From: Thermanaeromonas sp.
GTDB lineage: Bacteria > Bacillota > DSM-521 > Neomoorellales > Neomoorellaceae
DNA length: 64,000 nucleotides
Direction of reading: 5' to 3'
Assembly (NCBI RefSeq): GCF_021890735.1
Contig: NZ_JAKKUR010000002.1
Coordinates: forward strand, 1 to 64,000
Positions within the stretch are counted from its first letter, which is position 1. Each line of letters opens with the position of its first letter. Of this stretch, positions 1 through 64,000 are shown in pieces. Position numbers and translations under genes: made by a program. The notes below the pieces were generated by a model. The model saw only the letters and a list, made by a program, of their open reading frames with translations. It did not search any database and was not told where the DNA came from.

Positions 1-61
1 AAAATAGGGGATTCTTTGAGGAATGCGGTTGGTTTAAAAAACGCTTTTCCGCTACGGAGGC

Positions 62-114
62 AGGAAATAAAATGGGCCGCGGGAACTACCTTTTAGGTAG
101 GTTGTCCCGCGGCC
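62..114 (-). terminator. Rho-independent terminator of the atp operon
   Basis: A long, nearly perfect inverted repeat (arms 74-90 and 96-114) overlaps the last codons and stop of atpC. Read on the minus strand it is followed by a T-rich run (CATTTTATTT). It closes the ATP synthase operon. Positions 1-61 to its left hold no gene that I can recognise. Confidence 0.85.
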
Positions 115-524
115 TTAAGGCGTGCAACAGCCCGTTTTAAGGCAGCCTCTGCCCGGGCTATATCTACACCCGGCGGGCGCTCTTTGAGCCTCCGTTCGGC
201 CCTCTCTTTGGCCCGCCTGGCCCTTTCTACATCGATCTCCTCGGACTTTTCCGCGGTATCCGCAAGAAGGAGCACCTTCTGCCCGGTTATTTCTGCAAGC
301 CCTCCGCTGACGGCCAGGCGTTTCTCCTCGCCGTGGTAGCGGTAAAACACCACGCCGGGGGAAAGCTGGGTGACCAGAGGTGCATGGCCAGGCAGGACTC
401 CCAGGTAGCCTAGGGCTCCCGGTAACATTAGACTTTCTACCTCGGTAGATAAAACTACCCGTTCCGGTGTAACTACTTCAAGCTCTAAGGACCGGCCACC
501 GATCCCTTTCCCTTCCTCCGCCAA
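93..524 (-). CDS. atpC: ATP synthase F1 subunit epsilon
   Basis: Epsilon subunit of the F1 central stalk, which couples rotation to catalysis and can inhibit ATP hydrolysis. The N-terminal beta-sandwich (LELEVVTPERVV, then LPGHAPLVTQLSPGV) and the C-terminal helical arm rich in Arg, Lys and Glu are complete. I place the start at the TTG at 524 because AGAGGGGG lies 8 nt upstream. A GTG at 533 is in frame but sits directly against that SD sequence. The product is 143 residues, normal for the family. It is the last gene of the atp operon, and its 3' end forms part of the terminator hairpin. Confidence 0.95.
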   Translation of the reverse strand: MAEEGKGIGGRSLELEVVTPERVVLSTEVESLMLPGALGYLGVLPGHAPLVTQLSPGVVFYRYHGEEKRLAVSGGLAEITGQKVLLLADTAEKSEEIDVERARRAKERAERRLKERPPGVDIARAEAALKRAVARLKAAGQPT

Positions 525-554
525 GGGCCGCACCCCCTCTTGCCGTAAGTTGGC

Positions 555-2827
<2,273 letters not shown>

Positions 2828-2858
2828 GGCCTTTACACTCCTCTAAGGGGCCTAAGGC

Positions 2859-4367
<1,509 letters not shown>

Positions 4368-4491
4368 TGAGGCCTCACCTCTTTAGCTCGCGCTTTAGCG
4401 CTTAAAAGTAGTACACACTTGCTGTTTTAAATAGGCTAGCAAGTCTATAAGCCGGCTGGTTCTGGAGGGCTAAATATCCTTAGGCCACGTT

Positions 4492-5037
4492 CTAAGGCCT
4501 TAGCTCTACATGGCGCAGGCGTTCCCTAAAAAGCTCCAACTTTTTTCTTACGCTGGCATCCAGGATGCGGTCCCCTACCCGTACCACCATTCCCCCCATT
4601 ATGTCCTTATCTACGCATACTTTAAGGCGTACCTTGCCCCCCAAGAGGCGGCTCAGCTTCTCTTTGAGTTGCTCCTCAAGGTCATCCGGTAAGGGGAAGG
4701 CCACCGTTACCTCGGCCTCCACAATACCCTCGGCCCGGTCGACGAGAAGCCTAAAATGGGAGGCAATTTCGGGTAAGAGCCGTTCCCGGTGCTTTTCTAA
4801 AACCAGTCCCAAGAATTTCCTGGTATCATCCCCTATAGCGGGGAAAACCTCTTTAAGGAGCTCCCTTTTTTGTCTTGGTGGAACGAGCTGGTGGTAAAAA
4901 AGCCGCCTGAACTCCTCGTTTTCCTCCAAGGTCCCTACAACCCGGTCTAGATCCTCCTTTACCCGGGGCAGGACGCCCTTATCCTGGGCCAGGGAGTACA
5001 GTGCCTGGGCGTAACGCTTGGCTACCCTGGAGCTCAT
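4492..5037 (-). CDS. atpH: ATP synthase F1 subunit delta
   Basis: Delta subunit of the peripheral stator, joining subunit b to the top of F1. The N-terminal helical bundle (RVAKRYAQALYSLA) and the C-terminal stretch with KVCVDKDIMGGMVVRVGDRILDASV are typical. The length of 181 residues is usual. Its ATG overlaps the atpF stop codon by four bases (ATGA), indicating translational coupling to subunit b. Confidence 0.96.
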   Translation of the reverse strand: MSSRVAKRYAQALYSLAQDKGVLPRVKEDLDRVVGTLEENEEFRRLFYHQLVPPRQKRELLKEVFPAIGDDTRKFLGLVLEKHRERLLPEIASHFRLLVDRAEGIVEAEVTVAFPLPDDLEEQLKEKLSRLLGGKVRLKVCVDKDIMGGMVVRVGDRILDASVRKKLELFRERLRHVELRP

Positions 5038-5540
5038 TGCAATCTCTCCACCTCAGGTAAGGACTCTTTTAAAAGTCTCTCCTGATCTTCAGGTGTCAGA
5101 GACCTCTCCAAGATCTTTTGGGCCACCAGCACGGCCAACCCTGCCGCCTCATCGCGGATGGCGGCCAGGGCCTTAGCCTTTTCTCCGGCAATTTCTGCCC
5201 TTGCAGCTTCCAGAGTACGGCTGGCCTCCTCCCGGGCCTTAGTCAAGATCTCTTCCCGCATCTCCTCACCCAGCCTGGTCGCACGTTCAATTATAGCCTG
5301 TGCTTCCTGCCGTGCGCCAGCCAGCTTGTCTTCGTACTCTTTTAAAAGCTTTTCCGCCTTCTCCTTGGCTGCCTGGGCATCCTGCAAGGAGCCCTCTATT
5401 TTAGCCTCCCTTTCTGCTAGGATTCTACCTAAAGGCTTGTATAGCAAAAGGTAGAGGACCCCCATAACAATAAGAAGATCTAGCACCTGCCAGAGGAAAG
5501 TCCAGAAATTAAAATTTAAGGCCTGAAGAATGGCCTCCAA
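5034..5540 (-). CDS. atpF: ATP synthase Fo subunit b
   Basis: Stator subunit b. One N-terminal membrane helix (about residues 12-34, FWTFLWQVLDLLIVMGVLYLLL) is followed by a long charged coiled coil (about 45-150) that reaches to the delta subunit. The start is TTG behind AGGGGGGATCCC. It follows atpE after a 90-nt spacer that contains a strong stem-loop. It overlaps atpH by 4 nt. Confidence 0.95.
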   Translation of the reverse strand: MEAILQALNFNFWTFLWQVLDLLIVMGVLYLLLYKPLGRILAEREAKIEGSLQDAQAAKEKAEKLLKEYEDKLAGARQEAQAIIERATRLGEEMREEILTKAREEASRTLEAARAEIAGEKAKALAAIRDEAAGLAVLVAQKILERSLTPEDQERLLKESLPEVERLQ

Positions 5541-5577
5541 AGGGATCCCCCCTTGACTTACTTGACTTTACACACAG

Positions 5578-5620
5578 GGGGGGACAGGCAGGGCCCAAGG
5601 GTTATATATGCCTGTCCTCC
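5578..5620 (-). other. Intercistronic stem-loop between atpE and atpF
   Basis: GGACAGGCA at 5582-5590 pairs with TGCCTGTCC at 5609-5617, and flanking G/C bases can extend the stem. It lies directly downstream of the c-subunit gene and has no T-tract on the minus strand. It is therefore more likely an mRNA-stability or processing hairpin than a full terminator. The role is inferred. Confidence 0.55.
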
Positions 5621-5630
5621 CTTAAGACTC

Positions 5631-5885
<255 letters not shown>

Positions 5886-5897
5886 TTACGGCCTGCT

Positions 5898-6590
5898 TTA
5901 ATGGCCGTGGATGAAGTTAGCTATATATGTTACGGTCAGCAAGGTAAACACAAAGGCCTGGATGAAACCCATAATGACCCCTAAAAGCATGATAGGGGTG
6001 GGTACCAGAAAGGGAACTAGGATAGCCAGTATGGTAACTACCATTTCTTCACCGAACATATTACCGAAGAGACGCAAGGAGAGGGATACAGGCTTGACCA
6101 TCTCTTCTATAACATTTAACGGAAACAGGAACGGTATGGGAGAGAAGAAATGCTTTATATAACCTTTTAGCCCTTTCTTCTTTATGGCTATGAGCTGGAC
6201 CAATATTATGGTTGTAACTCCGAAGGCCGCCGTGGTGCTTAAGTCCATGGTAGGCGGCTTCATGCCGGGTATAAACCATGAGAGGTTTAAGCTTAGGATA
6301 AAAATAAAGAGGGTAGCCGCCAGGGGAAGGTACTTGCGCCCTTCTTTACCCATGGCCTCTTCCAAAAGCCCTGATATGAACTGTAGTATCATCTCCAGGA
6401 TGTGCTGGGATCCCCGGGGAATGAACTCTAGCCTCCTGGTGAGGATAAAAACACCTGCAAAAAGGAGTGCCATTATAATCCAGGTGTTAACCACGGTAGA
6501 AGACACGGGAATGGGCCCGAGGTAAAATACCACATGAGGCTTGATATGTTCCATGACTGCGGCTAGCTCATGAAGCTTTTCCGCCACCAT
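5898..6590 (-). CDS. atpB: ATP synthase Fo subunit a
   Basis: Membrane subunit a, which provides the two ion half-channels beside the c ring. Several hydrophobic helices are visible, with the essential Arg in SLSLRLFGNMFGEE (about residues 170-183). The C-terminus is hydrophobic and ends at NFIHGH. Length is 230 residues. It precedes atpE after 27 nt. The 185 bases upstream (6591-6775) are C-rich on the plus strand and contain no recognisable gene. Confidence 0.97.
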   Translation of the reverse strand: MVAEKLHELAAVMEHIKPHVVFYLGPIPVSSTVVNTWIIMALLFAGVFILTRRLEFIPRGSQHILEMILQFISGLLEEAMGKEGRKYLPLAATLFIFILSLNLSWFIPGMKPPTMDLSTTAAFGVTTIILVQLIAIKKKGLKGYIKHFFSPIPFLFPLNVIEEMVKPVSLSLRLFGNMFGEEMVVTILAILVPFLVPTPIMLLGVIMGFIQAFVFTLLTVTYIANFIHGH

Positions 6591-6775
6591 CCCTTTTTAT
6601 CCTTCCTCCCTCCAGCCCGTCCATCCCGACAGGCACACCCCTATTTTATCCCACATCTTTCCCTTTAGTAAACTCCTTCGCTTCATCCACCTTACTCTTT
6701 CATTACCTATGCTGGGGTTCACCGCAAACACGCCTTGCTTTACTGTGCAGGCTGCCCCTCCTTATCCCCCGGAGC

Positions 6776-7183
6776 TTAAGACTGGCTCCTTTTTAAGGAG
6801 GGAACGAGTAAGGCTACTGCTTCAGCGAAGTAAGCCAGCATGGGAAGGAGAAGAGCTGCTAAGGCTCCCAGAAGAAAGGCCGGCCCTCTTGCAGACGCCA
6901 GAACCAAAATAACGAGGCTCGCACCCATCCGTAAAAGGGCACGGGCAAGAAAGGCATTATAAGCCTTAACAGCAGAAGGGTAGCGCACACCCTCCACTGA
7001 CCGTTCCAGCCAGCGTTGGAATAGCAGGGATACCGGTAGCACCGCCAAGACCCCTGCGCTAAAGAAAAACTCTTTCAAGATCAATCCTCCCAAAATGAGA
7101 AGGCCTGCCCCTATTAACATCGCGAGCCTAATCTTCGGGCTCCCGGTCGCCGGGCTTGTCTCCCTTTCCATCTGCCAAAACAC
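6776..7183 (-). CDS. atpI: ATP synthase protein I (AtpI-like membrane protein)
   Basis: Small membrane protein of the AtpI family, thought to help assemble the c ring. About four hydrophobic helices are seen, separated by basic loops (FQRWLERSVEG, ARALLRMG). The start is uncertain. The GTG at 7183 has GGAG only 4 nt upstream and overlaps the preceding gene by 56 nt. ATG codons at 7171 and 7120 are alternatives, and the last would begin just after the upstream stop. Its position as first classical gene of the atp operon supports the call. Confidence 0.75.
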   Translation of the reverse strand: MFWQMERETSPATGSPKIRLAMLIGAGLLILGGLILKEFFFSAGVLAVLPVSLLFQRWLERSVEGVRYPSAVKAYNAFLARALLRMGASLVILVLASARGPAFLLGALAALLLPMLAYFAEAVALLVPSLKRSQS

Positions 7184-7397
7184 CGATCTCCTTTATAATA
7201 CTGTAAAACCCCACCGCAACCCCCACCAGCACTCCAGAAACCATTAGCCAGGGCCCCGTGCCCAACCGCCTGTCCAGCCACTGTCCGGCCCAAAGCCCCA
7301 AAAAGATACTCACCCCTAGAGTAACCGCCAGGGAAAAGGCCAGATTAGCATACTTAGCATAGCTCCAATAATCCCTAGCCCAGCGGGGCTTCTTCAA
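7128..7397 (-). CDS. AtpZ/AtpI-type two-helix ATP synthase accessory protein
   Basis: Small protein with two predicted membrane helices (about LAFSLAVTLGVSIFLGLWAG and WLMVSGVLVGVAVGFYSII) and charged ends. It resembles the AtpZ-like family often encoded ahead of atpI. The start is set at TTG 7397 because AAGGAGG lies about 10 nt upstream. The longer frame to 7427 would place the SD sequence inside the gene. It opens the atp operon after wecB and may take part in ion handling or assembly. The function is inferred from position and family resemblance. Confidence 0.75.
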   Translation of the reverse strand: MKKPRWARDYWSYAKYANLAFSLAVTLGVSIFLGLWAGQWLDRRLGTGPWLMVSGVLVGVAVGFYSIIKEIGVLADGKGDKPGDREPED

Positions 7398-7533
7398 AAA
7401 GACAGTACCTCCTTGGGTCCATATCAAGGTGGGGGCCCTGTTTTATAAAAGTTTTCGTTACACGAATAGTAGGTATTCGCTCTTTTCATCTAGAATCCTT
7501 TCAAAGTGCGGTAAAAATTTATGGTTTTTTCTT

Positions 7534-8718
7534 CTAGCCTTGTCCAACCGGTGCCGTTCCGGCCTCAGGACATGTAAACTCGGGCGGGGGAGCAAGACAA
7601 AAGCCGAAATAATATCGTAGAAACCCCCGGATACGCCTGGAGGCCAGGCCGTCGCCGTAAGGATTTACAGCCTGGGCCATCTTAAGGTAGCTTCTCTTAT
7701 CTTCTAACAACTCGCTGGCGGCCTCCACTATAGCCCCCTCAGACGTCCCTACTAAGCGCACGGTCCCGGCCTCCACCGCTTCCGGCCGCTCAGTAACTTC
7801 CCTCAATACCAGCACTGGTTTACCTAAGGCCGGAGCCTCCTCCTGTAGCCCCCCTGAATCGGTTAGCACCAGGTAAGAGCGAGCCATCAGATTTACGAAG
7901 GGCTCATAATCTAAAGGTTCTATTAAGTGAACCCCTGGCACACCTTTAAGTATCTCCTCCGCTATATCACGGATACGGGGGTTCTTGTGCACCGGAAAGA
8001 CAATCTCAACCTCCCGGTATTGTTCTTTTATCTTGCGCAGTGCAGAGAAAATCTCCCGCATAGGTTCCCCCCAGTTCTCCCTGCGGTGAGCGGTAACCAG
8101 GATTATCCGCTTATTAAAATCTAGAGTAGACAAGAGCGGATCTGTAAAGATATAGTCCTCCCGCACCGTAGCTTTTAAGGCATCGATAACTGTATTGCCT
8201 GTAACATAAATACGCTCTGCCGGTACACCTTCCCGTAAGAGGTTTTCCCGGGCCTTAAGGGTGGGCGCAAAATGAACATCGCTCAAAGCTGCGGTAAGAC
8301 GTCGATTCATCTCCTCCGGATAAGGGGCATATTTGTCTCCCGTGCGCAGTCCTGCCTCTACATGCCCCACAGGGATCTTCCGGTAAAAGGCTGCCAGAGC
8401 TGCGACGAAAGTGGTGGTAGTGTCTCCATGTACCAGGACCAGGTCCGGCTTTTCCCGGTCAAGCACCTCCACCAGGCCTTCTAAAGCCCTCACAGTTATC
8501 TCTTCCAGGCTCTGTCCCGGGCGCATAATATTTAAGTCATACTCGGGTTCAATGGAAAAAAGCCTTAAAACCTGGTCTAGCATCTCCCGGTGCTGGGCCG
8601 TCACCGCTACCAGGCAACAGAACTCCTCTTTAGATTTTTTTAGCTCTTGTACTACCGGGGCCATCTTTATAGCTTCCGGACGGGTTCCAAAAACGGCAAG
8701 CACTTTGACAGGTGGCAA
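7534..8718 (-). CDS. wecB: UDP-N-acetylglucosamine 2-epimerase (non-hydrolysing)
   Basis: Interconverts UDP-GlcNAc and UDP-ManNAc, supplying ManNAc for cell-surface glycopolymers. The N-terminus [17 protein letters not shown] and the GT-B-fold motifs [27 protein letters not shown] and [11 protein letters not shown] are all present. At 394 residues it is complete. The start is TTG with GGAGG 8 nt upstream. It precedes the ATP synthase genes by about 110 nt, a neighbourhood seen in related Clostridia as far as I recall. Confidence 0.95.
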
Positions 8719-8738
8719 CGCTTCCGCCTCCAGCTCCC

Positions 8739-9047
8739 CTAATCTAAATATCCCTTACGCCGCAGCTTTTCTACATGCTCCTGTAAAGCCTGTTGGAGAT
8801 CTACCCCGTACTGTTCTTCAAGGACGAACATCAAAGATACTGCCGTCTGGGCCACATCCAGAAGCTCCCGGGCAATGACCCGCATTACTTCTCTTTCTTC
8901 CACCTCGACCCTCTCGCCGCTTAATCCCCGCAGCTTACCTATAGCCTGGGCCAGCTCCCCGGCCTCCTCCATTAGCTTAAGGGCCGTGGATTCCATGGTG
9001 GGTGTAAGGTTGTTAAGCTTGGGCAAGGTTATGATTTTTTGTTGCAC
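8739..9047 (-). CDS. MazG-like nucleotide pyrophosphohydrolase
   Basis: Small all-alpha NTP pyrophosphatase of the MazG superfamily, which cleaves NTPs or dNTPs to monophosphate and pyrophosphate. The metal-binding pattern is visible as [14 protein letters not shown] followed by [11 protein letters not shown]. The start is placed at GTG 9047, eight nt after GGAGG; an earlier GTG at 9056 overlaps the SD sequence. The product is 102 residues. It overlaps the dCMP deaminase gene by 35 nt, which fits a joint role in controlling deoxynucleotide pools. Substrate cannot be read from sequence. Confidence 0.8.
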
Positions 9048-9534
9048 CTGGGGCACCTCCGGCGCTCTCCTCTTCCTCCTTCTCTACTTCCGCAAACCAA
9101 TCCCTTAGGGATACGGATATCTGAGTTAGCCCGATACCTTTAAGCTGTAAAAGCTCTAAGGCGTAAGGATGTATCCTATATTCATGGGCGTAATATATAT
9201 GCCTTATCCCCGCCTGAATGATGAGCTTTACACAATTTAAGCAGGGAAAGTGGGTCACGTAAAGGCTTGCTCCTTCGGTAGCTACGCCGAAGCGGGCACA
9301 TTGGGTTAGGGCGTTGGCTTCGGCATGTACGGTGCGGATGCAGTGGCCGTCCTCCATCTTGCATCCCGCCTCGGAGCAATGGACCTCGCCTGATACCGAC
9401 CCGTTATAGCCCGTGGCTATGATCCTTTTTTCTCTAGTTATAACGCACCCTACTTTAAGCCGCAAGCAAGTAGAACGGGAGGCCAGCAGCTTGGCTTGGG
9501 CCATAAAATACTCATCCCAGGGAAGCCTTCTCAA
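9013..9534 (-). CDS. comEB: dCMP deaminase
   Basis: Zinc-dependent deaminase that turns dCMP into dUMP for thymidylate synthesis. The zinc and proton-shuttle motif HAEANAL (about residues 69-75) and the second motif PCLNCVK (about 97-103) are intact. An additional Cys/His cluster (HCSEAGCKMEDGHC) matches the extra zinc loop seen in this family. The TTG start has GGAGGAAAA upstream. Length (173 residues) is slightly longer than usual, with a Glu-rich C-terminal tail overlapping the next gene. Confidence 0.92.
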   Translation of the reverse strand: MRRLPWDEYFMAQAKLLASRSTCLRLKVGCVITREKRIIATGYNGSVSGEVHCSEAGCKMEDGHCIRTVHAEANALTQCARFGVATEGASLYVTHFPCLNCVKLIIQAGIRHIYYAHEYRIHPYALELLQLKGIGLTQISVSLRDWFAEVEKEEEESAGGAPGATKNHNLAQA

Positions 9535-9593
9535 AGATTTTCCTCCTCCGACGCTTACCTCAAGACAAGTCTACCATTTTCGCCTTGCGATGA

Positions 9594-9630
9594 CAATAAA
9601 AACGCCCGGCAAAGCTTTTTGCCGGGCACT
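9594..9630 (-). terminator. Terminator downstream of glyA
   Basis: GCCCGGCAAA and its complement TTTGCCGGGC (9604-9626) form a strong hairpin. On the minus strand it is followed by GTTTTTATT. It lies between the glyA stop and the dCMP deaminase start, so it separates the rpmE-to-glyA run from the comEB/mazG pair. Confidence 0.9.
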
Positions 9631-9642
9631 TACAAAACCGTC

Positions 9643-10887
<1,245 letters not shown>

Positions 10888-10908
10888 AGTGACTTAAAGC
10901 CCCCTTTT

Positions 10909-11964
10909 CTAACGGTACACCGCCCGTTCCCCTCCGATCAGTGCCGGCCGGGTCCGGGCCAAGGTTAGATGAGCGCAACCTATAGTTTTAACCTCCAGGC
11001 GCACAGGTACGGCCACGGGCTTAAGGTGCATACCGATCAAAGTATCCCCTATATCTATCCCTGCATGGGCCTTTATACTGGATACGACTACCGGGCGGTG
11101 CAGGGCACGATATGCGGCAGTGGCTAACGCGCCGCCCGCTTTAAGAGCCGGAACGACAGTAACCTGCTCCAGCCCATAGATCTCTGCGGCCTGCGCCTCC
11201 ACCACCAAGGCCCGGTTTAAATGCTCGCAACACTGTACAGCCAGGTACACCTGGTACTCCCGGGTGGCTTCAAGCAAACCCTGGAGCACCTGCTCTCCTA
11301 TCTCCAAAGAAGAAGCCGTACCAATCCTTTGGCCGGCTATCTCGCTGGTGCTACAACCGGCCACCAAAATATCCCCGGGTTTAAGCCCAGCTACCTTAAG
11401 CAGCTCCCGGGCCACGTAGGCCACCTGTGCGGCCAAGTCCCCTTCCCTTACCTCCTGCGGTAACCCTCCGCCCGGGCTGCACCCGCAGAAGACCTCCTCT
11501 CCGTCCAGACGGCTACTGTACTGCCTTTCTATCTCGGCTATTTTAGCTATTCTGCGGGCATGCCGGCCTCCCGAAAATTGGGTTTTGAGCCAGACAGACA
11601 CAATCTCCCGGGCCAGGGCCGGTCCTACCACACGGCCTCCTAGGGCCAAAACATTGGCGTCGTTATGTTCCCTCGAGGTACGGGCCGAATACGTATCGTG
11701 GCAGAGAGCCGCCCGGATACCGGGGACCTTGTTGGCGGCCATAGCCACACCGATCCCCGTACCGCAGCAGAGAATACCCCTGTCAAACTCGCCCCTGGCT
11801 ACAGCCTCCGCTACTGCCCTGGCCTGGTCCGGGTAGTCCACAGCCTCCGGGGAGTAAGTGCCGAAATCGTGGTAGCTTAAACCCTCCTCCTCGAGTAATT
11901 TTTTTATTTCCTCTTTTAAATAAAACCCTGCGTGATCGCTGGCCAAAGCTATTCGCAATCTCAC
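10909..11964 (-). CDS. Fusion of ribose-5-phosphate isomerase B and a YwlG/UPF0340 domain
   Basis: Residues 1 to about 150 form a complete RpiB, which interconverts ribose 5-phosphate and ribulose 5-phosphate. Visible are ASDHAG, the active-site Cys in ILCCGTGIG (66-67), and SREHNDANVL with His100. After a hinge containing Cys160 and Cys162, residues about 172-351 match the YwlG/DUF436 family (PGDILVAGCSTSEIAGQ, QCCEHLNRALVVE, HAGIDIGDTLIGMHL). That family has no known reaction. In B. subtilis these are separate neighbours, ywlF and ywlG. Here one uninterrupted frame joins them, between ywlE and glyA. The start is GTG after GGGGGA. Confidence 0.9.
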   Translation of the reverse strand: MRLRIALASDHAGFYLKEEIKKLLEEEGLSYHDFGTYSPEAVDYPDQARAVAEAVARGEFDRGILCCGTGIGVAMAANKVPGIRAALCHDTYSARTSREHNDANVLALGGRVVGPALAREIVSVWLKTQFSGGRHARRIAKIAEIERQYSSRLDGEEVFCGCSPGGGLPQEVREGDLAAQVAYVARELLKVAGLKPGDILVAGCSTSEIAGQRIGTASSLEIGEQVLQGLLEATREYQVYLAVQCCEHLNRALVVEAQAAEIYGLEQVTVVPALKAGGALATAAYRALHRPVVVSSIKAHAGIDIGDTLIGMHLKPVAVPVRLEVKTIGCAHLTLARTRPALIGGERAVYR

Positions 11965-12034
11965 TTTAAATCCCCCGGCATTTATTAAGTATTATTTAAT
12001 ATTCGACTAAACTCTTAAGTTTCCTGCTGCCTTA

Positions 12035-12526
12035 TTATTCTTTTCCATCTTCTGTTTTTGGAATTTGGCCTTCCTGCCCTGCCTTAAACTTCTTCAGAGC
12101 CTGTTCGATAAGCTCCTTAAGCTCCGCTGCACAGGCCCTGTAAATCTCCAAGGGTTTCCCTATGGGGTCCGCGATATCCCCTTTAGAGCCGCTCACATAT
12201 TCCTTGAGGCTAAAAATTTTGCCCCCAGCCTGGGGGAAGCGAGACAAAACAACATCTTTGTGCCTTTCTTCCATGGTGAGAATAAGATCGGCCTCATCTA
12301 TCATGGGAGCTTCCAGACTACGGGCTTTATGCTCTTTGAGATCAACTCCTAGCTCTTCCGCAACTTGGATAGCTTCCCAAGTAGCGGGTGCTCCGGGCCA
12401 GGCTGCCACACCCGCGGAAGCAATCTCTACTTCAAGGCCCATCTCCCGGGCCAGCTTTTTGGCCAGTCCTTCGGCCATGCTGCTGCGGCAGGTATTACCG
12501 GTACATATAAAAAGGATGACGGGCAT
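12035..12526 (-). CDS. ywlE: Low-molecular-weight phosphatase, probable protein-arginine phosphatase
   Basis: Member of the low-molecular-weight tyrosine phosphatase fold. The P-loop is CTGNTCRS with nucleophile Cys8; Thr12 is the residue that in B. subtilis YwlE selects phospho-arginine over phospho-tyrosine. The segments SLKEYVSGSKGDIADPIG and the acid Asp also match YwlE. The start is ATG 12526, with GGAGGAGAAATAAG just upstream; a frame to 12544 adds six residues. It lies between mntP and rpiB-ywlG, as in B. subtilis. The phospho-arginine kinase McsB is not in this window. Confidence 0.88.
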   Translation of the reverse strand: MPVILFICTGNTCRSSMAEGLAKKLAREMGLEVEIASAGVAAWPGAPATWEAIQVAEELGVDLKEHKARSLEAPMIDEADLILTMEERHKDVVLSRFPQAGGKIFSLKEYVSGSKGDIADPIGKPLEIYRACAAELKELIEQALKKFKAGQEGQIPKTEDGKE

Positions 12527-12546
12527 CTTATTTCTCCTCCCCATCC

Positions 12547-12571
12547 CTTTAACCTACCAACATTTCTAACC
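12547..12571. repeat. Second copy of the mntP 3' end (direct repeat)
   Basis: This 25-bp stretch matches 12689-12713 at 22 of 25 positions, in the same orientation. The other copy covers the last codons and stop of mntP. The roughly 117 bp between them are GC-rich and hold no gene. It suggests a local duplication or an insertion flanked by direct repeats. Confidence 0.6.
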
Positions 12572-12690
12572 GCCTTCTTTCGCGGGCCGCGCCCCGCAAC
12601 GGGCCGCCCTCTCGGCCAAAGGTTCGCCACCGGGACCTATTAAGTAAGGCTTGGCTACAGCCCGTTCCTTTACAGCGGCATTAGGTTTCT

Positions 12691-13245
12691 TTAACCTACC
12701 AGCATCTTTAACCCGATAACGACCAGCACCAGACCTCCCGCCACCTTCGCCTTGTCACCTAAATAGCGCCCCGCTCGGCGGCCCAAAATCAACCCCAGAC
12801 CCGTCATGACCGCCGCCATAAATCCCATGATTATTACGGCAAGGGGCAGGCTCACCTGTAGCGTACCGAGGCCGAAACCGACGGCTAAAGAATCAATACT
12901 TACACTGCCCGCCAGAAGGCAGATAGCCCCTAGGTCCCGCGTAACCCCCCAAAAGCCCGAAAAAACCCGGGCTAAAGGCCCGCTAAGGGAGGCGGAAGGC
13001 TCTTCCGAAAAAGCCTCCTTCAGCAAAAGAAGGCCCAGTGCGGTAAGAACGCAGGCACCTATTACGGAGGCCAGCCTCCCCAGGATCCGCCCGACCATAA
13101 GGCCCAGGTAAAAACCGATCAAAGGCATAACCACATGTAATAACCCAACCAAGCCGGATAAAAACAGAGCGGGCCGCCCTTTAAGTCCTGCCATCCCTAA
13201 GCCTGCGGCCAGGGAAAAGGCATCCGTACCTAAGGCCATGGCCAC
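12691..13245 (-). CDS. mntP: Putative manganese efflux pump MntP
   Basis: Polytopic membrane protein of the MntP/DUF204 family, which exports Mn2+. Six hydrophobic segments are seen with the conserved acidic motifs ALGTDAFSLAAG near the N-terminus and VSIDSLAVGFGLG in the middle. The start is uncertain. The first ordinary start codon in frame (GTG 13245) has no SD sequence and trims the N-terminus. The frame stays open to 13272, where AGGGGGGATAGAGG precedes an ATA codon. The encoded ESVAAVFLVAMALG would restore the usual N-terminus. It lies between ywlC and ywlE, as in B. subtilis (ywlD). Confidence 0.85.
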   Translation of the reverse strand: MAMALGTDAFSLAAGLGMAGLKGRPALFLSGLVGLLHVVMPLIGFYLGLMVGRILGRLASVIGACVLTALGLLLLKEAFSEEPSASLSGPLARVFSGFWGVTRDLGAICLLAGSVSIDSLAVGFGLGTLQVSLPLAVIIMGFMAAVMTGLGLILGRRAGRYLGDKAKVAGGLVLVVIGLKMLVG

Positions 13246-13284
13246 CAGAAAAACCGCAGCAACACTCTCTATCCTCTATCCCCC

Positions 13285-14361
13285 CTAGGCCTGGATCACC
13301 CGGTAACCCGCAGCCTTACGCAGCCTGTTCATGATGGCCAAGCCCAGCCCTTGTTCCGGAAAGGCTTCTACAAGTATAACTTCCGCCTGCTGCCGGTCAC
13401 AATTCCTCAGGGCAGCAAAAAGGCGGGCCGCTACCTGCGTAAGATCCTGTCTGCTTCCTAAAACCTCTAAATAGTCCGGCCGCGGCTCTTTAAGATAGTT
13501 GCTGGCTGTTTCTACCGTGGCCAGCACTGCCACCCGCAAACCCTTTTTCTTAAAGGCTTCCACCATCTCGCGAATACGCCGTACCATACGCGAAAGCTCA
13601 CCGGCCACAAGGTACACCTCACCCTCCGGAGCGTAATGGGTGTACTTCATACCCGGAGCCTTGGGCCGTTCCGCGCCATCCCCGAGGACTGCAGGATCCA
13701 CCGCCACTTCTCCCAAGATTTCCTCAAGTTGTTCTTTGGTGATACCGCCCGGCCGCAAAATGGTAGGTACGGGCGAGGTTAAATCCAAAACAGTCGACTC
13801 TACTCCCACAACCGCCGGACCGCCGTCAACTACAGCATCTATCTTCCCGCGCAGGTCCCGCAATACGTGGTGTCCGGTGGTCGGACTCGGCCGCCCGGAA
13901 AGGTTGGCGCTGGGCGCCGCCACAGGTAGCCTTGCCGCTTTGATCAAGGCCAGGGCCACCGGGTGAGCCGGCATGCGTACAGCTACCGTATCCAGCCCGG
14001 CCGTCACCTCGGGCGGTACCACCTTGCTCTTGGGCAAAACCAAGGTGAGCGGCCCCGGCCAAAACCGCTGTATGAGGGTCAAAGCCTTGGGAGGAAGCTC
14101 ACTAATAAGGGAGCGCAACATGGGGAGGCTTGCTACGTGGACTATTAAGGGGTTGTCCTGGGGCCTGCCCTTGGCCCAAAATATACGTTTGACGGCCCGG
14201 CTGTCCAAGGCATTGGCTCCCAGGCCGTAAACCGTCTCCGTGGGAAAAGCGACTACTCCCCCGCGCTGCAAAATTCGTGCCGCAAGCCTTATCTTATGTA
14301 TTTCGGGTACGCGCGGGTCTATCTTTATATATTTAGTTCTCTTTCTCTTAAACGTAGGCAC
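13285..14361 (-). CDS. ywlC: Threonylcarbamoyl-AMP synthase (Sua5/YwlC)
   Basis: Makes threonylcarbamoyl-AMP from threonine, bicarbonate and ATP for the t6A37 modification of tRNAs reading ANN codons. The YrdC-like domain spans about residues 20-235 (GGVVAFPTETVYGLGANA, KGRPQDNPLIVHV, PVAAPSANLSGRPSPT). A C-terminal Sua5 domain follows (about 250-355). The start is taken as GTG 14361, with AGAGGTGA upstream; a GTG three codons earlier abuts that SD sequence. It follows prmC after a few bases. Confidence 0.93.
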   Translation of the reverse strand: MPTFKRKRTKYIKIDPRVPEIHKIRLAARILQRGGVVAFPTETVYGLGANALDSRAVKRIFWAKGRPQDNPLIVHVASLPMLRSLISELPPKALTLIQRFWPGPLTLVLPKSKVVPPEVTAGLDTVAVRMPAHPVALALIKAARLPVAAPSANLSGRPSPTTGHHVLRDLRGKIDAVVDGGPAVVGVESTVLDLTSPVPTILRPGGITKEQLEEILGEVAVDPAVLGDGAERPKAPGMKYTHYAPEGEVYLVAGELSRMVRRIREMVEAFKKKGLRVAVLATVETASNYLKEPRPDYLEVLGSRQDLTQVAARLFAALRNCDRQQAEVILVEAFPEQGLGLAIMNRLRKAAGYRVIQA

Positions 14362-14372
14362 CCGTTTCACCT

Positions 14373-15275
14373 CTACAAGACTTCTACCTTGCGGGCAAGG
14401 AAGCAGCGGGGCCTTCCCCCGTAGTCGCAGATTATTTCGTCCCCAGCAAAAACGCCCAACGACCGCACCAGCTCTTTAACCTTTTCACCCTGGTCCCACC
14501 CTATCTCTAAGGCCAGCCACCCGCCCGGTTTAAGAATGGCTGCCGCTTGGGGAAGCAGTCTAGCCACAACCTCAAGACCGCTCTTGCCTCCATCCAAGGC
14601 CAGGCGGGGCTCATGGCGCACCTCCTTAGGAAGATCGTCTAACTCCCCCGTAGGTATATAAGGAAGATTGGCCACCACCGCATCGAGCATCTCACCCTTA
14701 CAGCCCTGCCCTTTTAAAAGGGGCTCCAGGAGATCCCCTTTAAGGAAAAGAATGCGGTCCGCCACGCCCAGGTCTTGAGCATTGGCCCGGGCTACCTCCA
14801 AGGCCTCTGGGCTTATGTCCAGGGCATAAATAAAGGCCTGCGGCAGGTAATACGCCAGGCTTACTGCTATGGCCCCGCTACCCGTACCCACATCGGCCGC
14901 CATCCAAGGCCTACCCTTATCCACCCGGTCCAGTATCGTTTCTACCAAAACCTCCGTATCGTGCCGGGGTATGAGGACTTGGGGCGTCACTTTGAAGTTA
15001 AGGCCCATAAACTCCTGCCGCCCGGTTAAGTACTGCAGCGGATAGCCCTGGGCCCGCCTCTCCACCATCCTCCAAAAAGCATCTGCTACTTTAGGCTCCA
15101 AAAGCTCCCCCGGCCGGGCCAAAACTTGTGCCCGCGTAAGACCGGTAACGAAGGACAAAAGCACTTCCGCCTCAAGACGAGGCCTGTCAATCCCGGCCTC
15201 TTTAAATTTTTCTTGCGCCCGGGCCAAAGCCTGGGCGAAGCTTTCCTCCCCTCCTTCTTTAGCCGCGCCTCCCAA
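14373..15275 (-). CDS. prmC: Peptide chain release factor N5-glutamine methyltransferase
   Basis: Methylates the glutamine of the GGQ motif of release factors using S-adenosylmethionine. The N-terminal helical domain is followed by the Rossmann SAM motif ADVGTGSGAIAVSLA (about 127-141). The catalytic tetrapeptide, NPPY in nearly all homologues, reads NLPY here at 203-206. The preceding IPRPDTE motif reads IPRHDTE. Length (300 residues) is slightly long at the N-terminus. The start is TTG with GGAGG upstream. It lies downstream of its substrate gene prfA, as is common. Confidence 0.92.
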   Translation of the reverse strand: MGGAAKEGGEESFAQALARAQEKFKEAGIDRPRLEAEVLLSFVTGLTRAQVLARPGELLEPKVADAFWRMVERRAQGYPLQYLTGRQEFMGLNFKVTPQVLIPRHDTEVLVETILDRVDKGRPWMAADVGTGSGAIAVSLAYYLPQAFIYALDISPEALEVARANAQDLGVADRILFLKGDLLEPLLKGQGCKGEMLDAVVANLPYIPTGELDDLPKEVRHEPRLALDGGKSGLEVVARLLPQAAAILKPGGWLALEIGWDQGEKVKELVRSLGVFAGDEIICDYGGRPRCFLARKVEVL

Positions 15276-15424
15276 CTTTTATCCCGCTCCTCCGGGCTTA
15301 CTTTACGACAGCACACTCTGTTTACTTATCTGCCTTCCCAGATATAAGCTCTGATATGTCACCCACCCGGCATTAAAATAAGGCCTTGGGCGCTTCCGGG
15401 CGGAGACCGCTTCGGGCACTTCTT

Positions 15425-16501
15425 TTACTTCTCCTTATCCAGAGCCTTAAGCCTTTCTGCTTGCTCCGAAGCCACCAGGGCATCTATGATCTCATCCAGT
15501 TCCCCGTCGAGGACTGCTTCTAAGTTATAGAGGGTTAAGCCTATACGGTGATCCGTAACCCGATTCTGCGGAAAATTATAAGTGCGTATACGCTCGCTGC
15601 GATCACCTGTGCCCACCTGGGAACGCCGGGCCGCTGCCAGTTCGTTGTGTTGCTGGGCCCTGGCCATATCCAAAAGCCTGGCCCGCAATACTTTCAAAGC
15701 CTTCTCCCTATTTTTTAGCTGGGACCTCTCATCCTGGCAGGTAACTACCAGCCCCGTGGGCAGGTGGGTGATGCGCACCGCCGAGTAGGTGGTGTTAACC
15801 GACTGCCCCCCGTGTCCGCTAGAGCAGAAAGTGTCGATACGCAGGTCTTCGGGTCTTATCTCTACCTCCACCTCTTCCGCTTCCGGTAAAACAGCCACCG
15901 TAGCCGTAGAGGTGTGTATGCGCCCTCCGGACTCTGTAACCGGTATCCGCTGAACCCTGTGCACGCCGCTTTCAAATTTCAACCGGCTGTAGGCTCCCCG
16001 GCCTTCCACGATAAAGACAATCTCCTTGAACCCGCCCAATTCCGTAGGATGGGCATCCACTACTTCCGTGCGCCAGCCTTTACCTTCGGCATAACGCTGG
16101 TACATCCGGAAAAGGTCAGCCGCAAAAAGTGCGGCCTCCTCGCCACCCGCTCCAGCCCGGATCTCCATGACGATGTTCTTTTCATCATTGGGGTCCTTAG
16201 GAAGCAGCAAAATCTTAAGCCTTTTCTCTAGTGTTTCCTTTTCCTCCTGTAATTTTTCTATCTCTTCTTTAAGGAGCATTATAAATTCGCGGTCCTGGCT
16301 TTCGCCTAGCATCTCGCGAGCCGTAGCCAGCTCTTCTTCCACCTGGCGGTAGCGCCGGAAGGTAGTTACAATTTCCTCTAGTTCTGTATAGGCCTTGGCC
16401 GTCCTCTGCAACTCCTCAGGGTTCGTCAAGACGGCCGGATCTGTCATAAGCCTTCCTAGCTCCTCATACTTTTCCTCCAGTTCCCTGAGCTTCTCTAACA
16501 C
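15425..16501 (-). CDS. prfA: Peptide chain release factor 1
   Basis: Reads UAA and UAG stop codons and triggers peptide release. The codon-recognition tripeptide PVT occurs in [15 protein letters not shown], and the catalytic GGQ in [18 protein letters not shown]. Length is 358 residues. It overlaps the upstream DUF1385 gene by 7 nt. A 149-nt spacer without a visible gene (15276-15424) separates it from prmC. Confidence 0.98.
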
Positions 16502-17379
16502 CTCACCACCTCCCCTGCGCTAGCCTCTCCTTTAGCCGCCAATAGGGCCTTCAAAGCCACTTCCAGCATTTCGTCATCGGGTTCGCGTGTAGTAAACTTC
16601 TGTAACCACAGTCCGGGCGCCACCACAAGCCGCACCACGGGAGAACCCATGTGGCGACTGGCCCACTTGATCACTTCATAAGCCGACCCGGCCACAACCG
16701 GCAAAAGCGCTATACGGGAGAAAAGCCTCCACCAGATACCGCCTTTCCCTAAAAAGGAGAAAAAGAAAACACTGAGCAACACTACCAATAAAAGGAAGCT
16801 AGTCCCGCAGCGCGGGTGTAAGGTAGAGTAAGGACGTATCCTCTCTACAGTAAGCTCTTCCCCCGCCTCTAAAGCATTTATTACTTTATGCTCGGCCCCA
16901 TGGTACTGAAAAACCCGCTGGATATCCTTGACCTGCGATATGGCCGCTATATACCCTAAAAATAAAGCCAGGCGCAAAAACCCCTCCAGCAGGCTCTGTC
17001 CGTAAAAAGGGAGCCAAACGTGGGTGAGCATCGCTAGAACAGCCGGTATAACCACAAAAATACCTGTAGCCACAACTAGAGCTAAGGCTACAGTCAAAAT
17101 CAAATCGCGGGGTCTAAGCTCTTCCCCCTCTTCTTCCAAAGCAACGCCGGCAGAAAGGCTTAAATACTTTATACCCAAGACCAGGGATTCTACCAGAGCT
17201 ACTACGCCTCTAAAAAAAGGGAGCCGCAATAACCTGTGACGTGAAGCCCAAGAAGAAAACGGCCGGGCTTCCACCAGGATGTCCCCCGCCGGCCGCCGAA
17301 TGGCCACGGCCAGCCTGTGGGGACCCCGCATCATGACTCCCTCGATGACCGCTTGACCGCCAAATTGTACCTCCGGCAT
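16495..17379 (-). CDS. DUF1385 (YqhQ-type) membrane protein
   Basis: Integral membrane protein of the DUF1385 family, which has no established function. The N-terminus [21 protein letters not shown] and the central [21 protein letters not shown] with [16 protein letters not shown] are the family hallmarks. About four to six membrane helices follow or surround these. The start is placed at ATG 17379, with GAGGG 9 nt upstream; the frame opens earlier at 17421. It sits between rpmE and prfA, a position this family often holds in Clostridia. Confidence 0.85.
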
Positions 17380-17427
17380 AACTGAAAGCCCTCGGGCTCC
17401 GCTCTCCTTCCTTACCTGCAACTACCT

Positions 17428-17628
17428 TTACTTGCCGTACTTCTGTCTGAATTTTTCTATGCGCCCCCCACGCTCCACCACCACTTGTCGAGCTCCGGTA
17501 TAGAAAGGATGGCAGCTAGAGCATACTTCCACCCGGATCTCTTTCTTGGTGGAACGCGTCTCGATGACGTTGCCGCAAGCACATATAATACGCGCCTTCT
17601 CGTAAGGAGGGTGAATTCCGGGCTTCAT
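17428..17628 (-). CDS. rpmE: 50S ribosomal protein L31, zinc-binding form
   Basis: Ribosomal protein L31 of the large-subunit central protuberance. Zinc ligands Cys16, Cys18, Cys36 and Cys39 are present, so this is the zinc-containing (C+) type rather than the zinc-independent paralogue. The length is 66 residues. The SD sequence ACGGAGGTGA precedes the ATG. Its own promoter lies just upstream, and it leads a run of genes through prfA towards glyA. Confidence 0.97.
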
Positions 17629-17666
17629 AAGAATATATCACCTCCGTATATTGTAGAACTCATTTA

Positions 17667-17696
17667 AGTATAGCACAGAACACCCGGCCCTGCAAA
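17667..17696 (-). promoter_or_regulatory. Sigma-A type promoter of rpmE
   Basis: On the minus strand TTTGCA (17691-17696) and TATACT (17667-17672) are separated by 18 bp. The -10 box has an upstream TGC, giving an extended -10. It points at rpmE, whose start codon lies about 40 nt downstream. Confidence 0.7.
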
Positions 17697-17770
17697 TACC
17701 CGGGCCTAGGGGCCACGGATCCCGCTTCACTTCGTAAGGAAAGCTACTCAAAGCCCGTCTTGCCACACAT

Positions 17771-17802
17771 AAATAAAAAAAGCCGGCCTTTAGCCGGCCT
17801 AT
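17771..17802 (-). terminator. Terminator downstream of the LysM/M23 gene
   Basis: AGGCCGGCTAAAGGCCGGCT forms a compact hairpin on the minus strand and is followed by a run of seven T (TTTTTTTATTT). It directly follows the M23 peptidase stop codon. Confidence 0.9.
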
Positions 17803-17805
17803 TGT

Positions 17806-18714
17806 TTAAGGCAGGAAGCGTAGCGGGTTTACAGGCCGCCCTTTTTCCCAGACTTCAAAATGCAGGTGGGGCCCGGTAGCCCTGCCACTGCTTCCGACTC
17901 TAGCTATCACCTGGCCTGCCTCCACATATTCACCCGGTACTACCAGGTTCGCTTCGTTGTGGGCATACACGGTCTTCAGTCCCTGCCCGTGGTCCAGGAT
18001 AACCGTACGGCCGTATATGCTGTTCCGCCACCCCGAAAATTCTACTGTACCGGACCGGGCGGAACGGATGAGGGTACCCGCTTCGACCGCAATATCTAAG
18101 CCGTGGTGAAACTCTTCTCCCCGCCAGCCGAAAAAGGAAGTTATGGGGCCTATCACCGGCCAGAGGAAAGACACCAAACCCCCGCGGGAGACGGGATGGG
18201 AATAATTCCCAACCGGCTTGCGGCTCTCAGGCAGGGTGAGCAGAGTACCTACTTGCAGGGTACGGGGATCAGTTATACCATTAGCTTCCATTATCTCCTC
18301 TACCCTCAGGTCGAAGACCTGGGCTATCCCCCATATGGTATCCCCTTTTTTCACTTCGTAGGTCCGCTCGCCCTCGAAAGGTAAGACCAGAAACTGGCCG
18401 GTAGTCAAGGAGGCCTCGAGGTCCAGGTCATTCATGGCCGCCAACAGCTCGGCATCCAGCCGGTAGCGCCGAGCAATACCTTTTATGGTGTCGCCCTCCT
18501 CCACCTGGTACAGGCGGGTCAGGGGGTTTACTCGGGAAGCTAGCTCTTCATACTGGGCGGGGGCCACGACGGCCGCTACTTCCTGCAGATCCTCCACAAT
18601 GGCCGCCTCCGCTCGGCTACGCGTCCCCCAAGTTCCCGGCCCAAAGCCGCTGAGCGCCCACAGGCCGGCCAGAACCAGGCTTAAGGCCCAGCCTGCTGCC
18701 CTGCGCATCAGCAT
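17806..18714 (-). CDS. LysM-domain M23 family metallopeptidase
   Basis: Exported cell-wall enzyme. A signal peptide covers about residues 1-37. Two LysM peptidoglycan-binding repeats follow (YQVEEGDTIKGIARRY and YEVKKGDTIWGIAQVF). The C-terminal lytic M23 domain (about 195-302) has zinc ligands in HHGLDIAVEAGT and HLHFEVWEKGRPVNP. Both HxH-type motifs look intact, so it is probably an active endopeptidase and not a scaffolding SpoIIQ-like form. It lies between rho and rpmE. A role in wall remodelling or sporulation is inferred. Confidence 0.92.
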   Translation of the reverse strand: MLMRRAAGWALSLVLAGLWALSGFGPGTWGTRSRAEAAIVEDLQEVAAVVAPAQYEELASRVNPLTRLYQVEEGDTIKGIARRYRLDAELLAAMNDLDLEASLTTGQFLVLPFEGERTYEVKKGDTIWGIAQVFDLRVEEIMEANGITDPRTLQVGTLLTLPESRKPVGNYSHPVSRGGLVSFLWPVIGPITSFFGWRGEEFHHGLDIAVEAGTLIRSARSGTVEFSGWRNSIYGRTVILDHGQGLKTVYAHNEANLVVPGEYVEAGQVIARVGSSGRATGPHLHFEVWEKGRPVNPLRFLP

Positions 18715-18784
18715 AATGTTTACATCACCCCTTAAAGGAGGAATTGCTGGTATATGCTTCCACCAGCTTTAATAGTTTAACCTT

Positions 18785-18877
18785 TAACTTAAATTTTCAT
18801 ACCCTGCTTTGCGCAGCGGCTTGAAACCGGTGGGCCGGCGCCGAGCTGTCTAACTTAAAACTTTCACACCCTGCTTT
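18785..18877. repeat. Direct repeat of the rho 3' end
   Basis: Positions 18851-18877 include the last four codons and stop of rho. They recur at 18785-18810 in the same orientation (about 24 of 27 positions match, with one gap). The 40 bp between the copies are GC-rich (CGGCGCCGGCCCACCGG). This is the same arrangement as at the mntP 3' end. Confidence 0.6.
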
Positions 18878-20432
18878 CCCGGGGAAATAAGGCAGGAAGG
18901 GCGCGCAGAAGGTCGCGGTTGCTTTTTGTTTTCCTCATGGCATCAATGAGCATTTCGGCAACCTCCACAGTACCCAAATGGGCCGTGGCCCGCCGGAAAT
19001 GCCAGACCAGTTCCAATTCCTCTGGTGAAAGAAGGAGTTCCTCGCGGCGGGTCCCGGAACGTTTAACGTCGATGGCCGGGAAAATCCTTCTCTCCGCCAG
19101 TTTACGGTCCAGGATGAGCTCCATGTTACCCGTACCTTTAAATTCCTCAAAAATCACTTCGTCCATGCGACTGCCTGTATCAATAAGGGCCGTGGCTACA
19201 ATGGTAAGGCTTCCGCCTTCTTCTACCTTCCGGGCAGCGCCAAAAAACCTCTTAGGCTTGTACAAGGCCGCCGGGTCTACGCCACCCGACAGGGTACGGC
19301 CGCTGGGAGGAACAACCAGGTTGTTCGCCCGGGCCAGGCGGGTGATGCTGTCCAAAAGCACCACCACGTCCTTTTTATGCTCTACCAATCTTTTTGCCCT
19401 CTCCAGCACCATGTCCGCTACTTTGACATGATTTTCCGGTAACTCGTCAAAGGTAGAGCTAACCACCTCTCCCTTAACCGAACGCTCAATATCGGTAACT
19501 TCTTCGGGGCGTTCATCAATCAGCAGTATAATGAGCACTATGTCCGGGTAATTGGTGGTTATGCTGTTGGCGATTTTCTTGAGCAGAACAGTTTTACCCG
19601 CTTTGGGAGGAGAAACTATAAGGGCCCGCTGCCCCTTACCCAAGGGAGCTATAAGGTCTATTATACGCGTGGAGGGGTCGTTATCCGGGGTTTCTAAAGT
19701 AAGCCTTTCGTAAGGAAATACGGGGGTAAGTTCGTCGAAATGAAGCCTCCGCAGGGCAGTCTCGGGGTTTTCGCCGTTGACTTCTTCCACCCTTAAAAGC
19801 GCATAGTACCGCTCGTTGTCTTTAGGCGGGCGTATCAACCCCTTGACTTTGTCCCCCGTACGCAGGTCAAAACGTCGTATCTGGGAAGGGGAAACATAGA
19901 TATCGTCTTCGCTGGGAAGATAAGCAAAGGGGCGTAAAAAACCGTAGCCGTCGGGAAGGATCTCCAAGATGCCCTGAGCCTGCAAGGGCTCGGCCTCTTC
20001 AGCACGCTCCACAACTTCAATACGCTCTGGCTGCTCGGTCACCTGCTCCGGCGGCCCGGGCTTTAAGGGCCTTCTATCCTCTTCCCGGCCCTCCACCCTC
20101 TCCCCTGGGGGGCCAACCCTTTCAGATTCTGCTGGAGCTTCTCGCCGGGGACCCGGCCTTTCTAAGGGGGGCTCCCCTGCTACCGCCTGCGGGAGCTTCT
20201 CCCTAGCCTCGACTTCCCCGGCTCGCTCCTCCTCAAATGTGGGCTTCCCCTCTTCACCAGGAGTTTCTCCCTCTGGTTTTCTTTCGGCCAGAAGCTCAGC
20301 CAGCCTGGACACAAGCTCTTTTTTGCGCAACCTGGAATAACCCTTAAGCCCCATCTCCCGGGCCAAGCGCTGGAGCTCAAGAATGGTCTTACCTTCTAAT
20401 TCCTTTAAATCCAAGGAAAAGACAACCTCCAT
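18864..20432 (-). CDS. rho: Transcription termination factor Rho
   Basis: Hexameric RNA-dependent ATPase that ends transcription. An N-terminal Rho_N helix-extension-helix (about residues 10-50) is followed by a low-complexity linker rich in Pro, Glu and Gly (about 51-150). Next come the RNA-binding cold-shock-like domain ([15 protein letters not shown], 154-167) and the ATPase core with P-loop SPPKAGKT (274-281). The ATG at 20432 follows the fsa stop by one base. A TTG at 20414 with GGAGG 11 nt upstream is an alternative start. The linker makes it longer (522 residues) than typical Bacillus Rho. Confidence 0.97.
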
Positions 20433-20433
20433 T

Positions 20434-21081
20434 TTATTTTGCTTTAAGTTTTTCCCAGTCGGCTAAGAATTTGGCCAAGCCGATATCAGTCAAGGGATGT
20501 TTTATCATCTGGAGGAGAACTGAATAGGGGACTGTAGCAATGTCGGCGCCCAAGCGAGCGGCTTCCAAAACATGTAACGGATGGCGGATGCTAGCAGCAA
20601 TGATCTCTGTGTTAAACCCGTACTGGGCGAAGATGGATACTACATCGTGCAAAACTTCCATTCCTTCTTGACCTACGTCATCTATACGGCCTATAAAAGG
20701 GCTTACAAAGGTGGCCCCGGCTAAAGCAGCAAGAAGGGCTTGATTGGCCGAAAAAACTAAAGTAACATTGGTCTTTATACCTTCCCTGGAGAGGGCCTTG
20801 ACGGCCTTTAAACCTTCGGCCGTCATGGGTATTTTAATGACCACATTGGGGTGTATCGAGGCGAGTTCCCTGGCTTCTTCAACCATACCCGGGGCATCCT
20901 GGCTAATGACTTCGGCACTTACCGGGCCGTCTACCAGCCGGCAAATTTCTTCTACCACCTGGCGCAAGGGGCGGCCTTCCCGGGCAACCAGCGTGGGATT
21001 GGTCGTTACACCAGAAATTATACCCAATTCAGCGGCTGCTTTAATCTCTTCTATATTGGCTGTATCGAGAAAAATGCGCAA
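20434..21081 (-). CDS. fsa: Transaldolase-like fructose-6-phosphate aldolase
   Basis: Class I aldolase of the small transaldolase/FSA family, acting in non-oxidative pentose phosphate or C3/C6 sugar metabolism. The start is TTG 21081, with GGGGAGGTG upstream, giving [14 protein letters not shown], the usual N-terminus. The open frame extends further to 21150 but without family similarity. The Schiff-base Lys lies in NVVIKIPMT, followed by [12 protein letters not shown] and SPFIGRIDD. The 215-residue length fits the family (B. subtilis YwjH). Transaldolase and FSA activity cannot be told apart reliably from sequence alone. Confidence 0.92.
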
Positions 21082-21172
21082 AAAATGCACCTCCCCTTTA
21101 AGCTTAATCTTTATTTTCACCATGACCGGGGAAAATCCTGCAAAAAGCACGAGGTTTTAAATCAAAGTAAGA

Positions 21173-21193
21173 CCCGACGGCTGGAACGTCGGG
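21173..21193 (-). terminator. Possible weak terminator between the DUF1540 gene and fsa
   Basis: CCCGACG (21173-21179) pairs with CGTCGGG (21187-21193). The minus-strand continuation TCTTACTTTGATTT is only moderately T-rich. A second imperfect stem lies at about 21212-21233. It may attenuate readthrough from fba and the DUF1540 gene into fsa. Confidence 0.4.
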
Positions 21194-21221
21194 CCCTTGA
21201 AAACAATTTTTCCGAAAAAGG

Positions 21222-21374
21222 TCAGCTTTTCCGGGGCCTAAAGGAATGGCAAGCTGTGTCTTCGGAGGTCCGTACCCGGCGGTCACCGCTTGACCGCACT
21301 TCAATACTGTCTGCTGTACAGATCATGTTATCCCAGTACTGGCATTCCTCCACCCCGCACTTGATATTAGGCAT
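21222..21374 (-). CDS. DUF1540 domain protein (50 residues)
   Basis: Small gene read directly from the sequence. It begins with MPNIKCGVEECQYWDNMIC and ends with ACHSFRPRKS, followed by TGA. A perfect AAAGGAGGCGG lies 5 nt upstream of the ATG. Four cysteines (6, 11, 19 and 42) in the C-x4-C-x7-C pattern match the DUF1540 family, a probable zinc-binding domain common in spore-forming Firmicutes; its function is unknown. It lies between fba and fsa in the same direction. Confidence 0.82.
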   Translation of the reverse strand: MPNIKCGVEECQYWDNMICTADSIEVRSSGDRRVRTSEDTACHSFRPRKS

Positions 21375-21441
21375 TTACACCGCCTCCTTTCAGGTGTTGC
21401 TTCCCCGTATAGCCTTCCCCAGGAGGCGGAAATTTTATTTA

Positions 21442-22296
21442 TCAGGCCCTGCCGGCACAGCCGAAAACTCGCATCTTATACCGGATGGCCTCCCGGGCCG
21501 CTTCCCGGGCCGGTCCCAAAATCCGCCGGGGATCGATCTCTTCTGGACGGCGGTCCAGCTCCTCGCGCACCTTTTGCAGGAAGGCTAGCCGAATATCGGT
21601 ATCTATGTTGACCTTGCGCACCCCAAGGCTTACCGCCCTTCTTATAGCCTCATCGGGCACACCTGAGGAACCGTGCAATACAAGGGGGATCCGGGTTAGC
21701 TCCCGTATCCTTTTTAGCCGGTCAAAATCAAGCCTTGGCTCCCCTTTATATACACCGTGGGCGGTCCCTACTGCCACCGCCAAGGCATCCACCCCTGTCT
21801 CCGCTACAAAGCGCTGGGCTTCTTCGGGATCGGTAAAAAAGGCTTCCTGGCCATCCACTTGAATATTATCCTCCGTTCCCATAATACGGCCCAATTCACC
21901 TTCTACCGATACTCCCATAGGCCTGGCGACCTCTACAACCTGCCGGGTTACGGCAATATTCTCCTCCAACGGGTATTTAGATCCATCTATCATCACGGAC
22001 GTAAAGCCCGCCCGCAAGGCTTTAAGTACTTGCTCCCGGTCCGTTCCGTGGTCTAGATGCAAAACTACGGGCACCCGAATGCTTTCCGCCGCGGCCCGAA
22101 CCAGGGAGACTATATAGTTTAACCCGGCATATTTTAGAGCCCCCTGACTGGCCTGGATCACCACCGGAGCTCTTTCCATTTCCGCTGCCTCGGCGATGGC
22201 TTGAACTATTTCCATGTTATTACAATTGAAGGCTCCTACCGCGTAGCCACCTTCCTCGGCCCTTTCCAGCACTTCCCTTAAGCTTACCAGAGGCAT
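21442..22296 (-). CDS. fba: Class II fructose-1,6-bisphosphate aldolase
   Basis: Zinc-dependent aldolase of glycolysis and gluconeogenesis. Metal and substrate motifs are present: HLDHG, SVEGELG, GTAHGVYKG, LHGSSGV and NIDTDIR. I place the start at ATG 22296, with GAGGG upstream, giving MPLVSLREVLERAEEGGYAVGAF, the usual N-terminus and 284 residues. The frame opens at 22341. Its position beside spo0F and fsa matches B. subtilis fbaA. Confidence 0.96.
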   Translation of the reverse strand: MPLVSLREVLERAEEGGYAVGAFNCNNMEIVQAIAEAAEMERAPVVIQASQGALKYAGLNYIVSLVRAAAESIRVPVVLHLDHGTDREQVLKALRAGFTSVMIDGSKYPLEENIAVTRQVVEVARPMGVSVEGELGRIMGTEDNIQVDGQEAFFTDPEEAQRFVAETGVDALAVAVGTAHGVYKGEPRLDFDRLKRIRELTRIPLVLHGSSGVPDEAIRRAVSLGVRKVNIDTDIRLAFLQKVREELDRRPEEIDPRRILGPAREAAREAIRYKMRVFGCAGRA

Positions 22297-22410
22297 CCTT
22301 ATCCCTCGCTTAAAATCCAGGTCGGTTGTAATAAACCCCATCCGCCGCCCGCTTGTCCAGTTTTACTCAATATCCCTGCATAGTTTTTGTGCTCGCAACA
22401 CTGGATATTC

Positions 22411-22800
22411 TTATATCCACCGGCCATCCAGGAGCCCTAGGTCGGCCGCAATTTCGGCCAAAGTCCGGTCTAACTGTTTCATGGCCTGCTGGACCAAGGG
22501 CCGCGGCCCCATGAAACCCGCTTCCAATCCCATGTCCTCGCAGAAAAAGGTGAAGAGCTCTGCGCCCAGCCTATCCCACCGGGGAAAAGGCCAGCAATGC
22601 CGGGCCCCGCAAATTATGCAGTTAAACTGAACCCCAAACCCCTTCCCCTTCTGCCTCTCTATATCTAAAAGCACGCACCCGCAAGGGCACCGGATCTGGA
22701 AGTTACCCCGCCCTAGGGTAAAGAGGGAAAAATTATAAACTTCGAGACTACCGCACCCCGGGCAGTAAAGAGCGCAAGCTACCTCGGTAAAGATGACCAT
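22411..22800 (-). CDS. Uncharacterised Cys-rich zinc-ribbon-like protein
   Basis: I do not recognise a family. The 129-residue protein has three cysteine pairs: CPGC (14-17), CPCGC (about 38-42) and CIICG (about 61-65, followed by ARHC). This suggests one or two zinc ribbons, and GRGNFQIRCPCGCVL resembles a knuckle. The C-terminal half is helical (PLVQQAMKQLDRTLAEIAADLGLL). ATG with GGGAAGGG upstream is the start. It sits between spo0F and fba in the same direction. A nucleic-acid-binding or metal-sensing role is possible but unsupported. Confidence 0.7.
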   Translation of the reverse strand: MVIFTEVACALYCPGCGSLEVYNFSLFTLGRGNFQIRCPCGCVLLDIERQKGKGFGVQFNCIICGARHCWPFPRWDRLGAELFTFFCEDMGLEAGFMGPRPLVQQAMKQLDRTLAEIAADLGLLDGRWI

Positions 22801-22869
22801 GGACCCTTCCCTTTCTGTTCCGACAAGTTATAATTCGCTATCCTTAGGTGAAATCCTCCAGGCCGCCCT

Positions 22870-22903
22870 TGAAAAATAAAGGCCCGGTTTAAAGACCGGG
22901 CCC
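22870..22903 (-). terminator. Terminator downstream of spo0F
   Basis: GGCCCGG and CCGGGCC (22881-22902) form a hairpin with a short loop. On the minus strand it is followed by TTTATTTTTC. It directly follows the spo0F stop codon. Confidence 0.9.
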
Positions 22904-22909
22904 GTCTAT

Positions 22910-23308
22910 TCATCCCGTTACAATTTCCAGCTGTGAATAGCACGACTGGGCTAAAGCCGCATCCACCAGGTGATAAAGGTGGGAGAGATCGAAGGGCTTG
23001 TGCAGGAAATACCGCACGCCCAGCTTGCGCGCTTGCTCCGCTAGTTCCTTGTCTTCGTAGGCCGTCACCACAATTACAGGTAGAGAGCATGCCCTCCTAT
23101 GTAGCTCGCGTAAAAACTCCACTCCGCTCATCCCCGGCATTTTCATATCCAGTATGGCCAGGCTGGGCTTCTCCGCTATTATCTTCTGTAGTCCTTCTTC
23201 CCCGCTTGCCGCCTGGCAAACCCGGAAGCCCGCCTGACTCAGGGCTTCCAACAACAGGCGCCTTACACCCGGCTGGTCATCTACGATAAGTATAGAATTT
23301 TTGCGCAG
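22910..23308 (-). CDS. spo0F: Spo0F-type sporulation response regulator, apparent CTG start
   Basis: Single-domain receiver that passes phosphate through the sporulation phosphorelay. The first ordinary start codon (TTG 23254) would remove beta-strand 1 and the acidic pocket. The frame is open upstream to a TGA at 23318. The codons from CTG 23308 encode RKNSILIVDDQPGVRRL, with GGGAGGTGA six nt before the CTG. With this start the key residues are Asp10, Asp11, Asp54, Thr82 and Lys104, exactly the B. subtilis Spo0F numbering. An ATT three codons earlier is a less well spaced alternative. The protein is 132 residues, with a short C-terminal extension. Neighbours fba and pyrG match the Bacillus order. 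Confidence 0.85.
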   Translation of the reverse strand: MRKNSILIVDDQPGVRRLLLEALSQAGFRVCQAASGEEGLQKIIAEKPSLAILDMKMPGMSGVEFLRELHRRACSLPVIVVTAYEDKELAEQARKLGVRYFLHKPFDLSHLYHLVDAALAQSCYSQLEIVTG

Positions 23309-23455
23309 GCCAATTCACCTCCCATCCCCTACCAAACTCGTCAGTTAGGCTCCGCTAGCTCATTTGGTAAAGGGGAATAGGGAATCCGCTCCTCTAAAAA
23401 TACAATATATTCGCTAAAAGGCCAAGGAATTCCTGCTCCCTTTATCACCGGGCCT

Positions 23456-24685
23456 TTATACATATTCCCGGGCCAGGCTATCTTTCAAAGTGCGCCATTC
23501 CCCGGTAGGCAAGCGTAAAAGATAAGGTTCCCCCTCCCGTAAATACAGCCGGGGAAGCCTAGCCGAAGCGAAGGAGCGGCCCAGGTTGACCTCCACTTCC
23601 TCCCCTTCATCTGCAGGAAGCTCTCCCAAATCCACTAAAGAAAGCTGCATGCCCACGCGGCCTACCACGGGAACTTGCCGCCCCCGCACGAAAACCGCCT
23701 CCTCCCGGTGGGGCCGGCCCAGGTAAGCCAGCAACGCTTTGGCCCAGAAACGGAGCAGATCCGCTAGAGATTTGGGCCGTGCTATAGCAGTCAACCCCAG
23801 TCCGTCCGCATACCCTAAAGGTACGGTACCCAAGCGCGCGGGGCGTTTGGTGACATAATCACCTCCATACCCTGCCGCTGTCCCCGCGGGAACCTCTTTT
23901 ACATGGAGCAGCCGGGCTTTCACCTTCCAGGGATTCTTAAGTTCCAGCTCCCGTCGCTTTGCTCCAAAAGGATATTGACCGTAAAGGAGTGTGCCTACCC
24001 GGACCATGTCCAGGTGCATCTCCGGATAACTAAGGCAGGCAAAGCTGTTGGCCACGTGCTTTAAAGGGATCTCCAGGCCTTCTTCTTCTAATTCACGGCA
24101 TATGCGACAGAACAGAGAAAACTGCTCTACGGCCTTGCGCCTGTCGGCTGCGTGGGAAAGGTGGGTATAAATGCCCTCTACCACAATGCTCGGGCAGCGC
24201 AAAACATCCCTTACAGCTTTAACCTCCTCCGGCTCAAGACCTGTGCGGTGCATACCGGTCTCTATTTCCAGGTGAACGCGGGCCTGCCGCCCCGTCTCCT
24301 TAACCGCACGGGCTACGGCTTCAGCTCCCCAGCGGCTGGCTACCGACAAGGTGAGATCCCATTTTAAGGCTTGCGGGATCTCTTCAGGCAGCAAAGGGCT
24401 CATGACAAGAATCGGCATGATAAGGCCGTGCCGCCTAAGCTCCACCCCTTCAGCCAGAGTAGTTACTCCCAGGTAGTCGGCGCCCGCCCGGCTGAATACC
24501 CGTGCGGCCTCCACTGCACCAGCGCCGTAGGCGTCAGCTTTGACCACGGCCAAAAGGCGGGTGGAAGGGTTAAGTATTCTTCTTACCTCGCGTAAATTGT
24601 TCTCCAAGGCCGTTACTTCTATTTCTACCCAGCGAGGCCCTAAAAATTCGTATAGTCCGGGGCTGCCCGCATATCCCTGTTCCAT
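23456..24685 (-). CDS. Alanine racemase family protein, divergent
   Basis: PLP-dependent fold-type III enzyme, probably interconverting L- and D-alanine for peptidoglycan. The PLP Lys is K49 in VVKADAYGAG; HLEIETGMHRTG and VGTLLYGQYP are conserved. The second catalytic Tyr is likely in GYGGDY, before VPLGYADG. Two features are unusual. About 22 extra residues (SLADLLRFWAKALLAYLG) follow GYADG. The normally invariant RICMDQ segment reads RVGMQL, losing the Cys and Asp. Length is 409 residues. It precedes a FemAB-type gene, so it may serve peptide-bridge chemistry or be a second racemase. Confidence 0.85.
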   Translation of the reverse strand: MEQGYAGSPGLYEFLGPRWVEIEVTALENNLREVRRILNPSTRLLAVVKADAYGAGAVEAARVFSRAGADYLGVTTLAEGVELRRHGLIMPILVMSPLLPEEIPQALKWDLTLSVASRWGAEAVARAVKETGRQARVHLEIETGMHRTGLEPEEVKAVRDVLRCPSIVVEGIYTHLSHAADRRKAVEQFSLFCRICRELEEEGLEIPLKHVANSFACLSYPEMHLDMVRVGTLLYGQYPFGAKRRELELKNPWKVKARLLHVKEVPAGTAAGYGGDYVTKRPARLGTVPLGYADGLGLTAIARPKSLADLLRFWAKALLAYLGRPHREEAVFVRGRQVPVVGRVGMQLSLVDLGELPADEGEEVEVNLGRSFASARLPRLYLREGEPYLLRLPTGEWRTLKDSLAREYV

Positions 24686-24775
24686 AAAAATAAAAACGCC
24701 TCCGTCTCCCGGATTCCCTCGACCCTAGTAGGTTCCCTTACCTCGCAGGGTTTAAGGTCCTATCCCTGCCCAGTA

Positions 24776-27522
<2,747 letters not shown>

Positions 27523-29205
27523 CTACATCCTCTCGGGTGCACTAATACCCAATAAGTGTAAAACATTACGCAAAGTAATCCGTGTCGCCTCCACCAGTAT
27601 AAGCCGCGGCCCGCGCAAAGTCTCCTCATCAGCCAGGACGCGACAATGGGTATAGAAGGTATGAAAAAGGGAGGCCAGTTCTTGGGCATAACGAGTAAGC
27701 CAGTGCGGCTCCAGGGCTCGGGCTGCGCCAGCGACTACCTCAGGAAGCTCGGCTATCTTCTTGACCAGTGCGAGTTCTGCAGGATGCTTAAGGAGGTTTA
27801 AATCTACTTCCTGGGGTGAAGGTACCGACAAGCCCCTTTCCTTGGCCAGGCGCAGGATGCTACATATCCGGGCATGGGCGTATTGTACGTAATAGACGGG
27901 GTTGTCGCTCGTCTGGGAGCGGGCTAGATCCAGGTCAAAATCCAAGTGGCTGTCCGGTTTGAGCATCACAAAAAAGAAACGCGCCGCATCCCTTCCCACT
28001 TCTTCTAAAAGCTCCTCCAGGGTGACGTATTGCCCGGTCCTCTTGGACATGCGTAAAATTTCTCCCCCTTGGAAGAGCCGCACAAGCTGCATAAGCACTA
28101 TCTGCAACCTCGACGGGTCATAGCCTAAGGCGGCAAGTGCGGATTTTAACCGCCCTACATGCCCGTGATGGTCTGCACCCCAGATATTTATAACACGTTC
28201 GAATCCCCGCTCAAACTTGTTACGGTGATAGGCTATGTCCGCAGCAAAATAGGTAGGTACCCCGTTCTGGCGTACTACTACCTCATCCTTCTCCTCGCCG
28301 AAGGCCGTGCTCCTAAACCACAAGGCCCCGTCCTTTTCGTAAATATAGCCGCGCTCTTTAAGGTCCTCTATAGCCTTCTTCACAGCGCCAGAGTCGTGGA
28401 GGCTCCGCTCGCTAAACCAAACGTCATAATAAACCCCGAAATCCTCCAGGGCTTTCTTTATAGCAGTAAGCTTTTCCCGCAGGGCGAAATCGACCAAAGC
28501 TTTCCTCCGCTCAGAAGGGGCGGCGTGGAGATACCTGTCTCCTTCTTTTTCGATAAACCTCTTAACGGTATCAATAAGGTCGCGGCCGTGGTAGCCCTCC
28601 TCCGGCACTTCCGCCTCAATACCGAAGGCCTGCAGGTACCGCGCTTCCAAAGAGAGGCCGAAATTTTCGATCTGGTTTCCGGCGTCGTTGATGTAAAATT
28701 CACGGGTGACCTCGTGGCCGGTAGCGGTCAGCAAGTTAGCGATAACATCTCCCAAGGCAGCCCCCCGGGCATTGCCCATATGCAAAAGCCCGGTAGGGTT
28801 GGCGCTTACGAACTCCACCTGGACCTTTTGTCCCTGTCCGATATTGGACCAGCCGTAGTACTGGTCTTCGGCCAGTACGGCTGGCAGTACCGGGAGGGCC
28901 CAATTTTCCTCTAACGTAAAATTAATAAACCCCGGCCCGGCTACATTTACCCGCGCCACCCCTTTGATGGGCAGGGGCAGGTGACGCACCAGCACCTCCG
29001 CCAGCTCCCGCGGCGGCCTTTGGGCCTTGCGGGCGAGCACAAAAGCGATGTTTGCGGCAAAATCGCCGTGCTCTCTTTCCCTGGGTACCTCAAGCACAAA
29101 AGTGGGCAGCTCGTCGTAAGCCACCTCGCCGGCTGCCCTAGCGCTGGCTGCGGCCTCCTCTAAGGCGCGGGCCAGCTTTCTTTTCATTTCTTGTACTATG
29201 TTCAC
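27523..29205 (-). CDS. argS: Arginyl-tRNA synthetase
   Basis: Class I synthetase that charges tRNA-Arg. The HIGH-type motif is LLHMGNARGAALGD (HMGN) and the KMSKS-type motif is RMSKRTGQYVTL. The N-terminal Add-1 domain and the C-terminal DALR anticodon-binding domain (from about residue 440) are both present. Length is 560 residues. The GTG start follows AGGAGGTTACC. It precedes pyrG by 6 nt. Confidence 0.98.
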   Translation of the reverse strand: MNIVQEMKRKLARALEEAAASARAAGEVAYDELPTFVLEVPREREHGDFAANIAFVLARKAQRPPRELAEVLVRHLPLPIKGVARVNVAGPGFINFTLEENWALPVLPAVLAEDQYYGWSNIGQGQKVQVEFVSANPTGLLHMGNARGAALGDVIANLLTATGHEVTREFYINDAGNQIENFGLSLEARYLQAFGIEAEVPEEGYHGRDLIDTVKRFIEKEGDRYLHAAPSERRKALVDFALREKLTAIKKALEDFGVYYDVWFSERSLHDSGAVKKAIEDLKERGYIYEKDGALWFRSTAFGEEKDEVVVRQNGVPTYFAADIAYHRNKFERGFERVINIWGADHHGHVGRLKSALAALGYDPSRLQIVLMQLVRLFQGGEILRMSKRTGQYVTLEELLEEVGRDAARFFFVMLKPDSHLDFDLDLARSQTSDNPVYYVQYAHARICSILRLAKERGLSVPSPQEVDLNLLKHPAELALVKKIAELPEVVAGAARALEPHWLTRYAQELASLFHTFYTHCRVLADEETLRGPRLILVEATRITLRNVLHLLGISAPERM

Positions 29206-29235
29206 GGTAACCTCCTGAGAACTCTTCCTGGTGGA

Positions 29236-29658
29236 TTATAGTGATCTTACGGTGATCTCTAGCTGGTTATTGCTTACTTTTTCATCTCCTAGCTGCAACT
29301 CATATTCTAGATTAATACTTCCCCCTGCCTCTGTCAAGTCAACTTCTACCTTGGAGGAAAGAATGGAAAGCCGCAATACTCCGTAAGGTGTAACGTAAAA
29401 TCCGTCGCTTAAAAGCCCTTCTTCAAAGGTGGCCTTATGTTCGGTCCGGCCCATGCGGTTCAAGGTGACCCGCGTGCGCTCTACTTTAAGGGAAGTAGTG
29501 ATACCCTCCATTCCGGCCAGGCTGGATTCATTATACAGGATGTAAAAATGATCCTCCCGGCTAAATAGCTGCCCCGCCGTTACAAATTCTATAGAGCTCT
29601 TTTCCCCCCAATCTGTGGTCTGGGTGCCCTTGACCTTAAGGAGCACATCCTTTTTCAC
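29236..29658 (-). CDS. ywiB: DUF1934 (YwiB-type) beta-barrel protein
   Basis: Small protein of the DUF1934 family, with a calycin-like beta-barrel and no known function. The typical pattern VLLKVKGTQTTDWGEKSSIEFVTAGQLF and ILYNESSLAGMEGITTSLKVE is clear, and the C-terminus has GGSINLEYELQLGDEKVSNNQLEI. The GTG start has GGGGGCGG upstream. It lies immediately ahead of argS, as ywiB does in B. subtilis. Confidence 0.88.
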   Translation of the reverse strand: MKKDVLLKVKGTQTTDWGEKSSIEFVTAGQLFSREDHFYILYNESSLAGMEGITTSLKVERTRVTLNRMGRTEHKATFEEGLLSDGFYVTPYGVLRLSILSSKVEVDLTEAGGSINLEYELQLGDEKVSNNQLEITVRSL

Positions 29659-29731
29659 CCGCCCCCACCCCTTCTGGAATAGTAAAAACCGTTACTAGTT
29701 ATATTCGTTTTTTTTAGGTAATTTCCTTTTA

Positions 29732-30853
29732 TTAATTTGCTCGCAAACTAACTTTTACAGTTTCCTTTTTATGGGTAGAAAGTCCTGCCCCAACTCTTTT
29801 GCATCCTGCTGCTGAAACCACCGGTGAGAGACTAGAAGAAGCCAAACCCCTCCCCACAGCCCATGCTACCGCCGTCACCTCATCCATCAGGCGTACAAAG
29901 GTTTCCGGGTGCAGGGACTGCGGCCCGTCGCAGAGGGCATGGGCCGGATCCGGGTGCACTTCCACGAGAAGCCCGTCAGCTCCGGCCGCGATGGCCGCCC
30001 TGGCTAAAGGAAGAACATATCTCCAATTCCCCGTTCCGTGGCTGGGATCTACGATGACGGGCAGGTGGGAATTCTCTTTGACTACGGCTACCGCGGCCAG
30101 GTCCAGGGTAAAGCGGGTGGAGGTCTCGAAGGTGCGGATGCCCCTTTCGCACAGGATAACCTGCTGGTTACCCGTGTCCAGAATATATTCGGCCGCCAAA
30201 AGCCACTCCTCAACGGTAGCCGCCAGGCCCCTCTTAAGTAAGACGGGTTTCCCCGTAGCCCCAGCCTCCTTAAGAAGCCGGAAATTCTGCATGTTGCGCG
30301 CTCCGATCTGCAGGGCGTCAGCGTACTCCGCCACCAGGGGAACATCCCGGGTATCTAAAACTTCAGTGACAAAGGGTAGGCCGGTCTCCTCTCGTACGCG
30401 AGCCAGCATCCTTAACCCTTCCTCCTCCAACCCCTGGAAGGAATACGGGGATGTGCGGGGCTTAAAGGCTCCTCCCCTTAAGATCTGGGCTCCTGCTTCT
30501 TTTACAGCGTAGGCAGTCTTAAAAAGTTGCTCCTCGTCTTCTACAGCGCACGGCCCGGCCATTACCACTATACTGCGGCCCCCTACCGGTATGCCCCCTA
30601 TGCGCACAATGGTGGGGGTGTCCTTTAACTCCTTGCTTACCAGCTTGTAAGGCTTAAGGATGGGGACTATCCTTTCTACTCCCGGAAGGTTAACTAGGGC
30701 TTCCGAGCTCAAGGCCCTCTTATTACCGATGGCCCCTATTACCGTCTTCTCCTGACCGAAGATGGGATGCGCCTTAAATCCCAGTTCCTCCAGGCGCTGG
30801 CAAACCATAGCTATCTGTTCCCGGGTTGCACCAGGCTTCATAACTACTATCAT
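29732..30853 (-). CDS. aroF: 3-deoxy-7-phosphoheptulonate (DAHP) synthase, type I-beta
   Basis: First step of aromatic amino-acid synthesis, joining phosphoenolpyruvate and erythrose 4-phosphate. An N-terminal ferredoxin-like regulatory domain (1 to about 65) precedes the barrel with [33 protein letters not shown] and [10 protein letters not shown]. The barrel ends near residue 335. About 38 further residues, rich in Ser, Gly and Lys, form a C-terminal extension that I do not recognise. SD AAGGAGG precedes the ATG. The gene is preceded by a T-box leader with a strong promoter. Confidence 0.95.
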
Positions 30854-30872
30854 GGCCGTAAGGCTACCTCCT

Positions 30873-31188
30873 TAAAAAATTTAAGCTCCCCGTCCCAGGG
30901 ACGGGGAGCTTACCCGCGGTACCACCCTAGTTGCCCTTAATTGCCTAAGGGCCCCTCTTTAAAAGGGTACGGGAAAAGTTATCCCTCCTTTTCCGATACC
31001 CCCTCCCTTGTAACGGCGGGAGCCCCGGCTAAACCTACTAGTGGGTAACCAACCCACATTCAGCCCGCTTCTCCGGGGAGAACTTCAAAGTGCAGGGCTT
31101 AACCGGCCTCCCACCGCCGCCGGCTCGCTGGGTAAGCCGCCGCACTCCTACTTTTCCCCTTCATTGAATTTACCCGCTATTTACCTTT
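30873..31188 (-). promoter_or_regulatory. T-box leader RNA controlling aroF
   Basis: This 376-base gene-free stretch (30854-31230) holds a tRNA-sensing leader. The T-box motif AGGGTGGTACCGCG is at 30915-30928. A terminator hairpin (GCTCCCCGTCCC/GGGACGGGGAGC then TTAAATTTTTT, 30873-30910) lies just before the aroF SD sequence. Upstream are an AGTA/GAA loop-E signature and several stems. The antiterminator bulge TGGT calls for a tRNA with A at position 73, which fits Phe or Tyr and not Trp. The specifier triplet is unclear: the segment after the loop-E GAA reads GTTC, so TTC (Phe) or GTT are candidates. Confidence 0.88.
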
Positions 31189-31194
31189 GGCGTT

Positions 31195-31224
31195 ACTATA
31201 GCACAGTAAAGCTTGACCAGTCAA
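31195..31224 (-). promoter_or_regulatory. Promoter of the aroF T-box transcript
   Basis: TTGACT (31219-31224) and TATAGT (31195-31200) lie 18 bp apart on the minus strand. A TGC before the -10 box makes it an extended -10 promoter. Transcription should begin near 31188, at the start of the T-box leader. Confidence 0.8.
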
Positions 31225-31230
31225 GGCTTT

Positions 31231-32025
31231 CTAGCTCCTTAGAGGCTCGGCGTAGCAATACAGGCAGCCGGCAGGGCACTTCATGCTATACCACCCCAGA
31301 TCTACAGAATGGGTGCATCCGCATAACGTCCGCTGGCCAACTGGTTTATCTGTACGACAATCTTCACCCCGCGGATGGAGGGCTTTAAGAAGTGCCCCAT
31401 CTATACACCTCGAAGTCGGCCAGCCGGGGACGCAGCAGGCATAAAGGGTGCCCCCGCCTTCGGCTGCTGCGTTGGCCAACGTCTCCCATATTTCCTTCCG
31501 TTCCTTTTGATCAAGCTCTACGGCCTCAAAGCCCAGGTAGGTGAGCCTCCGCCGTACCTTAGGGTAAACTTCCATAAAGGAAGTAGAAAAATGGCGCACG
31601 CCTAATTGTACGGCTCTCCTGATGATCTCTGCTGCTTTTTCTATATTAGAAAAGACTTCTGGTCCCCGCCTTATAACTGCCAGCGGATCCGGTCGGACCC
31701 TCAGGCGGCGGGGGTCTCCTAAAAAGTCGATGAGCTCGGGTAGGTGGGATAAGGCTTCCTCGGGCCGTGGTACCCGGGGTTCTACCGGCGTCCCCCCCAG
31801 TCCGGTGATGGTGAGATGAACGTAGACTTGGTCGTATTTTTTTAAAACGTCCCGCATGGTGTTTAAAACTACCTGGGGGAATTTGGTCCATACCACTACT
31901 GTGTGCACCCGCTCCGGGGGATAACGGGTTAAAAGAAGCCGGGTAAGCTCCCGGGCAAAAAAATAGGGCTCTGTCCGGCGGGAAAGGCTTATTACTACTT
32001 TCTTACTTTTATTTCCCTCCTTCAT
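31231..32025 (-). CDS. DUF1848 family protein, Cys-rich and radical-SAM-like
   Basis: Matches the DUF1848 family: N-terminal VISLSRRTEPYFF, VVVWTKFP, VYVHLTITGLGG, and a C-terminal cysteine cluster. The C-terminus has CGCTHSVDLGWYSMKCPAGCLYCYA, where CPAGCLYCYA resembles the Fe-S cysteine triad of radical SAM enzymes but sits at the C-terminal end. Other cysteines (CCVPGWPTSRCIDG, EDC) may bind a second cluster. The function is unknown. Length is 264 residues. It lies between selB and the aroF promoter. Confidence 0.8.
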   Translation of the reverse strand: MKEGNKSKKVVISLSRRTEPYFFARELTRLLLTRYPPERVHTVVVWTKFPQVVLNTMRDVLKKYDQVYVHLTITGLGGTPVEPRVPRPEEALSHLPELIDFLGDPRRLRVRPDPLAVIRRGPEVFSNIEKAAEIIRRAVQLGVRHFSTSFMEVYPKVRRRLTYLGFEAVELDQKERKEIWETLANAAAEGGGTLYACCVPGWPTSRCIDGALLKALHPRGEDCRTDKPVGQRTLCGCTHSVDLGWYSMKCPAGCLYCYAEPLRS

Positions 32026-32139
32026 CTTTCCCTACCTTCTTTTTAAATCCCGCTAGCTTATTCTCCTACTTTCCTTCAAGCTTCACCTTCGAAAAAGGTC
32101 GATGCTCCTTGCTTCCACCAGCCGCCAATAAGAGCTTTT

Positions 32140-34050
32140 TCAAGAGGGTCCTTCAACTACGGTTCGCTTGTCCCCTATCCTCCGGGTAAATTTTATCTGG
32201 TCCATATACTCAAGGAGCGGAAGCACGTACTTGCGGGAGCTTTTTAGGGCATCCCGCACCGCGCCCAAGGTGAATAGCCCCTCCCTGCCCAAGCGCCGTA
32301 TCTCCTCCTGGGCGGCCCGGAAAGCTTCCCTGTGGAAATAGAGCTTTTCCGCCACCTTCACCAGGCTTCCTTGCCGGACTAAAAAGTGCAGTATTTCCTC
32401 CAATTCTTCGGGGGCCAAATCCAGACCTTGGGCAGCCTCCTCGGGCAAAGGTGGCTGAAACCAGCCCGCCCTGTACCGTTCTAGTAAGATCCTCGCTACC
32501 TTCTCCTGCTCTTCATCCATCCCCGGCCTATGGCTTCCCAGGGCGACGGCATTGCCTTCCAGCCTTATCTTGCCTTCCTTTGACCACAGCTCAAGGATAC
32601 CCTGAAAGGCCCGCCAGTCCAGGCGGCTAAATATCCTGCTTCTCAATTCTTCCTTGGGTAAGCCCGGTCTCAACGGGTAACGCCGGTGAAAATCTTTAAG
32701 AAGGGGATGTACCCGCTCCCAAAACTGGTCCACGCCCTCGCGGGTCAATACGTACTCTTCTCCTTCTCCTGCTGGAAGTATTATGAATTCTCCCCGGCTG
32801 GCCTCTTCCTTAAGGATATCCCGGGCTTCTTCCACAGCCAGCCCGGCTTGGGAACAAGCTTTCTTAAGCTCCAATCCTTCCTTACTTTCCCGGATAAGGT
32901 CCAGAAAAAGTTCAGGAGGACTGCCCGTAAGCCGCCTTTTCAAAGTTTCTAGAACCTTTTCGTCATAGCGGCGGTGGCGGGGGGTATTCACCGCTATAAC
33001 CTCCCCCCCGCCTATGGTCATAAGCGGGGAGTAGGTCCGCAGAATAAAGCGGTCCCGGGGTGCGGCCACCACCGGTTCTTCTAAAACTAGCTGGCCCAGG
33101 GCTTCCCCACCGCCTTCCAGCTCCTCCCGGTCCAGCAGGACGGCCCTTCCAAAGGCTTCCTTAGTGCCCAGGTAAAAGCGCACCCGTTCCCTGTTCTTTA
33201 ACCGGGCCCCGGGAAGCAGTTTGATGTTTACGTCCAACCGCACGGCCGGCTGCCACAGGCCCGGTTCTACCAAGACACTGCCCCGCCGTACATGCTGGAC
33301 CTCTATGCCGGCCAAGTTTACGGCTACTCTCTGTCCTGCTTCGGCCCGGGATACGGACCGGCCGTGGACCTGCAGGCTGCGTGCCCGGCCCTTACGGGCC
33401 TCGGGCTGAACCTCTACTTCCATACCTACCTCTATGGTTCCGGACCACAAAGTCCCGGTCACTATGGTACCAAACCCTGGTAATGAAAACACCCGGTCAA
33501 CGGGTAACCTTATCCTCCCCGAGCTGGGCCGCGGGGGGATTTCCAGGGTTATCCTGGCCAGGACTTCTTTAAGCTCTTCTAGACCCTCGCCTGTAACCGC
33601 GGAGACTCGCACTACCGGGGCCCCCTCCAGCGTCGTCCCCCGCACCAGCTCTTTTACTTCTTCTTCCACCAAATCCAACCAGGCGGGCTCTACCAGATCT
33701 ATTTTGGTTATAACCAGGATCCCCCGTTTAATCTGCAGGAGGTCTATGATGGCGAGATGTTCCCGCGTCTGGGGCATCACCCCTTCGTCTGCAGCCACCA
33801 CCAAAAGGACGAGGTCTATTCCCGCCACCCCGGCCAGCATCTGGCGGATGAAACGCTCGTGCCCCGGTACGTCCACCAACCCCAGCTGGCGGCCGTCGGG
33901 CAGCTTAAGGGGCGCAAACCCCAACTCGATGGAGATCCCCCGTTCTTTCTCTTCCTTAAGCCGGTCGGTGTCCACGCCGGTCAGGGCCTTAACGAGAAGG
34001 GTTTTACCGTGGTCTACATGCCCGGCCGTACCTACCACTATGCGTTGCAA
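32140..34050 (-). CDS. selB: Selenocysteine-specific elongation factor SelB
   Basis: GTPase that delivers Sec-tRNA-Sec to UGA codons next to a SECIS hairpin. The GTPase motifs are [17 protein letters not shown] and TKIDL. Domains 2 and 3 follow, then C-terminal winged helices (about 380-636) that bind the SECIS RNA. The start is placed at TTG 34050, eight nt after AAGGAGG; the frame opens at 34068, which would overlap selA. Its SD sequence lies at the end of selA, so the two are translationally coupled. Confidence 0.95.
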
Positions 34051-34064
34051 GGCAAGATCCTCCT

Positions 34065-35468
34065 TCAACCTAGCACCCTGGCCACGGCCCTCACGATTTC
34101 CACCTCTTCCCCGGGTAGCACTGTACGGAGATCTAAAAGTACCGCCTCCCCTTGTAGGCGGGTTAATACCGGGGGTTCCCCCTGCCGCAGTTCCGCGGCG
34201 AGCCTTGCCGGACTTCTATCCAGGGGCTTTATCATAATACCCCACGAAGGCAATTCTGCCAGGGGCAGGGATCCCCCGCCGGCCTGGGAGACCGTTTCTA
34301 CCATGACGATCTCCGCACCGCTCACTTTGCTTCTAGATAATAAGCGGTAGAGCTTCTGGGCCCGTTTTTTTAGCTCTTCCTGAGGCAAGGTTAAAAGCCT
34401 TAAAGTGGGTACCTCCTCCCGTGCCCTTTGCGGGTCCCGGTAGGCCCTTAAGGTAGCCTCCAGGGCGGCCAGGGTAAGTTTATCTATACGTAACGCCCGG
34501 TTTAAGGGATGCCGGGCAATAAGGCGTACCAGATCCTCACGACCTACGATGATCCCTGCTTGCGGTCCCCCTAGGAGTTTGTCGCCGCTAAAGGTCAGGA
34601 GGTCTACCCCAGCAGCCACCTCTTCCTGCACGGTAGGTTCGCCGGGAAGGCCGTAAGGGGAGAGGTCTAGAAAAGAGCCGCTACCCAAGTCCTCCATAAC
34701 CGGAATGTTATACTTGCGCCCTAGCTCGACCAATTCCTTTGTGGAGACCTGGTGGGTAAAGCCCAGGATCCGGTAATTGCTGGGATGTACCTTAAGAAGG
34801 AGGGCCGTCTCAGAAGTTATGGCCCGTTCGTAGTCGGCAAGGTAGGTCTTATTAGTAGTTCCTACTTCCACCAGGCGAGCGCCGCTCTGGGCCATAACCT
34901 CGGGTATCCGGAAGGAACCCCCGATCTCCACCAGTTCTCCGCGGGAAACAATGGCCTCCCTGCCCGAAGCCAAGGCGGCCAGGCAGAGGAATACGGCAGC
35001 CGCATTGTTGTTGACCACCAAAGCGGCTTCCGCGCCTGTTATTTCCCGGAGGAGCTCCACTACATGGGTATAGCGGCTTCCGCGCTCGCCGGTTTCTAGG
35101 TCCAGCTCCAGGTTGGTGTAGCGGGTTGCACATTCTTGAACTGCCTCTACGGCTGGTCTGCTTAAGAGGGCGCGGCCTAAATTGGTGTGCAGCACCACTC
35201 CGGTAGCGTTGATGACCCGCCGGAGGCTGGGCTTACCCGAGCTGGAAAACAGAGCCATGGCTTCGGCAGCAAGGTCTTCTAGGGGCGGCGGCTCTGTATT
35301 TTCCTTGAGGATCCGCTCTCTCCATTTTTGCAGTACCCGGCGGACGCAATCCCTAGCCAGGGTGCGATCACGAGACGCAGCATCGAGCAGCAGGGGGTGT
35401 TGCAGTACCTCATGAACCGCCGGGAGGCTGCGGAGGTGCTCTCGAGATGAATGGGCTGGCCCCTGCAT
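34065..35468 (-). CDS. selA: L-seryl-tRNA(Sec) selenium transferase
   Basis: PLP enzyme that converts Ser-tRNA-Sec to Sec-tRNA-Sec using selenophosphate. The PLP Lys is in [15 protein letters not shown]-terminal [26 protein letters not shown] and [12 protein letters not shown] are typical. The frame opens at ATG 35522, but that ATG lies inside a good -10 box (TATAAT). I therefore choose ATG 35468 with GGGGTG six nt upstream, giving 467 residues. A GTG at 35477 is also possible. selD is not in this window. Confidence 0.94.
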
Positions 35469-35520
35469 AGCCTTCACCCCAGGTTTCCCTTCGGCATTAT
35501 CAACCGAATTTCTCTCCGTC

Positions 35521-35550
35521 ATTATACCCCTAACCTCTTCCCCCTGACAA
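35521..35550 (-). promoter_or_regulatory. Promoter of selAB
   Basis: TTGTCA (35545-35550) and TATAAT (35521-35526) are 18 bp apart on the minus strand. The -10 box overlaps the first ATG of the selA frame, so translation must begin further downstream. Confidence 0.75.
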
Positions 35551-35620
35551 ATGGTTTATCCCTTAAAGGGAAAGGCCTCCATCGGCCCTACCGTTGCAAA
35601 AGTAATCCAGGGAAGGACCT

Positions 35621-36793
35621 CTATCCCTGCGTGAGGCGTCTGGCCCCGTGCTCGGTAATGAGGTAGGTATCCTCCACGCCCACCGCACCCCAGCCGGGGA
35701 AAACGAATTTCGGTTCGATGGCCACCACCATACCTGCTTGAAGCACCGTCTCCTCCCCCGGTGCCAAAACCGGCCACTCGTTTAGTTCTAACCCCACGCC
35801 GTGGCCGACAAAGCCCGCCTTTCTCTCAAAGCCCATGAAGTATTCGGCTAAGCCCGCCTGCCGGGCCTTTTTTTCTGCCAAGGCATAAAGCTCTCCCGCT
35901 ACTGCTCCCGGCCGGGCGGCTTCGGCCAGAAATTCTGCGATTTCGCAGGCTACGGCCTGGGCTCGTTCCAGGGTGCGCTCCACCTGGCCGGTAAAGTATA
36001 CCCTGGTCTGGTCTACCAGGTAATCCCCATATGCTCCTGGATAATCCACCAGCAGGGGTTCCCCTGGCTCCCACCTGCGGTTGCCTGCCCCCATGGGGTA
36101 AAGTCCGGAAAGGCCATGCCCGCCTACTGTCCACGGAACGCCGACGTTATAAGTGCCGCTTCTGCCTGCGGCCACCACTCCAGCAGGCATCCCCTGCTCT
36201 AGCCCGCGGAAGCGGACCCGACCTTGGTGTCCCAGGCGCCGCGCGTACCCTTCTAAATCCGCCGCTATCTCCAGCTCCGTCATTCCCGGCCGGATACGGT
36301 CCTTTATGTAGTGGAACACTTCAGAATGCCGGGAGGCTGCATAACGTATGGCTTCTATTTCTCCAGGCGACTTTACCATCCGCAAGACACGTATATCAGG
36401 GCTTATATCCTGCCACTCGCAATCCGGAAAGAGGGTCTGGTAACGGGAAAAAAGCTTTAGAGGGATGACATCCATTTCCGTACCCAACCTCTTTAAATCC
36501 TTAAAACCCAACTCTATAAGCACGCGGCGTATGTCCCGGAAGCCCGTTACGGGAAATACCGGCTGCCAGGCCGCTTCTTCCCTCGCCCTTTCCAGTCCTC
36601 CGTAGCCTAAAAGAACCGGTTTGCCTTCCGAAGGAATAAAAAGGTGGCCGTCCGGACAGGCGCCGGCCAAGTAAAAGAGGTCTGCTGGCTGAAAAACCAG
36701 GGCCCCCTGTAAGTCCTTTTCTTTTAGCTTCTCTTGAAAGCGTCTAATCCGTAGCTCGTACTCTCCGGGCCGTGTCTCTTTTTCCATCGACAA
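35621..36793 (-). CDS. M24 family metallopeptidase (Xaa-Pro aminopeptidase-like)
   Basis: Creatinase N-terminal domain (about 1-150) plus a pita-bread M24 catalytic domain. The five metal ligands are visible: two Asp in LLVDYPGAYGDYLVDQTR, His in GHGVGLELNEWP, Glu in IEPKFVFP and Glu in VGVEDTYL. It is likely a cytosolic Xaa-Pro or similar aminopeptidase. The start is TTG 36793 with GGGAGGAGAAG upstream; ATG codons at 36787 and 36808 are alternatives, but the latter overlaps the SD sequence. The product is about 390 residues. Confidence 0.9.
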   Translation of the reverse strand: MSMEKETRPGEYELRIRRFQEKLKEKDLQGALVFQPADLFYLAGACPDGHLFIPSEGKPVLLGYGGLERAREEAAWQPVFPVTGFRDIRRVLIELGFKDLKRLGTEMDVIPLKLFSRYQTLFPDCEWQDISPDIRVLRMVKSPGEIEAIRYAASRHSEVFHYIKDRIRPGMTELEIAADLEGYARRLGHQGRVRFRGLEQGMPAGVVAAGRSGTYNVGVPWTVGGHGLSGLYPMGAGNRRWEPGEPLLVDYPGAYGDYLVDQTRVYFTGQVERTLERAQAVACEIAEFLAEAARPGAVAGELYALAEKKARQAGLAEYFMGFERKAGFVGHGVGLELNEWPVLAPGEETVLQAGMVVAIEPKFVFPGWGAVGVEDTYLITEHGARRLTQG

Positions 36794-36916
36794 AACTTCT
36801 CCTCCCATGCATAATATCGCCTAAAATATAAAATCTAATAAATGACTACCGGAGCGCAACGGCATTCGTCCGGAGTGGCTCCGTCCATGGAAAATCTTTA
36901 AGGAGGCTGAGCAAGC

Positions 36917-37363
36917 ATGGAAATTACCCCTTGGCGCCAGTGGCGCGAGGGCCTTTGGCCTTGGCGGGAACTGGCCAGTTTTCGGGATGAGCTTATGCGG
37001 GCCTGGCCCGGTACTTGGCTAGGCGGGCTGGCAGAAGGGCCGCGACTCGATCTTTACCAGACTGACCGCGAGGTAGTGGTAACTGCTGAACTCCCCGGCC
37101 TGGTCTCTAAGGACGACGTGGAAATAACCGCTACGGAGGATTCTCTTACCATACGGGGAGAGATAAAGCGATCCCAGGAAGCCTCGGATCGTAACTATCA
37201 CCGTACGGAGCGCTTCTACGGCACCTTCGCCAGAACCATAGGACTGCCGGCGGAAGTAGAGCCTGAAAAGGCTACTGCTTCCTACCAAAACGGCATTTTG
37301 GAAATACGCCTCCCCAAGGCAGCCCAGCAGAAACAGCGGCGCATCCAGATAAGCGTACACTAA
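36917..37363 (+). CDS. Small heat shock protein (Hsp20/alpha-crystallin)
   Basis: ATP-independent chaperone that holds unfolding proteins. The alpha-crystallin domain runs about residues 45-140 (PRLDLYQTDREVVVTAELPGL, then EDSLTIRGEIK, RTIGLPAEVEPEKATASYQNGILEIRLPK). The N-terminal arm is Trp-rich (WRQWREGLWPWREL). The strong SD AAGGAGG is 13 nt ahead of the ATG. It is one of only two plus-strand genes left of the origin, with its stop six bases from the convergent gerM gene. Confidence 0.95.
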   Translation: MEITPWRQWREGLWPWRELASFRDELMRAWPGTWLGGLAEGPRLDLYQTDREVVVTAELPGLVSKDDVEITATEDSLTIRGEIKRSQEASDRNYHRTERFYGTFARTIGLPAEVEPEKATASYQNGILEIRLPKAAQQKQRRIQISVH

Positions 37364-37369
37364 AGGCCG

Positions 37370-38398
37370 CTAGTAGATCATATTGATCTGTTCAGGCCGG
37401 GGAAGAGGTTGGTCCACCGGTGTCCCTTCCGGGAGGTGAACTCGCTTTTCTCCTTCGAATAAAAATTGTACTTTATTTACTGTCACAGCTTCCGTCAAGG
37501 TGAGAAGCACAGAATTGACAAACATTCTTTCTGCAGTAGAGCCTCCCCCGTAGGCAAGGGCCTCCTGGCTAAAGTTGACCCAGGCTACTCCATCCCTTAT
37601 AAAGAAATTGATTAGTTTCGTTCCTGGCCAAACAGTGGGAAGCAGGCCGCTACCGGGCGGAGGGCCCTTTATTAAAGCTTCGAGGGCCACCCGCTCCCTC
37701 TCCCCTTCCTTGCCTTTGGGGACAGGTATGGTAATGGGAATAAGGTAAAGGGCATTTTTATCGCTAAAGTAGACCTGTACCGTATCACTGCTCGCCCCCT
37801 GGCCTTCAAGTATCGGGTTTACGGCCGGGGGTCGCCTTACGGGTTCCCGTACCTCGAGATCGCCTAGCCTTTCTATCTTTTGGCCCTCCACTAAAACCGT
37901 TATGCTATCTATACCCCCTAGCTCCGTGAGAGTAAGTGCCAAAGAGTCGAGGGCTAGCTTTGCTTCTTTAGCGCTTTTGAGCTGGAGGAACTCCTTGGTT
38001 AGGTCCACGTAGGCGGTGTTCTCTCCAGTTAAGGAGTATATCTCTTTAAGCTTGGTACCTTCAGGTATAGTGCGGGCGAGACCCTCCCGGGCCGGTCCGG
38101 CCAAAAGCTTCTCCACCGCTGTTTTCGCCAATTCGCGGGTCGGGTTGATTCCCACCGTGACGGGCACCAAATAGCGGCCGTCGGGCGTAGCATAATAAAC
38201 GAGCACCTGCTGTAGCTCCTGTTTATCCAAAATGGTGCGGATTTGCTTGCTGGAACTTAAGGCTGGTGGTATTTCTGCGTTCGCCTTTGCTCGGTGAGTA
38301 CAGCCCTGGATTGTGGCTAGGGCCAGGATTAAAGATAGGGCAATAGTGGCCGCGCACCCTCCTATCTTTAGCCTGCGTTTTAAGGCGCGGGCAAGCAT
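37370..38398 (-). CDS. gerM: GerM-type lipoprotein with two GerMN domains
   Basis: Probable spore-related lipoprotein. A signal peptide ends in a lipobox-like ATIQGC (Cys about 33). Two GerMN repeats follow (about 60-180 and 205-325), each with VYYATPDGRYLVPVTV / VYFSDKNALYLIPITI, a GPAREGL / GPPPGSG segment, and VDLTKEF / VNFSQEA. In B. subtilis GerM takes part in sporulation and germination at the engulfing membrane. At 342 residues it fits. It is divergent from yyaC. Confidence 0.9.
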   Translation of the reverse strand: MLARALKRRLKIGGCAATIALSLILALATIQGCTHRAKANAEIPPALSSSKQIRTILDKQELQQVLVYYATPDGRYLVPVTVGINPTRELAKTAVEKLLAGPAREGLARTIPEGTKLKEIYSLTGENTAYVDLTKEFLQLKSAKEAKLALDSLALTLTELGGIDSITVLVEGQKIERLGDLEVREPVRRPPAVNPILEGQGASSDTVQVYFSDKNALYLIPITIPVPKGKEGERERVALEALIKGPPPGSGLLPTVWPGTKLINFFIRDGVAWVNFSQEALAYGGGSTAERMFVNSVLLTLTEAVTVNKVQFLFEGEKRVHLPEGTPVDQPLPRPEQINMIY

Positions 38399-38563
38399 GA
38401 ATTTACACTCCTTTCTGGCCCTTTGAATAAAAAATGTTCGACAAACGAGAAGAAAAATCCTCCCCCGCTCTCTTTAACTTTAATCCTTGCGCTTGGTCGA
38501 GAGGTGTAACCGTTCATCATATTATATCTTATGTAGCGGGGTCTAGGCTGCTCTTAAACTTGC

Positions 38564-38592
38564 GTATAAAAAAGGCAGAAATAGCATATACT
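38564..38592 (+). promoter_or_regulatory. Possible forespore-type promoter of yyaC
   Basis: GTATA (38564-38568) and CATATACT (38585-38592) are 16 bp apart and roughly resemble sigma-F/G promoters. The homologue in B. subtilis is forespore-expressed. The match is partial, so this is tentative. The rest of 38399-38623 has no recognisable gene. Confidence 0.35.
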
Positions 38593-38623
38593 GTAGCCAC
38601 GATGTTGTTACAGGAGGGAAGTT

Positions 38624-39256
38624 ATGGTTGCACTTCCTTTTATCTCCCGCCATCTTGTGGAAAACTCCGGTTCCCTCGGAAAGCTTAAATTTCACTATCA
38701 GGATCCTTTGGTTGTAGAGAAGCTGAGTTCCGGGCTAAAGGAGTACCTCCTGCGGCTTAATCCCGGGCACACGCGGCCCGTGGTGGTCTTAAGTATCGGT
38801 ACCGATCGGTCTACAGGAGACAGTCTGGGGCCTCTGGTGGGAACCAAACTCGTATCCTTTGCCGATTTCCCGGCTTGCGTTTTCGGTACCCTGGAGGATC
38901 CTGTCCATGCCAGCAATCTTACTGAAAAGCTGGACGAGATGCGCACCAGCTTTCCCGACCCCTTCATAATAGCGGTAGACGCCTGTCTGGGCCAGGTCGA
39001 CAGCGTAGGCACCATCACCTTATCTCCCGGGGCCCTCCGGCCGGGGGCTGGAGTGAACAAGGTCCTGCCAGCCGTAGGTGATGTTCACTTCACGGGGATA
39101 GTAAACGTCGGCGGGTATATGGAGTATTTTGTACTGCAAAACACCCGGTTAAGCCTCGTCATGCGCATGGCCGAAAGGATAGCTCTGGCTATCTACCACG
39201 GGGTTCGCCAGGCCTATGGTTTAGATTCCTATCCTGCTGTTCAGGGCTTACAATAG
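38624..39256 (+). CDS. yyaC: Spore protein YyaC (GPR-protease-like fold)
   Basis: Family of sporulation proteins related in fold to the germination protease GPR. The motif VVLSIGTDRSTGDSLGPLVGTKL, followed by GTLEDPVHASNL and IIAVDACLGQVDSVGTI, is diagnostic. The SD GGAGGGAAGTT precedes the ATG. Length is 210 residues. It is plus-strand inside a minus-strand region, and its 3' end overlaps the convergent phosphoribosyltransferase gene by 16 nt. Function beyond sporulation is not settled. Confidence 0.9.
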   Translation: MVALPFISRHLVENSGSLGKLKFHYQDPLVVEKLSSGLKEYLLRLNPGHTRPVVVLSIGTDRSTGDSLGPLVGTKLVSFADFPACVFGTLEDPVHASNLTEKLDEMRTSFPDPFIIAVDACLGQVDSVGTITLSPGALRPGAGVNKVLPAVGDVHFTGIVNVGGYMEYFVLQNTRLSLVMRMAERIALAIYHGVRQAYGLDSYPAVQGLQ

Positions 39257-39882
39257 CCCTTCCCTAGAATAGCGAGTACCTCCTCGTCCTCTACTTGGGG
39301 AAAAGATAAATAAAACTGGCCTACGGCATAGAAGGGTTCCGGTGTGGCCAGGCATACCGCCTCCTCCACCAGTGGGCGTAACCTTTCCAAGGTTTCAGGC
39401 GGTGCTACGGGCACCGCCAGGACGAGTTCCCGGGGCTCCTTTTTCCGAAGGGAGGTCAAGGCGGCCTCCATGGTGAATCCCGTAGCCAGGCCGTCATCTA
39501 TGACAATGACCACCCTGCCCTTTATTGTAGGCTCCTCCCGCCCTCGCCGGTAGACTTCCAAGCGGCGCCTGATCTCTCTAATCTCCCTGTCGATCTCCGG
39601 TAGTAGGTCTTCTTTACGCAATCCCAGCAAGTTAAGGGCCTTTTCGTTATACAGGACAGTCCCGTCCGGGGCCACCGCCGCAACGGCCAGTTCTCTATTG
39701 CCCGGAGCCCCCACCTTGCGGGGGATAATAACATCTAACTCGGCCTCCAGGGCTTCCGCAACCGGCTGCCCGACTACCACCCCTCCCCGGGGGATGGCCA
39801 GTAGCAGGGCATTCCGTCCCGAAAAGGACCTTAGGGCTCGGGCGAGTTTTTCCCCTGCCTCCTTGCGGTCTTTGAAAAGCAT
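39241..39882 (-). CDS. Phosphoribosyltransferase family protein
   Basis: Type I PRTase fold. The PRPP-binding motif is VVIVIDDGLATGFTMEAAL (about residues 124-142), and the N-terminal LLLAIPRGGVVVGQPVAEAL is typical of a group of uncharacterised PRTases. Its substrate cannot be read. The start ATG has GGGGGTGAAAGC upstream. It lies downstream of the DUF4446 gene and converges on yyaC with a 16-nt overlap. Confidence 0.85.
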   Translation of the reverse strand: MLFKDRKEAGEKLARALRSFSGRNALLLAIPRGGVVVGQPVAEALEAELDVIIPRKVGAPGNRELAVAAVAPDGTVLYNEKALNLLGLRKEDLLPEIDREIREIRRRLEVYRRGREEPTIKGRVVIVIDDGLATGFTMEAALTSLRKKEPRELVLAVPVAPPETLERLRPLVEEAVCLATPEPFYAVGQFYLSFPQVEDEEVLAILGKGYCKP

Positions 39883-39913
39883 TGAGCTTTCACCCCCGCT
39901 TTATTTTTTCCCC

Positions 39914-40429
39914 TCAGGCCGTAATATAACCTAAGGCTATCTGCAGGGCTTTCTCCTCTTCTTCGCTTAACCGGTAAAGGGGGCGGCCGCGCTTTACAGG
40001 CTTTAAAAATACCCTCGTCTCATCCCGGGAGTAAAGGCTCGTGAGGATAAAACCGTCGCCTTCCTTGGACAGGACGGCCAAGGCAAAGCTCAATTCGCTT
40101 CCTGTATCAGAAAAGGCGTTAAAGCGGACCATCCCCACCCGGCAGAGGGCGTTTTCCAGGTTCTCCAGAATATGCTGGATTTTCTCCTCCAAGCGATCCA
40201 TCTGGTTTTTTACATCCTTTATGTCCCGGAAGCGCTCCAGTACCTCCTTAATATCCTCGCCCTCTCCCGCGCCCGCCAACCGCCGCAGCCTGCGATCCAG
40301 GCGTTTTATTTCACTTGTGGCATAAAGCGTAAGAGCCGTTAAAATAATGATTGCTACCAGGACCATTGCACTTATATAGGGTATGTAAGGGTAAATAAAC
40401 TCCGCCCAGCGGGTGATTTGTGCGAGCAT
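39914..40429 (-). CDS. DUF4446 family membrane-anchored protein
   Basis: One N-terminal membrane helix (about residues 12-38, IYPYIPYISAMVLVAIIILTALTLY) is followed by a charged coiled coil (40-95). A compact C-terminal domain follows (RVGMVRFNAFSDTGSELSFALAVL, GFILTSLYSRDETRVFLKPV). This is the DUF4446 pattern, often encoded near parB in Firmicutes. No function is known. Length is 171 residues. The upstream gap 40430-40613 contains a GCCCCTCC/GGAGGGGC hairpin without a T-tract. Confidence 0.85.
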   Translation of the reverse strand: MLAQITRWAEFIYPYIPYISAMVLVAIIILTALTLYATSEIKRLDRRLRRLAGAGEGEDIKEVLERFRDIKDVKNQMDRLEEKIQHILENLENALCRVGMVRFNAFSDTGSELSFALAVLSKEGDGFILTSLYSRDETRVFLKPVKRGRPLYRLSEEEEKALQIALGYITA

Positions 40430-40613
40430 AGTGGCTAAATCCCTCCCGGTGCTTACAAAGCAGCCCTCAAATTGATTTTACGCTGGAGCGCCCTGTGCCT
40501 TTCCCTCTTAGAATCCCAGAGGGGTGAGGGAGCCCCTCCCATTTAAGGAGGGGCAAAGAGGGTAAGGGAAGCGGTAGGACGAACCCTGTGTTAAGGTCGG
40601 TCTGGCCGACTGG

Positions 40614-41834
40614 TCACCCGGTAAGGGTGGGCGGCGGGCCGGAGGCCCTGGCCGCGGCGAGGGCCGCAGCGTAGACCTCCTTTAACGGTACGCCCTTCTC
40701 CTTGGATATGCGGTAACAGGATTCAAATTCGGGCGCGACGTTGAGTATTGCTTCCTTTTCCCGGGAAGGGTGGAGGACCCCCCATTTAACCAAGACTTCC
40801 CCGTACTCTGTGGGGACTGTGCAGACTTCACGCTTGGCCACCAGCCGTGCTTCCTCCCGCACACGCAAGCCCAGGGTAGTGGAGTGGCGGAATAAAGCCA
40901 AAGCCACGGCATCCAGGCTGGCAGGGGGACACAGGGCCGTAAAGACAACCCCCGGCCGCCCCTTTTTCATGTGGACCGGGGTGAAAAAGGCGTCTACAGC
41001 TCCGGCAGCCAGAACTTCTTCCACCAGGTGTGGGAAAAATTCCGGGTTCATATCGTCTATATTTGTCTCTACCACCAGGACCTTATCGTTTAAAAAAAAA
41101 TCTTCTTGGCCGGGGTTCGGCCAGGGTTCCCCTATAAATATCCTCAGGAGATTGGGCCGGCTTAAGGGAGTTTTACCTGCTCCGTAACCGCAGGCCGAAA
41201 TTTTCATGGGGGGTAGGGGGCCAAAGGAGGAAGCTAGGGTAGTGGCCAGGGCTGCGCCCGTAGGAGTGACCAGCTCTGCCTGAACTTCGCTCCCGTAAAC
41301 GGGAACGCCCTCCAGAAGGTACGCGGTGGCCGGCGCGGGTACGGGAAGTTCCCCGTGGCGGCAGCGCACCCAGCCGGAACCTAAGGGCAGGGGTGAGCAA
41401 TGTACCTCCTCTATGCCCAGGTGATAAAGCCCCCAGCAGGTGCCCACAATATCGATAATGGCATCCACTGCCCCGACTTCGTGAAAATGGACCGCCTCCG
41501 GCGCAATACCGTGCACGCGCGCCTCGGCCGCGGCCAGGCGCTGAAAGGTAGCCTCGGCCTTTTCTTGCACGGCCGCAGGCAGCGAAGAGGACCGGACTAT
41601 ACCCAGTATATCTTGGAGGTGGCGCTCCGGATGGGAGCCTTGTACCCTGACCTCTACGTCCACGGCCTCTATACCGTGCTGGCGTACCCTTTCAACCTTA
41701 AGCTCCCAGCCCTCGAGGGGAAGGCACTTTAACCCCGCCTTAAGGTCTTCCAGGCTTAACCCACAGGACAGGAGTGCTCCCAGGAACATATCTCCGCTGA
41801 TACCAGAAAAACAATCGAGATAGGCCACCTTCAT
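40614..41834 (-). CDS. larC: Nickel insertion protein LarC for the nickel-pincer cofactor
   Basis: CTP-dependent cyclometallase that inserts Ni into the pyridinium dithioacid cofactor of lactate racemase and related enzymes. The N-terminus [43 protein letters not shown], and the C-terminal [16 protein letters not shown] are hallmarks. LarC is split by a programmed frameshift in Lactobacillus plantarum; here it is one uninterrupted frame of 406 residues. It overlaps larE by 4 nt. larB and larA are not in the window. Confidence 0.93.
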
Positions 41835-42664
41835 TTTCCGGCACCTGCCCCCTGCTTTAAGAGTTGGTTCATGCTCCCACTGCGGAAACCCTCCAGGTCC
41901 AGAGTCACATAGGTAAAGCCCAGGCTTTTCAAGGTCGTGATGATCCTTTCCCTCGTTCCTGCGGTGATCAGTAGTGGGAAGGCTGCGGGGCTCACTTCCA
42001 GGCGGGCTATAGGGCCGTGGTGCCGGAGGCGCACCTCCCTAAGGCCCAGGCTGCGCAGAAAAGCTTCCCCCTCTGCTACTTGCTTTATTTTTTCAAGAGT
42101 AATGGGCTCGCCATAGGGGATACGAGAGGACAGGCAGGCCATGGCCGGCTTATCCCAGGTGGGCAGATTGTAGTAGCGGGAGAGCTTCCTTATTTCTTCT
42201 TTGGTGAGGCCCGCCTCCAGGAGCGGGCTCCTTACACCGTATTCCCGGGCTGCTCGCATTCCGGGACGGAAGTCGCCCGCGTCTTCGGCGTTGGAGCCGT
42301 CTACTACGGCTTTAAAGCCCCTCTCCGCCGCTATAGCCTGGAGGCGGCTGAAAAGCTCGCTTTTGCAGTAATAGCACCTATCGGCCGGATTAGCGCAAAA
42401 ATTGGGGTTGTCCATTTCATGACTTTCTACTACCAGGTGTTCCACACCCAGGCTCTGGGCCAGCCTTTGCGCTTGGTCCAGCTCAGATTGAGGGTAAGTA
42501 GGAGAAATCGCCGTAACGGCCAGGACCTTTTCCGCGGCTTCCCGGGCCACGCGTAGAAGAAATGTACTGTCCACCCCGCCCGAGTAGGCTACCACTACAG
42601 TCTCCAACCCAGCTAATATCTCTTTCAGCCGCTCTAACTTTTCCTTAAGGGTCTCGTCTAACAT
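41831..42664 (-). CDS. larE: LarE, sulfur transferase for the nickel-pincer cofactor
   Basis: PP-loop enzyme that adds sulfur to the nicotinate-derived precursor of the nickel-pincer cofactor. The ATP pyrophosphatase motif is [14 protein letters not shown] (residues 24-37). Besides Cys177 ([12 protein letters not shown]), where L. plantarum LarE carries its sacrificial Cys, it has Cys97 and Cys100 in RCYYCK. Three such cysteines suggest the [4Fe-4S]-cluster class of LarE, which is catalytic rather than sacrificial. The C-terminal [15 protein letters not shown] is typical. First gene of the larE-larC pair. Confidence 0.92.
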
Positions 42665-42717
42665 AACTTGTTTTCCCCTCCTGTGGTTATAAAGTTACTG
42701 CCCGAGGACACATAAAA

Positions 42718-42733
42718 TGTTTCACGTGAAACA
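42718..42733. promoter_or_regulatory. parS: parS centromere site
   Basis: TGTTTCACGTGAAACA is a perfect 16-bp palindrome and matches the bacterial parS consensus exactly. It lies between larE and the 3' end of parB. ParB loads here as a CTP-dependent clamp for chromosome segregation. Confidence 0.95.
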
Positions 42734-42750
42734 TTCTCCACACGAAATAC

Positions 42751-43629
42751 TTATAATGATACCATCTCCCCTCCCAACACCTGCAACAAACGCTCTAACT
42801 CTCCCTCACTGTAATAATAAATTTCAATACGCCCGCCCTGACGCATCCGCCGGATCTTAACCGCCGTGCCGAACCGCTCCTCCAACGCCTCTCTCATCGC
42901 CTCTAACTCCCAGTCCGCCTCCTCCGAAACCCTTACAGATCCAGCCTTCCGTCCTTGGGGGGCCTTCCCCTGCCAGCGACGCACCAACTCCTCCGTCTCC
43001 CGCACACTCAAGCCCCGCTCCACAACCTCCTCCGCCGCCCGGACCTGTAAGTCCGCATCTTCGAGGGACAGAAGGGCCCGGGCATGCCCAGCCGAAAGCT
43101 CACCCCTCCGGAGCATCTCTTGTACCGCCGCGGGAAGCTGTAAAAGCCTCAGCGCATTGGCAATAACCGGGCGGCTCTTACCTACACGTGAAGCTATCTC
43201 CTCCTGAGTAAGCCCGTACTCCACCATCAAGGCCTCATAAGCCCTGGCCTCCTCCAGAGGGTTCAAGTCCTCCCTCTGCACATTCTCAATAAGGGCTATC
43301 TCCCGCACCTGCCGCTCATCCAACTCCCTGACCAACGCCGGTATTTCCTTCACTTCCGCCGCCTTGCACGCCCGCCAGCGCCGCTCGCCGGCCACCAATT
43401 CATAACGCCCTTCCCCCACGGGCCGTACAATAACTGGCTGAATCACTCCGTGCACCCGGATCGAATCTACCAGCTCGGCCAGCTTTTCCTCATCAAAATC
43501 TTCCCGCGGTTGGTGCTTCCCGGGTATAATACTGTCCACCGGCAAAAGCTGGACCCCCGAAGAATCCTCTTTATCCCTGATGTCCGGCAGCAAAGCACCC
43601 AACCCGCGTCCCAGCCCCCGTTTAGCCAT
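42751..43629 (-). CDS. parB: Chromosome-partitioning protein ParB (Spo0J)
   Basis: CTPase clamp that loads at parS and recruits SMC. The N-terminal ParA-binding box (RGLGRGLGALLPDI), the CTP-binding motif VAGERRWRACKAAE, the NVQREDLNPLEEARAY segment and the helix-turn-helix (LTQEEIASRVGKSRPVIANALRLLQLP) are all visible. The ATG at 43629 has AAGGAGG nine nt upstream; the frame opens two codons earlier. It overlaps parA by 8 nt. A parS site lies at its 3' end. Confidence 0.97.
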   Translation of the reverse strand: MAKRGLGRGLGALLPDIRDKEDSSGVQLLPVDSIIPGKHQPREDFDEEKLAELVDSIRVHGVIQPVIVRPVGEGRYELVAGERRWRACKAAEVKEIPALVRELDERQVREIALIENVQREDLNPLEEARAYEALMVEYGLTQEEIASRVGKSRPVIANALRLLQLPAAVQEMLRRGELSAGHARALLSLEDADLQVRAAEEVVERGLSVRETEELVRRWQGKAPQGRKAGSVRVSEEADWELEAMREALEERFGTAVKIRRMRQGGRIEIYYYSEGELERLLQVLGGEMVSL

Positions 43630-44383
43630 TGGCAAGCACCTCCTTAGCCAGTTCCCGGTAAGCCTCCGCGCCCCGGGAACGGGGGTCGTACAAAGTTATG
43701 GGTTGCCCGTAACTGGGAGCCTCGCTCAGCCTTACGTTTCGCGGTATAAGGCTTCGGAACACCTTATCCCGGAAATAACCTTTTACTTCCTCTACCACCT
43801 GGATGGCCAGATTGGTGCGGGGGTCAAACATGGTAAGAACCACCCCTTCGACCTCAAGGCCAGGGTTCAGATGCCTCGATACAAGCCGCACCGTGTTCAT
43901 AAGCTGGCCTAGGCCTTCCAAAGCATAATACTCGCACTGAATGGGGATCAAAACCCGGTCCGCAGCAGTTAAAGCATTCAGGGTGAGAAGGCCTAAAGAG
44001 GGAGGGCAATCAATAATAACAAAATCATAGTCCTCCTTAACCCCGACCAGCGCTTTTTTCAAACGTTCCTCCCTAGCGACAGCGTTAACCAGCTCTACCT
44101 CAGCTCCGGCAAGCTCCATGGTAGCCGGCGCCACCTGTAAACCCCTTACCGCCGTAGGAACTATGACCGCCTCCAAAGGAACCCCTTCGATAAGCACATC
44201 GTATATTGAGTGTTCCACCCTAAAACGGTCAATGCCCACCCCGCTGGTAGCGTTACCCTGCGGGTCTATGTCCACCAAGAGGACTTTCTTCCCCTCTTCA
44301 GCGAGACATGCGCTCAAATTAACCGCAGTAGTTGTCTTTCCAACCCCTCCTTTTTGATTGGCTATGGCAATAACCCTCCCCAT
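43622..44383 (-). CDS. parA: Chromosome-partitioning ATPase ParA (Soj)
   Basis: Deviant Walker-type ATPase that acts with ParB in origin segregation and modulates DnaA. Walker A is NQKGGVGKTTTAVNL (residues 9-23) and the switch II region is DFVIIDCPPSLGLLTLNAL. Length is 253 residues. An extended -10 box (TGGTATAGT, core at 44457-44462) upstream may drive parAB. The 160 bases to rsmG carry no convincing gene. Confidence 0.97.
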   Translation of the reverse strand: MGRVIAIANQKGGVGKTTTAVNLSACLAEEGKKVLLVDIDPQGNATSGVGIDRFRVEHSIYDVLIEGVPLEAVIVPTAVRGLQVAPATMELAGAEVELVNAVAREERLKKALVGVKEDYDFVIIDCPPSLGLLTLNALTAADRVLIPIQCEYYALEGLGQLMNTVRLVSRHLNPGLEVEGVVLTMFDPRTNLAIQVVEEVKGYFRDKVFRSLIPRNVRLSEAPSYGQPITLYDPRSRGAEAYRELAKEVLANG

Positions 44384-44543
44384 GGAACCTTACCTCCCAC
44401 CCGCTTCGTTCCTGTAACCTGTACCTAGCGGTCTCTCTTCTTCATCTCCGCCTTCTACTATACCAGAACCATCCGCTCCACATAAAGAGGCCGTTTCGTA
44501 AAACTCCCGCCCCAGAGGCGACATCCTCACCCCGGCCAGATAC

Positions 44544-45269
44544 TTAAAGAGGCCTCTTAGCAGGAATTCCCACCCGCCTCGGCCACTCCGACGACGTTGC
44601 AGCAACCTTCCGGATAACAACTATCCTGCGCTCCTCACCTCCATCCGGAAGGCGCCCCCTCCACATCTTCTCCACCGTGCCACCGATGGTATCCAGGGCG
44701 CGGCCTGCCCTCTCCACTTCCTCCTCAGCCCGGGGTCCCTTGTACGCCGCAAGCCTCCCCCCCATCTTCAACAAGGGCAGACCGTATTCCACCAGCACCC
44801 TCAACTCCGCTACAGCCCGAGCCAGAGCCAAGTCGAAGCATTCCCGCCAACCCTTCCGCCTACCCAACTCTTCTACCCGCGCCACCACACACTCCACGTC
44901 CTCCAACCCCAATTCCTTCACTACCCCCTGTACGAAACCCAACCTTTTCCGGTTACTGTCCACCAAGGAAACTTCAAGGTCGGGCCTGTAAATCTTAATT
45001 ACCAACCCGGGAATACCTGCACCCGTACCGATATCCACCACTCGCGCGCCCGGCGGAACCTCCACGGCAAAAAAAAGGAGAAGGGAATCCAGAAAATGCT
45101 TCCTCCAGATTTCCTTCTCCTCCTTCACGCCCGTAACGTTAAACCTAGAACCCGCCTCCTTCAGCATCTTACCGTAACGGTAAAGGAGCAGCGCTCTTTC
45201 CTCCTCCAACGTCAAGCCCTGCTCTTCTAAAAAAAGCCGTAGCTCTACCGAATTATCCTGGCTCCCCAT
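44544..45269 (-). CDS. rsmG: 16S rRNA (guanine527-N7)-methyltransferase
   Basis: Methylates G527 of 16S rRNA with S-adenosylmethionine. The SAM motif is VVDIGTGAGIPGLVIKI (about 73-89), and RLGFVQGVVKELGL plus ARAVAELRVLVEYGLPLLK complete the family pattern. Length is 241 residues. It follows mnmG after 37 nt, the usual origin-arm order. Confidence 0.96.
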   Translation of the reverse strand: MGSQDNSVELRLFLEEQGLTLEEERALLLYRYGKMLKEAGSRFNVTGVKEEKEIWRKHFLDSLLLFFAVEVPPGARVVDIGTGAGIPGLVIKIYRPDLEVSLVDSNRKRLGFVQGVVKELGLEDVECVVARVEELGRRKGWRECFDLALARAVAELRVLVEYGLPLLKMGGRLAAYKGPRAEEEVERAGRALDTIGGTVEKMWRGRLPDGGEERRIVVIRKVAATSSEWPRRVGIPAKRPL

Positions 45270-45306
45270 CCCAAAGCTACCCCCGGCTCCAAAACTGATC
45301 TAAAGC

Positions 45307-47208
45307 TTACCTTGCCGCCCGCAAACCCTCATTCCCCCCGGACCTGCGCCGCCTCTCCTCCAAATAGACAAGTAACAGGCTCACGTCCGCAGGAGTAACC
45401 CCCGGCACACGGAGGGCCTGACCCACCGTTTCCGGACGTACCTTGCTCAGCCGCTCCTGCCCTTCCCGCGACAACCCTTTTATCTCGTAGTAATCTAAGT
45501 CGGGCGGTATGCGGCGACCTTCCAACCGGGCCAGCTTTTCCACCTGGGCTTTTTCCTTGGCGATATACCCTTCGTATTTCAAAGTGATCTCTACTTCTTC
45601 CGCCACGGCAGGTTCCAGCTCGGGAAAAAGCCCCCTAACCTGAAGATCTCTTAAAGTAATACGCGGCCGCTTTAAAATTTCCGCAAGGCTTGCCGGACCC
45701 TTAAGGGGGCTCTCCCCCTTCTCCGCCAGCAAATCCTGCAGTTCCTCCGCATCCGGCCCGACCTGCCGGCTCCGCAAGTCCTCTAAAGCCCTGGATATGG
45801 CCTCCCTCTTGCGACAAAAGGCCTCAAAGCGGGCCCCGTCCAACAGACCTACCCTATAACCCTTCTCGGCCAAACGAAGGTCCGCATTATCCTCTCGCAA
45901 CAAAAGCCTGTGCTCAGCCCGGGAGGTGAGCATCCGGTACGGCTCGGTTACTCCGCGCGTCACCAGGTCATCGATCAACACTCCTATATAACCCTCAGAC
46001 CGGCTAACAACCAGGCCCTCCCTTTCCTTAGCCAGGCAGGCAGCGTTGATACCGGCTATAAGCCCCTGGGCGGCCGCCTCCTCATATCCGGAAGTACCGT
46101 TTATCTGCCCGGCCAACAAAAGCCCAGGTATATCCTTGCACTCCAAGGTCAATTTGAGCTGGGTCGGATCCACGTAATCATATTCAATAGCATAACCGGG
46201 ACGCACCATTTCCGCCCTCTCCAGACCCCGGATGCTGCGCAACACCTCGATCTGCACGTCCTCCGGCAGACTGGTGGACACCCCCTGCACGTACATCTCA
46301 TCCGTACCCAGCCCTTCCGGCTCAAGGAAAACCTGGTGGGCCGGCCGGTCGAACCTAACTACCTTGTCCTCAATGGAAGGACAATACCGTGGACCCCGGC
46401 CCTCTATAAGACCCGTAAACAGCGGAGCCCGATGCAAATTGTCTCGGATGATCTGGTGCGTCCTTTCATTCGTATAGGTCAACCAGCAGGGTACATTAGG
46501 CCGGTTAGGCGTTTCCTCCCAGAAGGAAAAATACAGCGGTCCCTCATCCCCGGGTTGTTCGATCATCTTAGAAAAATCGACCGACCTCCTGTTTACCCGG
46601 GGAGGAGTTCCCGTCTTAAAGCGGCCCATTCTAAGGCCCAGCTCCCGCAGGCTTTCCGCTAGCTCTACCGCGGGAAACTGCCCGTTAGGACCACCCTCAT
46701 AGGTTACATCACCGATTATAATGCGGCCCCTAAGATACGTCCCCGTAGTCACCACCAAGCTCCGGCAGCCGAAAAACGCCCCCGTCCTGGTAACAACTCC
46801 CTTGACCCGGCCACCCTCCGTTACCACCCGGGTAACCGTGGCCTGCTTAAGTTCAAGATTAGGCTGCCTAAGGAGGGTCAAAAGCATAAGCTGCTGGTAA
46901 AGCTTTTTATCCGTTTGGGCGCGCAAGGCCCTGACCGCGGGTCCTTTGCCCATATTAAGCCTTCTTATTTGAATCCGGCTCCGGTCCGTGTTCAGCCCTA
47001 TCTGGCCTCCCAGAGCATCTACCTCGCGCACCAGGTGCCCCTTTCCGGGCCCGCCTACCGAAGGGTTGCAAGCCATCATAGCTACAGCCTCTAAGCTCAA
47101 GGTCAAAAGCAAAGTCCGACAACCCAGGCGCGCCGAAGCCAGGGCGGCCTCGCACCCGGCGTGTCCGGCTCCCACTACAATCACATCATAATCTCCCGCC
47201 CGGTACAT
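45307..47208 (-). CDS. mnmG: tRNA uridine-5-carboxymethylaminomethyl modification enzyme MnmG
   Basis: FAD enzyme that works with MnmE on the wobble uridine of several tRNAs. The FAD-binding [23 protein letters not shown] is at the N-terminus, and [24 protein letters not shown] follows. The start is ATG 47208, with GGAGGGGGAAAGGAG upstream, giving 633 residues; the frame opens at 47256. It is directly downstream of mnmE. Confidence 0.97.
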
Positions 47209-47252
47209 CTCCTTTCCCCCTCCTTTCCTTCGAAAATCAACACTCACCATCC

Positions 47253-48632
47253 TCACTTTCCTAAACAGAACTCGCTGAAAATGCGATCTAAAAGTTCATC
47301 CTGTGCGGTCTCCCCCGTAATTTCGCCTACAGCCTCCCAAGCACCCCGCAGGTCGATGCTTATGAGGTCCCATGGAAGCCCCTCCGACCACCCCGCCAGA
47401 GCATCCTCCACATGTTCTAAAGCCCTTTCTAAAGCCACCTTATGCCTCTCACGGAGCAATAACGGTTCATCCGGAGCCCTCAAAGCCTGACCGCTTAAAA
47501 CAAGACCCCGCACTTTACTTCCCAGCTCCTCAAGCCCCGCACCCGTTTTAGCCGAAACCACCACCCAGGGCCATGAACCAGCCAAATCCTTTAACGGCTC
47601 TACCTCCGCCCTTGCCACTGCATCCACTTTGTTGCCCACCACCACCAGGGGCTTATCCTTCAAACTTTCCCTAATTTCTCTATCTTCCTTCGTTACACCC
47701 ACCGTAAGGTCCACCACCAGCAGTACCAAATCCGCAGCCAAAGCAGCCTCCCGGCTCCTGGCTATTCCCATCCTTTCTAACCCTTCCGCCGCCTCCCTCC
47801 ACCCGGCAGTATCCACCAGCTCGCAAGCAAGGCCCCCCAGCTGCAGCGTCTCTTTAATGGTATCCCGCGTAGTACCCGGGATATCGCTTACAATGGCCCG
47901 CTCCTCCTTTAAAAGAGCATTAAGCAAGCTGGACTTACCCACATTGGGCCTGCCCACCAGGGCTATCCTTATCCCCTGGCTTAAGATTTTACCCTCCTCC
48001 CAAGTCGCAAGTAAACCCTTCAGGTCCTCCCTAACTTTCCCCAGCCTTTCCCGTACCTCCGTACCCGGCTCCCCCACCTCCTCGGGGAAATCGATACTAG
48101 CCTCCACTGCAGCCAATACCCCTACAATCGCGTCCTTGATCTCCCTAACCCTACGTGACAAACTCCCTTCCAGCTGCCTCACCGCTGCGGACAACCCTGC
48201 CCGGCTGCGCGCTCTAATGATGTTTAAAACCGCCTCCGCCTGGGCTAAATCCAACCTCCCGTTAAGATAAGCCCGCCGCGTGAACTCCCCGGGTTCCGCG
48301 AGCCTCGCCCCAGCCTTCAACACTGCCTCCAGTACCCGCGCACACGCCAGGGGACCCCCGTGACAGTGAAGTTCCACCACATCTTCCGCGGTGTAGCTGC
48401 GGGGAGCCCTCATCACCAGGGCCAAAACCTCATCCAAAACCTCACCCGTCTTAGGGTCTAAAGCCAAGCCCAGCCGTACCCTGTGGCTGGCCGTACCCTC
48501 CAGGGGGGCTCCCCTCTTGGGCTTAAAAACCTTCGAAGCAACCTTCACAGCCTCCGGCCCGCTTATACGTATTATCCCTATGCCACCCTCTCCTAACGGG
48601 GTGGATATGGCAGCTATGGTATCCTCCAGCAA
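47253..48632 (-). CDS. mnmE: tRNA modification GTPase MnmE
   Basis: GTPase partner of MnmG. An N-terminal tetrahydrofolate-binding domain ([24 protein letters not shown]) is followed by the helical domain with the inserted G domain ([32 protein letters not shown]). It ends in FCLGK, the FC(I/L)GK active-site tail. Length is 459 residues. The TTG start has GGAGG 10 nt upstream. Confidence 0.97.
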
Positions 48633-48691
48633 CCCCGACTTACCTCCACCACCTATAGCTTTTCCTCACCTTTCTACCAAGATAGCATAAA

Positions 48692-48723
48692 GCCCAGTAA
48701 TACGGAAATATGTATTACTGGGC
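48692..48723 (-). terminator. Hairpin downstream of jag, probable terminator
   Basis: GCCCAGTAATAC and GTATTACTGGGC form a perfect 12-bp stem with an 8-nt loop. The minus-strand continuation TTTATGCTATCTT is only partly T-rich. It lies between jag and mnmE and probably limits readthrough. Confidence 0.6.
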
Positions 48724-48773
48724 CTGCCCATCCCCATCCCAAACCATTTTTATCTTTTCCTAAACCTTAACCT

Positions 48774-49397
48774 TCATCCCTTTCTCAGACATATAACTAC
48801 TTTACGGTTCGGCTCCTCCCCCTCGCTGTAAGTTACAACCTGAGAATCGTTTTGTAGGGCCGTATGGATTATCCTTCTTTCCTGAGGAGTCATAGGTTCC
48901 AACACGACCTTATTACCGGTGCGCTTAACCCTCTCCGAAAGCCGCCGCGCCAACCGAACTAGTGCCTGCTCCCTCCTCTTCCGGTACCCTTCCGCATCCA
49001 AAACAATCCGCACCCGCTCGCCTATCATGCGGCTTACTGCCAGATTAGTCAGATACTGCAAAGCATTTAAAGTTTCGCCCCGCCGCCCTATTAAAAGCCC
49101 AAGGTCACGGCCATAAAAGCTCACCAAAAAATAATCCTCACGTCTTCTTACCTCCACACCCGCCTCCAAAGCCATGGCACTAAGAACTTTCTCTAAAAAA
49201 CCCTTGATAGCCCTCTCCGGATTTTCCAACAAGCTAACCCTCACTCTGGCCTGGCGGGAACCCAATAGCCCTAAAAAACCCTTACTACCCTCTTCCAAAA
49301 CCTCAATCTCCACTTCATCCCTGCGCGCACCCAAAGCTCGTAAAGCCGCCTCAATAGCTTCCTCCACCGTTCTGCCCGTCATTTCTACAGCCCTCAT
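48774..49397 (-). CDS. jag: RNA-binding protein Jag/KhpB
   Basis: Three domains: Jag-N (about 1-55), KH (FYGRDLGLLIGRRGETLNALQYL, about 95-117), and R3H at the C-terminus (MTPQERRIIHTALQNDSQVVTYSEGEEPNRKVVI). KhpB proteins bind many RNAs and affect cell shape and division in Firmicutes. Length is 207 residues. The ATG overlaps the yidC stop by 4 nt, so the two are coupled. Confidence 0.95.
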   Translation of the reverse strand: MRAVEMTGRTVEEAIEAALRALGARRDEVEIEVLEEGSKGFLGLLGSRQARVRVSLLENPERAIKGFLEKVLSAMALEAGVEVRRREDYFLVSFYGRDLGLLIGRRGETLNALQYLTNLAVSRMIGERVRIVLDAEGYRKRREQALVRLARRLSERVKRTGNKVVLEPMTPQERRIIHTALQNDSQVVTYSEGEEPNRKVVICLRKG

Positions 49398-50071
49398 TTA
49401 GCGCTGACTTCCCCCTTCGTCAACCCCGGCTGTCTCCGCAACAACCACTGCTCCAGGATGCCCATTACGCTAAATACCACCCAATACAGAGCCAACCCGG
49501 CCGGAAAGTGGCTACTCATCCACCCGATAAGAAGGGGCATAACAACAAGCATGGTTCTCTGCGAGCCGTCCCGGGGATTTACCATGCTAATCCGCTGCTG
49601 TAAATAAGTAGTAACTGCTACCAGCACCGGTAGCAGGAAGTAAGGATCCGCCTGTCCCAAGTTGGGAATCCAGAAGAAATTAGCATGTTCCATGTTCACA
49701 GCCGGGTTCCGCCGAGGATCAAAAAAGTCCCTCAGGGCAGCAAACAAGGCGAACAAAATGGGCATCTGGACCAGTAGCGGCAAACAGCCGCCTAAAGGAT
49801 TTATTTTCTCGGCGCGGTAAAGCTCTAGCATGGCCTGTTGGGCCTTTTGCGGGTTATTTTTATACCTTTTCTGTATCTCCTGTATTTTGGGCTGCAACTC
49901 CTGCATCCGCTTTATAGATTTCAGCTGTTTGTACGTGAGGGGCGACAGCAGCAACTTTACGGCCACAGTGAAGAATATTATAGCTAGACCGTAGTTGGGA
50001 ACACCCAACACCCCGGTTATACTATAGAAAAATTGAAGCGATTGTGATAGAAACTCTACTAGCCCGCCCAA
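49394..50071 (-). CDS. yidC: Membrane protein insertase YidC (SpoIIIJ-like)
   Basis: Inserts membrane proteins alone or with SecYEG. Five membrane helices are seen, with the hydrophilic-groove Arg region YKQLKSIKRMQELQPKIQEIQKRYKNN and the NPLGGCLPLLVQMPILFALF segment. There is no clear lipobox, unlike B. subtilis SpoIIIJ. Length is 225 residues. The start is TTG. It precedes jag with a 4-nt overlap. Confidence 0.94.
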   Translation of the reverse strand: MGGLVEFLSQSLQFFYSITGVLGVPNYGLAIIFFTVAVKLLLSPLTYKQLKSIKRMQELQPKIQEIQKRYKNNPQKAQQAMLELYRAEKINPLGGCLPLLVQMPILFALFAALRDFFDPRRNPAVNMEHANFFWIPNLGQADPYFLLPVLVAVTTYLQQRISMVNPRDGSQRTMLVVMPLLIGWMSSHFPAGLALYWVVFSVMGILEQWLLRRQPGLTKGEVSAK

Positions 50072-50107
50072 GATACTTCTAAATCCCCCTTTTTACCCTC
50101 TACGCAC

Positions 50108-50335
50108 CTAAGGCACGGGGTCATATCCGCCCGGATACCACGGATGGCATTTAATAAGGCGCCTTACCACCAGCCATCCCCCCCGCAGTATACCGTAACG
50201 CTCCAAAGCCTCCACAGCATAATGGGAACAGCTAGGATAAAAGCGGCACCGGGGTCCCCACCAAGGTGAAAGAAACCGCTGATACATCCTTATAATGAAA
50301 ACAGCCACCTTAACCAGGGTCTTCCGCCCCTTCAC
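50108..50335 (-). CDS. yidD: Membrane protein insertion efficiency factor YidD
   Basis: Small amphipathic protein that helps YidC. The diagnostic [29 protein letters not shown], then [24 protein letters not shown], is complete. The GTG at 50335 overlaps rnpA by 26 nt; a GTG nine codons later is an alternative start. Length is up to 75 residues. Confidence 0.92.
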
Positions 50336-50681
50336 TTGCAGAATCCACTAACAGTTTAGCCTGTTGGCCCAACGTTAATACCTCGCCCAGAACTTCTTTA
50401 AAACCCCATCCCCTAATGCCTTCCCGCGCCACCAAAACCACGTCAAATCCCGGCCGGAAGGAGGCTAAATGCCGCCGGCAGGCTTCCCGTAACAGCCTCT
50501 TCAAGCGGTTGCGGACCACGGAGCGACCTATCTTTTTCGAAACGGAAAAACCGAACCGAGTATATCCCTTGTCATTCGGACGCCAATATAAGACGAGGGC
50601 CTTGCTACCTACCCTGCGCCCCTGCCGATAAACCCTTCTAAACTCCGCTGTCCGGGTGATCCTACGGGCGGCAGGAAGCAT
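50310..50681 (-). CDS. rnpA: Ribonuclease P protein component
   Basis: Protein subunit of RNase P, which matures tRNA 5' ends. The RNR motif is in [18 protein letters not shown], preceded by [10 protein letters not shown]. The ATG has GGGGGTCAGGAT upstream. Length is 123 residues. It lies between rpmH and yidD in the universal bacterial order. Confidence 0.96.
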
Positions 50682-50724
50682 ATCCTGACCCCCTAGTAAA
50701 AATGTTATAAGGCCACTCCCGGCC

Positions 50725-50859
50725 TTAAGCAGTCAAGCGCTTTCTACCTTTACGCCGCCTCCTCCTTAAAACTTCGCGCCCCGATCTCGTACTCATCCTC
50801 TTTAGAAACCCATGCACCCTTTTGCGCCGCCTGCGCTTAGGCTGGTAAGTCCTTTTCAA
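50725..50859 (-). CDS. rpmH: 50S ribosomal protein L34
   Basis: Very basic 44-residue ribosomal protein, beginning (M)[18 protein letters not shown] and ending [13 protein letters not shown]. The start is TTG 50859 with GGGAGGGAAGAAG upstream; the open frame extends to 50913 without similarity. First gene of the rpmH-rnpA-yidD-yidC-jag operon, driven by the promoter near 51000. Confidence 0.96.
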
Positions 50860-50994
50860 CTTCTTCCCTCCCAAAACCGCAAACAATCCCTGCTTTTGAT
50901 GCCGATACAACAATATAAAGGGTAAGCCGTAATATCACGCACCGTCTGCGGCTTAATCATATTCAAAACGCATAATAAGCAGCAGCGCAGTTAC

Positions 50995-51024
50995 ATTATA
51001 TCCCAGCATTTTTCCCCCTGTCAA
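50995..51024 (-). promoter_or_regulatory. Promoter of the rpmH operon
   Basis: TTGACA (51019-51024) and TATAAT (50995-51000) are perfect consensus boxes 18 bp apart on the minus strand. They direct transcription into rpmH. Confidence 0.9.
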
Positions 51025-51037
51025 GAAAAAAGGGCCG

Positions 51038-51066
51038 TTGCTACTTATCCACATCTTTGTTAAGAT
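51038..51066 (+). promoter_or_regulatory. Possible dnaA promoter containing a DnaA box
   Basis: TTGCTA (51038-51043) and TAAGAT (51061-51066) are 17 bp apart. The perfect DnaA box 51045-51053 lies inside the spacer. If this promoter is real, DnaA would repress its own gene by occupying it. Confidence 0.45.
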
Positions 51067-51105
51067 AATTTTGCCCGCTATCCACAGTTAAGGAGGTTTT
51101 GGCCT

Positions 51106-52443
51106 TTGCCACCCATAAATTTACAGGCTGCGTGGCAACAAGCTCTCCAAATCCTAGAACAGCAACTACCACCAAGGACCGTAGAAGTATGGTTCCGCCA
51201 AGCACGGCCTTTAGCTCTAAAACAATACACCTTCATCTTGGCCGTTCCTAATGAATTCGCCCGGGATTACATCCAAAGCCGCTTTTCGCCTTTGCTCCAG
51301 GCCACCCTGGAGCGGGTATTCCAGCGGTATGTGAACGTCCAGCTTATAGCGTTACCCCCCGGGGAAGAGGAGGGCTCCTTTTCCCTAGGAGTGCCAGTGG
51401 TTCCCGAAAGCGAAGAGCTGTGCTACCTCAATCCCAAATATACCTTCGATACCTTCGTGGTTGGAAACAGCAACCGGTTTGCCCACGCCGCGTGCCTTGC
51501 CGTGGCTCAAGCCCCAGCCAAGGCTTACAACCCTCTGTTTATCTACGGAGGGGTAGGATTAGGGAAAACCCACCTCATGCAAGCCATAGGACATTACGTA
51601 CGCCAGCATATGCCCCACTACCGGGTCATGTATGTTTCCTCCGAAAAGTTCACCAACGAACTTATAAACGCCATCCATGATAATGATACGGTATCTTTCC
51701 GTAATAAATACCGTAATATCGATGTATTGCTCATAGACGACATACAGTTCTTGGCAGGAAAAGAACGCACGCAAGAAGAATTTTTCCACACTTTCAACGC
51801 CCTTTATGAGGCCAGCAAGCAGATCATAATATCCAGCGACAGGCCACCCAAAGAGATACCTACTCTGGAGGAGAGGCTGCGCTCCCGCTTCGAATGGGGC
51901 CTGATTACCGATATCCAGCCCCCGGACTTGGAGACCAGGGTGGCCATACTCAGAAAAAAAGCCTCTCTAGAAAACATCCACTTGCCGGACGATATAATGC
52001 TTTTTATCGCTCAAAAGATCGATTCTAACATCCGGGAGCTAGAGGGAGCCTTCATCAGGGTAGCCGCCTATGCGGCCTTCACGGAACAAGAACTCACTGT
52101 GGAAACTGTGGAGAAAATCCTTAAAGAAGCCCTGAACTTAGCTAAACCCAAACCCATAACAGTACACCTCATCCAGGAAAAGGTGGCCGCCTACTTTAAC
52201 CTTAAAGTAGAAGACTTTAAGTCTAAACGCAGGACGCGCGATCTCGCCTATCCACGCCAGATCGCCATGTATTTGGCCCGCGAACTAACCGATACTTCTT
52301 TACCCAAGATCGGTGAAGCCTTCGGAGGTCGGGACCACACTACCGTTTTACACGCCTGGGAAAAAATAGGTCAGGAGCTCCAAAAAGATCCCGACCTGCA
52401 GCAAACCATAGAACACCTGATCCAACAGATAAAACAAGGATAA
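51106..52443 (+). CDS. dnaA: Chromosomal replication initiator DnaA
   Basis: AAA+ initiator that binds DnaA boxes and opens oriC. Domain I is at the N-terminus ([22 protein letters not shown]). Domain II is very short. Domain III has [19 protein letters not shown] and [24 protein letters not shown]. Domain IV has the DNA-binding signature [15 protein letters not shown]. The TTG start lies nine nt after AAGGAGG. At 445 residues it is normal. First rightward gene from the origin. Confidence 0.98.
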
Positions 52444-52596
52444 ATTACACAGTTTTACTGACACCGGTTTTTTATTTTGTCAAGCCCCTAACGGTTATCA
52501 TCCACAATTTCCACACCTTTATACTACGATCACTACTCGGGACTTATAACCTCTAAATAATAACAAGAAGGAGAAGAAAAGGGGGTCCAAAGCTCC

Positions 52597-53715
52597 GTGC
52601 GGGTAACTTGTCCCCAACCTCTACTTTTAAGTGCCGTACAGAAACTTCACCGGGTCATAACCACTAACAGTCCTCTACCGGCCTTAACGGGAATACTTAT
52701 AAAAGCCCACGACAAGCGTCTCTCTTTTCACGCTACGGACCTAGAAATGGGTATTCTTCTTGATATGGAGGCAGACATAGAGGAGGAAGGAGAACTCCTT
52801 CTTCCAGCCCGGCTCCTTACGGACATAGTACGCCACTTGCCTCCCGTCAATGTACACATTGACGGCGTAGCTGGAGGAGTGGTCACCCTCTCTTACCAGC
52901 AGTCACGAGTAGAGCTCTATAGCCTGGATCCCGGACAATTTCCGGCCCTGCCCGACGCGCAAGGAACCGCGTCTTTCCGGGTACCGGCAGAAACCTTTAA
53001 AGAAGCCATAAAGAAGGTCGGTATCGCTGCCGGAAACGAGGACCTCCGCAGCATATATCATGGTATTCTGTGGGAAATAGATCCTTCCACCGGGGAGTTT
53101 ACCATGGTGGCCACAGATACCCACCGGTTAAGCCTCCAGCGAGGTAAGGTTGTCGTGCTTGAAGGTAAACAGGAAGCGGCTCCTATAATACCGCACCGCA
53201 CCCTGGCCGAGCTCGCCCGCCTTCTGGGTAGCGAAGGAGAAGTGACCTTTACTTTGGGTTCCAGCCAGATTTTTGCCGCAGCCGAAAATTTGGTATTTTA
53301 CGGTCGACTCCTCAACGGACAGTTTCCCCCCTACCGCCAGGTATTGCCTTCCAGCTTCGCTACAGAAGCCATAATGGACGCCCAGGAGATTACCCTGGCT
53401 GTGGAGCGGGCCCTGGTACTGGCCAGGGATGATAGCCGGCTGCGCTCCCCCATCATCCGCCTGCAGGTGGAAGGAGGATTAAAACTTTCTACCCAGGCTC
53501 CCGAAGTAGGACAGATCGAGGAAGAGCTCCAGGCAGAAATTTCCGGTCCGGGCCTGGAAGTGGCCTTGAACGGCAAGTACCTCCTTAGCGCTCTAAAGGT
53601 AATCGATGAAGATAGGGTAATCTTGAAATTCAACGAACCCTTAAAACCCGTTGTAGTGCAAGGTCTGGGTAACGAGGACTATTTTTGTCTTATCTTACCG
53701 GTTAGAATCGGGTAA
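52597..53715 (+). CDS. dnaN: DNA polymerase III sliding clamp (beta)
   Basis: Ring-shaped processivity clamp. The three-domain fold is recognised from TNSPLPALTGILIKAHDKRLSFHATDLEMG, VATDTHRLSLQRG and the C-terminal NEDYFCLILPVRIG. Length is 372 residues. The start is GTG with a G-rich SD (GGGGGT) about 10 nt upstream. It follows dnaA after 153 nt that contain a DnaA-box-like site, and precedes recF by 8 nt. Confidence 0.97.
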   Translation: MRVTCPQPLLLSAVQKLHRVITTNSPLPALTGILIKAHDKRLSFHATDLEMGILLDMEADIEEEGELLLPARLLTDIVRHLPPVNVHIDGVAGGVVTLSYQQSRVELYSLDPGQFPALPDAQGTASFRVPAETFKEAIKKVGIAAGNEDLRSIYHGILWEIDPSTGEFTMVATDTHRLSLQRGKVVVLEGKQEAAPIIPHRTLAELARLLGSEGEVTFTLGSSQIFAAAENLVFYGRLLNGQFPPYRQVLPSSFATEAIMDAQEITLAVERALVLARDDSRLRSPIIRLQVEGGLKLSTQAPEVGQIEEELQAEISGPGLEVALNGKYLLSALKVIDEDRVILKFNEPLKPVVVQGLGNEDYFCLILPVRIG

Positions 53716-53723
53716 AAATAAAG

Positions 53724-54800
53724 ATGGAGGCTGCATTTTTATCCGAGCTTAGGCTAAAGGAGTTCCGCAATTTCCGGGAGGCTGCTTTTCAGTTTTCTCC
53801 CGGCCTTAACATCCTAGTAGGACCGAACGGAACGGGAAAAACAAACCTCTTGGAAGCTATAGGCTACCTTTCCCTGGCCCGGTCCTTCCGCTACCATGCT
53901 GATCGGGAACTTACAACTTGGGGTTGCACAGGGTTTGAACTTACCGGTACAGTACGGCGGGGAAACGGGAAAGTACAGGTGCGTATTGTATACCATCCGG
54001 GCCGTAAGGAGTTAACAATTAACGGGACCACGCAACGGATTCTGGACCTTCTGGGTTTATTTCCTACGGTCACCTTCGGGCCCGATGATGTGCACTTGGT
54101 AAAGGGGCCGCCGGCCCTTCGTCGGAGATTTTTGGACCGGGAGCTCTGCCAGACCGACCGTTCCTACGCCCAGTATCTTATATCCTACCACCGGGTTCTT
54201 AAGCAACGGAATGCTATCCTTAAGCAGGTAGCCGAGGGAAAAGTTAAAAGAGGAGATGTCGATCCTTGGAACGTACAACTTGTCGGCCTGGCGCAAACTA
54301 TAGTGGAACGCCGGAAAATTTTTTTAGAGCGTCTTAACGCCCTGGCTTGTAAGCTTTATTTCCGCTTGGCTGAAAAGCAGACTATAAGCGTGGTTTACCG
54401 TCCGAGCCTGCCCGACGGAAAAGATTGTTTAGAGCAGATAACTGAGCGTCTAGAAAGGGAAGTGGCTGCCGGGGCTACCCTCTGGGGACCCCACCGCGAT
54501 GATTTTGATTTTTATATAGACGGCCGCCCTGCCCGCCATGCTGCCTCCCAGGGTGAGCAGCGCTCCCTAGTTTTAGTGCTCAAACTGGCCGAAGTGGTAT
54601 ATTTCGGCGAAATATTGGGAATTAGGCCGTGCCTTTTGTTAGACGATGTTTTTTCAGAGCTGGATAAAAGAAGGCAGGAGGTCCTTCTCCAGTTAATAAA
54701 TGAGGGAGGCCAAAGTTTTATAACCACAACGGAGGTGGCCTTCTTACCTGCGAGTTTGTTAAATAAAGGAAATATCCTTACCTTTCCGCTAGGAAAGTAG
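53724..54800 (+). CDS. recF: DNA repair and recombination protein RecF
   Basis: SMC-like ATPase that loads RecA at gaps. Walker A is LVGPNGTGKTNLLEAIGYLSLARSFR, the signature region SQGEQRSLVLVLKLAE, and Walker B CLLLDDVFSELDKRRQ. Length is 358 residues. It begins 8 nt after dnaN. Confidence 0.97.
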   Translation: MEAAFLSELRLKEFRNFREAAFQFSPGLNILVGPNGTGKTNLLEAIGYLSLARSFRYHADRELTTWGCTGFELTGTVRRGNGKVQVRIVYHPGRKELTINGTTQRILDLLGLFPTVTFGPDDVHLVKGPPALRRRFLDRELCQTDRSYAQYLISYHRVLKQRNAILKQVAEGKVKRGDVDPWNVQLVGLAQTIVERRKIFLERLNALACKLYFRLAEKQTISVVYRPSLPDGKDCLEQITERLEREVAAGATLWGPHRDDFDFYIDGRPARHAASQGEQRSLVLVLKLAEVVYFGEILGIRPCLLLDDVFSELDKRRQEVLLQLINEGGQSFITTTEVAFLPASLLNKGNILTFPLGK

Positions 54801-54825
54801 GATTTACCCAAGGGAGGTGGGCCTT

Positions 54826-55080
54826 GTGTACCTGCATATCGGCGGCGAAATAGTCATTCCCTTAAAAGAAATAGTCGCTATACTTGATTATGAGAAAGTG
54901 ATACAATCCCCGCTCAACAAAGATTTTTGGAAGTCCAAAAATAAAGCTCCGGAAGGGGTAAAGTCCTGTATAATTACCAAGGATAATAAAGTGTATTATT
55001 CTCCCATATCCTCCCTCACCTTAGCCCGCAGGGTAGAAACCTTTACCTACAGGTACATTGCGGCCGAAAATTACTTGTGA
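54826..55080 (+). CDS. remB: RemB/YaaB-type DUF370 regulatory protein
   Basis: Small DUF370 protein, related to the B. subtilis extracellular-matrix regulators RemA and RemB. The N-terminus MYLHIGGEIVIPLKEIVAILDYEK and KVYYSPISSLTLARRVE fit RemB and its place between recF and gyrB. The start is GTG 54826 with AGGGAGGTGGG upstream; the frame opens nine bases earlier, inside the SD sequence. The product is 84 residues. Confidence 0.85.
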   Translation: MYLHIGGEIVIPLKEIVAILDYEKVIQSPLNKDFWKSKNKAPEGVKSCIITKDNKVYYSPISSLTLARRVETFTYRYIAAENYL

Positions 55081-55104
55081 TAATATTTGCCCTGGAAAAT
55101 CTAG

Positions 55105-57030
<1,926 letters not shown>

Positions 57031-57064
57031 GTTTTTTATTTAGCTTGAAGGAGGGTTTGTCTCT

Positions 57065-59479
57065 TTGCTGGCAGAGCCCACCGGTACCATCTTGCCGGTT
57101 AGAATAGAAGAAGAAATGAAGCGCTCCTACATCGATTACGCCATGAGCGTAATTGTGGGGCGTGCTTTACCCGACGTACGGGACGGTCTAAAGCCCGTGC
57201 ACCGGCGTATCCTTTATGCCATGTATGAGGCTAACATGACGCCGGACAAGCCATATAAGAAGTCAGCCAGGGTGGTGGGTGACGTTTTAGCCCGTTACCA
57301 CCCCCACGGTGATGCCGCGGTGTACGAGAGCATGGTGAGGTTGGCCCAGGATTTCGCCAGCCGTTATCCCCTAGTAGACGGCCAGGGAAACTTTGGCTCT
57401 TTAGATGGAGATTCCCCGGCTGCCATGCGTTATACCGAGGCCAGGCTGTCCAGTATAGCCATGGCCATGCTCCAGGATATCGAAAAAGACACGGTAGATT
57501 TCGTCCCCAACTACGACGGAACCTTGAAGGAACCCGTAGTTTTGCCCGCACGCATACCCAATCTTTTAATAAACGGCTCGGCTGGAATAGCCGTAGGCAT
57601 GGCCACCAATATTCCTCCCCACAATCTGGGGGAGGTGGTGGATGCCTTAGTTTTGCTCATTGACCGGCCGGAAGCGGGATTGAAGGAGATTTTAAATATT
57701 GTCAAGGGCCCGGATTTCCCCACCGGAGGTTTGATCATCGGGCGGGAAGGGATACGTAACGCCTACCGCACGGGGAGGGGTACCATAAAAGTCAGGGCTA
57801 AGGCGGCGATAGAGCAGGTGGGTAACAAAACGCAGATTGTCATCACTGAGGTCCCCTATCAGGTTAACAAAGCCCGCCTTATAGAGACCATAGCCGAGCT
57901 GGTAAGGGAGAAAAAGATAGAAGGGATAACCGACTTAAGAGACGAGTCCGACCGTACGGGCCTAAGGGTAGTGATCGAGCTTAAAAAGGACGTCCAGCCC
58001 AAAGTCATCCTGAACCAGTTATATAAGCACACCCAGATGCAGGAGAATTTCGGGGTTATTATGCTAGCCCTGGTAGACGGCCGGCCGCAGGTCCTTAATT
58101 TAAAGGAGATGCTAGAGCATTATCTTAAGCACCAGAAGGAGATCGTCACCCGCCGCACCCGCTACCTTCTAAACCAGGCCGAAGCCAGGGCCCATATCGT
58201 AGAAGGATTAAGGATCGCCCTTAAATTCTTGGACGAGGTCATAAAGATCATAAGAACTTCCCCTGACGTCGATTCTGCCCGCCGGGGCCTTATGGAAAAC
58301 TTTTCTTTAAGTGAAAAGCAGGCTCAGGCTATCCTGGATATGCGCCTGCAGAGGCTTACGGCCCTGGAACGAGAAAAGCTAGAAGAAGAATACCGGGAAC
58401 TTAGGGAGAAAATAAGCTACTTTAAAGGAGTTCTGGCGGATGAGACTAAAGTATTGGCCATTGTACGCGAGGAGCTTCTAGAGATCAAGGCCAAATTTGC
58501 CGATCCCCGCCGCACGCAGATAGTCGACGAAGAGGAGCCCCTGGAAGCCGAAGATCTTATATCCCGGGAAGAAGTGGTCATCACTGTTACCCACCGCGGC
58601 TACATTAAACGGCTCCCCCTCGATACCTACAGGAGCCAGAGGAGGGGTGGCCGCGGCATTCAAGCCTTAACTACCCGTGAAGAGGACTTCGTAGAGCACC
58701 TTACCGTGACCACCACCCACCATTCCCTTCTCCTTTTCACCAACCAGGGTAAGGTGTACCGGCTTAAAGCCTTTGATGTGCCTGAGGCTAACCGCCAGGC
58801 CCGGGGTACCGCCCTGGTCAACCTGGTTTATATAAGCCCGGGAGAGAGGATAACAGCCCTTATAAGCGTAGAAAGTTTCGAGGAAGACGCCTATTTGTTT
58901 TTGGCCACGCGCAAAGGAACTGTTAAGAAAACCGCGCTAAAAGAATATAACACCTCCCGGCGTGATGGAATCGTCGCTTTGAACCTGGATGAAGGGGATG
59001 AGCTGATTGGAGTTGAGCTTACTTCGGGGAAGGATGAAATCATTTTGGGCACCCGCCAGGGCAAGGTGATACGCTTTTCTGAGGAAGAAGTCAGGCCTAT
59101 GGGCAGGGTGGCCCGGGGGGTACGCGGCATAGCCCTGGAGGAGGGGGACGAGGTTGTAGGCATGGCCAAGGTAAAACCCTTTGCCGACCTGGTCCTCGTA
59201 TCGGAAAGGGGCTTCGGTAAGCGTACTTCTTTAGAAGAGTACCGGGGCCAGGGTAGAGCCGGTAAAGGGTTGCTGGCCATGAAACTAGGCGAAAAGACCG
59301 GCGAGCTGGTGGCTTTAGTTGTGGCCAAAGATGACGACGAGCTTATGCTTATCACGGCTGAAGGCTTGCTCATCCGTTTAAATGTAGGGGATGTTCCCCG
59401 GCAAGGGCGCTATACCCGGGGTGTTACCCTGATGCGGCTAGAAGAGAAGGACCGTGTTATGGCCGTAGCCCGACTTTAG
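57065..59479 (+). CDS. gyrA: DNA gyrase subunit A
   Basis: DNA-cleaving subunit. The catalytic Tyr is in [11 protein letters not shown] (about residue 122), and quinolone-region residues [17 protein letters not shown] are standard. The GyrA box QRRGGRG ([10 protein letters not shown]) identifies gyrase rather than topoisomerase IV. Six C-terminal beta-propeller repeats follow. Length is 804 residues, with little C-terminal acidic tail. The start is TTG after AAGGAGGG. Confidence 0.98.
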
Positions 59480-59556
59480 TTCTTATAAACTTGTTGCAGC
59501 AAGTTAAAGGGTGATGTAAGATCACATACAGCCAGGTTTGAAAGGAGGGGAAACCC

Positions 59557-60477
59557 GTGGCCTTACTGGAAAAGCCTAACGGGGAAGGAAATGGGGTTAA
59601 GAAGGGTACCTGGGTAGTAAAAAAAGGCCTGGCGGAGATGCTTAAAGGCGGGGTAATAATGGACGTCACCACGCCTGAGCAGGCCAAAATTGCTGAAGAA
59701 GCCGGGGCGTGCGCGGTGATGGCCTTGGAGAGGGTTCCCGCAGATATACGGGCTTCCGGCGGGGTGGCCCGCATGGCCGACCCCACCGTAATCTTAAGGA
59801 TCATGGAAGCTGTTACCATACCGGTAATGGCCAAGGTGCGTATCGGCCATTTTGTAGAGGCGCAGATTTTAGAGGCCTTGGGAGTAGATTATATCGATGA
59901 GAGCGAGGTATTGACCCCGGCCGATGAGGAATTCCACATAAACAAGCATGCCTTTAAGGTGCCCTTTGTATGCGGGGCGCGGAATCTGGGGGAAGCCCTG
60001 CGAAGGATCGGAGAGGGTGCGGCCATGATCCGTACCAAGGGTGAGGCGGGAACCGGAAATGTGGTGGAAGCCGTAAGACATATGCGCCTTATCATGAGCG
60101 AGATCCGGCGGCTACAAAACATGCCCGAGGAAGAAGTAATGACCTTTGCTAAGAATATCCAGGCACCTTACGAGCTGGTAATGGAGACGAGGAAGCTGGG
60201 GCGCTTGCCGGTAGTGAATTTCGCGGCAGGTGGCATAGCCACTCCTGCGGATGCTGCCCTTATGATGCAGCTCGGTGCGGACGGTATTTTCGTCGGCTCA
60301 GGGATCTTTAAGTCATCGGATCCCATGAAGAGGGCCCGGGCCATCGTGGCGGCTACGACTTATTACAACGATCCCCAGGTTCTGGCCGAAGTTTCTAAGG
60401 ACCTGGGTGAACCCATGCCCGGTATCGATGTGGCCACCCTGCGGCCGGAACAGCGCCTCCAGGAACGCGGGTGGTAG
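59557..60477 (+). CDS. pdxS: Pyridoxal 5'-phosphate synthase subunit PdxS
   Basis: Makes PLP from ribose 5-phosphate, glyceraldehyde 3-phosphate and ammonia. The barrel has [21 protein letters not shown], a catalytic Lys in [14 protein letters not shown], and [20 protein letters not shown]. Length is 306 residues. The GTG start has AAAGGAGGGG upstream. It is followed by pdxT after 33 nt. Confidence 0.98.
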
Positions 60478-60510
60478 AATTCAGAGGAGCTTCAGGAGGA
60501 AGAATAAATT

Positions 60511-61080
60511 ATGGTTATAGGTGTTTTAGCTTTGCAAGGAGGCTTCCGCGAGCATATAGCCGTCTTGGAACGCTGTGGAGTAAAGGCCAAGGAAATACGC
60601 AAGAAGGAGGAGCTAGACGGCATCGATGGCCTAATAATTCCGGGGGGAGAAAGCACTACCTTTGGAAGGCTGATGGTGGATTTCGGCCTTCTTGATCCCC
60701 TTGTTAATCTTATCAAAGGAGGCCTTCCCGTTTTTGGGACTTGTGCAGGCCTGGTAGTCCTTTGCAGGGAAATAGTAGGGAGCGAGCAGCCGCGGCTGGG
60801 GGTCCTAAACGCGCGGGTCCGGCGCAATGCCTTCGGCCGGCAGGTAGATAGTTTCGAGGCCGATCTCGAAGTACCCGTTTTGGGGCCCGAGCCCTTCCGG
60901 GGCGTTTTCATCCGGGCACCCTATATAGAAGAACTGTGGCCGCCGGCGGAGGTGCTGGCCACCTTGGAAGGCAAAATCGTGGCTGCCCGCCAGGACAAGA
61001 TCTTGGTGACGGCCTTCCACCCGGAACTGACTACGGACGAGCGTTTTCACAGGTACTTTATAGGCATGGTGAGCGGCTAA
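60511..61080 (+). CDS. pdxT: Pyridoxal 5'-phosphate synthase glutaminase subunit PdxT
   Basis: Glutaminase that feeds ammonia to PdxS. The nucleophile Cys is in VFGTCAGLVVL (about 79), and the His-Glu pair in AFHPELT. The N-terminus VIGVLALQGGFREHIAVLE is typical. Length is 189 residues. The SD AGGAGGAAG precedes the ATG. Confidence 0.97.
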   Translation: MVIGVLALQGGFREHIAVLERCGVKAKEIRKKEELDGIDGLIIPGGESTTFGRLMVDFGLLDPLVNLIKGGLPVFGTCAGLVVLCREIVGSEQPRLGVLNARVRRNAFGRQVDSFEADLEVPVLGPEPFRGVFIRAPYIEELWPPAEVLATLEGKIVAARQDKILVTAFHPELTTDERFHRYFIGMVSG

Positions 61081-61157
61081 CCTACCTCGGGATGCAGGGG
61101 TTTCCGTGCTTCGCTCACCGCTCTATCTGCCTGGGGTTGGTTTGGGAGGCAGCACCT

Positions 61158-62267
61158 TTGGGTGACCTGCTACGAAAAAGCACTGAGATTCTAAAGAAAT
61201 ATCAAGCCCGCACGGGTGCCTTTCCCGCTGCTCCCTACTTTCCTCCCTACCGCTATGTGTGGTTGAGGGACGGGACTTTTGTGGCCTGGGCCCTCGACTG
61301 GGTAGGGGAAAGGGAGGCGGCGGGATCTTTTTATACTTTTATGAGCCATACGGTTTTAAAGCACAGCTATAAGATAGAAAACGCCTTAGAGAGGGCTTCT
61401 AAGGGGCATTCCCCGGATGATGCCACATGCCTCCACACCCGGTATACCTTAGACGGAGAAGAAGGGGTCGAGCCCTGGGGCAATTTTCAGCTCGACGGTT
61501 ACGGAACCTTCCTCTGGGGCCTAGCCCACCACCTGCGTGTCGGAGGTAAACTGAGGGAAGAATATAAAAAGGCCATCTGCGAAATAAGCCGCTATCTCTG
61601 CGGGCTCTGGAAGGTTCCCTGCCTCGATTGCTGGGAGGAAAGAGGTGACCGCCTCCATCCCTCTACCCTGGCCGCCGTTTATGGGGGGTTAAAAGCCGTT
61701 TTGGAATGGCTTCCCCCGGACTTAGCTGAAAAGGCCCGGGAGGTTCTTGTTGAGCTTCCGCAAGTAGTAAGGGCCGGATTCGTGGTAGACGGGCACTTGG
61801 TAAAGGAGTCTGGTTCGCCCGAAGTAGACGCTAACCTCCTGTGGTTGGCCGTACCCTACGGGCTGCTGGATATAGAGGACCCCGTTTTTGCTGCCACCGT
61901 ACAAAAGATAGAGAAAGATTTGCGCGGCGGGGGAGTCAAGCGGTACCGGGGAGATACCTTTTATGGAGGCGGGGAATGGGTATTGCTTGCTGCTTGGCTG
62001 GCCTGGTATTATCGGCTTAAAGGAAAAGAAGAAGAGGGTAAGGAGCTTTTAGGTTGGATAGAAGCCCAGGCTGATGAAGAGGGACAGCTACCGGAGCAGG
62101 TCCCCGTTAACCTGACCTCTGAAGAGCATTATCGTTACTGGGTGGAGCGTTGGGGCCCGATAGCCCGCCCCTTGCTCTGGTCCCATGCCATGTATATAGC
62201 CGCTAGGCTTCCGGCTCCAGTACCTGTAGTAAGTTGTTCCTTGCACCAAAACCAGAAGGTGTGTTAA
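61158..62267 (+). CDS. Glycoside hydrolase family 15-type protein
   Basis: Alpha/alpha-barrel glucoamylase-like enzyme. Typical motifs are YRYVWLRDGTFVAWALD, GNFQLDGYGTFLWGL, a WEER segment (CLDCWEERGDRLHPSTLAAVYGGL) carrying the likely catalytic acid, and a C-terminal GGGEWVLLAAWLAWY with GQLPEQVP for the base. The start is TTG 61158 with TTGGGAGG upstream, giving 369 residues. The longer frame from 60936 overlaps pdxT and has no similarity. Substrate (maltodextrin, trehalose or another glucoside) is not readable. No signal peptide is visible. Confidence 0.85.
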   Translation: MGDLLRKSTEILKKYQARTGAFPAAPYFPPYRYVWLRDGTFVAWALDWVGEREAAGSFYTFMSHTVLKHSYKIENALERASKGHSPDDATCLHTRYTLDGEEGVEPWGNFQLDGYGTFLWGLAHHLRVGGKLREEYKKAICEISRYLCGLWKVPCLDCWEERGDRLHPSTLAAVYGGLKAVLEWLPPDLAEKAREVLVELPQVVRAGFVVDGHLVKESGSPEVDANLLWLAVPYGLLDIEDPVFAATVQKIEKDLRGGGVKRYRGDTFYGGGEWVLLAAWLAWYYRLKGKEEEGKELLGWIEAQADEEGQLPEQVPVNLTSEEHYRYWVERWGPIARPLLWSHAMYIAARLPAPVPVVSCSLHQNQKVC

Positions 62268-62270
62268 AAT
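62241..62270 (+). promoter_or_regulatory. Promoter of the tRNA-Sec gene
   Basis: TTGCAC (62241-62246) and TAAAAT (62265-62270) are 18 bp apart. They overlap the 3' end of the GH15 gene, about 30 nt ahead of the tRNA. Confidence 0.65.
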
Positions 62271-62301
62271 ACTACCTAAAGCTGCTGCCTAAAGCGGAAG
62301 C

Positions 62302-62402
62302 TATGGGGGTGGATCGGGCCTGGTGGCCCGCCTGGACTTCAAATCCAGCTGGCGCGCGGGGGAAACCCCGGGCGCGGTGGGTTCGATTCCCACACGCTCC
62401 CG
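62302..62402 (+). tRNA. selC: Selenocysteine tRNA (anticodon TCA)
   Basis: About 101 nt, ending in encoded CCA. The anticodon loop CTTCAAA (62334-62340) in the stem CTGGA/TCCAG has anticodon TCA at 62336-62338. The D stem is six base pairs (CGGGCC/GGCCCG), and a long variable arm (GCGC..GGGG-GAAA-CCCC..GCGC) and the T arm GTGGG-TTCGATT-CCCAC follow. These are the tRNA-Sec hallmarks. The acceptor stem pairs seven bases (two wobbles); the eighth position is a G-A mismatch by my alignment. Confidence 0.95.
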
Positions 62403-62493
62403 CCACATTAAGGTTATCGGCATGGGTAAAGTAGGGGAGAAAGGTAGGGCACATAGAAGGAAAGGCCCATCACAAGGAAGGGGGTTTATATTA

Positions 62494-62718
62494 ATGGCCG
62501 TCATAACTAAGGATATGAGCATCACCGAGGTAGTAAGCAGGTACCCCCAGACGGTTCCGGTTTTTATGGAGCACGGAATGGGGTGTTTGGGTTGTGCCGC
62601 GGCCAGGTTTGAAAACATTGAACAGGGTGCCCGGGCCCACGGTATCGATGTAGACAAGTTGATAGAGGACCTCAATAAAGTAGTGGCCGGGGAAAAAGAC
62701 TCTAAAGCCGACGCTTAA
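62494..62718 (+). CDS. DUF1858 domain protein
   Basis: Small disulfide-type redox domain (DUF1858), often linked to hybrid-cluster and other anaerobic redox proteins. The key motif is MEHGMGCLGCAAARFENIEQGARAHGIDVDKLIEDLN, with a CxxC pair at about 31 and 34. I use ATG 62494 with GGAAGGGGG upstream, giving 74 residues. The open frame begins at 62323, inside the tRNA-Sec gene, and is not credible there. A terminator follows. Confidence 0.88.
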   Translation: MAVITKDMSITEVVSRYPQTVPVFMEHGMGCLGCAAARFENIEQGARAHGIDVDKLIEDLNKVVAGEKDSKADA

Positions 62719-62735
62719 TTTGGGATTTTGAAGGT

Positions 62736-62782
62736 CGCTCTTGATCGCAGCTTTTTTGTCAAGATCAAGGGCGATTTTTTAT
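62736..62782 (+). terminator. Terminator downstream of the DUF1858 gene
   Basis: TCGCTCTTGATC and GATCAAGGGCGA form a long stem followed by TTTTTTATTATTTT. It ends the transcript that carries tRNA-Sec and the DUF1858 gene. Confidence 0.92.
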
Positions 62783-62816
62783 TATTTTCGGCGAGCCTTG
62801 GGAGGTAAAGCAAAGG

Positions 62817-64000
62817 GTGAGCTGCCCCAAGGAAAAACCCTTCTGTGAGCTGATTGCTGCTTTGGGTACCGTCTTGGATATGGAAGATGAAGTTAAACTT
62901 TACCATGCCTGGCGCGTTGCCCTTTTGGCCCGGAGGCTAGCCCGGGAACTTTTACCCGGTGAGGAGGCCCGTATTTTTTATGCAGCCCTTCTCCATGACA
63001 TGGGAGGCATAGGTTTACCTGATCACATTGTCCACAGGGTCCTGCAGCCTGGAGGAGAAGAAGATCTAGAGGTGCGGCAGCATCCCCTAAGGGGTGCGGA
63101 GATGGTACGCCTTCTCCCCGTCTTGGGACCTCAAATTGCCGTTATGATAGAACAGCACCACGAACACTGGAATGGCTCAGGTTATCCCCGGGGGCTCAAA
63201 AACGGGGATATACATCCCGGTGCCCTGCTTATAGGTATAAGCGACATATTCGATCTGCGCTTGCGGGTTTCCCGGGTGAAAACCTGGGAGAGGGTAAGGC
63301 CGACAATGGCGGAACTTTCAGGTAAGGCGTATCCGCCGGACCTCTGGAAGGTCTTTGACAGGTTGATGAATTCATCCTTTTGGGAAGAGATCGCTTATGA
63401 CAGTAGCCTAGACGAGCGCCTCAGGACGGTGCATGAAATTTTGCCTCCTATTGACGGTTTAACCGGGGATCTTTTAAAGGTAACCATCTCCCTTTTCGCC
63501 CATATCATAGACGCCAAGCACCCTTATACTGGAGGGCATTCCCACCGGGTGGCCGCTTACGCTTTGAAATTGGCCGAAGCCTTGGGGCTTAAAAAGGAAG
63601 AAAGGGAAGATTTGGAGATAGCTGCTTTACTACACGATTTTGGGAAAGTAGCTGTACCCCGGTCAGTTTTGGATAAGCCTGGCCCCTTAGATCCCGGTGA
63701 ATTTGAAATAATCAGGCGCCATCCTCTGCGGACTATGGCCTTGCTTGAACAGGTATCCGGGCTGCGCCGCCTGGCTGAAATAGCGGGTCTGCACCACGAA
63801 AGGTACGACGGCAAGGGGTATCCGTACGGGCTGAAGGGGGAGAAAATACCCCTTCCCTCCCGCATACTTGCAGTAGCCGATGCCTTTGATGCCATGACCT
63901 CTTCCCGTCCTTACCAGCCTATGAGGACTCCCCGGCAAGCCCTAGAACACCTCCGTGAAGGGGCAGGCTCCCAGTTCGATCCCCGTATAGTGGATGTGGC
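62817..64000 (+). CDS. Tandem HD-GYP domain protein (3' end outside window)
   Basis: Read directly from the sequence; the frame is open to the window edge (394 codons). The first HD-GYP-like domain has His60-Asp61 (LLHDMGG) and HHEHWNGSGYP (114-124). It lacks the Lys of HDxGK and has Asn for the usual Asp before GSGYP. The second domain is canonical: His273-Asp274-x-x-Lys277 (LLHDFGKVAVP), HHERYDGKGYP (326-336) and ADAFDAMTSSRPY. HD-GYP proteins hydrolyse cyclic di-GMP. GTG 62817 with GGGAGG 11 nt upstream is the likely start; an ATG 22 codons in is an alternative. Confidence 0.88.
   Translation, partial: MSCPKEKPFCELIAALGTVLDMEDEVKLYHAWRVALLARRLARELLPGEEARIFYAALLHDMGGIGLPDHIVHRVLQPGGEEDLEVRQHPLRGAEMVRLLPVLGPQIAVMIEQHHEHWNGSGYPRGLKNGDIHPGALLIGISDIFDLRLRVSRVKTWERVRPTMAELSGKAYPPDLWKVFDRLMNSSFWEEIAYDSSLDERLRTVHEILPPIDGLTGDLLKVTISLFAHIIDAKHPYTGGHSHRVAAYALKLAEALGLKKEEREDLEIAALLHDFGKVAVPRSVLDKPGPLDPGEFEIIRRHPLRTMALLEQVSGLRRLAEIAGLHHERYDGKGYPYGLKGEKIPLPSRILAVADAFDAMTSSRPYQPMRTPRQALEHLREGAGSQFDPRIVDV

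Follow-up and report, generated by a model that had tools for sequence, protein, structure and literature searches.

Start codons beyond AUG, GUG and UUG are known in bacteria; infC and pcnB have rare AUU starts, and that of infC serves the feedback of IF3 on its own mRNA. The spo0F gene of Bacillus subtilis starts with ATG. It is reported to be transcribed by sigma-H (reference in PMC5289222), high Spo0F is described as blocking KinA in this organism (PMC5289222), and genes for fba, CTP synthase and transaldolase have been published as markers of the spo0F neighbourhood (PMC6136694). Engineered reporters with non-AUG starts, CUG among them, are reported to have reached 40-100% of the AUG activity under one 5' UTR and 5-20% under another in two Clostridium species, and the same article gives 0.1-0.3% (or 0.04-3%) for non-AUG reporters in E. 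coli (PMC9680021).

Here we describe a locus from Thermanaeromonas sp. that is very probably a true spo0F gene with translation starting at CUG. It lies in a window of 64,000 nucleotides (contig NZ_JAKKUR010000002.1, positions 1 to 64,000), and its features are collected in Table 1. Its product is, like B. subtilis Spo0F, a single receiver domain that aligns over residues 4-115 without offset and has the acidic pocket and catalytic residues, and the gene likewise has fba, CTP synthase and transaldolase family neighbours and a sigma-H-like promoter. It is unlike the B. subtilis gene in its putative CTG start and in the conserved 17-nt ribosome-binding block that precedes it. With infC and pcnB the locus shares a conserved start outside ATG, GTG and TTG behind a strong Shine-Dalgarno sequence; it differs from infC, with its feedback function, in that the codon is CTG and the gene encodes a signalling protein. 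The engineered Clostridium reporters also start at CUG, with an efficiency that depends on the 5' UTR, whereas the present locus is a natural, family-conserved case from another lineage (compare PMC9680021).

Table 1. Features of the spo0F locus, with positions in the window.
Feature	Position	Strand	Basis or remark
spo0F coding sequence, CTG to TGA	22910..23308	-	132 aa, single receiver domain; 132 codons plus stop; PF00072 match and alignment to solved Spo0F
Putative CTG start codon (spo0F codon 1)	23306..23308	-	conserved in 13/17 family orthologues
spo0F stop TGA	22912-22910	-	end of frame
17-nt ribosome-binding block GGAGGTGAATTGGCCTG (family form GGAGGTGAGCTGGTCTG)	23306..23322	-	conserved among CTG genomes
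In-frame TGA within the Shine-Dalgarno sequence, closing the frame upstream	23315..23317	-	all 13 CTG genomes
First ordinary in-frame start, TTG (codon 19), past the acidic pocket	23252..23254	-	sequence reading
GACCAGC, codons 11-13, potential pairing arm for GCUGGUC in the family block	23272..23278	-	window's own 5' arm diverged
Sigma-H-like promoter GCAGGAATT-N12-AGCGAATAT	23407..23436	-	similar element in relatives
Intrinsic-terminator-like hairpin directly after spo0F	22880..22903	-	sequence

The initial annotation had described this CTG as lying 6 nt after a Shine-Dalgarno sequence and 18 codons before the first ordinary start, and the sequence is as described: the codon stands 6 nt after GGGAGGTGA (23323-23315) and 9 nt after GGAGG, and the first in-frame ATG, GTG or TTG is the TTG at 23254, 18 codons downstream. 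The frame cannot begin further upstream because the three codons that precede the CTG are TGA (23317-23315), ATT and GGC. Read from the CTG, the product matches the PF00072 receiver model from the model's first position, residues 6-115 of 132 covering profile positions 1-110 of 111, with nothing else above the cut-off; it is thus a stand-alone receiver domain, as in Spo0F. Residues 4-115 align with residues 4-115 of the solved Spo0F chains 2jvj, 1pey and 1fsp with no offset, which bears out the earlier claim that the residue numbers equal those of B. subtilis Spo0F, and D10, D11, D54, T82 and K104 are in register with that protein and invariant in the 13 genomes that carry CTG.

One spo0F orthologue each was recovered from 17 of the 18 genomes of the family (E <= 1e-24), the 18th (G002) holding only a 39% match that was left out. 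The aligned start codon is CTG in 13 of these 17, in each case with TGA three codons upstream, and the CTG in the window is therefore not a chance occurrence; among the 13 is the congener of the window (G001), whose Spo0F is 89% identical. In all of them the CTG sits behind GGAGGTGA and the in-frame TGA and is preceded by no ordinary start. In the window, G001 and G017 no ordinary start occurs between the upstream stop and codon 18 or 19, past D10 and D11. In the other ten CTG genomes the first is codon 7, an ATG in nine of them and a TTG in the tenth. This codon lies within beta-strand 1, 27 nt away from GGAGG, and a start at it would retain D10 and D11; in these ten a start at CTG is likely rather than forced. 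The earlier proposal of a full-length Spo0F read from CTG is thus well supported by conservation of the codon in three genera and by a near-invariant ribosome-binding site.

The four orthologues without CTG differ from one another. G013 has ATG at aligned codon 2 and an N-terminus, MSKKIMVIDDQ, that is the same as the CTG relatives would make; in G004 codon 1 is CTT and an ATG follows at codon 3; G003 carries a GTG four codons before the aligned start; and in G016 the aligned codon is CGT, GTG and ATG fall inside beta-strand 1, and the aligned region contains a stop. In this last, small-genome relative the sequence GTG GGC GAA AAA AAG TGA lies in another frame behind the Shine-Dalgarno sequence (L130:2938-3027), and its A-AAA-AAG resembles a -1 frameshift site; decay, assembly error and recoding would each account for this state.

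The conservation of the ribosome-binding block itself is an odd feature. Twelve of the 13 CTG genomes carry an identical 17-nt GGAGGTGAGCTGGTCTG, from which the window differs at 3 of the 17 positions; the Spo0F proteins of these twelve are only 54-89% identical to that of the window, yet all 17 letters are common to them. The Shine-Dalgarno sequence, at functional distance, is conserved together with the codon. Conservation of a Shine-Dalgarno sequence is to be expected, but that of the spacer GCTGGT is less so. Among 22 genomes of the order, 13 contain the pattern GGAGGTGARYTGGYCTG once each, every match lying at spo0F, and its reversed control has no match. A shorter form, GGAGGTGAGCTGGTC, which misses the window, is found in 14 of the 22 and adds the spo0F of G004 and a single site in G013 that falls within another gene in the opposite orientation. 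In G004, 16 of the 17 letters of the block are kept although the start has apparently moved to an ATG two codons later; the ATGs of G004 and G013 stand 15 and 16 nt downstream of GGAGG, a large distance for an efficient site, as though the block predated both of them. When the best mean distance of ribosome-binding sites was compared, spo0F gave 0.00 and ten control genes 3.90-7.64, an imperfect comparison in which control starts were set mechanically and one further gene was skipped for having too few rows. Elsewhere in the window, the gene at 13285-14370 (minus strand) has a ribosome-binding stretch, TAGAGGTGAA, that is visibly conserved across the family and was missed by the control-gene scan.

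A wider survey covered 82 loci (80 minus one that runs off its contig, plus three of the order). In 80 of them an ordinary start precedes the acidic pair by 5 codons or more, and the two exceptions are Moorella-type loci carrying the spo0F block; under a looser limit none of the 82 lacks an ordinary start. Given the identity of the exceptions, the CTG start looks like a trait specific to the family, and the CTG state would be ancestral to at least three of its genera. A survey of 36 groups of closely related genomes is reported to have found a switch to CUG in 2 of 61,358 ancestral AUG starts (PMC5622118), and because such switches are so rare the retention of a CUG start in three genera is unusual. 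This rarity also weighs against a start at CTG, as do the four orthologues that lack the codon and the drift of the window's own block. Searches of open-licence PMC papers showed no published CUG start for spo0F. General use of CUG near spo0F was not supported by a scan of 773,222 bases on both strands, where 15 CTG sites passed the Shine-Dalgarno and reading-frame filter, compared with 10 when the distance was displaced as a control, and 13 of the 15 were spo0F itself.

Of the alternatives, a start at an ordinary codon fares best, though it is improbable: the TTG at 23254 (or the codon-7 ATG in Moorella), with the upstream in-frame region left untranslated, is what a standard gene caller gives. 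As had been claimed, however, the product from this TTG would lack beta-strand 1, D10 and D11 in the window, and the strong conserved Shine-Dalgarno sequence is located at the CTG. Between the window and G001 five of codons 5-18 differ, all synonymously, which argues that this stretch is translated and speaks against a start downstream of it; the N-terminus that G013 makes from its ATG points the same way.

A sequencing or assembly error, or a frameshift, is more doubtful still. It would make use of the out-of-frame TTG at 23313-23311 (MACAK...), which lies near the Shine-Dalgarno sequence and which one extra A, if a base were missing or skipped in the A-run, would join to the spo0F frame. In the congener and another 11 genomes this TTG is replaced by CTG (GAGCTGG), and the length from the Shine-Dalgarno sequence to D10 is equal in all of them, with no indel; an identical error common to independent assemblies is not credible, and this explanation was therefore rejected. 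Equally improbable is a pseudogene or functionless remnant. The G016 copy, with its internal stop, would fit such a fate, but in the genome of the window and 12 others the frame is intact and the catalytic residues are invariant, synonymous changes dominate, and a promoter and terminator are present. The initial annotation had proposed a search of relatives for a conserved CTG or ATT; the former was found and the latter was not. Although some bacterial genes, such as infC, do start at the rare codon ATT, a start at the ATT of 23314-23312, two codons before the CTG, is rejected as very unlikely on spacing (only 3 nt from GGAGG) and conservation (the 12 relatives that carry the block, the congener included, have GCT).

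Two further candidates were set aside. A short reading frame within the block (GTG AGC TGG TCT...) is conserved for four codons only and its ends differ, as judged by eye without a statistic. A relaxed initiator tRNA would be another route to CUG, but all seven loci examined have the usual anticodon arm, GGG-CTCATAA-CCC, and no special tRNA therefore explains the codon. One initiator tRNA-Met (L166:1471-1546) has T as its first base, so that U1 would pair with A72, and several relatives look alike; the initiator tRNA-Met of E. coli has a C1-A72 mismatch.

Under the preferred reading, translation from CUG, the strong Shine-Dalgarno sequence GGAGGUGA, whose GGAGG is a normal 9 nt away, would place the initiator tRNA on the CUG, and initiation, presumably with fMet, would yield a 132-residue Spo0F with a complete first beta-strand and acidic pocket. 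The sigma-H-like promoter would drive the gene as a transcription unit of its own, and the product would work in the Spo0 phosphorelay. The Shine-Dalgarno sequence is very strong, and a strong one can carry CUG initiation. In the Clostridium reporters the efficiency of CUG varies with the 5' UTR (PMC9680021), and for this reason the codon need not make Spo0F scarce, the outcome depending on the leader. Given the block of KinA by high Spo0F in B. subtilis, the idea, put forward in the initial annotation, of a weak start that keeps Spo0F scarce is nevertheless not an absurd hypothesis.

We also considered whether the block might be a dedicated translational control element, with a spacer, invariant in three genera, that pairs with codons 11-13, and a CUG kept because its C closes the helix. 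The spacer GCUGGUC is complementary to GACCAGC at these codons, the first base of the CTG being the last base of the helix, and the RNAalifold consensus includes this 7-bp helix. All 13 genomes have GAC as codon 11, whereas of 75 invariant Asp positions in seven neighbouring genes 2 are encoded by a single codon throughout, and codons 11-17 show low synonymous variation (mean percentile 0.22, with 22 of 1352 control windows as low); early pyrG is lower still. G004 keeps the block and the C at the helix end, though its start has apparently moved to ATG. Against this, the arms show no covariation (no pair changed on both sides, and four of the seven pairs never vary), a complement of equal length arises in about 46% of synonymous resamplings for each of three genomes, and the window itself breaks two of the seven pairs. 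For these three reasons the hairpin is a weak hypothesis, and we offer the control element only tentatively, as rather unlikely. Single-sequence folds show the helix in only part of the genomes, and the window sequence folds less stably than most of its shuffled versions (z 1.46, 190/200). A leader hairpin upstream of the Shine-Dalgarno sequence (23322-23402, minus strand; -33.8 kcal/mol) is not significant (z -1.29, 14 of 200 shuffles), and an Rfam search returned nothing above gathering scores. The leaders of relatives align poorly at this hairpin. If the block were such an element, Spo0F synthesis would be tied to RNA folding, to a trans-acting partner or to the state of an initiation factor.

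The surroundings of the gene fit a real phosphorelay. Gene order is pyrG-femAB-alr-spo0F-ORF129-fba-fsa, so that all three published neighbourhood markers are present, and the promoter in Table 1 was assigned by the sigma-H consensus. In this genome a Spo0B-like gene (PF14689) lies between obgE and rpmA/rplU (the L27 and L21 genes), and Spo0A is also encoded (TIGR02875, 394.5 bits), as would be expected alongside a Spo0F orthologue. An older view, as given in PMC3533761, holds that Spo0F-like proteins of clostridia without Spo0B serve other functions; in contrast to those clostridia, a Spo0B candidate is present here. Between spo0F and fba lies ORF129 (22411-22800, minus strand), a cysteine-rich protein of 129 aa with no Pfam or NCBIfam match, which occurs in all 16 family regions examined at 31-78% identity and is a conserved, uncharacterised neighbour of spo0F.

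Bacterial regulatory genes rarely have a natural, conserved CUG start, and this one would belong to the receiver of a phosphorelay, a system in which, for B. subtilis, the ratio of Spo0F to kinase is reported to matter through the block of KinA by high Spo0F (PMC5289222). If the CUG is translated as proposed, ordinary annotation strips Spo0F of its catalytic pocket in some genomes of the family, and the locus would offer a ready natural test of non-AUG initiation as a means of control in clostridia.
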